The notes beneath the pieces were generated by a model. The model was not told the origin of the DNA and ran no database searches. It saw nothing but the letters and a program-made list of their open reading frames with translations. DNA of 64,000 bases from Amaricoccus macauensis. GTDB lineage: Bacteria; Pseudomonadota; Alphaproteobacteria; Rhodobacterales; Rhodobacteraceae. Location: positions 1-64,000 of the forward strand of contig NZ_JACHFM010000006.1 in assembly GCF_014201905.1 (NCBI RefSeq). The letters run 5' to 3'. Positions 1 through 64,000 of this stretch are shown here, piece after piece. Position 1 is the first letter of the stretch. Each line of letters starts with the position of its first letter. A program made the position numbers and the translations under genes.

Positions 1-147
1 GGCACCGAGATGGTCATGCCCGGCGACAACCTGAAGTTCGAGGTGACCCTGATCTCGCCGATCGCCATGGAAGAGAAGCTCCGCTTCGCAATCCGCGAAG
101 GCGGCCGCACCGTCGGCGCCGGCGTCGTCTCCAAGATCATCGAGTAA
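1..147 (+). CDS. tuf: Elongation factor Tu, C-terminal end (partial)
   Basis: The first 48 codons visible are the end of EF-Tu, the GTPase that brings aminoacyl-tRNA to the ribosome. The sequence reads in frame from base 1 and ends with the typical C-terminal barrel strand ([17 protein letters not shown]) and the ending SKIIE before TAA. The start and the GTPase domain lie outside the window. A strong hairpin follows at once and no tRNA-Trp or secE follows, so this looks like the last gene of a transcription unit, for example the tuf copy of a str-type operon (inference). Confidence 0.95.
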
Positions 148-160
148 TCCAGAGCAATAG

Positions 161-190
161 AGTCGCGGCCGGCACCGGCCGGCCGCGACT
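161..190 (+). terminator. Hairpin terminator after tuf
   Basis: A perfect inverted repeat begins 13 bases after the tuf stop codon: AGTCGCGGCCGG pairs with CCGGCCGCGACT around a short loop. No T-tract follows, so it is a strong hairpin of the kind common in GC-rich genomes rather than a textbook intrinsic terminator. Confidence 0.6.
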
Positions 191-310
191 CACCTGCCGC
201 TGCCGCGACTTGCTGGCCGCAACCCGTACGAGAATCAAATCTTTGCGATAGTCCCATAGGGTATCGTCGCCACATCAACTTCCACCGCTAACGTCTGTGC
301 CCGTCGCCAA

Positions 311-330
311 AACATAACGGGCGTTATGTT
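311..330. promoter_or_regulatory. 20-bp palindrome upstream of the GMC oxidoreductase
   Basis: AACATAAC-GGGC-GTTATGTT is a perfect palindrome with 8-bp arms, 63 bases before the GTG start of the next gene and AT-rich compared with its surroundings. Position and symmetry suggest an operator for an unidentified regulator. The flanking 148-392 gap holds no other recognisable feature besides the tuf hairpin. Confidence 0.4.
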
Positions 331-392
331 CCGCTATGGGATCAGACCGGTCTGGCGTAGCATTTCCCCCTATATGAACTGGGGGAATTTCA

Positions 393-2003
393 GTGAAGAT
401 TAAGGCGTTCGACGATGCAGATGTCATCGTCGTTGGCGCCGGCCTTGGCGGGTCGGCCGCCGCAGTGCATCTCGCAGAATGCGGTTTGAACGTACTGGTG
501 CTCGACGCGGGACCCGAGCCTGCGGCAGCCGAGGCCGCCCGGCCCCGAACACGGCTGCGACGGCTCCTCAGCCGCATTGGCCACAAGATCGGCCTGTCCA
601 GACCCGATCCATCCTACGTCAGCTATTTCACCCGCTCCAGCGATGGCCACGGGACCGCGAAGCCGGTCCTGGTGCGCCATGGACGCGGCCCCGGCGGCTC
701 ATCGGCGCTCTACGCCGCCGCGCTCAGCCGGTTCCGACGGGTCGATTTCACCCGGTCGAAACCCGGCACGGCCGCCAATCCGGCCCTGCCGAACGACTGG
801 CCGATCAACTACGACGAGTTCGCGAACTACTACCGCTGCGCCGAAGCGATGATGGGCGTCCGCGGCCACAGCGATCCCGCCGACCCCGATGATCTCGCCC
901 AGCTCCTGCCCCCGCCGCCGCTGGGGCCGGAAGCGCTCGTGATCCACGACGCGCTCACCGCCAATGGCCTCAAGCCGTTTCGGCTGCACGTGGCCATCGA
1001 CTACCACGCGGGTTGCGCGGAGTGTTTCGGATACCGATGCCAAAGCGCGTGCAAATCGGACGCCTACAACCACGCGCTCAGACAGGCGGTGGAGAGCGGT
1101 CTCCTGCGCCTTCGGACCGACGCGACCATTGATCGGATCGAGGTCGATGCCCGCGGCGTCAGGCTGCGCCTCGCCGGCACCGGCGACGTGCTGCGTGCAT
1201 CACGCCTCGTGCTGGCTGCCGGCGCGCTCAACACGCCGCTGCTCCTCGAACGCTCGGAGGATCTGTGGCGCGAGACCGGACGACCGGCCATGCTGTCGCG
1301 TGGGCTCATGTTCCACCTCTCCGAGGCGTTCACCGTCCGGACGCCGGTCGACGCCACCGTCGTCCCGCGCAAGTGGCTCTGCCTGCGGGACTTCTACGAC
1401 GAGGGCAAGATCAGCATCGGCGAGATCCAGTCGACCGGCGCCACCGTGAGCACCGGCGCGATCATGCACGTCCTGCGGATGCGCGCCGTGAAACGCATCA
1501 GCCGCACCCTGATGCCGCTGGTGGAATTCCTGCGGCCAGCGGCCTGGACCGCTGCCCGGCTGATCGGTCCGCTGGCGATCTACGCGACGATCACCGAGGA
1601 CTTGCCCCACCCGCAGAACATGGTCCGCGAAGAGGGCAACCGGATCGTCGCCTGCTACACGCCGGACCCTGATCTCGTGGCCATATCCACCGCAAAGCGC
1701 GCCCAGATCCGCGCCGCGTTCGCCCCGCTGCCGGTGCGGTTCCTGAGCGAGCCAGGCACGCCAAACTGGGGCCATCCCATGGGCACCTGCCGGATGGGGA
1801 CCGATCCTGCCACCTCCGTCGTGGACGCGGACGGCCGTCTCCATGGCCACCCGATGATCTCGGTCGCCGACGCCTCCGCCTTCCCGTCGTCCGGGGGCAC
1901 GGGGCCGAGCCTCACGGTGATCGCCCACGCTCTGCGGGTCGCGAGTGTCATTGCCAGTGAGATCGGCGAGTTCGCCGAGGAGGAGCAGCGCATCGCCGGC
2001 TGA
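393..2003 (+). CDS. GMC-family FAD-dependent oxidoreductase
   Basis: A 536-residue glucose-methanol-choline oxidoreductase that probably oxidises an alcohol or sugar group using FAD. The N-terminus holds the dinucleotide-binding motif VVGAGLGGSAAAVHLAE near residues 12-28. A GGSSALYAA stretch matches the flavin-contact region, and the C-terminal block HPMGTCRMG ... GGTGPSLTV is the family's conserved end with the catalytic-side histidine. A cysteine-rich patch (CAECFGYRCQSAC) lies mid-protein. The start is GTG at 393, seven bases after a GGGGGAA ribosome site. No signal peptide is seen and the substrate cannot be told. It stands alone between tuf and the phosphatase gene. Confidence 0.8.
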   Translation: MKIKAFDDADVIVVGAGLGGSAAAVHLAECGLNVLVLDAGPEPAAAEAARPRTRLRRLLSRIGHKIGLSRPDPSYVSYFTRSSDGHGTAKPVLVRHGRGPGGSSALYAAALSRFRRVDFTRSKPGTAANPALPNDWPINYDEFANYYRCAEAMMGVRGHSDPADPDDLAQLLPPPPLGPEALVIHDALTANGLKPFRLHVAIDYHAGCAECFGYRCQSACKSDAYNHALRQAVESGLLRLRTDATIDRIEVDARGVRLRLAGTGDVLRASRLVLAAGALNTPLLLERSEDLWRETGRPAMLSRGLMFHLSEAFTVRTPVDATVVPRKWLCLRDFYDEGKISIGEIQSTGATVSTGAIMHVLRMRAVKRISRTLMPLVEFLRPAAWTAARLIGPLAIYATITEDLPHPQNMVREEGNRIVACYTPDPDLVAISTAKRAQIRAAFAPLPVRFLSEPGTPNWGHPMGTCRMGTDPATSVVDADGRLHGHPMISVADASAFPSSGGTGPSLTVIAHALRVASVIASEIGEFAEEEQRIAG

Positions 2004-2082
2004 CAGGCGGAGGAGCGGCGGGCTCGCGCGCCGCTCCTCTGCCATCTGGACAAAGGCCGTCGCGCGGGATTACTGCCGGCCC

Positions 2083-2868
2083 ATGACCGACTTGACCGAA
2101 GGCCGGCGCCTCTACGCGATTGGCGACATGCATGGGCGCCTCGATCTCGTCCGAGCGACGCTCGAACGGATCCGTCTCGACCTGTCCCGGCGGCCGCACC
2201 GCCATCCGCTCGTCATCTGCCTCGGCGATTACATGGACCGCGGGCCGGCCTGCCGGGGCGTTCTGGAGGCGCTGATCGAGCTGCGCGGCTCGGACCTGCC
2301 CGCGCGCTTCCTGCTCGGCAATCATGACAGCTACGTGGGCGCCTACCTGCGTGATCCCGACTGGTACGACCGGACCTATCACTGGCTGCACGACGCCATG
2401 GGCGGCAATGCCACGCTCGAGTCCTATGGCGTGCCGGATGCCAGCGACACCCACCCGGCGGCAACGCGCGACGCCTTCGCCGCCGCGTTCCCGGCCGGGC
2501 ACATGGCCTTCCTCGACGCGTGCGAGCTCGGATTCCAGCTTGGGGGGTACTTCTTCGTCCATGCGGGCATCCGGCCCGGCGTGGCGCTCGATGCGCAGGA
2601 GCGCGACGATCTCATCTGGATCCGCGAGCCGTTCCTCAGCTCGTCGGCCGACTACGGCGTCAAGGTCGTGCACGGCCACACGATCGTGCCGGAGGTCGAG
2701 CACCACGCGAACCGCATCGCGGTCGATACCGGCGCCTTCCGCACCGGCCGGCTCTCGTGTCTGGTACTGGAAGGTGAGGCGGTCGACCTGCTGACCGACG
2801 CGGGACCAGTGCCCGTGCCGGTCAGGGCCGACCGCCCCACCTGGCGCACCCTATGGATGCGCCGCTGA
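2083..2868 (+). CDS. PPP-family metallophosphoesterase (serine/threonine phosphatase-like)
   Basis: A 261-residue calcineurin-like phosphoesterase. All the metal-binding signatures of the PPP family are visible: GDMHGR (residues 14-19), GDYMDRG (48-54), GNHD (79-82) and the late HGH motif (VVHGHTIV). Relatives are bacterial ApaH/PrpE-like or protein-serine/threonine phosphatases, so the substrate could be phosphoprotein or dinucleoside tetraphosphate. I chose ATG 2083 because the similarity begins just after it. The frame stays open back to 1945, but that extension overlaps the preceding gene. It lies 80 bases after the GMC gene and may be co-transcribed. Confidence 0.8.
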   Translation: MTDLTEGRRLYAIGDMHGRLDLVRATLERIRLDLSRRPHRHPLVICLGDYMDRGPACRGVLEALIELRGSDLPARFLLGNHDSYVGAYLRDPDWYDRTYHWLHDAMGGNATLESYGVPDASDTHPAATRDAFAAAFPAGHMAFLDACELGFQLGGYFFVHAGIRPGVALDAQERDDLIWIREPFLSSSADYGVKVVHGHTIVPEVEHHANRIAVDTGAFRTGRLSCLVLEGEAVDLLTDAGPVPVPVRADRPTWRTLWMRR

Positions 2869-2889
2869 CGCCCTTGCCGGCGCCATTCT

Positions 2890-4230
2890 TCAGTCCTCGA
2901 GCGGCTCGCCCGCAGTCTCGCGCGCGAAGAGCATCACCGTCAGTGCGATGACCGCGGCGGCGACGAGATACCACGCCGGCGCCAGCTTCGAGCCGGTGAC
3001 ACCGATGAGCCAGGTCGCCACCAGCGGCGCGGTGCCGCCAAAGAGCGCATTCGCCGCGTTGAAGCTGAACGCAAAGCCGGAATAGCGCACCCGGGTCGGG
3101 AACAGCTCCGAGAGGAAGCACGGCAGGGTGCCGTCGTTGACCGTGAGGAGCGCCCCGAAGGCGATCTGGATCAGCACGATGCCGAAGAACGAGGCGCCAT
3201 CAAGCATCGAGAACAGCGGCACGGTCAGCACGATGAACAGCACCGAGGCGGCGAGAAGCGCCGTACGCCGGCCGATCCGGTCGGAGATCGTGCCCATGAG
3301 GAAGATCAGGCCGATGTAGGCGGCAAGCGAGATGCTGGTGGCGAGGAAGGACTGTGCATTGCCGAGGCCCATCTCGGTCATCAGGTACGTCGGCATGTAC
3401 GAGAGGATGAGGTAGAAGCCGACGGCGTTGAGACAGGTCGCGCCGAAGGCGATCGCCATGCGGCCACGGTGCTCGCGGAAGAGCTCGGCGGTCGGCGTGC
3501 GGGTCTCCTCGTGCTGCGCCTCCATCTCGCGGAACTTGGGCGTGTCCTCGAGCTTCAGGCGGATGTAGAGGCCGATGAGGCCGAGGGGTGCTGCGAGAAG
3601 GAACGGCAGGCGCCAGCCCCAGGACGCCATCTCGGCGTCATCGAGCAGCGCGAACAGCCCGGCCGAGAGCAGCGAGCCGGCGAGGAGCCCGGCAGCGGTC
3701 GAGGCGGGGACGATGCTGGTGTAGAGCCCCCGGCGATCGGTCGGGGCATATTCCGCGATGAAGGCGGTGGCGCCGGCGTATTCGCCCGAGGCCGAAAAGC
3801 CCTGCACCATGCGCACGACGAGCAGGAGCACCGGGGCGAGAATGCCGATCTGCGCATAGGACGGCAGGATGGCGATGACTGTCGTCGCCCCGGACATGAT
3901 GAGGATCGACCACGACAGCGCGGTGCGACGACCGATCCGGTCGCCGATGGCGCCCCAGACGATGCCGCCGATCGGGCGCACGATGAAGGAGATCGCGAAG
4001 ACCCCGAAGGTGGCGAGCAGCGCCGTGTGTGGCGCGATCTCGGGGAAGAAGGCGCGGGCGATCACCGTGGCGAAGAAGCCGTAGGATGCGTAGTCGAACC
4101 ATTCGACGAAGTTGCCGATGAAACTGGCGCCGAGCACCTTGCGAAGCACGGCGCGATCAGCTGGCGGGTGAGCGGCGGGCACGGCTTCAGCCCGCGCAGC
4201 CGCCGTGGCGGCCGTCGTTGCATAGGTCAT
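2890..4230 (-). CDS. MFS transporter, metabolite:H+ symporter (MHS) type
   Basis: A 446-residue, 12-helix major facilitator of the MHS subfamily (relatives ProP, KgtP, ShiA). Diagnostic segments are GNFVEWFDYASYGFF at the first helix, a DRIGRR loop between helices 2 and 3, and RMVQGFSASGEYAG at helices 4-5. The start at 4230 has GGGAGA just upstream; a longer reading to 4293 is not supported. It lies 151 bases downstream of creatinase on the same strand, so import of creatine or a related guanidino compound is the likely role (inference from context). The family alone does not fix the substrate. Confidence 0.8.
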   Translation of the reverse strand: MTYATTAATAAARAEAVPAAHPPADRAVLRKVLGASFIGNFVEWFDYASYGFFATVIARAFFPEIAPHTALLATFGVFAISFIVRPIGGIVWGAIGDRIGRRTALSWSILIMSGATTVIAILPSYAQIGILAPVLLLVVRMVQGFSASGEYAGATAFIAEYAPTDRRGLYTSIVPASTAAGLLAGSLLSAGLFALLDDAEMASWGWRLPFLLAAPLGLIGLYIRLKLEDTPKFREMEAQHEETRTPTAELFREHRGRMAIAFGATCLNAVGFYLILSYMPTYLMTEMGLGNAQSFLATSISLAAYIGLIFLMGTISDRIGRRTALLAASVLFIVLTVPLFSMLDGASFFGIVLIQIAFGALLTVNDGTLPCFLSELFPTRVRYSGFAFSFNAANALFGGTAPLVATWLIGVTGSKLAPAWYLVAAAVIALTVMLFARETAGEPLED

Positions 4231-4381
4231 GTTCTCTCCCGGGGTTTGTTTGTGTTTGGCGGGTGGCCCCGGCCAGCAGGGGCCACCCGACACGTCCGCC
4301 GCGCGGATCGCGTCCGATGCGGCCCGTTGTGCGGGCCGGGTTGGCGTCGACCCGACGCGCGTCGGGCCGGCCGGGTTGGCG

Positions 4382-5611
4382 TTACTTCACGATCAGGTGC
4401 TCAGGCCCGTAGGGGAAGCCGGTGATGTTGTCGTTGCCGTCCTCGGTGACGACGAGGATGTCGTGCTCGCGGTAGCCGCCGGCACCCGGCATGTCCTCGG
4501 GGATGGTGATCATCGGCTCCATCGACACCACCATGCCGGGTTCAAGGACGGTGTCGCAGTCCTCGCGGAGCTCGAGACCGGCCTCGCGGCCGTAGTAGTG
4601 GCAGAGCACGCCGAACGAGTGGCCGTAGCCGAAGCTGCGGTACTGGAGCAGGTTCTTCTCGGCATACATCTCGTTCAGCTCGCGGGCGATGTCGGAGCAC
4701 CTGTTGCCCGGCACCAGCAGTTCCTTGCCGCGGTCGTGGACCGCACAGTTGACCTCCCAGAGGCGGATGTGCTCGTCGGTCGCGGACTCCGCGAACAGCG
4801 TGCGCTCGAGCGCGACGTAGTAGCCCGCGACCATCGGGAAGCAGTTGAGCGACAGGATGTCGCCCGTCTCGATCCGGCGCGAGGTGACGGGGTTGTGGGC
4901 GCCGTCGGTGTTGAGCCCCGACTGGAACCAGGTCCAGGTGTCGAGCAGCTCGGCGTGGGGCCAGGTCTTCGCGATCTCGCGGACCATCGTCGCGGTCGAG
5001 TGCAGGGCGACCTCATGCTCGGGCGTGCCGACCTTCGTTGCCTCGACGCAGGCGGCGCCGCCGACGTCGGCGATGCGGGCCATCTCGGTGATGTGGGCGA
5101 TCTCTTCGGCCGACTTCACCATGCGGAGCCGCATCGCCGGGGCGGCGATGTCGACGAACTCCATCTCCGGGAACTCGGCCTTGAGCAGGTTCAGGGTGTC
5201 GATGGTGATGTGGTCGAATTCGATGCCGAGGCGCTTCACGCCGCCGGTCAGGGTGCGCACGGCGTGGAACCAGTTGTCCTTGCGCCAGTCGGTGTAGGTA
5301 ACGTTGCCGCCGAACGTCCGCCGGGCCGGCTGGCCACCGTCGATCCCCGCGGAAATCGAGGTCGAAGCGTCAGGGGTGACGACGAGGCCGTAGCGGCGCC
5401 CGAAGTAGCAATAGAGGAAGTCCGAGTAGTAGTTGATGTTATGGTAGGAGGTGAAAAGCGCCGCGTCGGCGCCCACCGCGGCCATGGCGCCGCGGACGGC
5501 GTCGAGACGGCGCTGCATCTCGGCGGCCGTGAAAGTCAGTGTCACCTTGGGGCCGTTGCGGGTAAAGTCCTGAAGTCGCTCGCGGGGAAGCACGCTGCCG
5601 TCCATTGTCAC
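4382..5611 (-). CDS. Creatinase (creatine amidinohydrolase)
   Basis: A cytoplasmic enzyme of the M24 pita-bread fold that hydrolyses creatine to sarcosine and urea. The 409-residue length matches known Pseudomonas creatinases (about 403). Signature stretches include FTSYHNINYYSDFLYC, DTWTWFQSG, TDGAHNPV with the catalytic histidine at about residue 239, YGHSFG, YYGREAGLELRED and a GAGGYREHDILVV end. The metal ligands of true aminopeptidases are absent, as expected for creatinase. The start could be GTG 5611 or ATG 5605; AGGAGAA lies just upstream of both. It is read divergently from the LysR regulator and followed by an MHS transporter. Confidence 0.92.
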   Translation of the reverse strand: MTMDGSVLPRERLQDFTRNGPKVTLTFTAAEMQRRLDAVRGAMAAVGADAALFTSYHNINYYSDFLYCYFGRRYGLVVTPDASTSISAGIDGGQPARRTFGGNVTYTDWRKDNWFHAVRTLTGGVKRLGIEFDHITIDTLNLLKAEFPEMEFVDIAAPAMRLRMVKSAEEIAHITEMARIADVGGAACVEATKVGTPEHEVALHSTATMVREIAKTWPHAELLDTWTWFQSGLNTDGAHNPVTSRRIETGDILSLNCFPMVAGYYVALERTLFAESATDEHIRLWEVNCAVHDRGKELLVPGNRCSDIARELNEMYAEKNLLQYRSFGYGHSFGVLCHYYGREAGLELREDCDTVLEPGMVVSMEPMITIPEDMPGAGGYREHDILVVTEDGNDNITGFPYGPEHLIVK

Positions 5612-5633
5612 GGGTTCTCCTGCTGGAATATGC

Positions 5634-5703
5634 TCGGAGTGTGAGCATCCGACCGGATTCTGTCAAAGGACCGATTCTCGCGCCAGCATGAGCGGCGCTC
5701 ATG
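5634..5703. promoter_or_regulatory. Divergent promoter region with two dyads (creatinase / LysR)
   Basis: The 102 bases between the divergent creatinase and LysR genes hold TCGGA-N9-TCCGA at 5634-5652, the size and place of a LysR-type regulator site. They also hold a perfect CATGAGC-GGC-GCTCATG palindrome at 5687-5703, which abuts the ribosome site of the lysR gene and could serve autoregulation. Binding is inferred from position only. Confidence 0.4.
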
Positions 5704-5713
5704 GAGGAGGGTG

Positions 5714-6643
5714 ATGTCACAGGTTCCTCTCGGGGGCCTCCGCTTCTTCGAGGCGGTCGCCCGTCATGGCAGCTTCAGCCGCGCGGCCGACGAGCTTTGC
5801 GTGACCCAGTCGGCGGTCAGCCATCAGGTGCGCGGGCTTGAGGACTGGTTCGGCGCGCCGCTCTTCGAGCGCACCGGAAACCGCGCGACCCTGCGGCCGC
5901 ATGGCGCCGAGCTGGCCGAGTCACTGGCGCGGGCGTTCGGCGAGATCGATGGCGCCTGCCGCCGCGCCCGGCGCGCGGGCGGGCCGCCGGAGCTCGCCGT
6001 CGCGGTCATCCCGTCCGTGGCGATCTGCTGGCTGATCCCCCGGCTCGGCGATTTCCGCGCGCTGGTGCCGGGCGTTGCCGTCCGCATCCTCTACGCGATC
6101 CATGGCCAGCCCATCGACTTCCGTGACGTGGATCTCGCCGTCGTCTTTGCCGAGCGCCCGCCGAGACCGCCAGGGATGGCGGTGACGCGCTTCCTGCCCG
6201 GGCGCACCGTGCCGGTCGCCGCGCCGCACCTCGGCCGGCCCGAGACGCCGGAGGCGATGCTGGCGGCGGGCCTGCTGCACGACACCGATGCCTCGGGCTG
6301 GCGGGCGTGGCTCGACGCGGCCGGCGCGGCCGATGTCGAGGTTGCCCCCGGCCCGATGTTCGAGGACTTCAACCTGCTTCGCGCCGCGGCCCTCGCCGGG
6401 CAGGGCGTGGCGCTCTGTCCCCTCGCGATCGTTGCCGAGGACCTGCGCGAGGGCCGGCTGGCCCAGCTTTCCGGCGTCACCGTGCGCGAGGACTGCGGCT
6501 ATTACCTGATCTCCGCCGCGGCCCCTCCCGCCGACCGCGCCCCGGCGATCGCTGCGTTCCGCGACTGGCTCCTCGCGACGGCCGAGGCGGTCGGCGAGAC
6601 CCCTTCCCTCCCCCCACGGCACTCGTCTAGAGGACTGAGATGA
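5714..6643 (+). CDS. LysR-family transcriptional regulator (GcvA-like)
   Basis: A 309-residue LysR-type regulator. Residues 5-65 form the winged helix-turn-helix (LRFFEAVARHGSFSRAADEL and VTQSAVSHQVRGLE), followed by the two-lobed co-inducer domain. The GcvA-like ending of the reader helix suggests an amino-acid-related inducer. GGAGGAGG lies directly before the start; ATG 5714 is preferred to GTG 5711. It diverges from creatinase, the usual layout for a LysR activator of that gene, and its TGA overlaps the ATG of murI (ATGA), so it is co-translated with a cell-wall enzyme. Confidence 0.88.
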   Translation: MSQVPLGGLRFFEAVARHGSFSRAADELCVTQSAVSHQVRGLEDWFGAPLFERTGNRATLRPHGAELAESLARAFGEIDGACRRARRAGGPPELAVAVIPSVAICWLIPRLGDFRALVPGVAVRILYAIHGQPIDFRDVDLAVVFAERPPRPPGMAVTRFLPGRTVPVAAPHLGRPETPEAMLAAGLLHDTDASGWRAWLDAAGAADVEVAPGPMFEDFNLLRAAALAGQGVALCPLAIVAEDLREGRLAQLSGVTVREDCGYYLISAAAPPADRAPAIAAFRDWLLATAEAVGETPSLPPRHSSRGLR

Positions 6644-7455
6644 AGATCGGCGTATTCGACAGCGGCCTTGGCGGCCTCACCGTGCTCACGGCGCTCACGC
6701 GGGCGCTGCCCTCGCAGGATTTCGTCTACCTCGGCGACAACGCCAACGCCCCATACGGCTGGAAGGCGCCCACCGAGATCTACGAACTGACCATCGCAGG
6801 CGTCGAGCGGCTGTTCCGCGAGGATTGCGGTCTTGTCATCCTCGCCTGCAACACGGCCTCCGCCGTGGCCCTGCACGATCTGCAGGTGAACTGGCTGAAC
6901 CCCGCCGCCCACCGCGTGCTCGGGGTGTTCGTGCCGGTGATCGAGCACCTGACCCGCCGCGACTGGGGCGACAACACGCCGCCGACCCACACCGGCCTGC
7001 GGGACGTGGCGCTGTTCGCCACGCCCGCGACGGTGCGCAGTGGTGCCTTCCCGCGTGAGCTGCATTTCCGGGCGCGTGACGTCACGGTCGCGCCGCAGGC
7101 CTGCACCGGGCTCGTCGAGGCGATCGAGGCGGGCGATCTCGATCGGGCGGCCGAGGTCGCCCGCGACCACGTGGCCGCCCTCCTCGCCCGACTGCCCGCG
7201 CCGCAGTCGGCGGTGCTCGGCTGCACGCACTACCCGCTGGTCGAAGCGGCGTTCCGTGCCGCCTTGCCGTCGGCGACCACGCTCGTCTCGCAACCGGAGC
7301 TGATCGCCGCGAGCCTCGGTGACTACCTGAAGCGTCATCCGCGCTTCGCCGGCGGAACCGGCGCCGTGCGCTACCTCACCACTGGCGATCCCGCTATCGT
7401 CGGAACGCGCGCGGCCGTCTTTACCGGCGCGCCGGTGGCGTTCGAGGCCGCCTGA
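6640..7455 (+). CDS. murI: Glutamate racemase
   Basis: MurI converts L- to D-glutamate for peptidoglycan. The 271-residue protein has DSGLGGL at residues 7-13, ACNTAS with catalytic Cys70, and GCTHYPL with the second catalytic Cys near 195: the complete two-cysteine racemase set. The spacing and GDNANAPYG block argue against aspartate or hydantoin racemase. Its start overlaps the LysR stop by four bases. Coupling of a cell-wall gene to a creatine regulator is odd and may be chance. Confidence 0.88.
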   Translation: MKIGVFDSGLGGLTVLTALTRALPSQDFVYLGDNANAPYGWKAPTEIYELTIAGVERLFREDCGLVILACNTASAVALHDLQVNWLNPAAHRVLGVFVPVIEHLTRRDWGDNTPPTHTGLRDVALFATPATVRSGAFPRELHFRARDVTVAPQACTGLVEAIEAGDLDRAAEVARDHVAALLARLPAPQSAVLGCTHYPLVEAAFRAALPSATTLVSQPELIAASLGDYLKRHPRFAGGTGAVRYLTTGDPAIVGTRAAVFTGAPVAFEAA

Positions 7456-7464
7456 GCCTCAGGC
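7450..7464. terminator. Compact bidirectional hairpin between murI and ssuB
   Basis: GCCTGA-GCC-TCAGGC forms a small perfect hairpin that contains both convergent stop codons (murI TGA, ssuB TGA). Only three bases separate the two genes, so it is the only candidate for a shared terminator. Confidence 0.4.
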
Positions 7465-8298
7465 CCTCACGACGACCGGGGCCTGCCCGTGGCGCTCCGC
7501 GTGATCGCCACCGAGCAGGCGCGACAGGATCCGGCTCTCGAGCCGCGCGACCTCCGGCGTGCCGTGGCGGCGCGGGCGCGGGAGCGGCACATCGACGTCG
7601 AGGGCGATGCGCCCCTCGTCGAGCACCACGATCCGGTCAGCGAGCACCACGGCCTCCGCGACGTCATGGGTGACCAGCACCGCCGTGAAGCCCTGCCCGC
7701 GCCAGACCCGTTCGAGGAGGCCCTGCATCTCGATCCGGGTGAGCGCGTCGAGCGCGCCCAGCGGCTCGTCGAGCGCAAGGACGCGCGGCTCGCCGACGAG
7801 CGCGCGGGCGAGCGCCACACGCTGGCGCTGGCCGCCCGAGAGCACCGACGGCCACTCTCCGGCGCGGTCTTCAAGGCGGACCTCGGCGAGGCGCCTGCGG
7901 GCGCGCTCGCGGGCGGGCTTGCCCGAGGCGATGCCGGTGAGCCCCACGGTCACGTTATCGACGACGCGCGCCCACGGCAGCAGGCGCGGCTCCTGAAACA
8001 TGATGCGCGTGTCGGCGGTCTGCGCATCGCCATGCCGGATCGTGCCCTCGGTCGGCTGATCGAGGCCGGCGAGCAGGCGCAGGAGTGTCGACTTGCCGCA
8101 GCCACTCTTGCCGACGATGGCGAGGAACTGCCCCCGGGGCACGACGAGGTCGACGCCCTGAAGCACGGTCTTGCCATCGAACCGCTTGACGAGGCCGCGG
8201 ATCTCGAAGCCGGGCGGACCGGAGACGTCGCGCGGGATCTCGCGTACCTTGGGCGACGCCGGGATTGGGTAAGGGAAGGTATGGTCGAGCATGGTCAT
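7459..8298 (-). CDS. ssuB: Aliphatic sulfonate ABC transporter, ATP-binding protein
   Basis: The 279-residue ATPase of a sulfonate importer. Visible are Walker A (GKSGCGKST), the Q-loop ([10 protein letters not shown]), the ABC signature LSGGQRQR, Walker B ([12 protein letters not shown]) and the H-loop (VTHDVAEAV). The [10 protein letters not shown] stretch is typical of the SsuB/TauB/nitrate family. It is the last gene of the ssuADCB run and its start lies just after the ssuC stop, with a TGAGG ribosome site. Confidence 0.88.
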
Positions 8299-8302
8299 CG
8301 CC

Positions 8303-9067
8303 TCAGGTCTGGAAGGCCGGGTGCCAGGCGAGCGTCCGGCGCTCGAGCAGGCGGGCGAACGTGTCGGCGAGCTTGCCGAGCAGCGCGTAGATCAGGATCG
8401 AGAGCACGACGACGTCGATCATCAGGAACTCACGCGCCTGCATCGCCATGTAACCGAGCCCGGACGAGGCCGAGATGGTTTCCGCGACGATCAGCGTCAG
8501 CCACATGATGCCGAGCGCATAGCGCAGCCCGGTGAAGATCGCCGGCAGTGCCCCGGGCAGGATCACCCGCCAGAACAGCCGGGCAGGCTTCATGCCGTAG
8601 ATCCGGCCCATCTCCACGAGCTGCGGGTCGACGCCCTGAATCCCCAGCAGCGTATTGACATAGATCGGGAAGAAGACGCCAAGCGCGACGAGAAAGAGCT
8701 TCGCTTCCTCGCCGATGCCGAACCACAGGATGACGAGCGGGATCAGCGCGAGGTGCGGGATGTTGCGCACCATCTGCAGCGTCGTGTCGGTCATGTCGCG
8801 CGACAGCCGCGAAAGCCCGTTGGCGAGGCCGAGCGCGAAGCCGATCGAGCCGCCGATGGCAAAGCCCGCCAGCGCCCGCCAGGACGACACCCAGATGTTG
8901 CGCAGCAGCTCCCCCGAGAGGAGCAGCTTCCAGAAGGCCGCCGCCACGGCCGAGGGGGCCGGCAGGACGTTCGCGGCGATGAACCCCGCCCGGGAAAGTG
9001 CCTCCCAGGCGAGAATGATCGTGAGCGGCAGGAGCCAGCCGATCGAGTTTCGCGCCAGCGCCGTCAC
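8303..9067 (-). CDS. ssuC: Aliphatic sulfonate ABC transporter, permease
   Basis: A 254-residue inner-membrane permease with about six helices and an EAA loop ([20 protein letters not shown]) that docks on SsuB. The start is GTG 9067, overlapping the ssuD stop (GTGA). The frame stays open far upstream but that part is the shadow of ssuD. Order and similarity place it as the SsuC subunit. Confidence 0.85.
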
Positions 9068-10224
9068 GAGGCGGCCCGAAGGTTGCCGCCGTGGCTGCCA
9101 CCGGCAAAGACGCGCTTCTGGCCGAACTCGTTGAGGAAGCCGCCCGCCTGCTCGCCACGCTCGATGCCGAGCGCGGGGAAGAGAAGCTCCGCGACGCGGT
9201 AGCTTTCTTCGAGATGCGGATAGCCCGAGCCGATCACCGTATCGATGCCGATCTCCTGATATTCGCGCAGCCGGGCCGCCACGCTCTCGGGCGAACCGAC
9301 GAGGGCGGTGCCGGCCCCGGCCCGCACGAGCCCGACCCCGGCCCAGAGGTTCGGCGAGACCTCGAGCCTGTCGCGACTCCCCTGATGCAGGGCGAACATC
9401 CGCTTCTGGCCGACGCTGTCGCTCTCCTTGTTGAAGTGCTTGGCGGCGGCGGCGATCGTCTCGTCGTCGAGCTTCGAGATCAGCCGGTCGGCCGCCGCCC
9501 ACGCCTCTTCCTCGGTTTCGCGGACGATGAAGTGCAGGCGGATGCCGAAGCTGACCTCGCGGCCCTCTTCCCGCGCGGCGGCGCGCACGCGGTCGATCTT
9601 CTCGGCGACCTGCGCCGGCGGCTCACCCCAGGTCAGGTACTTGTCGACGCGGCCGGCGGCGAAATCGATGCCCGCGTCGGACGAGCCACCGAAGTAGAGC
9701 GGCGGGCGCGGCGACTGGACCGGCGGATAGCCGAGGGTCGCGCCGATCGCCTTGATGTGCTCGCCGTCGAGATTGGCCGAGCCGGTGGCGAGCAGATCCT
9801 CGAAGACGTCGAAGAACTCTTCCGCGTGGCCGTAGCGCTGGTCATGCGGCAGGAAGACGCCGTCCCCCTTCAACTCGGCCGGGTTGCCGCCCACGACGAT
9901 ATTGAGAAGCAGGCGGCCGTTCGACACCCGGTCGAGGGTCGAGGAAAGCCGGGCGTAGTAGGCCGGCGAGGCAACGCCCGGGCGGATCGCCACGAGGAAC
10001 TTCAGCCGGCGCGTGACCGGCGCGAGCGCCGCCGCCATGACGAAGGACTCCTCGCAACCGGCCCCGGTGGGCAACAGGACGCCGGTGTAGCCGAGGCGAT
10101 CGACGGCAACGGCGACCTGCGAGAGATAGTCATAGCTCGGCGCGCGGTTGAGGTCGGAGGAGCCGAGATAGGCTCCGTCACCGGAGGTCGGGATGAACCA
10201 GAAGAAGTCGATGGGCTGGGTCAT
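9064..10224 (-). CDS. ssuD: FMNH2-dependent alkanesulfonate monooxygenase
   Basis: A flavin-dependent luciferase-like monooxygenase that splits C1-Cn alkanesulfonates to aldehyde and sulfite, releasing sulfur under starvation. The 386 residues begin [15 protein letters not shown] and contain [19 protein letters not shown] and YFGGSSDAG, all characteristic of SsuD. It needs reduced FMN from a separate reductase; the msuE-like gene at 15321 is the nearest candidate. It lies between ssuA (17 bases upstream) and ssuC (four-base overlap). Confidence 0.9.
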
Positions 10225-10241
10225 TTCATGCCTTTCTCGGA

Positions 10242-11219
10242 TCAGCTGGCCTTGGGCTGCCAGACGATGTCCTGAATGTTGAGCGGCTTCGGCAGGATCC
10301 CGAGGCCGTAGAATTCGTCCGCCAGCGCCTGCTGGTAGGCTTGCGCGTCCCGGTTCATCGGCGCGACGCTGCCGAGATCGAAGCCCTTGCGGGTCAGTGT
10401 GATACGGGTGATGTCCTCGCGGACGCCGGTGATCCGGCTGAGGACCGGCACCGTCCTGTCGAGATCGCTCTGGGCGGCACGGCCGACGACGGCGAGCTCG
10501 TTCAGGATGTCAACGACAACATCGGGAGTCTCGCTGGCGAAATCACCGTTCGCAAGGAAGTAGGACCACGACGGGACGAGCCCCTCGGCGGTCGTCAGCA
10601 CCCGGGCGTCCGGGTCGTCCTCGGCAACAGCGAGGTAGGGATCCCAGATCGTCCATGCGTCGATGCTGCCCGCCCGGAATGCCGCCAGCGCGTCAGGCGG
10701 CGAGAGGTCCGACGCCTCGACGTCATCGGGCGTCAGACCGCCCTTGCGCAGCGCCTTCACGGTGATGTTGTGGGCACTCGATCCGCGCTTGAAGGCGACC
10801 TTCCGGCCCTTCAGATCGGCGAGGGTCCGGATCGGCGAGTCCTTGTGGACGAGAATTGCCGAGCCCTGCGGACTGCCGGCATAGGTTCCGACATAGACGA
10901 GATTCCGCCCCGATGCCTGCGCGAAGAGCGGCGGCACGTCGCCGGTCGCGCCAAAGTCCAGCGCCCCGGCGCCGAGCGCCTCGAGAAGCGGCGGCCCGGA
11001 GGTGAACTCCGACCAACGGACCTCGATGCCCTGCGCGGCGAACCGCCGTTCCAGCGCGCCCTGGCTCTTCGCAAGGGCGACCACGCCGTTCTTCTGCCAG
11101 CCAATCCGCAGCGTCCTTGTCCCGGCGGCGTTGGCGTTGCCCCATATGAGCAGCGGAGCGGCGAGACTGGCGACAAGGCCGAGCCCGCCTCCGGCGATGA
11201 CACTTCGTCGCGATACCAT
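10242..11219 (-). CDS. ssuA: Aliphatic sulfonate ABC transporter, substrate-binding protein
   Basis: A periplasmic binding protein of 325 residues. The N-terminus has a twin-arginine-like start ([16 protein letters not shown]) with a cleavage site after ANA, then a mature protein beginning [10 protein letters not shown], typical of SsuA/TauA. The start at 11219 has AGAGG nearby and fits the signal peptide; an upstream reading to 11264 does not. It heads the ssuADCB operon behind a promoter region with repeated TCTAAAT boxes. Confidence 0.85.
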
Positions 11220-11263
11220 GAACAAAACCTCTTTCTCACTCGGGTGCAGCCTAAGCCAAATCA

Positions 11264-11298
11264 TCTAAATCACGATAGTCTAAATCGTCTATTTAGAC
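11264..11298. promoter_or_regulatory. TCTAAAT repeat cluster upstream of ssuA
   Basis: Three copies of TCTAAAT or its complement lie within 35 bases: direct copies at 11264-11270 and 11279-11285, and an inverted copy at 11291-11297. The last two form a perfect palindrome GTCTAAAT-CGTCT-ATTTAGAC (11278-11298). The cluster is 45-80 bases before the ssuA start and AT-rich. It is a likely operator or promoter for sulfur control; the regulator is not encoded in view. Confidence 0.5.
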
Positions 11299-11332
11299 GG
11301 ATGCCGGCGATCTTCCGCTCGCCCCCGGTCCG

Positions 11333-12775
11333 TCAGCCGACGGCCAGAGCTTCTTCCGGCAGCGCCTTGCCGATGTCACCGGCCTTGCGGGCAAGGACGC
11401 CGGCCACGTGCTCCGCGTGACGGATCACCTCGGGGACGCCCATCAGTTCACCGACGCACCCCCGCGCGAGCGGGCCGACGACAAAGAGCGTGTCGGAGAC
11501 AGAGCCCTCGCCCCCGACCGCGCGACAATGCTCTGCGACGTGCAGACCAAGTCCGTTCGGGTCGGCGGCGATGAGACCTTCCGCAGCCAGCGCCCGCAGC
11601 GCCGGGTTCGAGCTGAGGGCGCTCGCGTGATCCGGGCCGGTGGTCACGACGACGGTGTCGAAGACCTCCGAGGCGACCTCGTCGCAGCCGCGCGGGCGAT
11701 ACTCGACGACGATGCCGCCCTCCTCCTCGTGCGCCGAGACCAATCGGGCCGCGACGGTCTCGAGGCGACCGAGGCGGACCTGGAGATCGAGGGCTTCCTC
11801 GACCTGCGGGGCGACCCTGAAGCGGTGCACGTCCCAGAACGTCCGAAGGTGGCGTACGAGCCGCCGGCGCTCGCCCTCGGGCAGTACCGCCCAGATCGCC
11901 TGTCCCTGGTCGCGGATCGCGTCGAGCACCGCGTGCCAGCTTCGACCACGCGCCTCATCGGCGACCACCGCCGCGCGAATGCGCCGGAGCAGCCCGAGGG
12001 CCGTGGGCGGCGCGTCGGCCGCGAAGTCGATCGCGCATTTCCCGGAGACGACTCCGTGCCCGCGCGACCGAAGCCCGTGGCGCGAGAGCGCGGTGATCCG
12101 CCCCCGGAACCCGCGGCGGGCGAGGCTCGCGGCCACGTCCGCCGAGGTCAGGCCCGCACCGACGATCAGAAGCCGCTCCGAATGGCCGATCGCGGCGATG
12201 CGGGCGTTGTCGTAGGGACTTGCGACGAGACGCCGTGACGCGACGAGTCCGCGCAGCGGCGCCGGCACCGACGGCGCCGGATGCGTCATCGCCAGGACCA
12301 CGAGATCCGCGCCAAGGGCGGTGCCGTCCGAGAGATCGATGAGGTAGCGCTCGTTCGACCGGGTGACCGAGACGGCGAAGGCCCGGGCGTGCCGGACCGC
12401 GCCGCTCGCCAGAAGCGGCTCGAGATGTGCCGCGACGTAACTGCCGAACACCCCGCGCTCGGGGAAGAAGTCACCGCGCGCGGTCAGCGTGCCCGGCGAC
12501 ATGCGGATGTTCTCGGCCGCCAGCCAGTTCATGAAGTGGTTCAGGTCATCGCCGTAGAGCGTCATCCGCGACGCGGGAACGTTGATCCGGTGAGCGGGCT
12601 CGTCCGAGGAATAGGCGAGCCCGCGCCCGAGGGCTTCCCGCGGCTCGACCACGATGATCTCCACCTCCTCCGGCGCGATCGTCCGGGAGAGGTGAAACGC
12701 CGTCGCGGCACCGGTGAGCCCGCCGCCGAGGATGGCGACGACGGGGCGGGCCCGGCGGGGTTTGTCCATGATCAT
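11333..12775 (-). CDS. FAD/NAD(P)-binding protein (COG4529-type flavoprotein)
   Basis: A 480-residue putative flavoprotein. The N-terminus carries a dinucleotide-binding motif (VVAILGGGLTGAATAFHLS), followed by GRGLAYSS and HRINVPASRM, which mark the COG4529 family. A second nucleotide fold (LLIVGAGLTSADVAASL) lies near the middle. Members are often found beside sulfonate and sulfone oxidation genes, and here it lies between sfnB-like and ssuA genes on the same strand. It may act as an oxidoreductase in organosulfur use; the reaction is unknown. Confidence 0.65.
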   Translation of the reverse strand: MIMDKPRRARPVVAILGGGLTGAATAFHLSRTIAPEEVEIIVVEPREALGRGLAYSSDEPAHRINVPASRMTLYGDDLNHFMNWLAAENIRMSPGTLTARGDFFPERGVFGSYVAAHLEPLLASGAVRHARAFAVSVTRSNERYLIDLSDGTALGADLVVLAMTHPAPSVPAPLRGLVASRRLVASPYDNARIAAIGHSERLLIVGAGLTSADVAASLARRGFRGRITALSRHGLRSRGHGVVSGKCAIDFAADAPPTALGLLRRIRAAVVADEARGRSWHAVLDAIRDQGQAIWAVLPEGERRRLVRHLRTFWDVHRFRVAPQVEEALDLQVRLGRLETVAARLVSAHEEEGGIVVEYRPRGCDEVASEVFDTVVVTTGPDHASALSSNPALRALAAEGLIAADPNGLGLHVAEHCRAVGGEGSVSDTLFVVGPLARGCVGELMGVPEVIRHAEHVAGVLARKAGDIGKALPEEALAVG

Positions 12776-12823
12776 GACTGTTTACTCGCTTGTTGCAGGG
12801 TCACCAGAGGTTGGACGGTAGGA

Positions 12824-14071
12824 TCAGCTCCAGGCGTGGCTGGGCGGGTTCACGCCGTTCAGGTAGTAGTTGCCGAGGATCGCGTACTTCCAGCGCACCG
12901 GGTCGTGCAGCGTGTGCGTCCGGGCGTTGCGCCAGTGCCGGTCAAGGTTGTGCTCGGCCAGCGTCGAGCGGGTGCCGGCAAGCTCGAAGAGCTTGTTCGT
13001 CGCGGCGATCGACAGCTCGGTCGTCAGGACCTTGGCCTCGGCGGTCGCGACCTGCGCCTCGGCGACGGTCTCGGCGCCCGGCTCGGCGATGGCGTGGTCG
13101 ATCTTCGCGCTCGCCACATCGAGCAGCGCGGCCGAGGCGCGTTCGCGGAGCTTCAGGTCGCCGATCGCCTGGATCGTGTAGGGATCCTGCCACGCGTGAT
13201 CGAGACCGCTGTCGACCCACGCCCGCGATTTCGTCTTCACGAAGTCGATGGTGTCGGCGATCGCCGCGCGGGCGATCCCAAGGTCCACCGCCGCCTGGAT
13301 CACCTGAAAGACCGGGCCATCGGCCGAAGGGGTCTCGTAGCCCTTGTAGCCCGGGATCAGGTGGGTTTTCGGCACCTTGACGTTGTCGAGGATCACCGTC
13401 CCGGAAAGCGTGGTGCGCTGGCCGAAGCTCGACCAGTCGTCGATCACCGTCAGCCCCTGCGCGCCACGATCGGCGATCGCGTACCAGGCCCGGTTCTGGT
13501 CATCGAGCGCAACGATCGGCACCCGGTGGGCCAGCAGGGCGCCGGAGGCGTAGAACTTGCGGCCGTTGACCACCACATGATCACCGGCGTCGGTCCATGT
13601 GGTGTGGAAATCGACCGCCCGCTTCGAGCCGAATTCCGAGAAGGCGTTGCCGAAGCGCGTGCCCTTCAGCACCTCGGCGAAGAGCAGCGTCTTCTGCGCC
13701 TCGGCGGCCACCGTGCGGATCGCCGCAACGACGCCGAGGTGGTTCTGCGGGATCTGCCCGAGGCTCGGGTCGGCCTCCGCGATGATCGCGATCACCCGGT
13801 TCAGGGTGACGTAGGAGAGTTCAGGGCCGCCGTAGATCTTCGGCACGCTGATCGACCAGAGGCCGCTCTGCGAGAAGGCGTCGAGCTCGGCGAGCGGCCA
13901 GATGCGTTCGCGGTCACGCTGCGACGCGCCCCTGGCGAACTCGGTGGCGAGTTCCTTCGCGATGGCGATCGCCTCGTCATCGGTGCGGATGACGTGCGCC
14001 GGTGCCTTCGGGCGGGCGACAGGCGGGACGGCGGCGCCTTCGCTGGCGCGCGGCAGGCTGTGGACGGTCAT
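12824..14071 (-). CDS. sfnB: SfnB-family acyl-CoA dehydrogenase-like sulfur acquisition oxidoreductase
   Basis: A 415-residue flavoprotein of the acyl-CoA dehydrogenase fold. It has WSISVPKIYGGPELSY at the N-terminal domain, GNAFSEFGSKRAVDF in the central sheet and a C-terminal helical bundle ending WKYAILGNYYLNG. These match the SfnB branch linked to dimethyl sulfone and sulfonate use rather than fatty-acid oxidation. It lies between sfnG and the COG4529 gene in one minus-strand series. The start is ATG 14071; the longer frame to 14119 lacks family similarity. Confidence 0.75.
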   Translation of the reverse strand: MTVHSLPRASEGAAVPPVARPKAPAHVIRTDDEAIAIAKELATEFARGASQRDRERIWPLAELDAFSQSGLWSISVPKIYGGPELSYVTLNRVIAIIAEADPSLGQIPQNHLGVVAAIRTVAAEAQKTLLFAEVLKGTRFGNAFSEFGSKRAVDFHTTWTDAGDHVVVNGRKFYASGALLAHRVPIVALDDQNRAWYAIADRGAQGLTVIDDWSSFGQRTTLSGTVILDNVKVPKTHLIPGYKGYETPSADGPVFQVIQAAVDLGIARAAIADTIDFVKTKSRAWVDSGLDHAWQDPYTIQAIGDLKLRERASAALLDVASAKIDHAIAEPGAETVAEAQVATAEAKVLTTELSIAATNKLFELAGTRSTLAEHNLDRHWRNARTHTLHDPVRWKYAILGNYYLNGVNPPSHAWS

Positions 14072-14188
14072 GGGTGTAGCTCCTTGTCGGGGGGGAGCGC
14101 CGCGCGGGCGACGCCACAAAGATCTCTGGCTGCGGGGACCGCGTGCCCCCTGTGAGGGTCGGAAGTTGCGGGCTCGCCGATCGCGGCC

Positions 14189-15286
14189 CTACTCGGCCGC
14201 GACGGCGGTGCGGCTGCGGTTCGCCTCCAACTCGCGGACGAGCGGGATCACCCGCTTGCCGAAGAACTCCACCTCCTCCTGGAAGTGCAGGAAGCCGAGC
14301 AGCACGAGGTCCGCGCCCGCGTCCTTCAGCGCGATGATCCGTCCGGCGATCTGCTCGGGCGTGCCGATCAGGTTCGACCGGAAGCCGTCGTTGTACTGGA
14401 CGAGATCGTCGAAGCTCGACTTCGCCCAGTTGCCTTCGCCTTCGGGCGAGGCCGCGCCGGCGTTCTTCACCTCGTGGGCAAAGCCGTGCACCGCGTCCGG
14501 GTTCGCCTTGTCGATGATTTCCCCGAGCACCGCGCGGGCCTCCGCCTCGGTGTCCCGGGCGATCGCGAAGCTGTTGATGCCGATCTTCACCCGGCGGCCC
14601 TGCTCGGCAGCCTTGGCCCGGATGTCCTCGACCTGTGTGGCGAGACCCTCGGGCGTGTTGCCGTTGGTGAAATACCAGTCCGACACCCGCGCGGCCATGT
14701 CGCGCGCCGCGCGGCTGGAGCCGCCCTGAAAGATCTCGGGCTGCGGGTCGATCGGCTTCGGTTTCATCGTGTAGTTGCGGAAGCGGTAGAAATCACCGGC
14801 GAAGGTGAAGTCGTCCTCGCTCCAGATGCCGCGCATCGCCCGGATGAACTCCTCCGACCGGCGATAGCGCTCGTCGTGGTCGAGCCAGGGCTCGCCGATC
14901 GCCGAGAACTCGCCGCGGAACCAGCCGGAGACGACGTTCACGGCGATCCGGCCTTCGGTGAGGTTGTTGATGGTGGCGATCTGCTTCGCGGCCAGCGCCG
15001 GATTCCACGGCCCCGGCAGGAGTGCGGCAATGATCTTCAGCCGCTCGGTGGCGGCGGCGAGCGCGTGGCTGAACGACACGGACTCGTGCTGGTTGTCGGC
15101 GCCATAGCCGGCGGTGAAGCGGATCTGCGACAGCGCATATTCGAAGCCCGCCGCTTCCGCGATCTGCGCGAGCTTGCGGTTGTAGTCGATGCCCCAATGG
15201 GTGCGCTGCTCGATATTGCTGATGACGAGCCCGCCCGAGACGTTGGGCACCCAGTAGGCAAACTTGATCGGCGTTTCCGTGGTCAT
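14189..15286 (-). CDS. sfnG: FMNH2-dependent dimethyl sulfone monooxygenase
   Basis: A luciferase-like flavin monooxygenase of 365 residues that converts dimethyl sulfone to methanesulfinate. The N-terminal stretch IKFAYWVPNVSGGLVIS and GIDYNRKLAQIAEAAGFEYA are close to SfnG, and NVVSGWFRGEF and FQGGSSRAARDMA are family signatures. The start is ATG 15286 behind AGGAGA. It needs FMNH2, which the adjacent msuE-like reductase could supply. Product sulfinate/sulfonate would feed SsuD-type desulfonation. Confidence 0.85.
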   Translation of the reverse strand: MTTETPIKFAYWVPNVSGGLVISNIEQRTHWGIDYNRKLAQIAEAAGFEYALSQIRFTAGYGADNQHESVSFSHALAAATERLKIIAALLPGPWNPALAAKQIATINNLTEGRIAVNVVSGWFRGEFSAIGEPWLDHDERYRRSEEFIRAMRGIWSEDDFTFAGDFYRFRNYTMKPKPIDPQPEIFQGGSSRAARDMAARVSDWYFTNGNTPEGLATQVEDIRAKAAEQGRRVKIGINSFAIARDTEAEARAVLGEIIDKANPDAVHGFAHEVKNAGAASPEGEGNWAKSSFDDLVQYNDGFRSNLIGTPEQIAGRIIALKDAGADLVLLGFLHFQEEVEFFGKRVIPLVRELEANRSRTAVAAE

Positions 15287-15320
15287 CGGAATCGTCTCCT
15301 GTTGAGTCTGGTTGGACGGG

Positions 15321-15902
15321 TCAGAACGCCAGGGCGTGCACGGCGTCACTGTGGGCGACTGAGCGCGGCGCGACCTGCGGCAGGAAGGGCGCGAACTGGC
15401 CGACCGCCCGGTCAAGCCGGTCGAGCAGCGCCTCCGAGGCGATCTCCCCGTCGTGGAAATCCGCGTCCGAGGCATAGACGCCCGTGGCAAGGGCCTGCGC
15501 CTCGAAGAAACCGAGGAGCGGGCGGAGCTGGTGCTCGATGACAAGCGCATGGCGCGCGCCCCCACCGGTCGCACCGAGCAGGACCGGCTTGCCCATGAGC
15601 GCCAGCGGGTCGATGAGATCGAGCAGGTGCTTGAAGAGGCCGCCGTAGCTGCCCTTGTAGACCGGGCTCGCGAGCACGAGCCCGTCCGCCTCGATCATGA
15701 GATCGACCGCTGCGCGGGCAACCGTGTCGAGATCGCCGATTCGCACCGCGCCGCCGAGCGAACCGGCGATCGAGGAAAGCTCGATCACCACCGGCTCCCG
15801 CCCGTACCTCGCGGCGGCGCGCTCGACCGCGGCCGCGACCAGCGCCCGCGTCCGCGACGGATTGCTGAGGCTGCCCGACAGTCCGACAATCTTTCCGTTC
15901 AT
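15321..15902 (-). CDS. msuE: NAD(P)H-dependent FMN reductase (MsuE/SsuE family)
   Basis: A 193-residue flavodoxin-like reductase that makes free FMNH2 for the two-component monooxygenases nearby. The phosphate-binding loop reads GLSGSLSNPSRTRAL at the N-terminus, and ASPVYKGSYGGLFKHLLDLI is the conserved flavin region of the MsuE group. ATG 15902 is preferred; GTG 15908 two codons upstream is possible. It is the first gene of the minus-strand msuE-sfnG-sfnB-COG4529 series. Confidence 0.8.
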   Translation of the reverse strand: MNGKIVGLSGSLSNPSRTRALVAAAVERAAARYGREPVVIELSSIAGSLGGAVRIGDLDTVARAAVDLMIEADGLVLASPVYKGSYGGLFKHLLDLIDPLALMGKPVLLGATGGGARHALVIEHQLRPLLGFFEAQALATGVYASDADFHDGEIASEALLDRLDRAVGQFAPFLPQVAPRSVAHSDAVHALAF

Positions 15903-16019
15903 GGTCACTCAGTCCCGAATCACTATTAACTTGGTCGAGATTATAGATATAAAAAGCGCCCGCAACTACGACCTTCGCATGCGCGAAAAATTGCGCATCA
16001 TTGCATCAAGGAGACGGAA

Positions 16020-16964
16020 ATGCGTGTGACAAGAAGAGCTTTCGGGATCGGCGCCACCGCTGGCATCGGCCTCGCGCTCGCAGGCGCTCCGGTGCTGGCC
16101 GCCGGGAAAGAGGTACGCGTCGGCTTCCAGAAATATGGCGCGCTGGTGCTTCTGAAGGGCAAGGGGCTCCTGGAGGAGAAGCTTGCTCCACTCGGCTACA
16201 AGGTCACGTGGGCCGAGTTCACCGCCGGGCCGCAGATGCTCGAGGGGCTGAACGCGGGCGCCATCGACATCGCGCAGACCGGCGAAGCGCCGCCGATCTT
16301 CGCTCAGGCGGCGAGCCCGCGACTGACCTACTTCGCCTTCGAGCCGCCGGCCCCGAAGGGCGAGGCGATCCTTGTCCCGAAGGACAGCCAGGTCCGGTCG
16401 GTGGCCGATCTCCGGGGCAAGAGGGTCGCGCTCAACAAGGGATCGAACGTCCACTATCTGGTCATTCGCGCGCTCGAGGCCGCCGGCGTTGGCTATGACG
16501 AGATCCGGCCGACGTTCCTCACCCCCGCCGATGCACGCGCCGCCTTCGCCACGGGCGCCGTCGATGCCTGGGCGATCTGGGATCCGTTCCAGGCCTCGGC
16601 GGAGCAGACGCTCGGAGCCCGCGAGCTGGTGAACGCCGAGGGGCTCGCGCCGAACTATCAGTTCTATCTCGGCGAGCGCTCGTTCGTCGAAGCGAACCCG
16701 GACGCGATCCGGGCCCTCTCCGAGGCAATCCACGAGATCGGCGTCTGGATCTCGGAGAACCCCAAGGCCGCGGCCGACGAGCTGGCGCCCCTGACCGGCA
16801 TTCCCCCCGAGGCGCTCGAACTTGCGCTGACGCGCCAGAGCTTTGGCGTGGCCCCCCTCACCTCGCAGGTGGTCGCCGATCAGCAGCGCATCGCGGACAC
16901 CTTCGCGGCGCTCGGCCTGCTGCCGCGGCCGGTGGTCGTCGCTCAGGCCGTCGTCGGCATCTAG
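16020..16964 (+). CDS. Sulfonate/sulfone-type ABC substrate-binding protein (second SsuA-like)
   Basis: A 314-residue periplasmic binding protein related to SsuA: twin-arginine-like signal (TRRAFGIGATAGIGLALAG), cleavage near VLA-AGK, then VRVGFQKYGALVLLKG. GAIDIAQTGEAPPIFAQA and VDAWAIWDPFQ are shared with the SsuA at 10242. AAGGAGA lies just before the ATG. It is transcribed away from msuE and has no permease or ATPase of its own here, so it may use SsuBC with a different ligand (inference). Confidence 0.8.
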   Translation: MRVTRRAFGIGATAGIGLALAGAPVLAAGKEVRVGFQKYGALVLLKGKGLLEEKLAPLGYKVTWAEFTAGPQMLEGLNAGAIDIAQTGEAPPIFAQAASPRLTYFAFEPPAPKGEAILVPKDSQVRSVADLRGKRVALNKGSNVHYLVIRALEAAGVGYDEIRPTFLTPADARAAFATGAVDAWAIWDPFQASAEQTLGARELVNAEGLAPNYQFYLGERSFVEANPDAIRALSEAIHEIGVWISENPKAAADELAPLTGIPPEALELALTRQSFGVAPLTSQVVADQQRIADTFAALGLLPRPVVVAQAVVGI

Positions 16965-17120
16965 GGATCCAAGGTCCACGGGGGCGCGCACCGCCGCAGC
17001 CTTCCTCTCCTCAAACGCCGGCCGGGTCGCGCCCACGAGCGTGTGCGTCCCGGCCCGCCCCGCCGGATGTTCGCACGGCCGCGCGAGCCGGGCCGCGTGG
17101 CGCGTCCGGCGGTTGAGTGC

Positions 17121-17134
17121 TTGCGATTCTGCAA
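17121..17134. promoter_or_regulatory. NnrR/Dnr-type box upstream of nirK
   Basis: TTGCGATTCTGCAA is a TTGC-N6-GCAA palindrome of the CRP/FNR class, 121 bases before the nirK start. Two others of the same form lie before norC and between nosR and pseudoazurin. The rest of the 291-base gap 16965-17255 shows no gene. Confidence 0.75.
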
Positions 17135-17255
17135 CGACGGCGATGGCGCCAGCGATCAACGATCCGCCCGGGTCACGGGGGCGTGAAATGCCGGCAACCC
17201 GGGCCCGCTCGGTGTCGAAAGCAGATTCACGACACGCAAGTCCGGAGGATCGAGG

Positions 17256-18788
17256 ATGATTTCAGATATGACAAGAACGGCCGGCTTACCCCCCGGCCTG
17301 TGGCGGACGCTCGGCCAGACCATTCTGGCGATGCTCTGCCTCGCGCTCGTGGCGTTGGTCGTCCCCGGCACGGCGCGGGCCCAGAGCCATGACCACGGCG
17401 GCACGGCGACCGAGGCTGCCACGACCCAACCGGCAACAAGCGAAACCGCCGCGACCGAGGCCACCTCTGCCGGAGCCTCTCCGGGAGTCAGTTACCACGC
17501 GCCCCTCGTCTTCACCCTGCGCACCGGCATCGCCCAGGGCCGCATGGTCTATATCGGCGTCGGTGGCACGATCAACGGCCAGATCAACCCGACGCTCACC
17601 GTCTACGAGGGTGAACTCGTGCAGGTGAACCTCATCAACGGTGAGGGCGCCGAGCACGACATGTTCGTCGACCAGTACAACGCCCGCTCGTCGCTGGTCG
17701 TGGAGAAGAACGCGTCGTCGACGTTTTCCTTCCTCGCCAACAAGCCCGGCGAGTTTGCCTACTTCTGCACGATCCCCGGCCACCGCGCGGCCGGAATGGA
17801 GGGCCTGATCCAGGTCATCGCCGGATCACGCGAGGAGGCCGACGACCAGGTGGCGGACATCGTGCGCGACCCCGGGGACGTCCCGGAGCCGATCGGGCAG
17901 CGTCAGCCGGAGGTCGTGAAGGTCGAGCTCGAGACCGTCGAGCTGAAGGGCCGGCTCGACAACGGCACCAGCTATGAGTTCTGGACCTTCAACCGCAAGG
18001 TACCGGGGCCGCTCATCCGCGTTCGCGTCGGCGACACCGTCGAGGTGAAGCTCAAGAACCATGCGGACAGCGTGGTGATGCACTCGGTCGACTTCCACGC
18101 CGCGACCGGACCGGGTGGCGGCGCCCACTCGACGCAGACCGAGCCGGGGGCCGAGAACACCGTCACCTTCAAGGCTCTGAAGCCCGGCGTCTACGTCTAC
18201 CACTGCGCCACGCCGAGCGTCGCCCACCACATCACCAATGGCATGTACGGCATGATCGTCGTCGAGCCGGAAGGCGGCCTGCCGCAGGTCGACCGCGAGT
18301 TCTACGTGATGCAGGGCGAGCTCTACACGGTCGAGCCCTTCGGCACGCAGGGCGAGATGGAGATGGACTACGACAAGCTCATCTCCGAGAACCCGGAATA
18401 CTTCGTGTTCAACGGTGCTGTGGAGTCGCTCACCAAGCGGCATCCGCTCTACGCAAACGCCGGCGAGACCGTGCGGATCTACTTCGGCGTCGGCGGCCCG
18501 AACTTCACGTCGTCGTTCCATGTGATCGGCGAAATCTTCGACACCGCCTATTCCTTCGGCAGTGTCACCTCGCCGCCGCTGACCAACGTGCAGACGATCA
18601 CCGTGCCCCCCGGCGGCTCGACGGTCGTCGACTTCAAGCTCGATCGGGCGGGGACGTTCGTGCTCGTCGACCACGCGCTGTCGCGCGCCGAGCGCGGCCT
18701 CGCCGGCTACCTGATCGTCGACGGCCCGGAGAATGACGAGATCATGCACTCCGGCACCGCCGACCAGGCACCGGCACCGGCGCAGTAA
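17256..18788 (+). CDS. nirK: Copper nitrite reductase with N-terminal cupredoxin domain
   Basis: Periplasmic enzyme reducing nitrite to nitric oxide. At 510 residues it is about 150 longer than two-domain NirK. Residues 1-42 are a signal peptide and 43-75 an Ala/Thr-rich linker. Residues 80-190 form an extra cupredoxin with a full type 1 copper set (His134, Cys171, His176, Met181). The core follows: type 1 ligands His276, Cys317, His325 and Met330; type 2 ligands His281, His316 and His473; proton-relay Asp279 and His422. The short Cys317-His325 loop marks class II NirK. Tethered cupredoxins of this kind are known in Hyphomicrobium. GGAGG lies seven bases before the ATG, with an NnrR-type box further upstream. 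Confidence 0.93.
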   Translation: MISDMTRTAGLPPGLWRTLGQTILAMLCLALVALVVPGTARAQSHDHGGTATEAATTQPATSETAATEATSAGASPGVSYHAPLVFTLRTGIAQGRMVYIGVGGTINGQINPTLTVYEGELVQVNLINGEGAEHDMFVDQYNARSSLVVEKNASSTFSFLANKPGEFAYFCTIPGHRAAGMEGLIQVIAGSREEADDQVADIVRDPGDVPEPIGQRQPEVVKVELETVELKGRLDNGTSYEFWTFNRKVPGPLIRVRVGDTVEVKLKNHADSVVMHSVDFHAATGPGGGAHSTQTEPGAENTVTFKALKPGVYVYHCATPSVAHHITNGMYGMIVVEPEGGLPQVDREFYVMQGELYTVEPFGTQGEMEMDYDKLISENPEYFVFNGAVESLTKRHPLYANAGETVRIYFGVGGPNFTSSFHVIGEIFDTAYSFGSVTSPPLTNVQTITVPPGGSTVVDFKLDRAGTFVLVDHALSRAERGLAGYLIVDGPENDEIMHSGTADQAPAPAQ

Positions 18789-18824
18789 TCCACGCCGATC
18801 GCTGCACCCAGGGCGCCACACCCC

Positions 18825-18853
18825 GCGGCCGGCCTCCATCGGGGGTCGGCCGC
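18825..18853 (+). terminator. Hairpin terminator after nirK
   Basis: GCGGCCG and CGGCCGC arms enclose an inner partly paired loop 37 bases after the nirK stop, followed by TCTCTTTC. It separates nirK from the regulator gene. Confidence 0.5.
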
Positions 18854-18884
18854 TCTCTTTCGGATTCCAACAGGATGGGTTTAG

Positions 18885-19610
18885 ATGGTCGCGCCCCATT
18901 CTGCCGGTGATGCATTGCCCAAGCTTGATGAAAGCCTCCTGACAAGCCTCCCGCCGTTTTCCCGACTGTCTCGGACCGAGATCCGCGAGATCCTCGACCG
19001 CGCGACGCCCAGGCGTTACCCTGAGGGTACGGCGGTCTTTCGCGAGGGCGCATCCTCCGACCGCTTCTTCCTGCTGCTCGACGGCTATATCCGGGTCGTC
19101 CGCACCACCTCGGACGGCGAGCAGGTGATCGCCCTGCACATCCCGCCCGGCCAGCTCTTCGGCATTGCCCCGGCAATCGGACGTGAAACCTACCCCGCCA
19201 CCGCCATCGCCGCCGTGGAATCGCTGGCGCTCGGATGGCCGGTGCGGCTCTGGTCAGAGTTCTCGGCGAACTACGACGGGTTTGCCACGGAATCCTACCG
19301 CACGTTGGGCGCGCGGCTCGGCGAGTTCCAGTCCCGGGTGACCGAACTCGCGACGCAGGCGGTGGAGCGGCGGGTGGCGTCGGCACTCCTCAGGATGGTG
19401 AACCAGTCCGGTCGCCAGACCGAGGACGGCATCGAGATCGTGTTTCCCGTCACGCGGGCCGACATCGCCGAAATGACCGGAACGACGCTTCACACCGTCA
19501 GCCGCCTGCTCTCGGCGTGGGAACGCGAGGGGATCGTCAAGAGCGCGCGCCGACGGGTCACCGTCTCGGCTCCTCATCGTCTTGTCGTACTGAGCGGCGC
19601 CGCGAAGTAG
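18885..19610 (+). CDS. nnrR: CRP/FNR-family regulator of denitrification (NnrR/Dnr type)
   Basis: A 241-residue CRP-like regulator: cyclic-nucleotide-fold sensor (residues 20-130, with GYIRVVRTTSDGEQVIALHI), a dimer helix, and a C-terminal helix-turn-helix (TRADIAEMTGTTLHTVSRLL). It lacks the N-terminal cysteine cluster of FNR, so oxygen sensing by an Fe-S cluster is unlikely. NnrR/Dnr proteins of this kind respond to NO. Three TTGC-N6-GCAA boxes in the surrounding nir, nor and nos promoters are its probable targets. Its last 53 bases overlap the convergent DUF1858 gene. Confidence 0.82.
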   Translation: MVAPHSAGDALPKLDESLLTSLPPFSRLSRTEIREILDRATPRRYPEGTAVFREGASSDRFFLLLDGYIRVVRTTSDGEQVIALHIPPGQLFGIAPAIGRETYPATAIAAVESLALGWPVRLWSEFSANYDGFATESYRTLGARLGEFQSRVTELATQAVERRVASALLRMVNQSGRQTEDGIEIVFPVTRADIAEMTGTTLHTVSRLLSAWEREGIVKSARRRVTVSAPHRLVVLSGAAK

Positions 19611-19815
19611 CACCGGCCACAATGGCTCGCAGTTCGGCCCGGAAGACCACCTCATCGAGGTGATACTCGACGCACGTGTCGATGACCGTGTGAAACGGCG
19701 CGATCGGACAGCCGACACATGCCGTCTCGTGCCGCCAGAAAACGCGCGCGACCTCCGGCCAGCGGTGGAAAATCTCGGCGAGCGTGAGATCCGGGTCGTC
19801 GATGTCCACGGACAT
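19558..19815 (-). CDS. DUF1858 / hybrid-cluster-associated disulfide domain protein
   Basis: An 85-residue soluble protein with a TLAEIFHRWPEVARVFWRH start and a CVGC motif followed by PFHT, matching the small DUF1858 domain found beside hybrid cluster proteins and NO-related genes. The two cysteines could form a redox disulfide; the function is unproved. The start at 19815 has GGAGG just upstream. It is divergent from norC, sharing the TTGC-N6-GCAA box at 19870, and its 3' end overlaps nnrR by 53 bases on the other strand. Confidence 0.75.
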   Translation of the reverse strand: MSVDIDDPDLTLAEIFHRWPEVARVFWRHETACVGCPIAPFHTVIDTCVEYHLDEVVFRAELRAIVAGATSRRRSVRQDDEEPRR

Positions 19816-19869
19816 GGAAGCGTCCTCCCTGGCGCCGCCTGAGCGTGCCGCCGCCCGGATGCCGCTTCT

Positions 19870-19883
19870 TTGCATTTTCGCAA
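19870..19883. promoter_or_regulatory. NnrR/Dnr-type box between DUF1858 gene and norC
   Basis: TTGCATTTTCGCAA is a TTGC-N6-GCAA palindrome, 62 bases before the norC ATG and 54 bases before the divergent DUF1858 start, suitably placed to control both. Confidence 0.75.
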
Positions 19884-19945
19884 CGTTGCCGATTTCGGCC
19901 GGGTCTACGCAGGCGAGACTGCAAACCACCGGGAGAGGTCGTGGA

Positions 19946-20398
19946 ATGTCCGAATTCCTCACCAAAGCGCGGGCGCGAAACGTCTTCTACGGCGGATCGA
20001 TCTTCTTCGCCGGCGTCTTCGCGCTGCTGGCCTGGCAGAGCCACCACCACATCGTGACCAAGTCCACCGCGTCCCTGCCGCTGACCGAAGAGGTCGCGCT
20101 CGGCAAGGAGGTCTGGGAGCGCCACAGCTGCATCAACTGCCACACGCTGCACGGCGAAGGCGCCTACTTCGCGCCCGAACTCGGCAACGTGACGACGCGC
20201 TGGGGGGTCTACGACGATCCCGAGGCCGCCTTCGAGACCATGAAGGGATGGATGGAAGCCCAACCGTCCGGCATGGAAGGCCGCCGCCAGATGCCGAACT
20301 TCGCGCTCAGCGACGAGGAGACCCGGGCGCTGTCCGAATTCCTGCGCTGGTCCGACCACATGGACACCCAGGGCTGGCCGCCCAACGACGCCGGGTGA
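19946..20398 (+). CDS. norC: Nitric oxide reductase, cytochrome c subunit
   Basis: NorC passes electrons to NorB. The 150-residue protein has one N-terminal membrane anchor (residues 14-31) and a single c-type haem site CINCH (residues 62-66) followed by TLHGEGAYFAPELGN. MPNF supplies a candidate axial methionine. A GGAGAGG ribosome site precedes ATG 19946. It is first in norCBQD and ends 10 bases before norB. Confidence 0.93.
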   Translation: MSEFLTKARARNVFYGGSIFFAGVFALLAWQSHHHIVTKSTASLPLTEEVALGKEVWERHSCINCHTLHGEGAYFAPELGNVTTRWGVYDDPEAAFETMKGWMEAQPSGMEGRRQMPNFALSDEETRALSEFLRWSDHMDTQGWPPNDAG

Positions 20399-20408
20399 GG
20401 GGAGAGAA

Positions 20409-21752
20409 ATGAAGTACCAGTCCCAGAAAGTCGCCCTCGCATACTTCTACGTGGCAATGGGCCTCTTCGCGATCCAGGTACTCGGCGGGCTTCTCGCCGG
20501 CTGGGTCTACGTTTCACCGAACACGCTCTCCGAGGCGGTGCCGTTCAACGTCATCCGGATGATCCACACGAATGCGCTGATCGTGTGGCTGCTCCTCGGC
20601 TTCTTCGGAGCCACCTACTACCTGCTGCCCGAGGAAGCGGAACGCGAACTCTTCTCGCCGATGCTCGCCTACGTGCAGCTCGCGATTCTCGTCGTCGGCA
20701 CCCTCGCCGCGGTCGCCGGCTATCTCATTGGCATCCACGGCGGGCGCGAATTCCTCGAGCAACCGCTCTGGGTAAAGTACGGCATCTTCGTGGCGGCGGT
20801 GATCTTCCTCGTCAACGTCTCGATGACCGCGCTCGCGGGGCGAAAGACCGCGATCACCAACATCCTGCTCCTCGGCCTCTGGCTCCTGTCGCTGCTCTGG
20901 GTCTTCGCGATCATCAACCCGGTGAACCTCGGGCTGGACAAGCTCTACTGGTGGTTCGTCGTGCATCTCTGGGTCGAAGCGACCTGGGAACTCGTGATGG
21001 CGGCGATCCTCGGCTATCTCATGCTGAAGCTGACGGGCGTCGACCGCGAGGTCATCGAGAAGTGGCTCTATGTCATCGTCTCGACCGCGCTCTTCTCCGG
21101 CATCCTCGGCACCGGCCACCACTATCTCTGGATCGGCACGCCCGGCTACTGGCAGTGGACCGGCACGATCTTCTCGATGTTCGAGGTGGTGCCATTCTTC
21201 GCGATGATGAGCTTCGCCTTCGTCATGGTCTGGAAGGGCCGCAAGAACCACCCGAACAAGGCCGCCCTCCTCTGGTCGCTCGGATGCTCGGTCGTCGCCT
21301 TCTTCGGTGCCGGCGTGTGGGGCTTCATGCACACGATCCACGGGGTGAACTACTACACCCACGGCACCCAGGTGACAGCCGCCCACGGGCACCTGTCGTT
21401 CTACGGCGCGTACGTGATGCTGAACCTCGCGATGATCACCTTCGCCATGCCGGTGCTGCGCGGCCGCGCACCCTACAATCAGGTGCTGAACATGGTCTCC
21501 TTCTGGCTGATGACGAGCGGCATGGCGTTCATGACCTTCACGCTCACCTTCGCCGGCGTTGTCCAGACCCACCTGCAGCGGGTGATGGGAATGACCTTCA
21601 TGGAGGTGCAGGACCAGCTCGGGCTCTTCTACCTGATGCGCTTCGGCGCCGGGCTCGCGGTGGTCGTCGGGGCGCTCATCTTCATCTACAGCCAGCTCGT
21701 CGTCCGGCGTGAGATCATCGATCCCGGCCCGGTCGCCGTACCCGGAGAGTGA
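20409..21752 (+). CDS. norB: Nitric oxide reductase, catalytic subunit
   Basis: NorB is the haem-copper-oxidase-like membrane subunit that reduces two NO to N2O at a haem b3 / non-haem iron site. The 447 residues form about 12 helices. Histidines typical of the family are visible: MIHTNALIVWLLLGFFG, VVHLWVEATWELVMAAIL, GTGHHYLW, and HGHLSFYGAYVMLNLAM. No quinol-oxidising extension is present, so it is the cytochrome-c-dependent type and pairs with NorC. Confidence 0.95.
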   Translation: MKYQSQKVALAYFYVAMGLFAIQVLGGLLAGWVYVSPNTLSEAVPFNVIRMIHTNALIVWLLLGFFGATYYLLPEEAERELFSPMLAYVQLAILVVGTLAAVAGYLIGIHGGREFLEQPLWVKYGIFVAAVIFLVNVSMTALAGRKTAITNILLLGLWLLSLLWVFAIINPVNLGLDKLYWWFVVHLWVEATWELVMAAILGYLMLKLTGVDREVIEKWLYVIVSTALFSGILGTGHHYLWIGTPGYWQWTGTIFSMFEVVPFFAMMSFAFVMVWKGRKNHPNKAALLWSLGCSVVAFFGAGVWGFMHTIHGVNYYTHGTQVTAAHGHLSFYGAYVMLNLAMITFAMPVLRGRAPYNQVLNMVSFWLMTSGMAFMTFTLTFAGVVQTHLQRVMGMTFMEVQDQLGLFYLMRFGAGLAVVVGALIFIYSQLVVRREIIDPGPVAVPGE

Positions 21753-21754
21753 CG

Positions 21755-22552
21755 ATGAACGCGCTCGCTCCCACCCCCGCCGCTCCGTTCTACCGTCCCG
21801 TCGCCGACGAGTGCGCGGTGTTCGAGGCGGCCCACCGCCACGGCCTGCCGCTGCTCCTGAAAGGGCCGACCGGCTGCGGCAAGACCCGGTTCGTCGAGCA
21901 CATGGCCGCCCGCCTCGGGCTGCCGCTCTTCACCGTCGCCTGCCATGACGACCTCTCGGCGGCGGACCTGATCGGGCGCTACCTGCTGAAGGGGGGCGAG
22001 ACCGAGTGGGTGGACGGGCCGCTCACCCGGGCGGTGCGGGCGGGCGGCATCGCCTACCTCGACGAGGTGGTGGAGGCGCGCAAGGACGTCACTGTCGTCC
22101 TCCACCCGCTGACCGATGACCGGCGCAGGCTGGTCATCGACCGGACGGGGGAGGAGCTCGATGCGCCGGCATCCTTCATGCTCGTCGCCTCGTACAATCC
22201 CGGCTACCAGTCGATCCTGAAGAAGCTGAAGCCCTCGACCCGGCAGCGGTTCGTCTCGATCGGCTTCGGCTTTCCCGACCCTGCCACCGAGACAGCGGTC
22301 CTCGTCGCCGAGACCGGTCTCGACCCGGCCCGTGCCGGCGCGCTCGTCCGCCTCGGCGGCCACATCCGCAAGCTTTCGGGAATGGATCTGGAGGAAGGCG
22401 TCTCGACCCGGCTTCTCGTCTATGCTGCCACGCTGATCGCCGGCGGCATGCGCGTGGACCGGGCGATCGAGACCGCCATCGTCGCGCCCCTGAGCGATGA
22501 GGCCGACGTGCAACAGGCGCTGCGCGACGTCGCCGCCTCGGTCTACGGGTAG
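21755..22552 (+). CDS. norQ: NorQ/CbbQ-type AAA+ ATPase
   Basis: A 265-residue MoxR/CbbQ-family AAA+ ATPase, a chaperone needed to activate NO reductase, probably for iron insertion. It has Walker A GPTGCGKT, Walker B in GGIAYLDEVVEA, and sensor-region VASYNPGYQS. ATG 21755 is chosen because GGAGAG ends six bases upstream; it begins three bases after the norB stop. Its partner is the VWA protein NorD encoded next. Confidence 0.9.
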   Translation: MNALAPTPAAPFYRPVADECAVFEAAHRHGLPLLLKGPTGCGKTRFVEHMAARLGLPLFTVACHDDLSAADLIGRYLLKGGETEWVDGPLTRAVRAGGIAYLDEVVEARKDVTVVLHPLTDDRRRLVIDRTGEELDAPASFMLVASYNPGYQSILKKLKPSTRQRFVSIGFGFPDPATETAVLVAETGLDPARAGALVRLGGHIRKLSGMDLEEGVSTRLLVYAATLIAGGMRVDRAIETAIVAPLSDEADVQQALRDVAASVYG

Positions 22553-22560
22553 CACGCGCG

Positions 22561-24423
22561 ATGATCCGCCCGCGCGACCTGATGGAGCCGGAGGAGACCG
22601 TCGGAAACCTCTGGCACGACTGGACGACACGCGGGCCGGCGGCTCGTGTCGGGTCCGCCGCCCGGTTCGAGCAGATGCGCCCGAGCGTCGCCGCTCTCTT
22701 CCGTGCCCTCGGCGGAGCGGCCGCGACCGAAATCGTCGAGGCCCCGTCCAGCACGCCCGGCCACCGGCGCGGTCCCGAGGTCGGCGCGCGGCGCGAGATG
22801 GCCCACGTCGCCGATTTCTCCGGCGACCGGCTGCGCCTGCCACCGGAGATCGACGCGTTCCAGGATCCGTCGCTGAACCGCGCCGCCTATCTCTGGCTCG
22901 CGACACTCGCCGCCTGCGTCGAGTTGCCGGAGCCCGAGTCCGATCCGCTCCTCGCCGATCTCGCCGAACTCGCCGCGCTTGCGAAGGCGTCCCGCCGGGC
23001 GCTGCACCTCTGTCCCGGTCTCGTGACCGAGCACGAAACGATGTCCGTCGCACTCCGGGTGGGGCGGCGACGGGGATCGCTGCCGAGGACCGAGGCCCAG
23101 GTGGAGGCGATCATCGGCGCGATCCTCGGCAGCGGCGAGCCCGGGGTTCTGCCCGTCGGCCCGGCGCCGCGCGGCTATCACACCTGGGCGCCGGTGCCGA
23201 TCCTGCTCCGCCTCACGCGGATCGAAGCCGGCCGCGCCCCCGCGCCGGACGCGGACGACACACCCGCCCCCTCGCTGCCGGTCAGCACCCGCAAGAGCGC
23301 GAAGCGCGAGGACCGCGACCAGGCGAGCCGCACTGACAGCTTCATCATCCACCGCTTCGAAGCGATCATGTCCTGGGCGGAGAGCCTGAACCTCAACCGC
23401 ACCACCGACGACGACGACGCGGAGAACGCCCAGAAGGCAGCCGATGATCAGGACCACATCACCCTCTCCGAGCACGTGCGCCGCGCCGCGTCGCGCCTGA
23501 GGCTGAGCCTCGACCTCGCGCCGCAGGACGTGGACCACGAGCGGCTGGCCGGGCGTTTCACCTACCCGGAGTGGAACCACCGCACCCGTGCCCTGATGCC
23601 CGACCATACCTGCGTGCTCGAGGCCGAGGGCGAGCCCGGCGCGGGCTTCATCCCGGATGCCCGCCTCATCGCGCGGGTTCGCCGCCAGTTCGAGCCCCTG
23701 CACCCGCGCCGGGTGATGCTGTCGCGGCAGATCGACGGCGACGATCTCGACCTCGACGCCGCAGTGGCGAGCCGGATCGCGATCCGCGCCGGGTCGAGCG
23801 GCAGCGACCGCATCTGGCAATCCTCGCGCAAGAGCGCGCGTGATCTCTCCGTTGCCTTCCTCATGGACTGCTCGCGCTCGACCGAAGCCGCGATCGGCGA
23901 TGGATCGGTCATCGACACCGCCCGCCACGCCCTCGCGGCCCTCGCCGCGGGCATCGACACCGCCGGCGACCGGCTGGGGATCTGGGGCTTCGCCTCGCTC
24001 CGCCGCGACCGGGTGTACCTGACCCGCGCGAAGCGCTTCGACGAACCGATGGGGCCAGCCGTCACCGCGCGCATCGGCGGCTTCCGGCCCGGGCACTATA
24101 CCCGGCTCGGTGCCGCCATCCGCCACGCCTCGGCGAAGCTCGCCGACGAGACCGCCGCGCGCCGCCTGCTCATCGTACTGACCGACGGCAAGCCGAACGA
24201 CCTCGACCACTACGAGGGCACCCACGGCATCGAGGACAGCCGCATGGCGGTGCGCGAAGCCCGCGCGCTCGGCCACTCGGTGCACGGGATCGTCGTCGAT
24301 ACCGACGGGCAGGACTGGTTCGCCCGCATCTTCGGCCGCGGCGGCTTCACCCTGCTGCCGGACCCGAGCCGCCTGCCCCGGGCGCTGCCCGAGATCTACC
24401 AGACCCTGACAATGGAGACCTGA
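22561..24423 (+). CDS. norD: NorD, von Willebrand factor A domain protein
   Basis: A 620-residue soluble protein working with NorQ in maturation of NO reductase. The C-terminal third is a VWA domain with the metal-site motif DCSRS (AFLMDCSRSTEAAI) and later VLTDGKPNDLDHYEG. The N-terminal part is the less conserved NorD/CbbO-type region. A charged stretch (TDDDDAENAQKAADDQ) lies mid-protein. It begins eight bases after norQ. Confidence 0.9.
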   Translation: MIRPRDLMEPEETVGNLWHDWTTRGPAARVGSAARFEQMRPSVAALFRALGGAAATEIVEAPSSTPGHRRGPEVGARREMAHVADFSGDRLRLPPEIDAFQDPSLNRAAYLWLATLAACVELPEPESDPLLADLAELAALAKASRRALHLCPGLVTEHETMSVALRVGRRRGSLPRTEAQVEAIIGAILGSGEPGVLPVGPAPRGYHTWAPVPILLRLTRIEAGRAPAPDADDTPAPSLPVSTRKSAKREDRDQASRTDSFIIHRFEAIMSWAESLNLNRTTDDDDAENAQKAADDQDHITLSEHVRRAASRLRLSLDLAPQDVDHERLAGRFTYPEWNHRTRALMPDHTCVLEAEGEPGAGFIPDARLIARVRRQFEPLHPRRVMLSRQIDGDDLDLDAAVASRIAIRAGSSGSDRIWQSSRKSARDLSVAFLMDCSRSTEAAIGDGSVIDTARHALAALAAGIDTAGDRLGIWGFASLRRDRVYLTRAKRFDEPMGPAVTARIGGFRPGHYTRLGAAIRHASAKLADETAARRLLIVLTDGKPNDLDHYEGTHGIEDSRMAVREARALGHSVHGIVVDTDGQDWFARIFGRGGFTLLPDPSRLPRALPEIYQTLTMET

Positions 24424-24426
24424 CCC

Positions 24427-24600
24427 ATGCGCCGCCTCCTCACGCTCCTCGTCGTCCTGCCCGGTCCCGTCCTCGCCGAGGCGTTCGAGCGGCCGGTGCC
24501 GCAGGGAGAGACCGGCGCGGCCGCCGTCTCCTACGCCCTCGCCGCGGTCGGCCTCGTTGTCACCCTCGCAGCCGCGCAATGGCTGATCAGCCGTCGCTGA
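24427..24600 (+). CDS. Small single-span membrane protein in the nor operon
   Basis: A 57-residue protein that starts three bases after the norD stop. It opens with a signal-like segment (MRRLLTLLVVLPGPVLA), then AEAFERPVPQGETG, and ends with a second hydrophobic helix and ISRR. No motif allows a function call. The position after norD resembles the small nnrT-type or norF-type genes of other nor operons, but similarity to them is not established here. Confidence 0.65.
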   Translation: MRRLLTLLVVLPGPVLAEAFERPVPQGETGAAAVSYALAAVGLVVTLAAAQWLISRR

Positions 24601-24824
24601 GGCCGGGCTGGCGGCTCCTCGCCGCGGTCTATCCCTTCGCCGCCGGCGCCGCCGCGGTGAACCTCTTCTTCCTGTCGCTGATCCTGAGCTGGGTCGGGGT
24701 GCCGGTGCTCACCCCCAACTGGTCGGTCGTCGGCGGCCTCGTCATCGGCGTGCCGGCGGCATGGGCCTTTGCCCGGCACCTACGCCGGCTGATGGCAAAG
24801 GCCGACGAGACGCCGAAAGCTTGA
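24579..24824 (+). CDS. Small two-span membrane protein in the nor operon
   Basis: An 81-residue protein with two hydrophobic helices (YPFAAGAAAVNLFFLSLILS and the VVGGLVIGVPAAWAFA region) and a basic tail (RHLRRLMAKADE). It overlaps the preceding small gene by 22 bases in another frame, which supports translational coupling. It is last in the nor run, 44 bases before hemN. A nnrU-like or assembly role is possible but unproved. Confidence 0.65.
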   Translation: MADQPSLRPGWRLLAAVYPFAAGAAAVNLFFLSLILSWVGVPVLTPNWSVVGGLVIGVPAAWAFARHLRRLMAKADETPKA

Positions 24825-24868
24825 CATCGCACAAGGACGGTGACGCCGCACCGGGCGAAAAGAGGGGC

Positions 24869-26227
24869 ATGGAAAACCTCGAACGCCTCGCCGAACTCGG
24901 CCTCTTCGACAGCCGCGTGCCGCGCTACACCAGCTATCCGACCGCGCCGAACTTCACGCCGCACGTCGGCGCGGCGGCGCAGGGGCAGTGGCTCGGCGCC
25001 GTCGATCCGGCCACGCCGGTTTCGGTCTACGTGCACATCCCCTTCTGCGAGCGCCTCTGCTGGTACTGCGCGTGCCACACGCAGGGGACGAAGACCCTCG
25101 CCCCGGTCGAGAGCTACGTGGACGCGCTCGAGACCGAACTTGCGCTCGTCGCCGCCCGCTTGCCCGCGGGCGTCCGCATGAGCCGCCTGCACTGGGGCGG
25201 CGGCACGCCGACGATCCTGCCGCCCGCGCTCATCCACCGCCTTGCCAGCGCGATCCGCGACGTGATCCCGCCCGCCGGGACCTGCGACTTCTCCGTCGAG
25301 ATCGACCCGACGCTGGTCGATCGCGCCAAGATCGACGCGCTCGCCGAGGAAGGGCTGACGCGGGTCAGCCTAGGCATTCAGGACTTCGACCCGCAGGTCC
25401 AGCAGGCGATCGGCCGGTTGCAGAGCTGGGAGGAAACCCGGGCCACCGTCGATGCCGTTCGCGCCGCCGGTGTCGCGTCGCTCAACGCCGATCTGGTCTA
25501 CGGACTGCCGCACCAGACCGAGGCGCGCCTCGCCGAGACCGTCGAGAAGGTACTGGCGCTCGCGCCCGACCGGCTGGCGATCTTCGGCTACGCCCATGTC
25601 CCGTGGGTCTCGAAGCGCCAGAAGCTGATCTCCGAGGCGACGCTTCCCGACGATCTCGCCCGGGTCCGTCTCGCGGCCCTCGCCGCCGAGGGGTTCGAGG
25701 CCGCGGGGTTCCGCCGCATCGGCATCGACCATTTCGCCCGGCCGGGCGACGGGCTCGATCGCGCGGCGCGCACCGGTCACCTGCGGCGCAATTTTCAGGG
25801 CTATACCGACGACGACCGGCCGACGCTGATCGGCCTCGGCGCCTCGTCGATCTCGCGCTTCCCGCAAGGCTATGTGCAGAACGCCGCCGCGACCAACGCC
25901 TGGGCCGCCCGCATCGCGACCGGAGCGCTGGCGGGAAGCCGCGGCCACGCCCTCGACGCCGAGGACCGCCTGCGCGCCCGCGCCATCGAGATGCTGCTCT
26001 GCGACTTCCGCCTCGATCTGGCGGCCCTCGGCCAGGACGGCGACAGGCTTGGCTCCGATGTGCTGGCGGCCGATGTGCTGGCGGCGGGCGCGCGCTTCGG
26101 CGATCTCGTCGAGGCGGATGCCGGCGGGCTCTCGATCCTGCCCGCCGGGCGACCGCTGACCCGGATCATCGCGAGCGCCTTCGACCGCTACCTCGCGGCC
26201 GGCGGACGCTTCAGCCGCGCCTCATGA
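24869..26227 (+). CDS. hemN: Oxygen-independent coproporphyrinogen III dehydrogenase
   Basis: HemN is a radical SAM enzyme that makes protoporphyrinogen IX without oxygen, needed for haem supply during denitrification. The 452-residue protein has YVHIPFCERLCWYCACHT with the CxxxCxxC iron-sulfur site, GGGTPTIL, and a HemN-type C-terminal domain. ATG 24869 follows AGAGGGG and matches the usual RYTSYPTAP start. It sits between nor and nos genes; its last six bases overlap nosX on the other strand. A half-conserved TTG-N8-CAA at 24821 may be an anaerobic regulatory site. Confidence 0.92.
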   Translation: MENLERLAELGLFDSRVPRYTSYPTAPNFTPHVGAAAQGQWLGAVDPATPVSVYVHIPFCERLCWYCACHTQGTKTLAPVESYVDALETELALVAARLPAGVRMSRLHWGGGTPTILPPALIHRLASAIRDVIPPAGTCDFSVEIDPTLVDRAKIDALAEEGLTRVSLGIQDFDPQVQQAIGRLQSWEETRATVDAVRAAGVASLNADLVYGLPHQTEARLAETVEKVLALAPDRLAIFGYAHVPWVSKRQKLISEATLPDDLARVRLAALAAEGFEAAGFRRIGIDHFARPGDGLDRAARTGHLRRNFQGYTDDDRPTLIGLGASSISRFPQGYVQNAAATNAWAARIATGALAGSRGHALDAEDRLRARAIEMLLCDFRLDLAALGQDGDRLGSDVLAADVLAAGARFGDLVEADAGGLSILPAGRPLTRIIASAFDRYLAAGGRFSRAS

Positions 26228-27139
26228 CGCCACCCGCTCGACGCTGACGCCCGGCATCACCGGCAGCTCGGCCGCGATGGCGAGGCCGGTCGAGAGGGCA
26301 TCGGCCGCGGCCGCGCTCGGGGCGGTCACCGTCACGCGGGAGAACCGTGCCGGAGTGGCGCCGGTCCGCGGATCGATGATGTGGGTGAAGCGCCCGGCCG
26401 CATCGAACGCGAAGCCCTGCGGCGACGATGTCGCGATCGCCCGGTCGGTCAGGGCCACGACCTCGTCGGTGCCGGCAATCCCCACCTGCCACGGATGCGG
26501 CCCTATCCCGCGGATCTCGCCCATGTCGACGAGGGTCGAGGTGACGCCCGCCGCGCGCAACCGCTCGGCGATGCGGTCGGTGATCCAGCCCTGCGCAATT
26601 CCGTTCAGCGTCAGCGCCATGCCGGGCCGCGCGAAGGCGATGCGCTCGGGGCTGACGCTGACCGCATCGAGCCCGACCTTGCCACGCGCCGCGATGACGT
26701 CGGCAGGCGCCGGGCCGGCCGGGCTGCCGCCAGCGGCGAAGTGCCCGGCGTAGAGCCGCCAGAGCGGCTGCACGGTCGGATCAAACGCACCCCCGGTCGC
26801 CGCGTGGAAGCGACGGCAGTCGTCAAGGATCGCCACGAGCTCCGCCGGCGGCGCGGCAAGCGCGCCGACCCGGTTCAGCTCCGACACCGCGCTTTCGGGA
26901 CGGTAGAGGCTGAGGACGCTCTCGAGCCGCTCCAGCTCGGCGACCGAGGCCGCCACCAGCCGCTCTGCCACCGTGCGATCGGGGTGGTGCAGGACGAGCG
27001 TCGCGGGGGCGCCCAGCGCCCGCCCGTGCCACGTCACGACCTCCGCCGTGGCGCGGCTGGCCCGAAGGACGAGGGGCAGGCCCGCGGCTGCGGCCAGCAG
27101 GCCGAGGGTGCGACGACGCGTGAAAGCCTCAGTGGTCAT
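26222..27139 (-). CDS. nosX: NosX, ApbE-like FAD:protein FMN transferase
   Basis: A 305-residue periplasmic flavin transferase that attaches FMN to NosR. It has a Tat-type signal (TRRRTLGLLAAAAGLPL) and ApbE-family motifs: GGAFDPTVQPLWRLY, LTLNGIAQGWITDRI, LVDMGEIRGIG and HIIDPRTGATP. The start at 27139 overlaps nosL by 11 bases. It is the last gene of nosRZDFYLX and converges on hemN. Confidence 0.9.
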   Translation of the reverse strand: MTTEAFTRRRTLGLLAAAAGLPLVLRASRATAEVVTWHGRALGAPATLVLHHPDRTVAERLVAASVAELERLESVLSLYRPESAVSELNRVGALAAPPAELVAILDDCRRFHAATGGAFDPTVQPLWRLYAGHFAAGGSPAGPAPADVIAARGKVGLDAVSVSPERIAFARPGMALTLNGIAQGWITDRIAERLRAAGVTSTLVDMGEIRGIGPHPWQVGIAGTDEVVALTDRAIATSSPQGFAFDAAGRFTHIIDPRTGATPARFSRVTVTAPSAAAADALSTGLAIAAELPVMPGVSVERVAS

Positions 27140-27665
27140 GCTGCGCCTCCTCCGGCTCAGGCTCCCCGTGCGGGGTGAGAATGGCCTCGGTCGCGACCGC
27201 TTCGAAGGCGACGACTTCGCCGCCATGCTCCCGGGCGAACGCCTCGGCCTTTTCCCTGTCGGCGAAGGGCACGGTCTCCGTGCCGCCCATGCCGCCCTCC
27301 ACGTTACTCCCGACGACGAAACTCGCGGTCTTCGCGTCGGTCCAGTTGTCAACGCCGGGCTCGGCCCAGCTTGGCGCGGCGCCCATGTCCGAGACATAGA
27401 TCGCGGCGATGTCCTTCGGCTCCTCGGGCAGGACAGTGAAGGCAAGCGTGTCGCGGGCGGACGAGAACCAGACCGGTTCGTCGACGCCGTCGAGCAGGAT
27501 CTGGCCCTTCGGCCCCTCATGCTCGGTCAGCATCATCCCGCAGTACCGCCCGATCGCATCGTCGGTCAGCGTGTGCGCCGCCGGCTTCCCGGCCTCCTCC
27601 TTGCAGGCGGCCAGCGCGAGAAGCGCAAGGCCGCCGAGAAGCGCGGGCAGGGTCGCATGCGGCAT
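27129..27665 (-). CDS. nosL: NosL, copper-binding lipoprotein
   Basis: A 178-residue outer-face lipoprotein that delivers Cu(I) for NosZ assembly. The signal ends in the lipobox LAAC, and the conserved RYCGMMLTEH stretch holds the CGM copper-binding region. A His-rich tail (EEAQHDH) may add metal binding. Its start overlaps the nosY stop (TGATG). Confidence 0.92.
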   Translation of the reverse strand: MPHATLPALLGGLALLALAACKEEAGKPAAHTLTDDAIGRYCGMMLTEHEGPKGQILLDGVDEPVWFSSARDTLAFTVLPEEPKDIAAIYVSDMGAAPSWAEPGVDNWTDAKTASFVVGSNVEGGMGGTETVPFADREKAEAFAREHGGEVVAFEAVATEAILTPHGEPEPEEAQHDH

Positions 27666-28543
27666 CAGAGCTCCCTCCGGGCGAAGACGCTGGTGGCGAG
27701 CGCAAGCGGCGCCGCGGTCCAGGCGAGCAGCACCGCGACGAGGATCGGCGGCGTCAGGGCGGTGTGGCCGGCAAGGGCACCGATGCCGGTCAGGCTGCCG
27801 GTGCCGGCCATGCCGAGGGTCAGGAGCCGATAGGCGTCCGTGGGGTTCAGCGCCAGCAACGCGTCGATCAGCAGCGGCGGCAGGCTGTGGCCACCACTCG
27901 CCACGAGAAGCCCGAGAAAGGCCATGTCATAGATCAGGACGAAGAACAGCCAGAGGCCGATGGCGATGCCGCCGGCGGTCGAACGCTGCCGGACCAGCGT
28001 GCTCGCGAGCAGGCCGAGGGCGAGAAAGACCGCGCCGAGCAGGACCGACGCGGCGACCATCGCGGCGAAGGCGCCCCATGCGGCGGCGCCGAGATTCCAG
28101 CCGACGACGAGCGCGGCGGCGCCGTAGCCGAAGGTGGTCGCGAACCCGAGGATCGCGAGCTGGCCGAGGAACTTCCCCAGGATCACCGCCGTGCGCCCGA
28201 CCGGATAGGCGAGGAGCAGGAGCAGCGTACCGCGTTCCGCCTCGCCGGCGATGGCGTCGTGGGAGAGGAGCAGCGCGATCAGCGGCACGAGAAAGATCGT
28301 GAGGCTCGCGAGGCTGACCGTCACCACATCGAGCCGGCTCGCCCCGACCGTGCCGGTGGGGGCGCTGCCGAGAAGCGCGAGCGTCAGCGCGAGCGCTGCG
28401 AGCAGCAGGGTCGTTGCGAGCACCCACCGATTGCGAATGCCCTCCCGGACTTCCTTCGCGGCGAGCGTCAGGATCGTCGGCATCGAACGCTCCAGCTGGA
28501 GGCGGACACGGGGAAGGGCGTCAGTGTTGGTCGTGACGGTCAT
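27665..28543 (-). CDS. nosY: NosY, ABC transporter permease for N2O reductase maturation
   Basis: The membrane subunit of the NosDFY complex, 292 residues with about six helices, including FLVPLIALLLSHDAIAGE and RGTLLLLLAYPVGR, typical of NosY. ATG 28543 overlaps the nosF stop; a later ATG at residue 21 would also give a normal NosY. Confidence 0.9.
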   Translation of the reverse strand: MTVTTNTDALPRVRLQLERSMPTILTLAAKEVREGIRNRWVLATTLLLAALALTLALLGSAPTGTVGASRLDVVTVSLASLTIFLVPLIALLLSHDAIAGEAERGTLLLLLAYPVGRTAVILGKFLGQLAILGFATTFGYGAAALVVGWNLGAAAWGAFAAMVAASVLLGAVFLALGLLASTLVRQRSTAGGIAIGLWLFFVLIYDMAFLGLLVASGGHSLPPLLIDALLALNPTDAYRLLTLGMAGTGSLTGIGALAGHTALTPPILVAVLLAWTAAPLALATSVFARREL

Positions 28544-29430
28544 CAGGCGGCCTCGCGGCGCAGGAAGTGGGCGTAAAGATCGTCGAGCGTCGGCTCGGTG
28601 ATGGTGAGATCGGCGATCGCGCTGGCATCGCTCAGGAGCCATGCGAGCAGCGGCAGCTTGCCGCCTGCCGCCACCTCGGTCTCGAAACTGCCGTCAGCGA
28701 GGCGGCGCCAGCCGATGGCGGCGAAGCGGCCCACCGGCCGGATCCGCACGCTGACCGGCAGGCGAGCAGCGCTGCGGAGATCGTCAAGGGTGCCGTCGGC
28801 GATCTTCTGGCCCTGGTTCAGGATCACGACGCGGTGGGCGCGGCCCTCAAGCTCGGTCAGGGCGTGGCTCGCGAGAAGGACCGTCGCCCCCTCGGAGGCC
28901 CGGGCCGAGACGATCGCGTAGAACTCGCGCCGCAACGCCGGGTCGAGGCCGCTGGTCGGCTCGTCGAGGATCAGCACGCGGGGGTGGCCGAGCAGCGCCT
29001 GCGCGAGACCGAGCCGCTGCCGCATTCCCTTGGAATAGGTGCCGATCGCCCGGTCGGCGGCACCGATCAGGCCGACTTCGGCAAGCGCCGGGTCAAGGCT
29101 GCGCGAGTCGAGACCCTTCAGACGGGCGTAGAAGCCGAGGGTCTCACGGCCGGTGAGCGCGAGGTGAAACGACACGCTTTCCGGCAGGTACCCGACCTGC
29201 GCGCGGATGGAGGAAGCGGCGGTGGACGGGTCGAACCCGAGCAGGCGCACGCTGCCGCTGGTCGGTCGCGCGAGGCCCAGCATCATCTTGATCTGCGTGG
29301 TCTTGCCGGCCCCGTTATGCCCGACGAGCGCCACGGTCTCGCCGGCATGAAGCGCGAGATCGAGGTCGCGCACCGCGACAACCGAGCCGTAGCGCTTGGT
29401 GACACCCTCGAGAGCGACCGTCTTCATCAT
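28543..29430 (-). CDS. nosF: NosF, ABC transporter ATP-binding protein
   Basis: The ATPase of the NosDFY complex, 295 residues: Walker A GHNGAGKTT, signature YSKGMRQRLGLAQ, Walker B VLILDEPTSGLDP and H-loop ASHALTE. The YSKGM variant signature is typical of NosF. It starts ATGATG at 29430, overlapping nosD by four bases. Confidence 0.92.
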   Translation of the reverse strand: MMKTVALEGVTKRYGSVVAVRDLDLALHAGETVALVGHNGAGKTTQIKMMLGLARPTSGSVRLLGFDPSTAASSIRAQVGYLPESVSFHLALTGRETLGFYARLKGLDSRSLDPALAEVGLIGAADRAIGTYSKGMRQRLGLAQALLGHPRVLILDEPTSGLDPALRREFYAIVSARASEGATVLLASHALTELEGRAHRVVILNQGQKIADGTLDDLRSAARLPVSVRIRPVGRFAAIGWRRLADGSFETEVAAGGKLPLLAWLLSDASAIADLTITEPTLDDLYAHFLRREAA

Positions 29431-30773
29431 GGCGTGGCCTCCGGCGGAGACATGAGTGGCGCACTGTCCAGTACGCCACCGGGGAGGGTTGCGGGAAAGC
29501 GGGACTGCGCCCAGCGGATCACCTGCACCGCCGGGCTCGTGACCAGCAGACGCGCCTGCGGGGCGGTCCACATCACCCGGTCGATGATGTCGTTCGGGCG
29601 GTAGGCCGCATCGGCAATGCCGTCGCCGTCGAGGTCGAAGGCGGGATTGTCGGACCAGAAGTTGCCGCGCCCCTCCACCGACCAGTCGAGGGTGCGGGTG
29701 CCGACGTATTTCACCTGTGTCACGTTGCCGATGAAGGCATTGCCCGTGACCTTGTTGCCCTCGGAGCCCGCGGTGAAGTGGATGCCGATGCCGCACCCGT
29801 CAAAGCGGTTGTCGGCGATGGAATTGCGGTTGGCGTTGTAGACGAAGAGGCACTTCTCCGGCCCGAGGCGCGATCCGCCCGGCTCTGGTGCGGCATCGCT
29901 GGCCGCGTCCGAGCCGGGCATCCCGTCGCTGGCGCCCCCTGCCTCGCCGGTGAACCAGCGGGCCGCGGGCAGTTCGCGGCCGATGACGCGGTTGTCGCGG
30001 ATCCCGGACTTGTTGGCGGCGTTCAGGAGCAAGCCGTGGTCGCGGTCGCCGTCGGAGACGTTGCCGGTGATCTCCAGCCGGTCGGAGAACATGATCGCAT
30101 AGCCAACCGTGTTGTCGACCGAGACGTTGTCCGCGATGACGCTGTCGTTGGTGTACATGTAGTGGATGGCGAAGCGGGTCTTCTCCATCCGGTTGCCGCG
30201 GAAGATGTCCTTCTTCGAGGCGTTCGAGAAGATGCCGTCTCGGCCGAGGCGGATCGTGTTGCCCTCGACCAGCGCGCCGGGTGCGTTCCAGACCGAGACG
30301 CCGTTGCCGGCCTCCGACTGGCGGCCCGTGCGCCCGGTGATGCGGTTGCCGCGAACGATGGCGTCGCGGGCGCCCTGGATGCGGATGCCATGCAGGTTGC
30401 CGATGAGCTCGTTGTCCTCGACCACCGCGCCGGCGGCGCCCCGCGCGAGATTGACGCCCGCGTCCATCCCGGTGCGATCCGAGCCCGAGCCGCGGATGAC
30501 AAGGCCCCGGACCGTGACGCCCGGAGCGGTGACGTTGATGACGCTGCCCCTGTCGTTGCCGACAAGGGCAGCGCCCCGCTCGCCGCGCAGGGTGAGGGCG
30601 CGGTCGACTTCTACGGGGCCGGCGTGGGTTCCGGCCCCGAGCACGATCTCGTCCCCCGGCGCTGCCGCCGCCACGGCCCCGGCCACGTCGTCGCCGGGCA
30701 CGAGGGTGCGCGTGCCCGCGAACGCCGGACCGGCGAGGCAGAGGAGCGCGAGGAGGACGAGTCGAGACGTCAT
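29427..30773 (-). CDS. nosD: NosD, periplasmic copper-site maturation protein
   Basis: A 448-residue secreted parallel beta-helix protein that accepts copper from NosL and loads NosZ. After a signal peptide ending AFA come repeated right-handed-helix turns (for example [37 protein letters not shown]). The HYMYTND region is characteristic of NosD. An Ala/Gly/Asp-rich insert ([20 protein letters not shown]) is unusual. It overlaps both nosZ and nosF by four bases. Confidence 0.93.
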
Positions 30774-32674
30774 ACGGCGGCGGGCTCCACCATCATGCGG
30801 CCCTTCATCTCCATGTGCATCGCATGGCAGAACCAGGCGCAGTAGTACCAGTAGACACCGGGCTTGTCGGCCTTGAACGTGACCGAGGCGGTCGCCTGCG
30901 GCGCGACCTCGAAGTTGATGCCGTAGTTCACGATCGCGAAGCCGTGGGTCAGGTCCTCCACTTCGTCGATGTTGGTGACGACAACGGTCACCTCGTCGCC
31001 CTGCTTCACCGTGAAGGCCTCGAGGCTGAACACCGGCGCGGAGGAGGTCATGTAGACCCGCACCTTGTCGCCATCACGGATCACGTCAGCCGCCTGCATC
31101 AGGTCGATGCCATCGGCCTCGGCGAGCTTGATCGTATCCGCGAACATCGGATCGGCCCGGTCCCAGATCGAGACCGGATTGATCTTCGAGGAATGCACGA
31201 TCGTCGCGTCGTGCGGCTCGGCGAAGGTGGGGTTGTCGTGGACGATCTTCATCTCGTCACCCGAGATGTCGATGAGCTGGTCACACTCCGGCTTCAGCGG
31301 CCCGACGTTCAGGAACCGGTCCTTGGAGAACTTGTTAAGCGAGATCAGCCACTTGCCATCGGCCTCCTTGGTCTGCCCCATGGAGGTGTGGTTGTGCCCC
31401 GGCTGATAGTGGACGTCGAGCTTCTGCCGGATCGGGTCGACCTTCTCACCGAGGAAGGCGCGCTTGGCGTCGTCGATGTTCCACTTGCAGACCTGGCTGT
31501 CGATGAAGAGCGTGGTATAGGCGTTGCCCCGCCCGTCATAGGCCGTGTGCAATGGCCCGAGGCCGAGTTCCGGCTCGGCGACGACCGTGGCGCGCGGCTC
31601 GATCTTGTCCTCGAAGAGGTCGTCGAAGAGCCGCACGTCGAAGACCGTCACGGTCGGCGACAGCTTGCCGTTGGCCACGATGTGAATGCCGTCCGGGGCG
31701 GTGTTGATGCCGTGCGGACCGTTCGCCACGGGGATGTAGCGGGTGTAGGGCGAGCCGTGCGTGCCGTCGAGCACCGGTACGCCGTTCATGATCTCGGCCT
31801 TGCCGGACTGCACCGCCTCCTCGATCCGGTGAATGTTGAAGACGACGAGCCAGTCCTCGTCCGCCGCCATCATGTCCGCGAGCGTGACGCCCCCCTCCGA
31901 GTTGTAGCAGGTGGCGAAGCAGTACTTGCCCTGATAGTCGGCATCGACGTTGTCGAGATTGCCGTCCACCTTGATCTGCCAGGCGACTTCCATCGTGTCG
32001 CCGTCGACCGCCGTGAAGATCGACCAGTACTGCTTGGGATCGTCAAGGATCTTGCCGTCGTTCGGCAGCGGCACCCCATCCTCGCCGTTCGCGAAGACGT
32101 AGCCCGTGCGCGGGTACTTCTGCACCCGCAGCCCGTGCACCGTATGCTGGTTCGGCAACTGGATGATCTTGTCGCATTTCATCACGTCGAGCCGGATGCG
32201 GCAGACGCGGGTGTTCGCCTTGTCGTTGGCGTAGAGGTAGCGTCCGTCATAGGTGCCGTCGGTCTGCGACGGGTGCGGGTGGTGCAGGTCGCCGTTCATG
32301 TAGATCCCGCCCTTGTCGGCGAGGAACTCCCGGCTCTCTGGCAGCAGGCCCTCGGTCAGGATCCGGCGGCTCTCGTTGGTCTGGCCCCAGCCGGTCGCGC
32401 TGTCGCGGTTGAAGACCGGGATGCGCATCAGCTCGCGCATGGAGGGGAGCCCGACGATGCGGATTTCGCCGGACTGGCCGCCCGACACGAAGACGTAGTA
32501 TTCGTCGAGTTCACCCGGCTCCACGTGCGGCGATCCGGCCGCATCCTGGGCGTATGCCGGCGAGCCGATGCCGATGAGGCCGAGGCCGCCGATGGCAGGG
32601 GCGGTGGCGGCGATGGCCGCGGAGCTGCCGATGAGCTGGCGGCGGTTGATCTGCAGGCGGTCGTCGGTCGACAC
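30770..32674 (-). CDS. nosZ: Nitrous oxide reductase (clade I, Tat-dependent)
   Basis: The periplasmic copper enzyme reducing N2O to N2. The 634-residue protein has a twin-arginine signal ([15 protein letters not shown]), marking clade I. The seven-bladed propeller carries the CuZ histidines ([48 protein letters not shown]). The C-terminal cupredoxin has the CuA set Cys612, Trp614, Cys616, His620 and Met623, with THGF supplying the other histidine. The start is GTG 32674 after AGAGGAGA, 14 bases after nosR. Confidence 0.95.
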
Positions 32675-32688
32675 GGGTCTGTCTCCTC

Positions 32689-34905
32689 TCAGGAATGGGC
32701 GTGAGCGGGTTTGCGGCGAGGGTCGCGGGGGAGGACCGGCGGGGCGGAGGGCGCATTGCTGGCGGCGATCTTGTCGCGCCGCGCCTTCACGACCATCATG
32801 TGCGGGCAGCGGGTTTCGCTGTGGTAGAGTTCCTGACAGTGCATGCAGTAAATGCACTCGTTGACGTTGATCTGACCTTCCGGGTGGATCGCCTGCACCG
32901 GGCACTCGTTGGCGCAGCGGTGGCAGGGCGAGCCGCATTCCGGCCAGCGCTTCAGCCACTCGAACATCCGGAGCCGGCCGGGGATCGCGAGCGCCGCGCC
33001 GAGCGGGCAGACGTAGCGGCAGAAGAAGCGCTCGATGAAGAGCCCGGGCAGCAGCCACAGCAGCGCGATGCCGATGAAGACCAGCTCGCGGTCGAACCGG
33101 AGCACGATCGCGGTCTTGAAGGGCTCCACCTCGGACAGCCTCTCGGCGTGCGCGAGCGAGTAGAACGAAAGCCCGAAGAGGCCGAGGAAGATCATGTACT
33201 TGATCGGCCAGAGCCGCTCATGCAGCGACCAAGGCACCTGGATCTGCGGGATGCGCAGCTTCTTCGCGGCGAGGCTCGCGAACTCCTGCAGCGCGCCGAA
33301 GGGGCAGAGCCAGCCGCAGAAGGGACCGCGTCCCCAGAAGAGCAGGCCCGCGGCAACCGCCGCCCACAGGATGAAGACGAGCGGCGCGGTGAGGAAGAAC
33401 TCCCACGAGAACCCGGTCACAAGCGCGTTGAAGAAGGTCAGGATGTTGACGACGGAAAGCTGGGTGTGCGCGTACCAGCCGAGCCAGACGAGGGTGAAGG
33501 CGAGATAGGTGTAGCGTACGCCCTTCAGGAGCCTTGGCCGGCGCGCGAGCGTGTTCTGGAAGAAGAAGATGCCTGTCAGCGCAAGGAGCGCGGCGACGAC
33601 GACGCCGATCTGGACGCGGTTCATCTCCCAGATCGAGACCCAGAGCGGCGGACCTTCCTCCTCCTCCGCGAGACCGGCGGGCGCGGGGGCGGGCCCGGCG
33701 GCGACGGCGGCGGGCGCGGGCGGCGGCGGTGCCGGCAGCAGGTACCTCTCGGGCAGCGTGTAGCCGAGATCGAAGGGGATCGTCGCCTTGTCGCGGCCGT
33801 CGGCCGCGCGCTGCACCAGAAGCTGGATATCGAACGGCTCGGTCACGTCGAAGGCGAAGTCCTCGGGCACGACGAAGAGCCCGATTTCCTTCAGCCGGGG
33901 GGCACCCGCGGCGGCGATCGCGTTCAGGCGCGAGTGGTTGCGGTCGCGGAAGCGGATCCCCTGCCCGTCCTGAAGCAGTTCGATCCGGTCGAAGATCCCG
34001 CCCCGGACGTAGGCCGAGCCCTTGAAGGAATAGGCGCCGTCACCGGCAACGAGGATCGCGGCCTGCCCCGGCCGGAGCTTCGACGCCAGACGGTCGTAGG
34101 CGGCATCGCCGAGCAGGCTGCGCCCGATGGCGGGCACCGACACCGGCGCGACGTAGAGCTCTATGAAGCGATCGTCGGGGTTCGCCGTCTCCGGATGGGC
34201 CGCGGCGACCGGCTGCCCGGCCTCGGTGAACGCCTGGCTCACCTCGCCGACCGTCAGTTGCAGGCTGCGGACCGACCCGTCCCCGACGAGGCTCGCCCAG
34301 TCGCGCACCTCGGTCTTCGCCGGATCGAGCTCGCGCCTGACTTCGAGCGGTGCCGCGGCGGTGGCCGCGTCGCCACTCAGTCGGCCGCTGCGGATGAGCT
34401 TGACCGCCGAGCGCACCACGCTGTCGCCCATCACCAGAACGGTGACCGTGGCGCCGGAGACGATGTCGACCTGCGGCGGCTTTGCCTGACCTGCCGCGAC
34501 GCTGCCGAGATCGGTTCCGATCAGGTCGTTGAGCGCCGCCATCACCTCTGGCTCGGGGATGCCGATGAGAACGATCGGCTCGTGATGTTCCACGAGCTTC
34601 AGCCCGCGCACCGTACCGGCGGGATCGATGCCGACGAGGATGCGGATCGGCTTGCCGGAATAGCCGACCGAGGTGGTGTAATCGGTGTTGAGATAGACCC
34701 AGCCGAGCCGCTCGCCACCGGCATCGAGCACCGGCACCAGCGGCGGGGTTCCCTCGGCCGGGCCGAAGCTGGCGGCTCCGGGGAAGAGATCCGCGGGCGA
34801 GGCGTCGGCGAGGAACTCGCCGAGGGTCTTCGCCTGCGCCAGGCTGCCCAGTGCGAGGCAGAGAGCGAACGTCAGCAGCGCCGCCAGCCGCTTGAGGGCC
34901 TCCAT
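32689..34905 (-). CDS. nosR: NosR, membrane-bound flavo-iron-sulfur protein
   Basis: NosR supplies electrons for N2O reduction and helps expression. The 738 residues comprise a signal peptide, a periplasmic FMN-binding domain with [15 protein letters not shown] (covalent flavin site), several helices, two CxxxCP motifs ([14 protein letters not shown]) and a C-terminal ferredoxin-like part with two cluster motifs ([13 protein letters not shown] and CIYCMHC). A Pro/Ala linker lies before the helices. ATG 34905 is preferred over GTG 34914 because GGAGG then sits at good spacing. It is first in nosRZDFYLX. Confidence 0.93.
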
Positions 34906-34971
34906 CTTCCGCACCTCCTCCTCCTCGCATGTCGGATTTCACATTTCTGTGCTCTCACTCCGTGATATTCT

Positions 34972-34985
34972 TTGCGGTATCGCAA
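34972..34985. promoter_or_regulatory. NnrR/Dnr-type box between nosR and pseudoazurin
   Basis: TTGCGGTATCGCAA, again TTGC-N6-GCAA, lies 67 bases from the nosR start and 152 bases from the pseudoazurin start. One site could serve both divergent units. Confidence 0.75.
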
Positions 34986-35137
34986 ACTTTCCGGGAAAGT
35001 CGGCGGCTCCCCCACAAAGGGCGGCGAGTTTGCGCCCGAGCAACGTCCACATCCCGGCGGGCGCCTACATCGGCCTCGCGGACAGTGGTCCGCACCAAGA
35101 GCGGGGTCCCGGACGGCTCCGCACGAAGGAGACCGAC

Positions 35138-35581
35138 ATGAGACTCTATGGAATGATCACGGCGGCCGCTGCGCTCGCCACGGCCCTTGCCGGTGCGGTT
35201 TCGGCCGCCGACATCGAGGTCAAGATGCTGAACAAGGGCGTCGACGGCGTGATGGTGTTCGAGCCCGGCTTCGTCGAGGCCCAGCCCGGCGACGTCATCC
35301 ACTTCATTCCCACCGACAAGGGCCACGACGTCGAGAGCGTGAAGGGAATGCTTCCCGACGGTGTCGAGCCCTTCAAGGCGAAGATGAATGAAGCCTACGA
35401 CCTCACCGTCACCGAGGAAGGCGTTTACGGCGTGAAGTGCACGCCGCATGTTCCCATGGGCATGGTCGCGCTAATTGTCGTCGGTGATCCGTCCTCGAAC
35501 CTCGAGGCGGCCAAGGCCGTGAAGAACCCGAAGAAGGCGCAGGAGCGCTTCGACGCGGCCTTCGCCAAGATCGGGCAGTAG
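35138..35581 (+). CDS. Pseudoazurin
   Basis: A 147-residue periplasmic blue copper protein. The signal ends VSAAD; the mature cupredoxin has type 1 ligands in DKGHDVESV and [11 protein letters not shown] (His, Cys, His, Met). It is a known electron donor to NirK and NosZ. It starts at ATG 35138 behind GAAGGAGA, with an NnrR-type box upstream, and is followed by nnrS. Confidence 0.92.
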
Positions 35582-35632
35582 GCGCCACGAACGGGGCGGG
35601 CGAGAGGTTCCGCCCCCTGAAGGAGACCCGAG

Positions 35633-36859
35633 ATGTCCAGCACCACGCCTGCGGCGCCCCTGCAAGCGCCCGGTGACACGCCCCGCCGTCATGGCATTCC
35701 GCGCGGCCTGCGCCGCACCGGCCCGGCGCTGCTCTCCTATGGATTCCGGCCGTTCTTCCTTGGGGCAGGCGTCTTCGCCGTGGTCGCGATGGTCCTCTGG
35801 ATCACCGCCCTCACGAGCGGCCTGCCGCTCGGCGGCGACTACGGGATGGTCGCCTGGCACGGACACGAGATGCTCTTCGGCTTCGCCTCGGCGGTGGTCG
35901 CGGGGTTCCTGATGACCGCGATCCCCAACTGGACCGGCCAGATGCCGCTGTCGGGTCCGCCGCTCGCGGCCCTCGCCCTCCTCTGGCTCGCAGGCCGGCT
36001 CGCCATGCTCGGCGCCCCGTGGATCGGGGTGACGGCCGCGGTGGCGATTGATGCGCTGTTCCTGCCGGTGCTCGTCGCCGTCTGCGCCCGCGAGCTGATC
36101 GCCGGGCGGAAATACAAGGACATGAAGGTCCTCGTCGTGATCTCGGTGATCGCCCTCGCGAACCTCGGCTATCATGCGGAGGTCATCCTGACCGGCTCCG
36201 GCCAGATCGCCGAACGCGCCGCCCTCGCGGGTTACGTGACCCTCGTCATGGTGATCGGCGGGCGCATCATCCCGAGCTTCACCCGCAACTGGCTGGCGAT
36301 GCGGCGGGCAAAGCGCCTGCCAGTGGCGTTCAACCGTCAGGACGGGATCGCCATCGGCGCCGTCATCGTGGCGCTGCTCGTCTGGGTCGTGGCACCCGCC
36401 GGCATTCCCGCGGCCGTTGCCAGTGTCGCCGGTGCCGGGGTCGTCCTCTGGCGGCTCCTGCGCTGGCGCGGGGTCACCACGTGGCCCGAGCCGCTGCTTC
36501 TCGTCCTTCACATCGCGTTCGGGTTCTTCGTCCTCGGCTTTCTCAGCCTCGCGGCCGGCGCCGTCGGCTGGCTGCCGCCCGCCGGCGCGATGCATCCGAT
36601 GCTGGTCGGCGGCATCGCCGGAATGATGCTCGCGGTGATGACACGGGCGACACGCGGCCACACCCGGCACGAACTCACCGCCTCGCGCATCACGGTCGCG
36701 TCCTACGCCTGCCTCTTCGCCGCGGCGCTGGCCCGGCCGGCGGCCGATGTTTTCGCCGCGTCGTGGCTCCTCGACCTCGCGGGCGGGCTCTGGATCGCGG
36801 CGTTCGGTCTGTTCCTGATCGAGTACGGACCGATGCTGCTGCGAGACCGCAAGTCCTGA
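35633..36859 (+). CDS. nnrS: NnrS family haem-copper membrane protein
   Basis: A 408-residue, roughly 12-helix protein linked to NO stress relief. SYGFRPFFLGAGVFA, AWHGHEMLFGFASAVVAGFL, TAIPNWTG and GGRIIPSFTRNW are the conserved NnrS blocks. It starts 51 bases after pseudoazurin behind AAGGAGA, so is probably in the same NnrR-controlled unit. Confidence 0.92.
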   Translation: MSSTTPAAPLQAPGDTPRRHGIPRGLRRTGPALLSYGFRPFFLGAGVFAVVAMVLWITALTSGLPLGGDYGMVAWHGHEMLFGFASAVVAGFLMTAIPNWTGQMPLSGPPLAALALLWLAGRLAMLGAPWIGVTAAVAIDALFLPVLVAVCARELIAGRKYKDMKVLVVISVIALANLGYHAEVILTGSGQIAERAALAGYVTLVMVIGGRIIPSFTRNWLAMRRAKRLPVAFNRQDGIAIGAVIVALLVWVVAPAGIPAAVASVAGAGVVLWRLLRWRGVTTWPEPLLLVLHIAFGFFVLGFLSLAAGAVGWLPPAGAMHPMLVGGIAGMMLAVMTRATRGHTRHELTASRITVASYACLFAAALARPAADVFAASWLLDLAGGLWIAAFGLFLIEYGPMLLRDRKS

Positions 36860-36879
36860 GCTTCAGCCCGGTCGGGCGC

Positions 36880-38259
36880 TCACTTGTCTTCCAGCCCGGC
36901 CGGCGCCAGCCGCGCGAGATTGCGGTCGATCACCGAGGGCCGGCGGCCGGCGATCTCTGCCATGTCCGCCCGCCCCACGGCGCTGAGGACGAGGTTGCCG
37001 CCGAGAAAGCGCAGCGGCTCCGGCGGAAAGCGGCGCGCCCGACGGTCGACGAGGCCGTTCTCCGTCCAGCGCTCCCGCCGCCCGAGGGAGAGGCCCGCGA
37101 GGATGCGCCCGCCGATCTTGCTCGGATTGACGCCGTTGCCGCTCCAGCCGACGCCGTACGAGATGTGCTCCGCTCCGGCGAGGCGGCCGATGAGCGGCAG
37201 GCTGTCATAGGTGCGGTCGATCGGACCGGACCAGCTCCGGTCGATCGGCACGTCGGCGAGCGTGGGATAGACCCGGCGGAAATCGGCTTCAGCCGCGGCA
37301 ATGAGCGCCGCGTCACGGAACACCGCGTCCCCCGGCTCACCGGTAAAGCCAAGCCGACCGCCGCCCTTGCCGAAGACGATCCGCCCGCTCCGGGTGGTAC
37401 GGTAGTAATCGACGGTGGTCTGAGAGTCGGTGATGCTCTCGCCGCCCGTCCAGCCGATTTCCGCAAGCCGTTCGGGGATCGGCGGGGTCGCGACCACCGC
37501 GCTGGTGACGCAGATGAAGCGCGAGGCAAGCTCGGGCACGGTCGCCGCCCATGCATTCGTGGCGATGACCGCGCGCTCCGCCGTCACGGCGCCGCGCGGC
37601 GCCGTGAGCCGGACGGGACAGCCGCGAGAAGCGAGCGCAGCCGGCGTGTTCTCGAAGATCCGCACCCCGATCCCGCGCGCGATCCGGGCGAGCCCGAGCC
37701 CCAGCTTCGCCGGATGGATGGTGCCATTCATCGGCTCGAAGACACCCGAGAGATGCGCCGCGGAGCCGGTGCGCCGCGCCACCTCGTCGGGGTCGAGGCG
37801 CTCGAAGACATCGCCGCACCCAAGCCGCTCGGCGGTGCGCACGACACTCTCCCAGGCGCCCACATGGCCCTTCGTCGTCGCGGTCCAGAGCCAGCCGGCC
37901 CGGACGAACTCGGCATCGATGTGATGCGCGTCGAGAAACGGCCCGAGATCGCCCACCGCCTCGCTGGTCTGATCGGCGAGCCACACCGCATCCTCGGCAC
38001 CGCAGATCTTCAGCAGGCTCGCGATCTTCGGCCACCAGGACATGACGAAGCCGCCGTTGAGACCGGAGGCGCCGTGTCCGCAACGGCCCTTCTCGAGGAC
38101 CACCACGTCGCACGAAGGATCGAGCAGCCGCAGGTGGATCGCCGTCCAGAGCCCGACGAAGCCGCCGCCGACGATGGCCACGTCGGCCCGGACATCGCCC
38201 GTCAGCTCGGGCTGCGCCTCGCCCTGCCCTTCGATCTCGGCAAGCCAGAGAGAGGTCAT
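36880..38259 (-). CDS. DAO-family FAD-dependent amine/amino-acid oxidase
   Basis: A 459-residue oxidase of the glycine/D-amino-acid oxidase fold: VAIVGGGFVGLWTAIHL near residues 27-43, GASGLNGGFVMSWW, and GVGWSGNGVNPSKIGGRILA at the C-terminal flavin contact. GASGLNGGF resembles gamma-glutamylputrescine oxidase (PuuB) relatives. It lies 67 bases downstream of hyuB and belongs to that operon, so it likely oxidises an amine, N-methyl amino acid or a hydantoin product. The exact substrate is open. Confidence 0.75.
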   Translation of the reverse strand: MTSLWLAEIEGQGEAQPELTGDVRADVAIVGGGFVGLWTAIHLRLLDPSCDVVVLEKGRCGHGASGLNGGFVMSWWPKIASLLKICGAEDAVWLADQTSEAVGDLGPFLDAHHIDAEFVRAGWLWTATTKGHVGAWESVVRTAERLGCGDVFERLDPDEVARRTGSAAHLSGVFEPMNGTIHPAKLGLGLARIARGIGVRIFENTPAALASRGCPVRLTAPRGAVTAERAVIATNAWAATVPELASRFICVTSAVVATPPIPERLAEIGWTGGESITDSQTTVDYYRTTRSGRIVFGKGGGRLGFTGEPGDAVFRDAALIAAAEADFRRVYPTLADVPIDRSWSGPIDRTYDSLPLIGRLAGAEHISYGVGWSGNGVNPSKIGGRILAGLSLGRRERWTENGLVDRRARRFPPEPLRFLGGNLVLSAVGRADMAEIAGRRPSVIDRNLARLAPAGLEDK

Positions 38260-38326
38260 CGGTCGTCTCCGGATTCAGGCAATTGGAGGGGCCCCGCCGC
38301 CGGGCCTTTCGGCGGCGGGAAAAGGG

Positions 38327-40129
38327 TCAGGCGCGGAGCCGAGCGGTCTCGGCCTCGTCGATCGTCAGTGTGCCCGGGTCGATCGCGACGCCGTAGTCAC
38401 TGCGCGCCCGCTCGAGCGAGACATAGCCGTCGAGCACGTCCTCGAGGACCCGCTCCTTCGGCCGCTCGTGCGGGTTACCCCAGCCTCCGCCGCCGGTGCT
38501 CTCGAACATGAAGACCTCGTCGGGACCGAAATGATGCCCCGAGAGCAGCGGACTGCGCCACGTGCCATCGGGAGCAATCCCGCCGATCACCGTCGCCGAG
38601 CCGTCCGGGGCGATGTGGCTCGAACGCTGTACCACGCTCCGCCCGCCGCCGTTGACGCCGGGGCTGCCTTCCCGGGTGCGCGAGGTCTCCATGTTCATCT
38701 CGCCCTCGTGCAGGAAGCGAACCTTGAAGACCGCTCCGAGCCCGCCGCGGAACCTGCCGGCACCGGCGGAGTCGGGCCGAAGCTCGAAGCTCTCGTATTC
38801 GATCGGGAAAAGCAGTTCGGCGGTCTCGGCCATCATGTTCATGCAGTTGCCGAGCGGATCCATCGTCACCGACATGCCGTCATTGAAGGGCGTGCCGCCC
38901 CAGCCGCCGGCGGGCAGATCGGAGAAGACGTCTGCCCGCCCCTGCGCGTCGGTCGTCGAGGAAACGAACCAGTTGCATTCCGAGCACGTGGAGCCCGTCA
39001 CCCGGTCGGGGATCGCCTGCGCCAGCGCCTGCCAGATCGCCGACGTGATCTTCGACGACGCGACAGTGGTGCAACCGATCACCGGCGCCGGCCAGGACGG
39101 GTTCAGCCAGCTGTCCTTGGGGATATTGAGAGTGATCGGCCGGAACATCCCGGCGTTCGACGGCGCATGCGGCGCGAGGAAGAACTGCAGCGAATAGTAG
39201 GCCGCCGACGCCGTGTTGGCATAGGGCGAGTTGATGGAGCCCTTGCAGGTCGGATCCGACCCGGTGAAGTCCACCTCGATCTCCGAGCCCCTGACCCGGA
39301 GCGTCACCTTCACCTTCACGGGCTTCGGCGAGAAGCCATCGGTATCGGCGAAATCCTCGGCGGTGTAGGTGCCGTCCGGAATGTCCTCGATGCTCTTGCG
39401 GATGATGCGCTCGGTATAGCCGATCAGCTCGCGCATGCAGGACTGGACGGTCTCCCGGCCATAGCGGTCGGCCGCGCGCTGCAGCTCCTGCTCGGCGGCC
39501 TTGAGCGCGCCGAGGTGGGCCTGCAGGTCGCCCTCCACGAAATGCGGCGTGCGGGTGTTGTTGAGGATGATCGCGAGGAAGTCGCGATTGATCTTGTAGC
39601 CCTCGTAAAGCTTGATCGGCGGCAGCCGCAGCCCTTCGGCCGCCACATGGGTGCTGAACGACATGCCCCCCGCAGCACCGCCGCCGAGATCCATCCAGTG
39701 GCCTCGGCTGACGGCGAAGCCGATAAGTTCGCCCTCGTGATACACCGGCATCGTGAAGGTGATGTCGTTGGTGTGCGTGCCGCCCTGATACGGGTCGTTC
39801 AACGCGATGATGTCGCCCGGCTTCAGCGTCTCGACGGGGAAGCGCTTCACCGCCGCCTGCGCGCTGAACTGCATGGCGGCGAGGTGGACCGGACAGTTCG
39901 CCGCCTGCGCCAGCAGTTGCAGGTTGGCGTCGTAGACCGCGTTCGAGAAGTCGAGCACGTCCGCGAGGATCGGCGAGAACGACGTGCGCTGCATGATCGT
40001 CGTCATGCGGTTGCAGGCGTACTCGAAGGTGTTGCGCAGGACCTCGAAGGTCACCGGATCGACGTCACCGAAGTTGCCACGGGTCTCCGGGGCCCTCACG
40101 CGCGCCTTGGTCTCCGACATCTGGTTCAT
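38327..40129 (-). CDS. hyuB: Hydantoinase/oxoprolinase B subunit
   Basis: A 600-residue HyuB-type subunit of ATP-dependent hydantoinase or oxoprolinase-like enzymes. VTFEVLRNTFEYACNRM, GDIIALNDPYQGGTHTNDIT and DFTGSDPTCKGSINSPYAN are family hallmarks. N-methylhydantoinase of this type acts in creatinine breakdown, and the window also holds creatinase, but 30 kb away. The start is ATG 40129, 13 bases after the end of the hyuA reading frame. Confidence 0.85.
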   Translation of the reverse strand: MNQMSETKARVRAPETRGNFGDVDPVTFEVLRNTFEYACNRMTTIMQRTSFSPILADVLDFSNAVYDANLQLLAQAANCPVHLAAMQFSAQAAVKRFPVETLKPGDIIALNDPYQGGTHTNDITFTMPVYHEGELIGFAVSRGHWMDLGGGAAGGMSFSTHVAAEGLRLPPIKLYEGYKINRDFLAIILNNTRTPHFVEGDLQAHLGALKAAEQELQRAADRYGRETVQSCMRELIGYTERIIRKSIEDIPDGTYTAEDFADTDGFSPKPVKVKVTLRVRGSEIEVDFTGSDPTCKGSINSPYANTASAAYYSLQFFLAPHAPSNAGMFRPITLNIPKDSWLNPSWPAPVIGCTTVASSKITSAIWQALAQAIPDRVTGSTCSECNWFVSSTTDAQGRADVFSDLPAGGWGGTPFNDGMSVTMDPLGNCMNMMAETAELLFPIEYESFELRPDSAGAGRFRGGLGAVFKVRFLHEGEMNMETSRTREGSPGVNGGGRSVVQRSSHIAPDGSATVIGGIAPDGTWRSPLLSGHHFGPDEVFMFESTGGGGWGNPHERPKERVLEDVLDGYVSLERARSDYGVAIDPGTLTIDEAETARLRA

Positions 40130-40142
40130 GGTGTGCGATCCT

Positions 40143-42162
40143 TCACTGGGCCACGGAGACGACGAGATTGCCGCGGCGATCCATGCTGGCGTGGCAGGCC
40201 GGCGGGACGACCGCGATCGAGTCGAGATATTCGATGACCGCCGGCCCCTCGATCTCCGCGCCCGGAGCGAGGCGCGACCCGTCGTAGAGGCCGGAGTCGT
40301 ACCACTTGCCGTCGAAGTAGACGTCGCGCGACCTGCGCGGCGCGCTCTCCATCGCCTCGCCGAAGTCGTATTCCGGCGGCGACTGCAACGTCCCCGTGGC
40401 GGTGACGCCGAGTGCCACGAGCGCGATCTGGAACTGCTCGTCACTGACGCCGTACTCGCGCTGATGCGCCGCGTGGAACGCGTTCGCGATCTCGGGGATC
40501 TGCTCCGCCCGCAGGTCGCCGGAGGGGATGTCGGTCTCCACCTCGTAGGTCTGGCCGATGTAGCGCATCTGCGCGGTGCGGGTCGTCGTCATGTTGGCGA
40601 CGTCGATCCCGTCGAGCCGGAGCCGCGCCCGCGCGCCCTCCTCGAGTTCGGCATAGAGCCGGTTCACCGTTTCCGTGTCGACCGACTCGAGCGGCGCAAA
40701 GTGGAAGCTTTCGATATCGTGGCGGATGTTCATCGCCGTGGCACCAAAGGCCGACGCCACCCCCGCCTGTCGCGATCACCACCTTGGGGATGTTCATCGC
40801 CTGCGCCACGAAGGTCGCGTGCATCGGTCCCGCACCGCCGAAGCTCGCCAGCACGAAGTCGCGCGGATCACGGGCGCGCGCCACGACCACACCCTTCACC
40901 GCCTGCGCCATGGTCTCGCAGGAAATCTTGATCATGCCTTCCGCGGTCTCGAGCCGCGACAGGCCGATCTCCTCCGCCAGCCGGTCGATGGCCGCCTCCG
41001 CCGCCGCGCGGTCGAGAGTGAACTTGTCGTTCAGCGACGGATTGAGCCGGCCGAGCACGAGGTTTGCGTCGGTGATGGTCGGCTCCGTGCCGCCTCGGCC
41101 ATAGCACGCGGGCCCGGGCTCCGAGCCCGCGCTCTGCGGCCCGACGCGCAGCGAGCCGCCCTCGTCCACCCAGCCAACCGAGCCGCCACCGGCGCCGACG
41201 CTGTGGATGTCGAGCATCGGCACGCTGACCGGCACCTCCCACTGCAGTTCGTAGTCGCGGGTGATGAGCCCCTCGCCCTTCTCCACCAGCGACACGTCGA
41301 AGCTGGTGCCGCCGACGTCGGTGTGGATGATGTTCTCGAACCCGGTCGAGCGCGTGAGATAGCTTGCATAGGCCACGCCGCCGGCCGGTCCCGACTCGAT
41401 CAGCTCTTCGGGACGAAGCTTGGCGTTGTCTGCGCCCATCACCCCGCCGTTGCTCTTCAGGATCAGGAGCGTGCCCTTGAAACCGCGCTCGCTGAGCGCG
41501 TCCGAGAGGCGGTCGAAGTACTCGGTCATGATCGGCATCAGGCAGGCCCGGATCGCCGTCGTCGTGAAGCGGCCGTGCTCGCGGAAGACCGGCCGCGTCT
41601 CGGCCGAGATGACGATGTGCGCGTCGGGCGCGTGCTCCCGGAGGATCTCGCGCATCCGCTGCTCATGGGCCGGATTGGCGTAGGAGTTGATGAAGCCGAT
41701 GCCCACGGCCCGGATGCCGCGCGCGGCAATCTCGCGGGCGATCTCCGCGGCGCGGGTCTCGTCGAGCGGCCGGCGCACCTCACCGCCCGCGGACATCCGC
41801 TCGCCGATCGAGAAGCGGTTCCGCCGCCGGATCAGCGGCGCGGGCTTGGTCTGATAGGGATCGTAGAGCGACTTGCGATGCTGGCGTCCGATCTCGATCG
41901 TATCGCGAAAGCCGTCGGTGGTGACGAACGCCGCGTCGGGATAGTTGCGCTCGATGAGCGCGTTGGTGGCGGTCGTCGTACCGTGCATCAGGTAGGAGAT
42001 ATCGCCGAAGTCGATCCCGGCGGTCTCGATCGAGCTCAACACCCCCCGCGACCGGTCGTCCTTCGTCGTGAGCACCTTCGCCGTCCGATAACTCCCGTCC
42101 GCCTCGCTCCAGGCGAACAGGTCAGTGAACGTGCCTCCGACGTCGATCCCTACGCGCCACAT
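40143..42162 (-). pseudogene. hyuA: Hydantoinase/oxoprolinase A subunit, frameshifted
   Basis: HyuA is the ATP-binding partner of HyuB. The N-terminal part from ATG 42162 reads MWRVGIDVGGTFTDLF, then HGTTTATNALIE, LILKSNGGVMG and HTDVGGTSFDVSL up to KVVIATGGG. At a run of five C (five G on the coding strand) at 40760-40764 the frame breaks. The expected continuation (VASAFGATAMNIRHD to the natural end at 40143) is in the next frame. One G fewer would restore a continuous protein of about 672 residues. It may be a sequencing error, a recent mutation or slippage. No stop or other damage is seen in the two halves. Confidence 0.8.
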
Positions 42163-42191
42163 GCCAACCTCCCGTGTGATCTTTTTGATAA

Positions 42192-42250
42192 AGTGAATTA
42201 TCTAGCCAACAAATTCACTGTCAATCAGAATGATAGTGCATTTCTGCACT
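42192..42250. promoter_or_regulatory. Divergent hyuA / XRE regulator promoter with two dyads
   Basis: The AT-rich 278-base gap holds AGTGAAT-N14-ATTCACT (42192-42219) and a perfect AGTGCA-TTTC-TGCACT palindrome (42235-42250). Both lie close to the hyuA start, as expected for operator sites of the divergently encoded XRE-cupin repressor. No gene is seen in the gap. Confidence 0.45.
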
Positions 42251-42440
42251 TCGGTGTGACAAGGCTAACCATCTGGAATTAATGGTATTTTCGAGGATGA
42301 GTCCATCCCGATCGCACCAGAGGATCGTCATCCGAGCGGAAAATGATCGATTCGCGCGCACCATTTTCACACCGGTGAAGATTGCCCCGCTGAATCCCGG
42401 ATGGTAGCAATCGGGCGCGCCTGCGGAGGAGCAAGGACGA

Positions 42441-43094
42441 ATGGAGCGCGAGCTTCCCAAGATTCTGCGGCCCTCGACCCTTCGGGGGCCGGTGGAGGCC
42501 ACGAGCGAACAGGTGCGCATCGCCGATGTTCTCGAAGTCGACGCAGGTGTCGGCGAGGAAATCCGCAACCTCCGACGCGCCCGCGAGACGACGCTCTCAA
42601 CGCTGAGCGAGCTCACCGGCCTGTCGCAGGGCTACCTGAGCCAGATCGAGCGTGGTCTCTCCCGGCCATCGGTCAAGGCGCTGCACGCCATCAGCCGGGC
42701 GCTCGGCGTCACGATCAGCTGGTTCTTCCGCGCGACCGAGGACGGCGAGGAGCACCTGAAGGACTACGTGGTGCGCGCGGACAAGCGCCGCAGCCTGCAG
42801 TTCGAGAGCGGCATCACTGATGAGCTGCTCTCGCCCAACCTCTCCCGGCAGATCGAACTCCTGCGCTGCACCTTCCGGCCGCACTCCGAGAGCGGCACCG
42901 AGAGCTACACCCACCGCGGCGAGGAAGCGGGCATCGTCGTCTCCGGCACGCTGCATCTCTGGCTCGGCAGTGACGAGATCATCCTCAACGAAGGCGACAG
43001 CTTCGCCTTCCCGAGCGACGTGCCGCACAAGTACGCGAACCCCACCGATCAGGTCTCGGTCGTCATCTGGGCGATCACGCCCCCGTCCTACTGA
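42441..43094 (+). CDS. XRE-family regulator with cupin sensor domain
   Basis: A 217-residue repressor-type protein: helix-turn-helix near residues 42-95 (LSELTGLSQGYLSQIERG) and a C-terminal cupin (SYTHRGEEAGIVVSGTLHLWLG, EGDSFAFPSDVPHKYANP) that likely senses an amine or amino acid. It resembles PuuR. It is divergent from hyuA-hyuB-oxidase and probably controls that operon. It converges with the EamA gene seven bases away. Confidence 0.82.
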   Translation: MERELPKILRPSTLRGPVEATSEQVRIADVLEVDAGVGEEIRNLRRARETTLSTLSELTGLSQGYLSQIERGLSRPSVKALHAISRALGVTISWFFRATEDGEEHLKDYVVRADKRRSLQFESGITDELLSPNLSRQIELLRCTFRPHSESGTESYTHRGEEAGIVVSGTLHLWLGSDEIILNEGDSFAFPSDVPHKYANPTDQVSVVIWAITPPSY

Positions 43095-43101
43095 CCCCGC
43101 G

Positions 43102-43962
43102 TCACGCGAAGCGCTTGGCTCCGGCGACGCAGGCCACGACGATCACCGTGGACGCGATCATGGTCCACGCGATCGGCTCGCCCAGCAGGATTGCCGCCAG
43201 CACGAACCCGAAGAAGGGTTGCAGGAGTTGCAGCTGCCCTACCCCGGCGATCCCGCCAAGCGCGAGGCCGCGATACCAGAAGATGAACCCCACCAGCATC
43301 GAGAAGACCGACACGTAGGCGAGACCGATCCAGGCGGGCACCCCGATGTCCGCCCATCTCGCGGGCAGGGCAAGCAGGGCGATGCCCGCCATGATCGGCA
43401 GGGACAGCAACAACGCCCACGAGATGACCTGCCAACCGCCAAGACGCCGGGACAAGGTGGCCCCTTCGGCATAGCCAAGCCCGCAGACGAGGATCGCCGC
43501 GACCATGAGCAGATCGCCGACCAGCGTTCCGCCACCGCTGCCATGGAGGGCAAAACCCGCCACTGCGGCCGCGCCGATGACGGAGAAGACCCAGAACGGC
43601 GCGTGGGGACGCTCGCCACCGCGCACAACGCCGAAGATGGCCGTCGCCAGCGGCAGCAGCCCGATGAAGACAATCGAGTGCGCGGCGGTGATGTGCCGGA
43701 GCGCCAGCGCCGTGAGCAACGGGAACCCGACCACCACGCCGATGGCGACGAGCGTCAGGGGCAGGATATCGCGCCGTTCCGGCTTCGGCTGACGCAGTGC
43801 GAACAGGAATGCGGCGCCCAGCAAGGCGGCAATCACCGCGCGGGCAGATGTGAGAAACAGCGGCGAGAAGTCCGCAACGGCAACGCGCGTGGCCGGCAGC
43901 GACCCGCTGAAGATGATGACGCCAAGTAGGCCGCTGCCCAGACCCGTAGCCGTTCGTTCCAT
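43102..43962 (-). CDS. EamA/DMT-family transporter
   Basis: A 286-residue, ten-helix drug/metabolite transporter with two EamA repeats (FLTSARAVIAALLGAAFLF; later AYVSVFSMLVGFIFWYRGLA and QLQLLQPFFGFVLAAILLGE). The second repeat ending is typical of exporters such as RhaT/YdcZ relatives. ATG 43962 gives a normal first helix. It is divergent from the MocR regulator, which probably controls it. Substrate unknown. Confidence 0.82.
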   Translation of the reverse strand: MERTATGLGSGLLGVIIFSGSLPATRVAVADFSPLFLTSARAVIAALLGAAFLFALRQPKPERRDILPLTLVAIGVVVGFPLLTALALRHITAAHSIVFIGLLPLATAIFGVVRGGERPHAPFWVFSVIGAAAVAGFALHGSGGGTLVGDLLMVAAILVCGLGYAEGATLSRRLGGWQVISWALLLSLPIMAGIALLALPARWADIGVPAWIGLAYVSVFSMLVGFIFWYRGLALGGIAGVGQLQLLQPFFGFVLAAILLGEPIAWTMIASTVIVVACVAGAKRFA

Positions 43963-44025
43963 GTGCCCTCGCCTTCCCATGCGATCAGATAGCGATCCGG
44001 GGCTGGGCTGGACAGAAACAGCGGG

Positions 44026-44068
44026 ATACAATGTCAACGAACTGTATTGGTATTGATGCCCATACAAT
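44026..44068. promoter_or_regulatory. MocR-type ATACAAT repeats in the divergent promoter
   Basis: ATACAAT occurs at 44026-44032 and 44062-44068, with the inverted-like TGTATTGGTATTG at 44043-44055 between them. MocR/PdxR-type regulators often use direct repeats with such sequences. The repeats overlap the first codons of the long reading of the regulator, which favours a later start. Confidence 0.45.
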
Positions 44069-45479
44069 TCGGGAGACCGGCCCCTTGGACAGCCAGGCGA
44101 CGACACGCACGGAAGCCTTGATGGAGGCCGTCCGAAACAGGATCGCCAACCGCGTGCTCGGCCCCGGGGACCGGCTGCCATCGGTTCGCGGTTTCGCGGC
44201 AACCATGGGCGTCTCGCCGTCCACCGTGGTCGAGGCCTACGACCGACTGGAGGCCGAAGGCATCGTCCGGGCGCGTCGAGGCTCGGGGTTCTATGTCACC
44301 GGCGCCGATCTGCCCCCCATGGCTCTCGCGGAGATGGGGCCGCCGCGCGAGCGCAACGTCGACCCCTTCTGGGTGTCCCGACAATCCCTCGACGCCGATG
44401 CCTCGGTCCTGAAGCCCGGTTGCGGGTGGCTGCCGGCCGACTGGATGCCGAACGCAGCGCTTCGGCGAGGATTGCGGGCGCTCGGCCGTGCCGACGACAC
44501 GGTGCTGTCGGACTATGCCGGGACGCGCGGTTCGCCGGCCTTGCGGCGCCTTCTGCTTGGCCGGTTTGCCGACGAAGGCCTCCCGGCAACGGCGGACCAG
44601 ATCCTGCTGACCGCGTCGGGGACGCAGGCCATCGACCTCATATGCCGTCTGCTGCTGCGGCCCGGCGACACAGTCCTTGTCGATGATCCCTGCTACTTCA
44701 ACTTTCAGGCCCTGTTGCGCGCGCATCAGGTCAGGATCGTCGGCATCCCCTTCACACCGTCCGGGCCGGACGCCTCGGCCTTCGAGCAGGCTCTCGTGGT
44801 CGAGAAGCCGCGCCTCTACATCACCAACTCCGCGCTGCACAATCCGACCGGCGCGAGCCTTTCTCCTCAGGTGGCCCATCGCGTGCTGAGCGCGGCGACA
44901 ACACACGGCCTGACCATCGTGGAGGACGACATCTTCGCCGATTTCGAGCCCGCGTCGTCGCCGCGCCTGGCGATCCTGGACGGTCTCAACCGCGTCATTC
45001 GAGTTGGCAGCTTCTCCAAGACCCTCTCGGCGGCCGTGCGCTGCGGCTATATCGCGGCCCGGCCCGACTGGATCGAAGGGCTGGTCGATCTTCAGGTCGC
45101 GACCAGCTTCGGCGGCCCGAGCCCGGTTGCAACTGAACTGATCGCAAGCGTCCTCGCCGGGGGCGGCTATCGCAAGCACATGGACGAGGTCCGTCACCGG
45201 CTGGCCCGCGCGAGGAAAGACGCAATCGACCGGCTGCGCCCGCTTGGGATCACCCCCTGGATCATCCCGCGCGGCGGCTTCTACCTCTGGTGCCGCCTGC
45301 CCGACGGCCAGGATTCCACCGTGCTCGCGCAGCGCTGCATGGACGAGAATGTGGTCCTCGCGCCGGGAAACGTCTTCAGCATCTCGCAGTCCGCAGCGTC
45401 TTTCCTCCGCTTCAACGCCGCGCAACTGAACGACCCGCGCGTGTTCTCGGTCGTGCGGGAAGCAATGGCGAGAACCTGA
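44031..45479 (+). CDS. MocR-type regulator (GntR HTH plus aminotransferase domain)
   Basis: A 482-residue fusion: a GntR-type winged helix (RLPSVRGFAATMGVSPSTVV) followed by a fold-type I aminotransferase domain with LTASGTQAIDLICRLL, NPTGASLS and the PLP lysine in GSFSKTLSAAVRCGY. Such proteins bind PLP or an amino-acid aldimine and control transport or vitamin B6 genes. The N-terminus is uncertain: TTG 44085 (reading LDSQATTRTEAL) with GGGAGA upstream fits the family better than ATG 44031. The following 45480-45713 gap shows no gene. Confidence 0.85.
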   Translation: MSTNCIGIDAHTIRETGPLDSQATTRTEALMEAVRNRIANRVLGPGDRLPSVRGFAATMGVSPSTVVEAYDRLEAEGIVRARRGSGFYVTGADLPPMALAEMGPPRERNVDPFWVSRQSLDADASVLKPGCGWLPADWMPNAALRRGLRALGRADDTVLSDYAGTRGSPALRRLLLGRFADEGLPATADQILLTASGTQAIDLICRLLLRPGDTVLVDDPCYFNFQALLRAHQVRIVGIPFTPSGPDASAFEQALVVEKPRLYITNSALHNPTGASLSPQVAHRVLSAATTHGLTIVEDDIFADFEPASSPRLAILDGLNRVIRVGSFSKTLSAAVRCGYIAARPDWIEGLVDLQVATSFGGPSPVATELIASVLAGGGYRKHMDEVRHRLARARKDAIDRLRPLGITPWIIPRGGFYLWCRLPDGQDSTVLAQRCMDENVVLAPGNVFSISQSAASFLRFNAAQLNDPRVFSVVREAMART

Positions 45480-45713
45480 AACACCCCGAGGAGGCCTCCA
45501 GTCAGCCTGTATCCACCGTCCACTGTCACCGATGGCAGTACGACGACGCTGGTCGCTGCGCTCGCATGCCCGCCTGCGCAAGGAAGCGATTCCCGACTGA
45601 CCTTTCCCCGCGTTCAGGGCCGCGCCAAACTGGAATCTCCCGGTTTGTGCACTGCTCCCGAACCTTGGGCCGCGCGGAGCCGGAATGTCCGGGTCTCTTG
45701 CGGGCGGCGCGCT

Positions 45714-46451
45714 TCACGGCCCCGGGTGCGCCGTGCTCCCCGGCGGACGCGCCCGATCGGCGAGCACGCCGAAGGCTTCATGCAGGAGCAGCGCAAGCGC
45801 CGCGGTCAGGAGCCCACCCTGAAGAACGAAGGCGAGGTTCATCACGTTGATCCCGGCGATAATGACTTCGCCCAGCGTGCGCGCCGCGACCGTCGACCCG
45901 ATCGCCGCCGTCGAGAGCGAGATCACCGCCGAGAGGCGCAGCCCCTCGAGGATCAGCGGCGCCGCCAGCGGCAGCTCCACCCGGAACAGCCGCTGGCGCG
46001 GGGTGAGCCCCATCCCGTCAGCGGCGGTCCGCACCGATACCGGCACCGACCCGAAGCCTGCGAGCGCCGACTCGAAGATCGGCAGCAGCCCGTAGAGGAA
46101 CAGCGCCATGAGCGCCGGCAACGCGCCGAAGCCGAAAATCGGCACGCAGATCGCCAGCACGGCGACCGGCGGCAGGGTCTGGCCGAACGTCACCACCGCC
46201 CGGGCCAGCGGCAGCACTCTCCCCTGCCCCGGCCGCGTCACCCAGATCGCGAGGCCAACCCCGAGCAGCGCCGAGGGCAAGAGAGCAGCCGCAACCAGCA
46301 GCAAGTGCGCGGCAGCGAGCCCCGCGAGCGACGCCCGGTCATAGAGGATCGGCCCACCCGGCGGTGCGAACGGCCGGAGCAGCGGCTCGAAGGCACCGGG
46401 CATCGCCAGGAACGCGCCCGTCACCGCCGCGAGCCCGAGGCTCGCCTTCAT
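45714..46451 (-). CDS. yehW: Osmoprotectant ABC transporter permease (YehW-like)
   Basis: A 245-residue permease with about five to six helices and an EAA-type loop (RTAADGMGLTPRQRLFRVELPLA) typical of glycine betaine/choline-type importers. The gene order osmF-yehY-yehX-yehW matches E. coli, where the system is a low-affinity betaine transporter. Its start overlaps the ATPase stop by four bases. Confidence 0.78.
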   Translation of the reverse strand: MKASLGLAAVTGAFLAMPGAFEPLLRPFAPPGGPILYDRASLAGLAAAHLLLVAAALLPSALLGVGLAIWVTRPGQGRVLPLARAVVTFGQTLPPVAVLAICVPIFGFGALPALMALFLYGLLPIFESALAGFGSVPVSVRTAADGMGLTPRQRLFRVELPLAAPLILEGLRLSAVISLSTAAIGSTVAARTLGEVIIAGINVMNLAFVLQGGLLTAALALLLHEAFGVLADRARPPGSTAHPGP

Positions 46452-47488
46452 CGCCCCGTGCCCCGGTTCCGCCGCCCGTCACAGCCGCTGCCAACGCCGT
46501 CCGGGCGACCGCTGCGACCGGTCTGCGGGCCGCCGGCCCGGCCCGCGGCGAGCACGTCTTCGATCGCGACGACCCCGGGCGGCTCCCCGGCTTGACCGGC
46601 CACCGGCAGCATCCGCGCGCCGGTCCAGATCATCCGCGACAACGCATCGGCGCAGCTCGCGCCCGCCGCGAGCGGCTCGCCCAGCTCCGCGCCGCCCGTC
46701 GGGACGTGGGCCCGGTTCGGCCGGACCAGCGGCGCGAGCGGCAGCAGCGCCAGATGCCGGAAGCCGCGTTCGTCCTCGCCGATCAACGCCCGCACCTGCG
46801 GTGCCGCCGGGCTGAGCACGATCTCCGCAGGCGTCCCCACCTGCAAAAGCCGCCCCGCCTCCATCACCGCGATCTGATCGCCGAGCGACAGCGCCTCGCC
46901 CATGTCATGCGTGACGAGCAGCACCGTGGCGCCGAGCCGGCGCTGGATCGCGGCAAGCTCGGCCCGCGCCTCCTGCCGGATCACCGGATCGAGCGCCCCG
47001 AATGGCTCGTCCATCAGCATCATCCGCGGCCGCGCCGCCAGCGCGCGCGCCACCCCCACCCGCTGCGCCTGCCCACCGGAGAGCTCGTGCGGATAGCGCG
47101 GCCCGATCCGCTCCGGGTCGAGCCGCATCAGCTCGAGGAGCTCGCTCACCCGCGCGTCGATCTCGTCCTGCGGCCAGCCAAGCAGCCGCGGCACCGCACC
47201 AACGTTGCGCGCCACGCTCCAGTGCGGGAACAGCCCGTTGTCCTGGATCACGTAGCCGATGCTCCGGCGCAGTTCCGTAAGCGGCAGCGCCCGGGTGTCC
47301 GTGCCGTCGACGCGCACCGTTCCGGACTCCGGCTCCACGAGGCGGTTCACCAGCTTCAGGAGCGTCGACTTGCCCGAGCCCGAGGTGCCGACCACCGCGG
47401 TGATCGTCCCGGTCTCAAGCGTGAGCGACACGTCGTCGACCACCACCTCGTCGCCATAGCTCTTCCTGAGAGTGTCGAGCTCGATCAC
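46448..47488 (-). CDS. yehX: Osmoprotectant ABC transporter ATP-binding protein (YehX-like)
   Basis: A 346-residue ATPase: Walker A GTSGSGKST, Q-loop VIQDNGLFPHWSV, signature LSGGQAQRVGVARAL, Walker B MMLMDEPFGALDP and H-loop VTHDMGEAL. The VIQDNGLFPH stretch is typical of OpuCA/YehX. A C-terminal extension after residue 240 is Pro/Gly/Arg-rich at the end and may be a degenerate CBS-like region. It overlaps both neighbouring permease genes by four bases. Confidence 0.8.
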   Translation of the reverse strand: MIELDTLRKSYGDEVVVDDVSLTLETGTITAVVGTSGSGKSTLLKLVNRLVEPESGTVRVDGTDTRALPLTELRRSIGYVIQDNGLFPHWSVARNVGAVPRLLGWPQDEIDARVSELLELMRLDPERIGPRYPHELSGGQAQRVGVARALAARPRMMLMDEPFGALDPVIRQEARAELAAIQRRLGATVLLVTHDMGEALSLGDQIAVMEAGRLLQVGTPAEIVLSPAAPQVRALIGEDERGFRHLALLPLAPLVRPNRAHVPTGGAELGEPLAAGASCADALSRMIWTGARMLPVAGQAGEPPGVVAIEDVLAAGRAGGPQTGRSGRPDGVGSGCDGRRNRGTGR

Positions 47489-48681
47489 GCCGCAACCTCC
47501 GGCGCGGACCCCGACCGGGCCCGCCCCGCCGCGGCGCTCCCCGGCACGGCGGCGATGAGCGCGTCCATGACGAGAGCCGCCATGAGTGCCAGCGCCACCG
47601 GCGGCAGCGCACCCAGCAGCACCAGATCGGTGGCCGTCTGACCAATGCCCTGGAACACGAACACCCCGAAGCCGCCCGCTCCGATCAGCGCCCCGACGGT
47701 CGCGAGCCCGATGTTCTGCACCAGCGCGATCCGCGCCCCCGTGAGCAGCACCGGCAGCGCGAGCGGCAGCTCTACGTCGCGCAGTCGCTGGCGGCGGTCG
47801 AGACCCATGGCGGAGGCGGCCTCGAGAACCGCGGCGGGCACGCCAGCGATCCCGGCCGCGGTATGGCCGACCACCGGCAGGAGCGCGTAGAGGAAGAGCC
47901 CCACCAGCGCCGGTGCCGTGCCGATGCCCCGCACCCCGAGCGTCGCCGCCAATGCCACATGGGTCGCGAGCCAGCCGAGCGGCAGGAGCAGCAGGCCGAA
48001 CATCGCGATCGAGGGGACCGTCTGGATGGCGGTCAGCGCCGCGAGCACCGGTCGGCCCACCCGACGACTTCGCGCCGCGACGAGCCCCAGCGGCACCCCA
48101 ACCACGAGCGCCGCCGCGAACGAGCCACCGGCGAGCACCAGATGCTGCGCCGCCTCACTCCAGAAGCTCGCCGCACGATTGCGGTACTCGACGAGGAGAG
48201 ACAAGGACGCCAGCATCGGCGAGCCGAGCAGACTTACGAGCCCGGCCAGGATCCCCGCACCCAGCCCGAGCCGACCGAGCGGCCCGAGCGTGAGCGCCGC
48301 CGCCGCTTCGGTCAGGAACAGCGACAGTGTCCCGAGCAACAGCCAGGCGCCCGGGCCCGGCGCGATCCGTGCATAGGGTCCCGCCTCGGGCACGAGCGCC
48401 GCCGCCAGCTGGCCGAGCCCCACGAGCAGCCCCGCCACCGTGACGAGTGCCACCGCGAGCCGCACCCGCGCGTCTCGCGCCAGCACGAGCGTGGCCAGCG
48501 CCGCGAGCCCCACCGACGCGGCCGCGGCAAGCTCCCCCGGCCCAAGGACCGCCGCCAGCCAGCGCAACTCCGGCGGCGCAATGCGCGACGCACGCACTGA
48601 CACGACCGGCAACGCCATAGCCGCCGCAACGCCAACGACGGCGAGCCCGAGGCGCAGAAGATCGACTCCTCCCTGCCTCAC
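47485..48681 (-). CDS. yehY: Osmoprotectant ABC transporter permease (YehY-like)
   Basis: A 398-residue permease, longer than YehW because of extra N-terminal helices, as in YehY (about 385). The transport domain has TIQTVPSIAMFGLLLLPLG, LLPVVGHTAAGIAGVP and the EAA-type loop ASAMGLDRRQRLRDVELPLA. It follows osmF by 45 bases. Confidence 0.78.
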   Translation of the reverse strand: MRQGGVDLLRLGLAVVGVAAAMALPVVSVRASRIAPPELRWLAAVLGPGELAAAASVGLAALATLVLARDARVRLAVALVTVAGLLVGLGQLAAALVPEAGPYARIAPGPGAWLLLGTLSLFLTEAAAALTLGPLGRLGLGAGILAGLVSLLGSPMLASLSLLVEYRNRAASFWSEAAQHLVLAGGSFAAALVVGVPLGLVAARSRRVGRPVLAALTAIQTVPSIAMFGLLLLPLGWLATHVALAATLGVRGIGTAPALVGLFLYALLPVVGHTAAGIAGVPAAVLEAASAMGLDRRQRLRDVELPLALPVLLTGARIALVQNIGLATVGALIGAGGFGVFVFQGIGQTATDLVLLGALPPVALALMAALVMDALIAAVPGSAAAGRARSGSAPEVAA

Positions 48682-48726
48682 GCCAGATACCTCACACCTG
48701 CGGCTTCCCGAACCGCATCGGCGGCC

Positions 48727-49671
48727 TCAATTCAGGAATCCCGCCTCGGTGAGCCATGTGGTTGCCACGTCGTTCGCCGGCACCCCCTCGACCTGAACCT
48801 TGCCGTTCAGCGTCTGGAGTGTCTCGAGAGTGAGCTTCGCAAACACCGGCGCGAGCAGGTCGGCGATCTCGGGGTTCGCATCGAGCACCGCCTTGCGCAC
48901 GATCGGCGCCGGCTCATAGACCGGCTGCACGTGCTTGTCGTCCTCGAGCACCGTCAGCCCGGTCGAGGCGATGCCGCCATCCGTGCCATAGACCATGGCC
49001 GCGTTCGCGCCGCTGGTGCCCGCCGCGGCGGCCTGAATCGTCGCCGAGGTGTCGCCCCCGGACAGCACGATGAGTTGATCGGGAGTCAACGTGAAGCCGT
49101 ATGCCGTCTGAAACGCAGGCAGCGCCGGGGCCGAGTTCACGAACTCCGCCGACGCGGCAAGTTTCACCGCGCCACCCCCTGTGATGAATTTTCCGAAGTC
49201 CGACAGGCTCACGATGCCGTTGGGCTCAGCCACGTCCGTGCGCAAGGCAATCCCCCAAGTGTTGTTCGCGGGAGCCGGCGCCAGCCAGACGATGTCGTTC
49301 GCCGCAAGATCGAGGGCCTTCGCCTCCGCATAGCCCCTGGCCGCATCCTGCCAGATCGGCTCTTCTGCCCGCTCGAAGAAGTACGCCGCGTTGCCGGTGT
49401 ATTCGGGGTAGATGTCGATCTCCCCGGCCAGCAGCGCCTGCCGGACGATGGGCGTGGCACCGAGCTGCAGGCGATCCTCTACCGGGATCCCGGCATGGTC
49501 CAGCACCTTGAGGATGATGTTGCCCAGCACACCCCCTTCGGTGTCGATCTTCGACGAGACCACGACTGCCCCTGCCGCCGATGGCACGACGGCGGCGGCC
49601 AGTGTCGCGAACGCGGCCACCATCATGGCCGGGACCAGGGTGGAAGCGCGAGTGGCAAGCTGTCGAAGCAT
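48727..49671 (-). CDS. osmF: Osmoprotectant ABC transporter substrate-binding protein (OsmF/YehZ-like)
   Basis: A 314-residue periplasmic protein of the OpuAC/ProX type. The signal ends near AAGA; mature VVVSSKIDTEGGVLGNIIL, GEIDIYPEYTGNAAYFF and FVNSAPALPAFQTAYGF match the YehZ/OsmF group. It heads the four-gene operon with GGAGAT upstream of the ATG. Confidence 0.82.
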   Translation of the reverse strand: MLRQLATRASTLVPAMMVAAFATLAAAVVPSAAGAVVVSSKIDTEGGVLGNIILKVLDHAGIPVEDRLQLGATPIVRQALLAGEIDIYPEYTGNAAYFFERAEEPIWQDAARGYAEAKALDLAANDIVWLAPAPANNTWGIALRTDVAEPNGIVSLSDFGKFITGGGAVKLAASAEFVNSAPALPAFQTAYGFTLTPDQLIVLSGGDTSATIQAAAAGTSGANAAMVYGTDGGIASTGLTVLEDDKHVQPVYEPAPIVRKAVLDANPEIADLLAPVFAKLTLETLQTLNGKVQVEGVPANDVATTWLTEAGFLN

Positions 49672-50157
49672 CGGCGATCTCCTCTTTGCGAAGCCAATTG
49701 GGTATCACGAAGAGGCGGCCGCGTCGGCACCCGCGTTTCCCCCACCCCAAACGGGGGAAATGGCTCGCGCGGCCCCGAGTTCCACCCCAGCCCCCGAATA
49801 ACCATTCCATGACGTCCGGCATGGGAAAAGGAAGACGGCCTCGAATTCAACCGAAGGGCGGCCGGTGATGCCCTTTGAACCCGCCAATCTCGGACCTCTC
49901 GCCGTCACGGTGCACGGACTCCAGGATGACGGCGGTCGCCCGCAGATTAAGACTGTGGGAACGGGGAAGCTGACCTTGAGGACATTCTCACGAGCAAGCG
50001 CCCGACCTCTCACCGACAGCCCGCACGTCAGCATTATGGCGCAGGGTGACGCTGAGGCCGAGCCATTTCAAGACGGCTTGGCCGATCCTGCATCCGGCCA
50101 TGGCCGATCTCTCTATCGTTGCAGGGTTTTCAGATCATACGACGCCGTTCATGGCCA
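49672..50157. other. Non-coding stretch between osmF and the repeated block
   Basis: No gene is supported in these 486 bases. Open frames on both strands (for example 49865-50173) lack family features and overlap one another. The first 100 bases should hold the osmF promoter. The remainder looks like the worn edge of the defence region. Confidence 0.4.
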
Positions 50158-50316
50158 CCGCTGCGCGGGCTGAGGTTTCTGCGTGTGCTGCCTGAGGCGG
50201 ATTCGAGCTTCAACTTACGGAGACGGGCTCCGGCGACGTGCTGCGGGGCGCGATGGGCCGTCCGTTGGCTTACAAACGCAAGACGCCGCGGCCTTTCGGC
50301 ACGCGGCGTTTGGTAT
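50158..50316. repeat. Repeated block, copy A (left of CRISPR-Cas)
   Basis: This 159-base block recurs in the same orientation at 60050-60200, on the other side of the CRISPR-Cas locus. The copies differ by about five substitutions and one 8-base indel. Both end in a strong hairpin (ACGCCGCGGCC-TTTC-GGC-A-CGCGGCGT) and TTTGGTAT. After it each copy has its own second stem bounded by GGTAT and ATACC. No coding function is recognised. It may be a small mobile repeat, an attachment-like site or a structured RNA. Confidence 0.7.
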
Positions 50317-50629
50317 TCTCGTTGCGGTGGCAGGATACCAACGCCGGTTACTCGTCGAAGCATGGGTCTGGACTGGCGCAGAGGCCTTGTCGGCTGGCGA
50401 GAGCTTTCGCACGGGTCACTGGCTTGCCCGTTTTGGAAGTGGTTCGAGCCTCGCCATCTCCGAGTTGTAGGCCGAGATCATCGCATACCGCGGTACAGGC
50501 GGAGTCCACGCCTTTTAAGCGCGGTCACGGGCACCTCGCGGTGATCCGCGCCGCCGGCGCCCTCGTCGGCCGCCACCTTGTTCCACCAGGACGGACGACG
50601 CGTTCGACCGTAACCTTGCGCACAGGCCA
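50317..50629. other. Gap between repeated block A and the CRISPR array
   Basis: These 313 bases contain no supported gene and no further CRISPR repeats. A stem TTGGTAT...ATACCAA bridges the end of block A at 50310-50342. The rest is undistinguished GC-rich sequence, the leader-distal flank of the array. Confidence 0.4.
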
Positions 50630-50963
50630 TCGTACCTACCCGCGGGCGCGGGGAACAGCAGTCCGCGACGGCGACTCGCTGGTAGTCGCACGGTTCATCC
50701 CCGCGGGCGCGGGGAACAGCGCGTCGCGTTCGACCTTCTGCCGGCGGAACTCGGTTCATCCCCGCGGGCGCGGGGAACAGAGTGCAGCGCAGAAAGTCGC
50801 GAAGTATTTTCGCGGTTCATCCCCGCGGGCGCGGGGAACAGTCGTCCCACGCTTCGCCGCGATCCCGAAAATACGGTTCATCCCCGCGGGCGCGGGGAAC
50901 AGGAAGTTGGCGTCCTCCACCAGATCGTCAGCCACGGTTCATCCCCGCGGGCGCGGGGAACAG
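50630..50963 (-). CRISPR. Type I-E CRISPR array, 6 repeats and 5 spacers
   Basis: Repeats of 29 bases with a CCCCGCGGGCGCGGGG core stand at 50691, 50752, 50813, 50874 and 50935, with a degenerate terminal copy at 50630-50658. All five spacers are exactly 32 bases. Read on the minus strand the repeat begins CTGTTCCCCGCG and ends GATGAACCG, the type I-E form. Decay of the copy at 50630 marks the leader-distal end, so transcription runs from cas2 toward lower coordinates. The five full repeats are identical. Confidence 0.95.
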
Positions 50964-51043
50964 ACTGCCTGGAAGGCATTGCGCTATTGGGATTTTCGCG
51001 AAGTCAAAGAACTTACCGATTCTGAGGTCTCTCGGCCTCCAGG
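50964..51043 (-). promoter_or_regulatory. Probable CRISPR leader
   Basis: The 80 bases between the first full repeat and the cas2 stop are the only place for the leader. They include an AT-richer part (AAGTCAAAGAACTTACCGAT) and would hold the array promoter and integration-host-factor site. The leader is short. Confidence 0.55.
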
Positions 51044-51346
<303 letters not shown>

Positions 51347-52285
51347 TCAACCACGATGGCCCTCGTCGCCTGCGGCAGGGCTGTCGTCGAAGGCAGGACC
51401 GAGCGCTTCCGGCGGCGGCTCGGGACGCGGCAGGGAACCGGCCTCCAACACCTCCTCGATACGCGGAATGATCTTCGCCAGAAGTCCGGTGCGGCGGAAT
51501 GCGTCCCTGCAGGCAAGCCGCACTGCACGGTCAGGGTGCATATCGAGCTTGCCTTTCGAAGCCAGCCCGGCGACCCGAAACGCCTCGGGGACGACCGTGT
51601 CAAGCTTCCAGAGGTCGGCGATGTCATAGACGAAGGAGAGCGGCTTGCCGGTATGCAGGAAGCCGATCGCCGGTGCGTAGCCCGCCGCGAGGACGGCAGC
51701 TTCGGTCAATCCGTGCAGGCAGGCAGTGGCGGCTGAGAGGCATCGGTTCGGAATATCCCCGGCTTCCCAGTCCCTGGGGTCGTAACTGCGTCGGGCCCAT
51801 CGTACCCCATGGGCCCGGGCAAGCAGCTCGTAGGATTTGCGCACCCGTGCGCCCTCTATTCCGCGAAGCTGGTCGATGGAGCGGCGCTGGGGCGCGTCCT
51901 CTCCAAAGCGCATGGCATACATACGCCGCACCACCCGCAACCGCGCCTCAGGATCGAGGGCGATGGCGGCCTGCCAGAGCAGCCGGTCCGAGCGAGCCCC
52001 GCCTGGCTGACCGGCGGAGTAGAGCCGAACGCCGGCCTCGCCCACCCAGGTGACCAGCGTTCCGGTCCGAGCGGCCAGCGACACCGCGGCATGCGAGATG
52101 CGCGCGCCGGGCTCGAGCATGATCCCGGCGAGGCCGCCGACTGGAATTTGGGTGCGCGTTCCGTCGGCGTTGACCGCGACGAAGGCCCCATCCTGCACAT
52201 CAAGCTGGGCGCGCTCAACAAAGACGAGCGAGGCGCGATCCTTGAGCGGGACCGGCTTCGGCGGCGGCAGGCCGGGCAGGGTCAT
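51347..52285 (-). CDS. cas1: Cas1e, CRISPR integrase
   Basis: The 312-residue metal-dependent integrase that inserts new spacers. The active-site block GFLHTGKPLSFVYDIADLWK carries the conserved His and two Asp, and a conserved Glu lies upstream in the GIEGARVRKSY region. The Pro-rich tail is typical of Cas1e. It overlaps cas6e by four bases. Confidence 0.95.
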   Translation of the reverse strand: MTLPGLPPPKPVPLKDRASLVFVERAQLDVQDGAFVAVNADGTRTQIPVGGLAGIMLEPGARISHAAVSLAARTGTLVTWVGEAGVRLYSAGQPGGARSDRLLWQAAIALDPEARLRVVRRMYAMRFGEDAPQRRSIDQLRGIEGARVRKSYELLARAHGVRWARRSYDPRDWEAGDIPNRCLSAATACLHGLTEAAVLAAGYAPAIGFLHTGKPLSFVYDIADLWKLDTVVPEAFRVAGLASKGKLDMHPDRAVRLACRDAFRRTGLLAKIIPRIEEVLEAGSLPRPEPPPEALGPAFDDSPAAGDEGHRG

Positions 52286-52953
52286 CCTGCCCGTCGGATC
52301 AGCATCAGCCCGCAGCCGAAAGCCTTGGCTCTGCCGAAACCCTGGGCGAGTCGGGCGAGAAAGGCGGCGGGGTCCGTCACTTCCAGCGTGCCGGTCATGT
52401 CGAGGATGCCGAACTGCGGCTGGCCCATCCGCTTCCCCCGATAGCCAGGAAGCGCCGCGACCGAATAGTCGCCGACTTCGACCCCGATCAGGCGAAAGCC
52501 GGTGGTCTCGCCCTGTCGGGTCAGCCAGGCGGCGCCCTCCCGCTGGGCCAAGGCCGCGCGTTCGGGGGCCCTGGTGCCTTTCGGCACGGCGTGGAGCGCG
52601 TCCATCACCACATCGACCCGGCCGACATCCTTTCGGTCACGGGTGGCGTTCGCCCGCAGCGCGAAGGCGAGGCGGTCGCCCGTCCCGAGCCGGGGGGCAA
52701 AGTCCTTCACCTCCGCCGCCTCGAACAGGTCGCTGGGCGCGGGCGGACGGGCGGAGAGCGTCAGGAACTCACCCCCCCTTTCCTCGCGCCAGAGAAAATC
52801 CCGCCTCCGGTCCGGGCTGTCGGCGAAGGCGGCCCAGAGCAGACGGTGATGGGCATCGAGACGCAGACCAGGCTCGGCGGGGTTCAGGATCGCGTCCAGC
52901 GCCTTCGCGGAGGCCGTTCGGGACAGACGCAGACGAGAGAGATACAGCGTCAT
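52282..52953 (-). CDS. casE: Cas6e (CasE), crRNA-processing endonuclease
   Basis: A 223-residue RAMP protein that cuts the repeat transcript. YLSRLRLSR start, LDAHHRLLWAAF with the likely catalytic His, and the glycine-rich GFGRAKAFGCGLMLIRR near the end are Cas6e features. It starts at 52953 in an ATGA overlap with cas5; the longer open frame is the shadow of cas5. Confidence 0.92.
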   Translation of the reverse strand: MTLYLSRLRLSRTASAKALDAILNPAEPGLRLDAHHRLLWAAFADSPDRRRDFLWREERGGEFLTLSARPPAPSDLFEAAEVKDFAPRLGTGDRLAFALRANATRDRKDVGRVDVVMDALHAVPKGTRAPERAALAQREGAAWLTRQGETTGFRLIGVEVGDYSVAALPGYRGKRMGQPQFGILDMTGTLEVTDPAAFLARLAQGFGRAKAFGCGLMLIRRAG

Positions 52954-53638
52954 GCTGAGCGGCCCTTCGGCTGGATCGCAACCTTGCGGACGGCGACACG
53001 GCGCGCGGCAAAATGCCACCTCATCCGGTCGAGCGGCTGGTCCTGCCGCTGCTCCACATGCGTGTCGCCGGGCTCGGCGTCGGTCATCAGCCAGCTGGCC
53101 GTCTCCCCTTGCCGCCACGGCGGCAAGACGAGGGCATCCAGCGCCTCCTCCGGCCCGGCTGCGGTGACGATCTTTGCGCCCGGCGGTGCGGACAGGGGAC
53201 AGGACTTGCGGCCGAGGTAGAGCGTGAAATGCGGAGTTGCCAGTGCGTCGCGCAAGGGCGCGAGGTCGCCACCCCAGACCGCCACCCCATAGAGCGCATC
53301 CGTGCGGTAGTCGCGGAGCGTGATCGTTGTGCTGGAGCGCAGCCGCGCGGCGGCCAGCGCCTGTGGTCGGGAATTCGGCCTCCGGATCGCCGCGGAGGGC
53401 ACGGTCTCTACCGTGTGATAGTCGCGCAGGAGCGTCCCGTCGTCGAAGACCGCAACCCCTACGCGCAGCAGGTCGAGGGCGGAGAAGTCCCCGCCGCGTT
53501 CCAGCCCCAGGGCCGCGCCCAGCAGCCCGAGAATCTCCGAGCGACCAGGCCAGGTCAGCGAGCCGCGCCGCTCGTGCCCCGCCAGTTCGCCCATGGCGGC
53601 GAGGTTCGCCGCGAGGGTGAAGACCAGATAGGGCTGCA

Positions 53639-53639
<1 letters not shown>
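52950..53639 (-). CDS. casD: Cas5e (CasD), Cascade subunit
   Basis: A 229-residue Cascade subunit holding the 5' handle of the crRNA. ERRGSLTWPGRSEILGLLGAAL is the family's N-terminal block and the LRDYRTDALYGVAVWG region follows. Its start overlaps the cas7 stop (TGATG). Confidence 0.92.
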
Positions 53640-55229
<1,590 letters not shown>

Positions 55230-55233
<4 letters not shown>

Positions 55234-56714
55234 GCGGCCCTCCCTTTCCGTGCCGGCTTTTCCAGCATCAGCTTGCCGAACATCGCGTCGCCGTATTTGC
55301 CCTGACCCGCGAAGGCCCCGAGCAGGAGGCGCCGGGCGGTGACGATGCGCGCGATCACGTCGGTCTCCCGCTGGTCGAGCCCCGGCAGGGCCAGCGCGTC
55401 GAACTGCGCCAGCGCCTGGCCGCGCAGGTCCGAGAGCCAGCGCGTCGCAATCTCGGCCGCCGCGGCGCCGGCCTTGAGTTCGTCGAAACGGTCTCGGAAG
55501 GCACGTTCCGTGGCGGCATGGAACGCTTCCCGCTCCGCCTCGCGGGTCGCGCCCCCGGCGAGCAGCGGCTCGAGCGCCGTGCGCAGGGCCAGCGCCGCCT
55601 GGTCCGCCGCCTCGACCAGCCCGGACAGGATCAGTGCTCCGTCCTCCGGCAGATCCACGAAGGGCTGCACCGACAGGGTGAAGTCCAGCGGCTTCATGTT
55701 GTCCATCGCCCAACCGGCGACGATAACCCGCGCCGCCAGCTGCTCGCCCTCCCGCACGCGAGCGTCGAATTCGTCGAGCGCCGCCGCTCGTTCGCGCAGC
55801 TCACCGTTCCCAGCCTTGGCGACAACGCCGAGCCAGTTGCGATAGCCGAAGAGCCCGGCGCGCGGATGGACCGGCAGAGGCGCCTCGCCGGGCTTCATCC
55901 GGTAATAGGGCGTCAGCGGGTGCCGCCACAGGCCGTAGTTCGTGCCCCAGGGTCGCTGGATCACGCCCGCCACCCGCCCTTCGGCGAAGACCAGCCGCAA
56001 TCGGCGGGGCATTCCGAAGAAGGCTTCAATCGCGATCCCTTCGCCCGAGGGCTGATGGACCTGCTGCCCGTTGTCCGAGACTCGCGTCCGGTGCATCCAG
56101 GGCAATTCGTCCGCGCTCGGGGGCGCACCGCAAGGAACATTTGCCCAGACCAGCTCCCAGAGCGGGCAATCCGGTCGCGGCTCCACCAGGGTTACGAGCG
56201 GTCCGCCACCGCGCATGGAGGTGCGGTTGCCCGCGCCCCCCGAAGGCGCGTGCGCCTGCAGCGTATAGAGCGCCATGGCCGCCAGCGCGGGATCGAGCGT
56301 CGGATATCGGTCGCGCCGGACCATCAGGTCGGCGTTCTTCTTCGCCGTGCTCTCGCCGGCCGAGTCGATGAAGAGCATGTCCGGCGACGCTGGCGCGCCC
56401 GGCAGCGCCTCCAGATCCTGCAGGAACCGCGGCCCCTCGCCGTCGAGTTCGAAGGCGGGTGCGAGGGGTGCGAGCCGTGCCCTCAGCCGCTCCGGATCGG
56501 GCACGCGCCGGGCCAGCCAGTCCTCGCGACCGGCCGGTGGGTCGGCGAGGGCGACGAGGCCGATCAGGAGCTCGAGGCAGGCGATGTCGAGATCGGGACG
56601 GGGCCAGGCCGGAAAGCGCACGTCCGGCTCCGCGATCTGGTCAGGCCGGATGGTTCGGGCGCCGGAGGCGGTGGCGACGGGGATCCAGGGGTCCCGGATA
56701 AGGTTCAGTGGCAT
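55230..56714 (-). CDS. casA: Cse1 (CasA/Cas8e), Cascade large subunit
   Basis: The 494-residue large subunit that reads the PAM and recruits Cas3. It begins MPLNLIRDPWIPV and contains DMLFIDSAGESTAKKNADL, GNRTSMRGGGPLVTL and QRPWGTNYGLWRHPLTPYY, all Cse1 hallmarks. The ATG at 56714 is chosen because family similarity starts there; a frame to 56741 is also open. Confidence 0.93.
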
Positions 56715-57011
56715 TTCGCAGCGACTCGACCTCAATCGCATAGGTTTGATGTGAGCCTAGCGATGCATCTTCATGGTTGTAAGCGAAATCCTATGGACGG
56801 TTAACGCGCCTTGGCGGGCAGATTCACTTGCTGGAGCCAAACGGCTGTCGGTGGTTCATCGGACGCTGCCCCTGCTCCGTCCTCCGAGCAATCGCCTCGC
56901 GTGACCAATCGGCGAAATTGGTAAACCGCTGTCCGTTTGTGTTTTTCTCTCTGTTTCAGTGAGCTGCTGGCCGCCAAATGCCCACTACGCTGAAATCGCG
57001 CAGAAAGTCCG
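56715..57011 (-). promoter_or_regulatory. Gap between cas3 and cse1, probable Cascade promoter
   Basis: A 297-base gap without a gene. It is locally AT-richer (the TTGTGTTTTTCTCTCTGTTT stretch at 56937-56956) and would hold the separate promoter for the cse1-cas2 run seen in many I-E loci. No specific box is recognised. Confidence 0.4.
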
Positions 57012-59474
57012 TCACGCCCCGCTCGTCGTTGAGGTGAACAGCAGGCCCCGCCGTGGATCATAGCGCAGCCCCTCGCAGATCCCCCCATTCTCCCCCACCG
57101 GACAGACCGTCAGGCCGGCGCGTTTCCACTCCGGCCAGTCGGCGGTGAAAGCCGCGATCTCCGGCGCCGACTGGTCCGGCAGGGCGAGACCGCGGAAACG
57201 GGTCTCCCGGGCGCTGACCTCGCTCAGCAGCTCCGCCTCCGCGCGGGAGGCGGCCTCGGCCCAGGGGCTGAGGCCCGCGGGCGTGCGGCGCACCAGCAGC
57301 AGGGCCCGGGTCGGCCGGCCGAGGCGCGTGGGGTAATCCCGATCGTCATTCGCGCCACCGCCCTCGCGGTAGCCCTTCGCGATCTTTACGATGTTCAGCC
57401 GGGCGAGGCCGGCCGCGGCATAAGCCTCCCCCGCGGCCCTGTCCTCCGACGCCCGGATCCCCTCGGGGACTCTCAGCAGATTCTCTCCATGCACCGCCTC
57501 GATCAGAGCGCGAAGGCCACCGGGCACCACGATCTCGCCGGCCCGGAACAGGACCTCAGCCGTGCGCCATTGCGCCGCCAGGCCATAGACCCACGCGCCG
57601 CGGGGCTGCACTTCGGCCAGCCAGTGGGCATCCGCCGGGCGAGAAGGGTCGGGGGCGATCACATGCAGGACGGGGCGGGGAACGGGACGCCCAGGGGCGG
57701 GACGCCGGGACATATGACGCCAGAGCCGTCCCGCGCGCTGGACAAGCGCGGCAACCGGGGCGAGATCAGAGACCATAACATCGAAATCGTAGTCGAGGCT
57801 CATTTCCAGAACCTGGGTGGCCACGATTACCCGACCACGCCCGTCTCTCCCCCGCCGCTCGCCCTCTGGCCCGAAGGCGGCCAGGGCGGCGGCCTCGATC
57901 CGCTTGCGGTCGGCGAAAGCGTAGCGGGCGTGAAGCAGCTCTGCCTCCACGCCGGCCGCGCGCAGAGCCTCGACCGCAGCGATCGCGTCGTCCACCGCAT
58001 TTCGCACCCAGGCACAGGCGGCCCCCGCTTCCGAGGCTCGGGCGATCAGCGTCACGGCCTCGTCCGGCATCGTGAGCCGGGCAACCTTGACCGAGCCCTT
58101 GGGCGAGATGACACCGGGAAAATCCCGTACCGCCGCCGCGCCGGGTATTGATAGGGCGGGATAGGCGGGCTCCGGGTCAGGAGAAAAGTCTCGTCCCGCG
58201 CCCTCCTCGAACGCGCGGGCGAGCCGCGCCCGTTGGCCGAGCGGCAGGGTCGCGGTCAGCAAGATCGCCGAGCCTCCGCCCTGGGCGTGGAGGCGAAGCA
58301 GCGCCTCCAGCTCCTCGGCAAGATAGGGATCACCCAATTCGTGCACTTCGTCCACGATCAGGATTTTCGCCGCCAGCCCATGAATCCTCAGGGTGGCGAA
58401 GCGGGTCGGCAGGATCGCCAGCAGCGCCTGGTCGATCGTGCCCACGCCAATATCCGCCAGCAGCGCCCGGCGGCGGCTGTCGGCAAGCCACGGGCCGCAG
58501 ACCACCGTGTCGGACCAGCCGGTCTGCTCCCTCACCTCGCGGAACTCCGGCGAGAGCGCGGCTCGGCCATGTGCCAGCGTCAATGACGGCGGCGCGGCGA
58601 ACAACGCGCGCATGACCTTGCGCGCCCGCTCGAACATGGCGTCGGCAGTGGCCATGGTGGGGAGCGCGAAATAGAGACCCCGCCCCTTGCCTGCCAACAG
58701 CATCCTCTGCGCCAGCAGGAGCGCCGCCTCGGTCTTGCCGGCGCCCGTCTCGTCTTCCACGAAGGCGAGCATAGGGCCGTCGCGCAGGGGAACCTCCAGC
58801 ACCGCCTTCTGCATGGGCCGGACATCGACGCGGGCGAAGGCGAAGGATGGCCAGTCCCCCGCCGGGGCAGGCGGCAGCAACCCGGCCTCCTCCACCGCTC
58901 TGGCTGCCCGCCGCCGTGTCTCCACCAGATATGCGGCCGCCGATGCAGGGCTCTGCGCCGGCGGGAACCACTCCGGGTTCGACCCTATCCAGTCGGCGAC
59001 CACGGTCAGTCCCGAAAGCCGCCAGCTGAGCGCCCTGGCTTCCGCGCTGTCAATCCCGCCGAGCGAGGCCTCTGGCCAGAGGTCGAGGCAGACTTCCACG
59101 AAAGCCTGCGCATCTGCCGCCGCCTCCGGTCCCGCCATCACCCGCATCCTGCGATGGTCCGCGGCCGTATCGCTCGGGGGCCCACCGTGGTGCCCCGCAA
59201 TGGCGGCGACGAGCGGCTGGAGAGTGAGATGGCTACCGCCAATCCGATTGCAGATCAGATCTTCCATGGCTTCCGCGCGCAGCCAGGCCTCCGTCACCTG
59301 CCAGTGGCGCCAGGTCTGGGCCCCCTCGCCGTGGAGCATCCTCCGGAATTGAGCCCCGATCTTGCCGAGGTCGTGGAGTGCCACGAGCAGGCAGAAAAGG
59401 TCACGCCTTCCCGCGGGAAGGTCGGGATCTGATGCGGCGAGCAGGACTTCCGCTACTGCGGCGACATCGAGCAT
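57012..59474 (-). CDS. cas3: Cas3 helicase-nuclease, 5' end apparently lost
   Basis: The effector that unwinds and shreds target DNA. An N-terminal HD nuclease part has LVALHDLGKIG, AGHHGG and TVVADWIGSN. A DExH helicase follows: ETGAGKTEAAL, ILIVDEVHELGD, LLTATLPLG, VATQVLEMSLDYDFD and VQRAGRLWRH. The only ATG (59474) falls inside the first HD motif. In-frame codons upstream to 59531 read LPGKSAAQEGGLEHPAACH, which is family sequence, and then meet a TGA. The first HD histidine (codon 59475-59477) is thus excluded unless a CTG at 59531 or similar codon is used. The rest of the protein (820 residues) looks whole. Confidence 0.88.
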   Translation of the reverse strand: MLDVAAVAEVLLAASDPDLPAGRRDLFCLLVALHDLGKIGAQFRRMLHGEGAQTWRHWQVTEAWLRAEAMEDLICNRIGGSHLTLQPLVAAIAGHHGGPPSDTAADHRRMRVMAGPEAAADAQAFVEVCLDLWPEASLGGIDSAEARALSWRLSGLTVVADWIGSNPEWFPPAQSPASAAAYLVETRRRAARAVEEAGLLPPAPAGDWPSFAFARVDVRPMQKAVLEVPLRDGPMLAFVEDETGAGKTEAALLLAQRMLLAGKGRGLYFALPTMATADAMFERARKVMRALFAAPPSLTLAHGRAALSPEFREVREQTGWSDTVVCGPWLADSRRRALLADIGVGTIDQALLAILPTRFATLRIHGLAAKILIVDEVHELGDPYLAEELEALLRLHAQGGGSAILLTATLPLGQRARLARAFEEGAGRDFSPDPEPAYPALSIPGAAAVRDFPGVISPKGSVKVARLTMPDEAVTLIARASEAGAACAWVRNAVDDAIAAVEALRAAGVEAELLHARYAFADRKRIEAAALAAFGPEGERRGRDGRGRVIVATQVLEMSLDYDFDVMVSDLAPVAALVQRAGRLWRHMSRRPAPGRPVPRPVLHVIAPDPSRPADAHWLAEVQPRGAWVYGLAAQWRTAEVLFRAGEIVVPGGLRALIEAVHGENLLRVPEGIRASEDRAAGEAYAAAGLARLNIVKIAKGYREGGGANDDRDYPTRLGRPTRALLLVRRTPAGLSPWAEAASRAEAELLSEVSARETRFRGLALPDQSAPEIAAFTADWPEWKRAGLTVCPVGENGGICEGLRYDPRRGLLFTSTTSGA

Positions 59475-59631
59475 GTGGCAGGCAGCGGGATGCTCGAGGC
59501 CGCCCTCTTGTGCCGCGCTCTTTCCAGGCAGTCAGTTAAATAGGACCGCACAGTCTTTGGACCAAATTGAAGCAAAGTCCCATACCTACTACGGTAACCC
59601 GGTAACGATCGCTATGGGCCGGCCGGCGCTT

Positions 59632-59745
59632 GCGGGTGCCGACGGAGATGAGGCGGCTGAAGGCGCTGAAAGACGAGACCGCGCGGCCGAAATAGCTCGT
59701 TGCCGAGCTGAGTCTCGACAGGGAATGCTGCAGGACGAGGCGGCG
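59632..59745 (+). pseudogene. IS3-family transposase OrfA remnant, C-terminal part
   Basis: In one frame the sequence reads EMRRLKALKDETARPK, a stop, then LVAELSLDREMLQDEAARPA, close to the leucine-zipper end of IS3-family OrfA proteins (normally ...LDREMLQDVIRRK...). Only the end of the gene is present and it holds an in-frame stop, so it is dead. It lies about 100 bases from the broken 5' end of cas3. Confidence 0.6.
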
Positions 59746-59765
59746 AGGCCGGCCCGCCGCCATGA

Positions 59766-59960
59766 CGAGGTCCTCTGCCCCCTGAAAACTGGACCGCCCG
59801 CTTCTGGAAATCCGGCTACGCTTGAACGGCCGGTGAGAAGCGGAGGAACAATGAAGCCGAGTAGGTATTCGGACGCGCGAGACAGTTGTTCATCCTGAAG
59901 CGGACCGACGAGGGCGTGCCGATCGGCGACGTCTGTCGTGCCGCCCGCTTCCTGCTGTGC
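59766..59960 (+). mobile_element. IS3-family left-end remnant with broken OrfA start
   Basis: CCTCTGCCCCCTGAAAACTG at 59771-59790 resembles an IS3-group terminal repeat. A GGAGGAACA ribosome site and ATG at 59851 follow. The frame reads MKPSRYSDARD, then after a one-base shift QLFILKRTDEGVPIGDVCRAA, matching the helix-turn-helix start of OrfA. The element then breaks off. It points the same way as the adjacent OrfA fragment, so at least two insertions or a rearranged one lie here. Confidence 0.6.
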
Positions 59961-60049
59961 TTCCGTAGACTGCTCTTCTTCACGTCTGTCTCCTTCGGGT
60001 GACGGACCCTCACTCAAATCGAGGGATCGGGAAGGGGGCAGGTCAGTGG

Positions 60050-60200
60050 CCGCTGCGCGGGCTGAGGTTTCTGCGTGTGCTGCTTGCGGCGGATTCGAGG
60101 ACGGATACGGGCTGCGGCGTCGTGCTGCGGGGCGGGATGGGCCGTCCGTTGGCTTACAAACGCAAGACGCCGCGGCCTTTCGGCACGCGGCGTTTGGTAT
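60050..60200. repeat. Repeated block, copy B (right of CRISPR-Cas)
   Basis: The same-orientation counterpart of 50158-50316, sharing CCGCTGCGCGGGCTGAGG at the left edge and the strong ACGCCGCG/CGCGGCGT hairpin with TTTGGTAT at the right edge. Directly after it, GGTATCGTTGGTTGC pairs with GCAACTACCGATACC (60196-60232, two mismatches). The gap 59535-60293 otherwise holds only IS debris. Confidence 0.7.
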
Positions 60201-60293
60201 CGTTGGTTGCGGGGGCGTGCAACTACCGATACCGACATTCACTACAAGTCACTGTCTGAAATGGAGCAATCGGCGCTTGGATCGTTTTGACGC

Positions 60294-63200
60294 CTATTCC
60301 TCGTCGTCCAAATCCGTGAATGACTGGAGCAACATTGCCGTAGTAACCTCGTCTCGTACAACATCCATTTCGGCGGATGCACCCGCCTTGAATGACCCAC
60401 GCAATGAAACATATGCTCCAAAAGTCTCAACCCGCGAGGCGTTTGTTGTCATTTGTCTTAAGGCCGTATGATGACGATCATGATCCCCAACTCTTACCAT
60501 CTGTGGCAACATATCAACCACGGGAAGTGAAACCCCGCCCTCTTCAGCGTTCTTGTAAGCGGCGATCTGCCCAAGCACGCCACACAGAAAGCCGAGATCA
60601 GGGGCGATGCGTATGGCGAAGCGGCGAGCCCGTTGTGCTGTTGAGGATTGGTTTGCTCGCTGTTTGACCTCTCCTTCGTGCTTCCGAATGAACGCGAGAA
60701 GCCAAGCCTCGATCTCGACCAGCGTGCGTCCTGCGCACCACATTGAAACCAACGTCTTGAGCGCTCCCAATATCCGCTTAGCGGTGGCCTTAGGTATTGT
60801 TGTATTCGTGTAGGCGCGGCCGAAAACGGACTCAAGAGCTGTTTCCCTGACGAAGATCGTCAAATCCAAAGGATGTTCGGCCACTATATCCAGCAGCCAG
60901 TTGATCCAGTCCTCGGTAGCCGTCTTTTCAACTGGCGCATGATCAAACGCCTCGACCAATCTTTCGATCAGCCTTGGCGGAACACCATTGCGGACAGCAA
61001 TTTCCCGTTGCCAATCAAGAACGGGCGGATCTTCCAGTTGTTCCTCGGCAGCCCTGAGCGCGGTTCGGCGACGTTCTAGCCATTTGTCCGCCCCCAAAGC
61101 ATTAGCTTCCCTACGCCGGAAAAACCCCAGCGAACGGCGAACGATATCGTCGAAGCCACTCTCTCCTGCTGTGGTGACAGCAGACAAACGCCGGATTATC
61201 GACTGCACTTTTGGATCAGGGTTAGCGGATACCTCGATCCGATCAAGAAGCAACTCTATCGGATCATAAACCTCCTCACAGGCATCCTGCTCGGAGAAAA
61301 CGGTCTTCAGAATTCCTTCGGACGGAAGAGAGAGGTTCCCTCTTTCCACACCGATGGGTTTTGCGGGAACAACGATTGCCAGACCGGTTGCAGCATACGC
61401 CGCGCGTCCAGCCCTCCCGAGCGCATTGAGTATCTCGTGAGGACGCAAGTCCGTGCGAGGATTGCCGCTTGGGTCATCAATCGCGCTCCTGTCGGTTCCT
61501 GCAAGAATCACGACATCGCACGGCAGATTCAACCCTTGCGCAATTGTAGATGTCGCGGCAACCACATCAAGGCCCAGATCCTCACTCTCAGAATCCCTGC
61601 GAACCCGAAAAACGCTTTCCGTCAACCGCCGCTCCAATGGCAGCAGATCACCATGATGCACCGCTGCTCTGCACCCCATGGGATCGAATGTGGCTTCGGC
61701 CGCTCCCACATCCCTGAGAACTGACTTGCGCATTTCCTCCTGCGTCTCATCCAGAGCGATGGTGGCCGGGGCCAGTAGTCCATTGATCTGATCCGCAACG
61801 CTCCCGCATGCTTTAGTATCGTTGCAGAAGACGATCACGCGCTTTCCTACGGCCGCATAGTCGGCCGCGATCCGCGCAGCGACTTCGTTCCTGTTCGATG
61901 TCAATTTCCCCTTGGCATTTTTCACGAGCGGCGGCCGTTGATCCGTGAGCGCCTGCACGACCAGCTTCTCCGACCTTTTGGGGTGCCATCCAGAAATCAA
62001 CGAAAAGAGTCCAAGAGGCTGTGCGGGGACCCGACTCCGCGCGGACTGGGTCTTCGCCTTCGATGCCGCTTGCACAGCCTCAAGCACGTCAGAGCGATCA
62101 TAGATGACGCAAGAGCGAAGTTGCCGTGTTGGCTTCCAAGGATCGTCGAACGCTTCGACCTCCCTTCCCGTCACGGCCCGCAGCCAACGAGCGATTTCGG
62201 CGCCGTTGGCGACCATAGCAGACAGCAGCAGCAGGTCTGCTTCCTTGCGATGGCGGAGAAACGTCAGGAGCGCTAACATCGCATCAATGGCGCGTGCGCT
62301 GATTTTCGATGACGTAGCCGGATCGTCGGCACTGATGAGATGGAACTCATCGAAGACGAGGAGGCCGACCTTGTCGAAAAGCTCAGGCGCGAAACCAAGG
62401 AGGGCAAGGCAACGCTCGGGTGTCATGACGGAGAATGGTGGCAGCTTGTCCCCAAGCTCTTCGAGCGCAACGTCTTCAACAACGCTGACCGCCTCTAGGC
62501 CTCCGATTTGTGCAGAGAGATCGGTCTCTACCTGATCTACGAGAGCGTGAGTAGGAGCCAGGTAGACGACGCTCTCGCCCGCGCATAGGGTTGCTGCGAT
62601 TTTCAGGACAGATAGCGTGGTCTTCCCCGAACCAGTGGGCGATGTCATCACCATGGACCTGCCACGGTTCAAGTATCCCGTCCTGACAGCTTTCAGATGA
62701 TTGATCCATAGAAATGGGTGCGATTGCGTCTGAGACAGAAGCCAGTCGGCCCATGCCTTAGCTTGCGCTCCAGATGGTGTTGGGAGTCGAACCAGCATCG
62801 CGGCCTGCATTCCATCAACAAGCCGACTCAACAGTGTGGCCAGATGATGTGGACCGGCAAACTGGTGCTGCACGGTTCCTTCCAGCGCTACGTTGATCTC
62901 CACCGCTGAGGCCTCCGACAAGCGGATAACACGCTTGAGCCTTGAGCGGATATCAGGGTCGGACACAGCGCTCCCGCGCGCCTCCTGTCCAAGTCCCTGA
63001 ACCACGTAGGCACATTCCCTTAGAAGAAGATCAGTGGCTACTTCTCGGCTATCTCCCATGGCGATGGAGTCTTCGCCGAGGTCACGCTCTATCAGCGTCG
63101 TGAGATTGCCAGTTGCCAATTCCCGAAGACTCAGGATCAGAGATCGTCTAACCGCCCGCCGTTCGCCTCTGGCCCTGAGCTGCCCCGCCACTTCCGCTGC

Positions 63201-63584
63201 GTCCGCCGCCCGATCAGCAATCAGGAACAGTAGCGTTGCGGAGATTGATGATCCAATAGCATCACTCGAAATAACGGTTGGACGATCCAATGCAGTTTCA
63301 CGAACGCGGCTCAAGATCTGATGAGCACTAGCTGCGACGAAAGCTGCGGCACGCGTCTGCTCCGGTCGAAGATTGAGTGCAACATAGGCTTCAAAAGTCG
63401 AAGCAAGACGCCTTACCCGGTCGATCACTCCGCTTGCAGGCTCAGATTCACCTTCACGGGACAGAAGGCGAACTGTCGCCAACTCAATGTGAGCCGCCGT
63501 CAACAACTCATCCAGCGTTTCAGGATCGAGACCCGGTAGATCAGGAGCCTCCCGTAGAAGAGCGCGGGAACTTGGATCAAACAC
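60294..63584 (-). CDS. Large SF2 DExH/D helicase, Hachiman HamB-like
   Basis: A 1096-residue superfamily 2 helicase. A helical N-terminal region (residues 1-300) precedes Walker A SPTGSGKTT, a GLLVFDEFHLIS motif II, a LLSAMVANGAE motif III, VAATSTIAQGLNLP motif V and NALGRAGRA motif VI; a long C-terminal region follows. The layout is Ski2-like. It overlaps by eight bases the preceding gene for a small protein with an ExK-type nuclease motif, the order HamA-HamB of Hachiman defence. Base composition is visibly less GC-rich than in the metabolic genes, pointing to transfer. Another defence or repair helicase is possible. Confidence 0.7.
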   Translation of the reverse strand: MFDPSSRALLREAPDLPGLDPETLDELLTAAHIELATVRLLSREGESEPASGVIDRVRRLASTFEAYVALNLRPEQTRAAAFVAASAHQILSRVRETALDRPTVISSDAIGSSISATLLFLIADRAADAAEVAGQLRARGERRAVRRSLILSLRELATGNLTTLIERDLGEDSIAMGDSREVATDLLLRECAYVVQGLGQEARGSAVSDPDIRSRLKRVIRLSEASAVEINVALEGTVQHQFAGPHHLATLLSRLVDGMQAAMLVRLPTPSGAQAKAWADWLLSQTQSHPFLWINHLKAVRTGYLNRGRSMVMTSPTGSGKTTLSVLKIAATLCAGESVVYLAPTHALVDQVETDLSAQIGGLEAVSVVEDVALEELGDKLPPFSVMTPERCLALLGFAPELFDKVGLLVFDEFHLISADDPATSSKISARAIDAMLALLTFLRHRKEADLLLLSAMVANGAEIARWLRAVTGREVEAFDDPWKPTRQLRSCVIYDRSDVLEAVQAASKAKTQSARSRVPAQPLGLFSLISGWHPKRSEKLVVQALTDQRPPLVKNAKGKLTSNRNEVAARIAADYAAVGKRVIVFCNDTKACGSVADQINGLLAPATIALDETQEEMRKSVLRDVGAAEATFDPMGCRAAVHHGDLLPLERRLTESVFRVRRDSESEDLGLDVVAATSTIAQGLNLPCDVVILAGTDRSAIDDPSGNPRTDLRPHEILNALGRAGRAAYAATGLAIVVPAKPIGVERGNLSLPSEGILKTVFSEQDACEEVYDPIELLLDRIEVSANPDPKVQSIIRRLSAVTTAGESGFDDIVRRSLGFFRRREANALGADKWLERRRTALRAAEEQLEDPPVLDWQREIAVRNGVPPRLIERLVEAFDHAPVEKTATEDWINWLLDIVAEHPLDLTIFVRETALESVFGRAYTNTTIPKATAKRILGALKTLVSMWCAGRTLVEIEAWLLAFIRKHEGEVKQRANQSSTAQRARRFAIRIAPDLGFLCGVLGQIAAYKNAEEGGVSLPVVDMLPQMVRVGDHDRHHTALRQMTTNASRVETFGAYVSLRGSFKAGASAEMDVVRDEVTTAMLLQSFTDLDDEE

Positions 63585-64000
63585 CGGCGATCTCCTGGAT
63601 TTTAGCCGCCACCTCGCCGGCGAGAAGAGCTAACCCTTTGCGCACGTCCTCGAAAGCCAGCACTCCGGCCGTGCGACTTTCGAGCTCACCACCAGCGACC
63701 GTTTCAAAACCAGCTATGATATGCAGAAAATTTCCGGCCTTGCGCTGATCTTCGCCGGTGGCCACGGCAACTCTGAACTCGCGAGCACCTTCCCAAAACA
63801 TTTCGTCGACCGCTGCCTCAGCATCGATGTCAGGGACACTCTTTAGCAAGGTTACGAGGTCGGCGAGGATTTCATCATCGCGATCACCGCACAGAATAGT
63901 TCCGATCTCGGGCCATACGCTGGAGCTTATAAGGCTGCGCGGCGATTTCGAAGCCTTGTCCTCACAAAGCACAATGCGCTTGATCTCGCGCCCACCATCT
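63577..64000 (-). CDS. Putative HamA/DUF1837-like nuclease (partial, cut by window edge)
   Basis: The frame runs in from beyond 64000 and ends at 63577, giving 140 residues. The visible part reads GREIKRIVLCEDKASKSPRS, then a WPEIGTILCGDRDDEILADL stretch and an acidic, helical end. CEDK after a hydrophobic strand resembles the E-x-K half of a PD-(D/E)XK-type active site, and the pattern recalls DUF1837 (HamA, AbpA). It precedes and overlaps the helicase gene. The family call is tentative without the N-terminus. Confidence 0.5.
   Translation of the reverse strand, partial: DGGREIKRIVLCEDKASKSPRSLISSSVWPEIGTILCGDRDDEILADLVTLLKSVPDIDAEAAVDEMFWEGAREFRVAVATGEDQRKAGNFLHIIAGFETVAGGELESRTAGVLAFEDVRKGLALLAGEVAAKIQEIAGV

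Follow-up and report, generated by a model that had tools for sequence, protein, structure and literature searches.

The window, as we call the whole 64,000-nucleotide stretch of Amaricoccus macauensis DNA analysed here, holds a type I-E CRISPR-cas locus on its minus strand. Besides cas3, seven genes were recognised, each intact: cas8e/cse1 (55230..56714; TIGR02547; 78% identity to its counterpart in Amaricoccus solimangrovi), cse2/casB (54706..55233; TIGR02548), cas7 (53639..54709; TIGR01869), cas5 (52950..53639; TIGR01868), cas6 (52282..52956; TIGR01907), cas1 (51347..52285; TIGR03638), and cas2 (51044..51331; TIGR01873). The full set typical of type I-E (cas8e, cse2, cas7, cas5, cas6e, cas1e, and cas2e) is thus present, with all NCBIfam scores above cut-off and no stop within any of the seven genes. 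A repeat search placed a CRISPR array beside cas2 on the same strand (50630..50963), preceded by a leader at 50964-51043. It consists of six 29-base repeats at 61-base spacing, of which the leader-distal one is degenerate, and five spacers; the 29-base repeats and 32-base spacers agree with an I-E array.

The body of cas3 (57012..59528, minus strand) encodes the HD nuclease, the helicase, and the C-terminal part with no further stop. It matched Cas3_HD, DEAD, and Cas3-like_C_2 in Pfam, TIGR01596 and TIGR01587 above cut-off in NCBIfam, and Cas3e in PADLOC (8e-187), while the E. coli-type model NF007248 reached 359 bits, below its cut-off of 569. An intact cas3, as expected of a type I-E locus, was not found: the domains are encoded, but the frame is broken near the start, possibly through an assembly error. 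By the open reading frame listing and its translation, the long cas3 frame (frame B) runs from CTG 59531 to a stop at 57012. It is opened by a TGA (59532..59534, minus strand), after which it translates as LPGKSAAQEGGLEHPAACH-MLDVAAVAE. A scripted frame scan gave the ATG at 59472..59474 (minus strand) as the first standard start codon of frame B; no ATG, GTG, or TTG was found ahead of it, and CTG 59531 was the only other near-cognate candidate found there. These frame relations bear out the initial annotation, which had described the TGA at 59534-59532, the Cas3-like residues behind it, and ATG 59474 as the first standard start.

The initial annotation had further held that the preceding residues and the start codon of cas3 were missing, and here the neighbouring frame (frame A) tells otherwise. 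It contains GTG 59551-59549, followed by CGG TCC TAT TTA ACT GAC (59548-59531), which reads RSYLTD, and by TG (59530-59529), a Trp codon one base short; across the 59529/59528 boundary the reading continues with CCT GGA AAG AGC, that is, PGKS. We regard the GTG at 59549..59551 (minus strand) as the likely ancestral start of cas3, as it stands seven codons before the Trp, within the range of spacings in relatives. TTG 59575 is likewise open in frame A, and no clear ribosome-binding site was seen ahead of GTG 59551. Frame A ends at a TAG (59453..59455, minus strand), 32 codons on from the GTG.

When 100 related genomes were searched with this Cas3, a match at E<=1e-60 was obtained in three, including one of the ten genomes from the same genus. 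Of the 159 relatives found overall, the best 80 were kept as loci for a comparison of N-termini. By eye, these 80 remain in frame through the Trp, a PGKS-like motif, and an HMLDVAAVAE-like stretch, with variable residues ahead; the motif is mostly WPGKS in the relatives, as against the YWGKS that the initial annotation gave for E. coli Cas3. In a scripted count over the same best 80 of 159, 79 passed for the Trp, 76 for the H-x-LD[VI] motif, and 79 for an in-frame ATG, GTG, or TTG upstream. The one relative that failed the Trp test (L073) has the Trp by eye, one place further out. Related loci sharing the N-terminus of the window had been named as evidence that would speak against a defect, and the frame break occurs in none of the best 80 of 159 relatives. 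The absence of a standard start is by itself not unique to the window, given that one of these 80 likewise lacks ATG, GTG, and TTG upstream of the motif. In this Thioclava relative (L046) the cas3 N-terminus is in frame, and none of the three codons occurs between the upstream TAG and PGKS (upstream of 3001); a non-standard start or a different lesion is a possible reading.

The most direct comparison came from A. solimangrovi (L007), a member of the same genus whose cas3 reads SYLTDWPGKS at this place. A blastn alignment with its locus starts at TCC 59545 and extends through cas3; a gap of one base within the Trp codon places the lesion between 59529 and 59528, at the end of the segment that carries RSYLTD and the first two Trp bases (59529..59548, minus strand). 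Ahead of the gap 17 bases are aligned, 14 of them identical, and the other three change no amino acid (TTA/CTG for Leu and ACT/ACG for Thr); our own rough binomial estimate for such a match arising by chance at one fixed offset is about 1e-6. Homologous coding sequence is therefore found on either side of the frame break, as expected of a cas3 pseudogene. Because the frame A codons are present and the alignment with A. solimangrovi shows a gap of one base, the 5' end of the gene is not lost; in the sequence as assembled, cas3 is broken by a one-base deletion. A frameshift so close to a start codon can pass for a lost 5' end.

Insertion-sequence debris lies nearby and had been proposed as the cause. 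Between the upstream helicase gene and cas3 we found fragmented remnants of an IS3-like orfA (59648..60049) by DNA matches and translation, which agrees with the debris that the initial annotation had placed about 100 bases away. Positions 59739-60049 show 84-85% DNA matches to stretches on contigs C11 and C5 of the same genome, together with a 30-base exact match on C3. The adjoining 59648-59738 gives an OrfA-like reading by eye from its translation, starting near 59648, about 100 bases from GTG 59551. The OrfA is presumably of the IS3 family, a candidate assignment based on an OrfA signature. That insertion and excision of an IS3 element removed the 5' end of cas3 seems to us very improbable: the remnants are about 100 bases upstream, but they do not overlap the cas3 coding sequence or the one-base lesion in the Trp codon, and the 5' codons supposedly removed are present in the adjacent frame, where blastn aligns them. 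As an account of the coding lesion, loss of the 5' end through IS3 is thereby refuted.

The deletion could also have arisen in the assembly rather than in the organism, in which case the organism would have an unbroken cas3 and a functional I-E system. Assemblies often contain small erroneous indels, and the remainder of cas3 is conserved and undamaged, as would be expected of a working gene too. On the other side, the site is no long homopolymer, being a two-base run in relatives. Contig C5 ends within the stretch that matches the IS-like remnant, and this suggests a short-read assembly, in which indel errors would be rare. We consider an assembly or base-calling error possible, though distinctly the less probable account.

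The frequency of frame breaks elsewhere in the genome bears on the same question. A first tblastn comparison with A. solimangrovi, in which hits below 45% identity, best hits covering less than 30% of the reference, and overlapping genes were dropped, covered 25 genes (31.8 kb) and found no breaks. A larger one, between 1.30 Mb of the genome and 919 kb of A. solimangrovi, covered 72 genes (86.8 kb) and dropped secondary hits below 35%, best hits below 55% or shorter than 240 bases, and overlapping genes. It gave four candidate breaks, of which about two survived inspection, a result that lends some weight to an assembly error; when one deletion was planted per gene, 58 references were flagged, a count from which the four earlier candidates are not subtracted. 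Those on C4 (about 43.1 kb) and on C1 near 568.9 kb seem to be neighbouring genes viewed in an antisense frame. The other two candidate breaks relative to A. solimangrovi lie on C1 at about 692.4 kb and 820.9 kb, each possibly a pseudogene or an assembly error. Other frame breaks, real or erroneous, may thus exist in the genome. A codon-usage scan for frameshifts over 499.5 kb raised 11 flags and recovered only 7 of 61 planted deletions; its two flags in the window (47545 and 54757) lie no more than about 60 bases from unremarkable gene junctions, and the scan thus carries no information on this point.

Relative to A. solimangrovi, cas3 (833 codons) had a pN/pS of 0.288 and cas8e one of 0.268; the other six genes ranged from 0.11 to 0.41, with 323 of 356 residues aligned for cas7 and 298 of 312 for cas1. 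Because the value for cas3 is like that for cas8e and cas3 contains no other stop, the lesion looks recent, unless it is an assembly error.

The position of the break determines what could still be translated. The His codon just before ATG 59474 (59475..59477, minus strand) aligns with residue 37 of Thermobifida fusca Cas3 (chain 6c66_G). The accessible passages of PMC11417383 and PMC5965380 describe H37 as crucial to the HD nuclease and as one of the ligands of its iron. The HD and helicase domains of T. fusca Cas3 (PDB 4qqw and 6c66) align over query residues 11-715, and the equivalent of H37 is encoded in the window; unlike in T. fusca Cas3, it sits upstream of all standard starts of its frame. 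The initial annotation was right that starting at ATG 59474 drops this first metal-binding His of the HD domain. Ribosomes starting at GTG 59551 would pass into the wrong frame through the one-base deletion in the eighth cas3 codon, the conserved Trp of WPGKS, and would meet the TAG after 32 codons. Initiation at ATG 59474, where the cas3 frame offers its next standard start, could at best yield a protein without the first HD-nuclease His. The genome yielded one Cas3 match only at E<=0.001 (17 of 17 candidates scored), and therefore nothing obvious replaces the broken gene.

On these grounds we infer that the frameshift exists in the organism itself, that full-length Cas3 is absent, and that interference is lost; judged from sequence, we hold with moderate confidence that this is an interference-deficient but otherwise intact I-E locus. 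Cascade (cas8e-cse2-cas7-cas5-cas6) and Cas1-Cas2 should still be produced, and the locus would probably bind its targets and might still acquire spacers naively, while DNA degradation and Cas3-dependent primed adaptation would be lost. The earlier suggestion that the locus binds but does not degrade DNA remains a reasonable prediction, as no standard start would give full-length Cas3 and a product begun at ATG 59474 would lack a metal-binding His.

An almost full-length Cas3 that retains the HD His might nevertheless be made, if translation began at CTG 59531 or if ribosomes changed frame near the Trp. From that CTG onwards frame B is uninterrupted, and a product begun there would keep PGKS and the His; the low pN/pS of cas3 would suit a gene still in use, and the Thioclava relative, in frame without an upstream ATG, GTG, or TTG, indicates that a non-standard start may occur in this Cas3 family. 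CTG starts are rare, however, and the 20 bases ahead of CTG 59531 contain no Shine-Dalgarno-like sequence. This CTG moreover overlaps the broken Trp codon, so that its product would be without the Trp that is kept in the best 80 of 159 relatives. Frameshifting fares no better: frame A was scanned from 59551 to its stop for a slippery heptamer (zero-frame X XXY YYZ) and contains none, and a programmed -1 frameshift was rejected on that ground. We therefore regard continued production of such a Cas3 as unlikely and keep to an interference-deficient locus as the preferred reading.

The I-E locus of A. solimangrovi HB172011 (NZ_VFRP01000027.1) is closely comparable, with the same cas genes in one syntenic stretch, a cas3 that is 77% identical, and a leader and repeats like those of the window. 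It differs in that its cas3 is in frame, and in that 46 repeat-core matches occur in the 4.3 kb examined, as compared to six repeats in the window. A similar state of decay is known from Salmonella, where, according to the available portion of PMC2886076, 9 of 16 genomes carry cas3 and cse1 as pseudogenes next to a locus of the E. coli subtype (I-E) that appears intact. As in the window, cas3 is disabled there and, as far as that portion goes, the rest of the locus appears intact; in Salmonella cse1 is also a pseudogene, whereas in the window the damage is confined to cas3 and consists of one base lost near its start. Loss of cas3 beside an otherwise kept I-E locus is thus, on the part of that source at hand, a known kind of decay. 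No earlier report of the present locus was among the matches listed in literature searches on cas3 frameshifts or pseudogenes, type I-E, and Amaricoccus CRISPR, and the match for Amaricoccus and CRISPR concerned Meganema. The case looks like ordinary recent gene decay, or an assembly or sequencing error, and nothing new; its general interest is low, because cas3 loss beside an otherwise intact I-E locus has already been described. If the deletion is real, the strain is a natural case of an I-E locus without its destroyer but with Cascade and the adaptation genes retained, and the loss is recent enough that the other cas genes remain intact. Such strains would be well suited to studying the effects of a Cascade that only binds.

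The broken site also resembles part of the CRISPR array. The plus strand over the broken cas3 start (59522-59537, TTCCAGGCAGTCAGTT) shares 15 of 16 bases with the leader-repeat junction of the window at 50974-50959 (TTCCAGGCAGTCTGTT), so that the cas3-start site on the plus strand and the junction (50959-50974) on the minus strand stand in inverted relative orientation. With up to three mismatches allowed, these two are the only matches in the window; shuffled sequences gave 0.19 matches on average and at least two in 2 of 100 cases. The genome holds three copies of the 12-base core, at the cas3-start site, at the junction, and once on C1. Three related leaders end in TTCCAGCCAGA instead, unlike the leader end of the window. 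The leader-repeat junction is where Cas1-Cas2 insert spacers, and an off-target reaction at a junction mimic could conceivably have nicked cas3 and put it out of action, so that Cascade would now only bind; we give this idea hardly any credence. The likeness is taken as chance, because the DWPGK codons dictate part of it and the two sites were compared only in hindsight.

Two further CRISPR elements occur in the genome. A larger I-E-type array on contig C3 (203771-204653; L130) has 15 repeats by our count, which differ slightly from those of the window array, and no Cas3 match nearby; contig C2 carries a solitary leader with a single repeat (298188-298233, the repeat at 298205-298233; L132). 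The leaders of both end in TTCCAGCCAGA. Self-targeting was rejected as a motive for cas3 loss, as no spacer-length genome match rose above chance either for the window array (40 of 41 first-look candidates scored) or for the C3 array (40 of 49); the strong genome matches to array sequence were other arrays and stray repeats. Against phage records, the window array gave 11 matches at E<=1, and the three that cover at least 80% of the query are array-like sequence. Six Gordonia phage records match the stretch containing spacer 1 at 80-81% (E about 0.3), too weakly to name a target. The C3 array gave two phage matches.

Finally, the whole CRISPR-cas locus is flanked by direct repeats of about 165-175 bases (50158-50331 and 60050-60215), which are 89% alike overall and 96% alike over a pair of ungapped blocks (50 and 100 bases). 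They may mark the boundaries of a mobile or duplicated segment. Only two copies were found in the genome itself, and neither the ten other genomes of the genus, with up to 40 first-look candidates scored in each, nor the plasmids collection gave a match at E<=0.001; no plasmid twin of the cas3 region was found either, and Rfam gave no match at gathering score across the window. Upstream of the locus lies a two-gene module on the minus strand, comprising 60294-63584 and 63577-64431, the latter extending past the window edge. The 284-residue product of the latter had no PADLOC or Pfam match at E<=1. The former encodes an SF2 helicase resembling HamB of Hachiman (best Hachiman model 1.5e-26, partial), for which the best PADLOC model overall was PDC-M23B (5.1e-29), and the two genes may form a Hachiman-like or undescribed defence pair.
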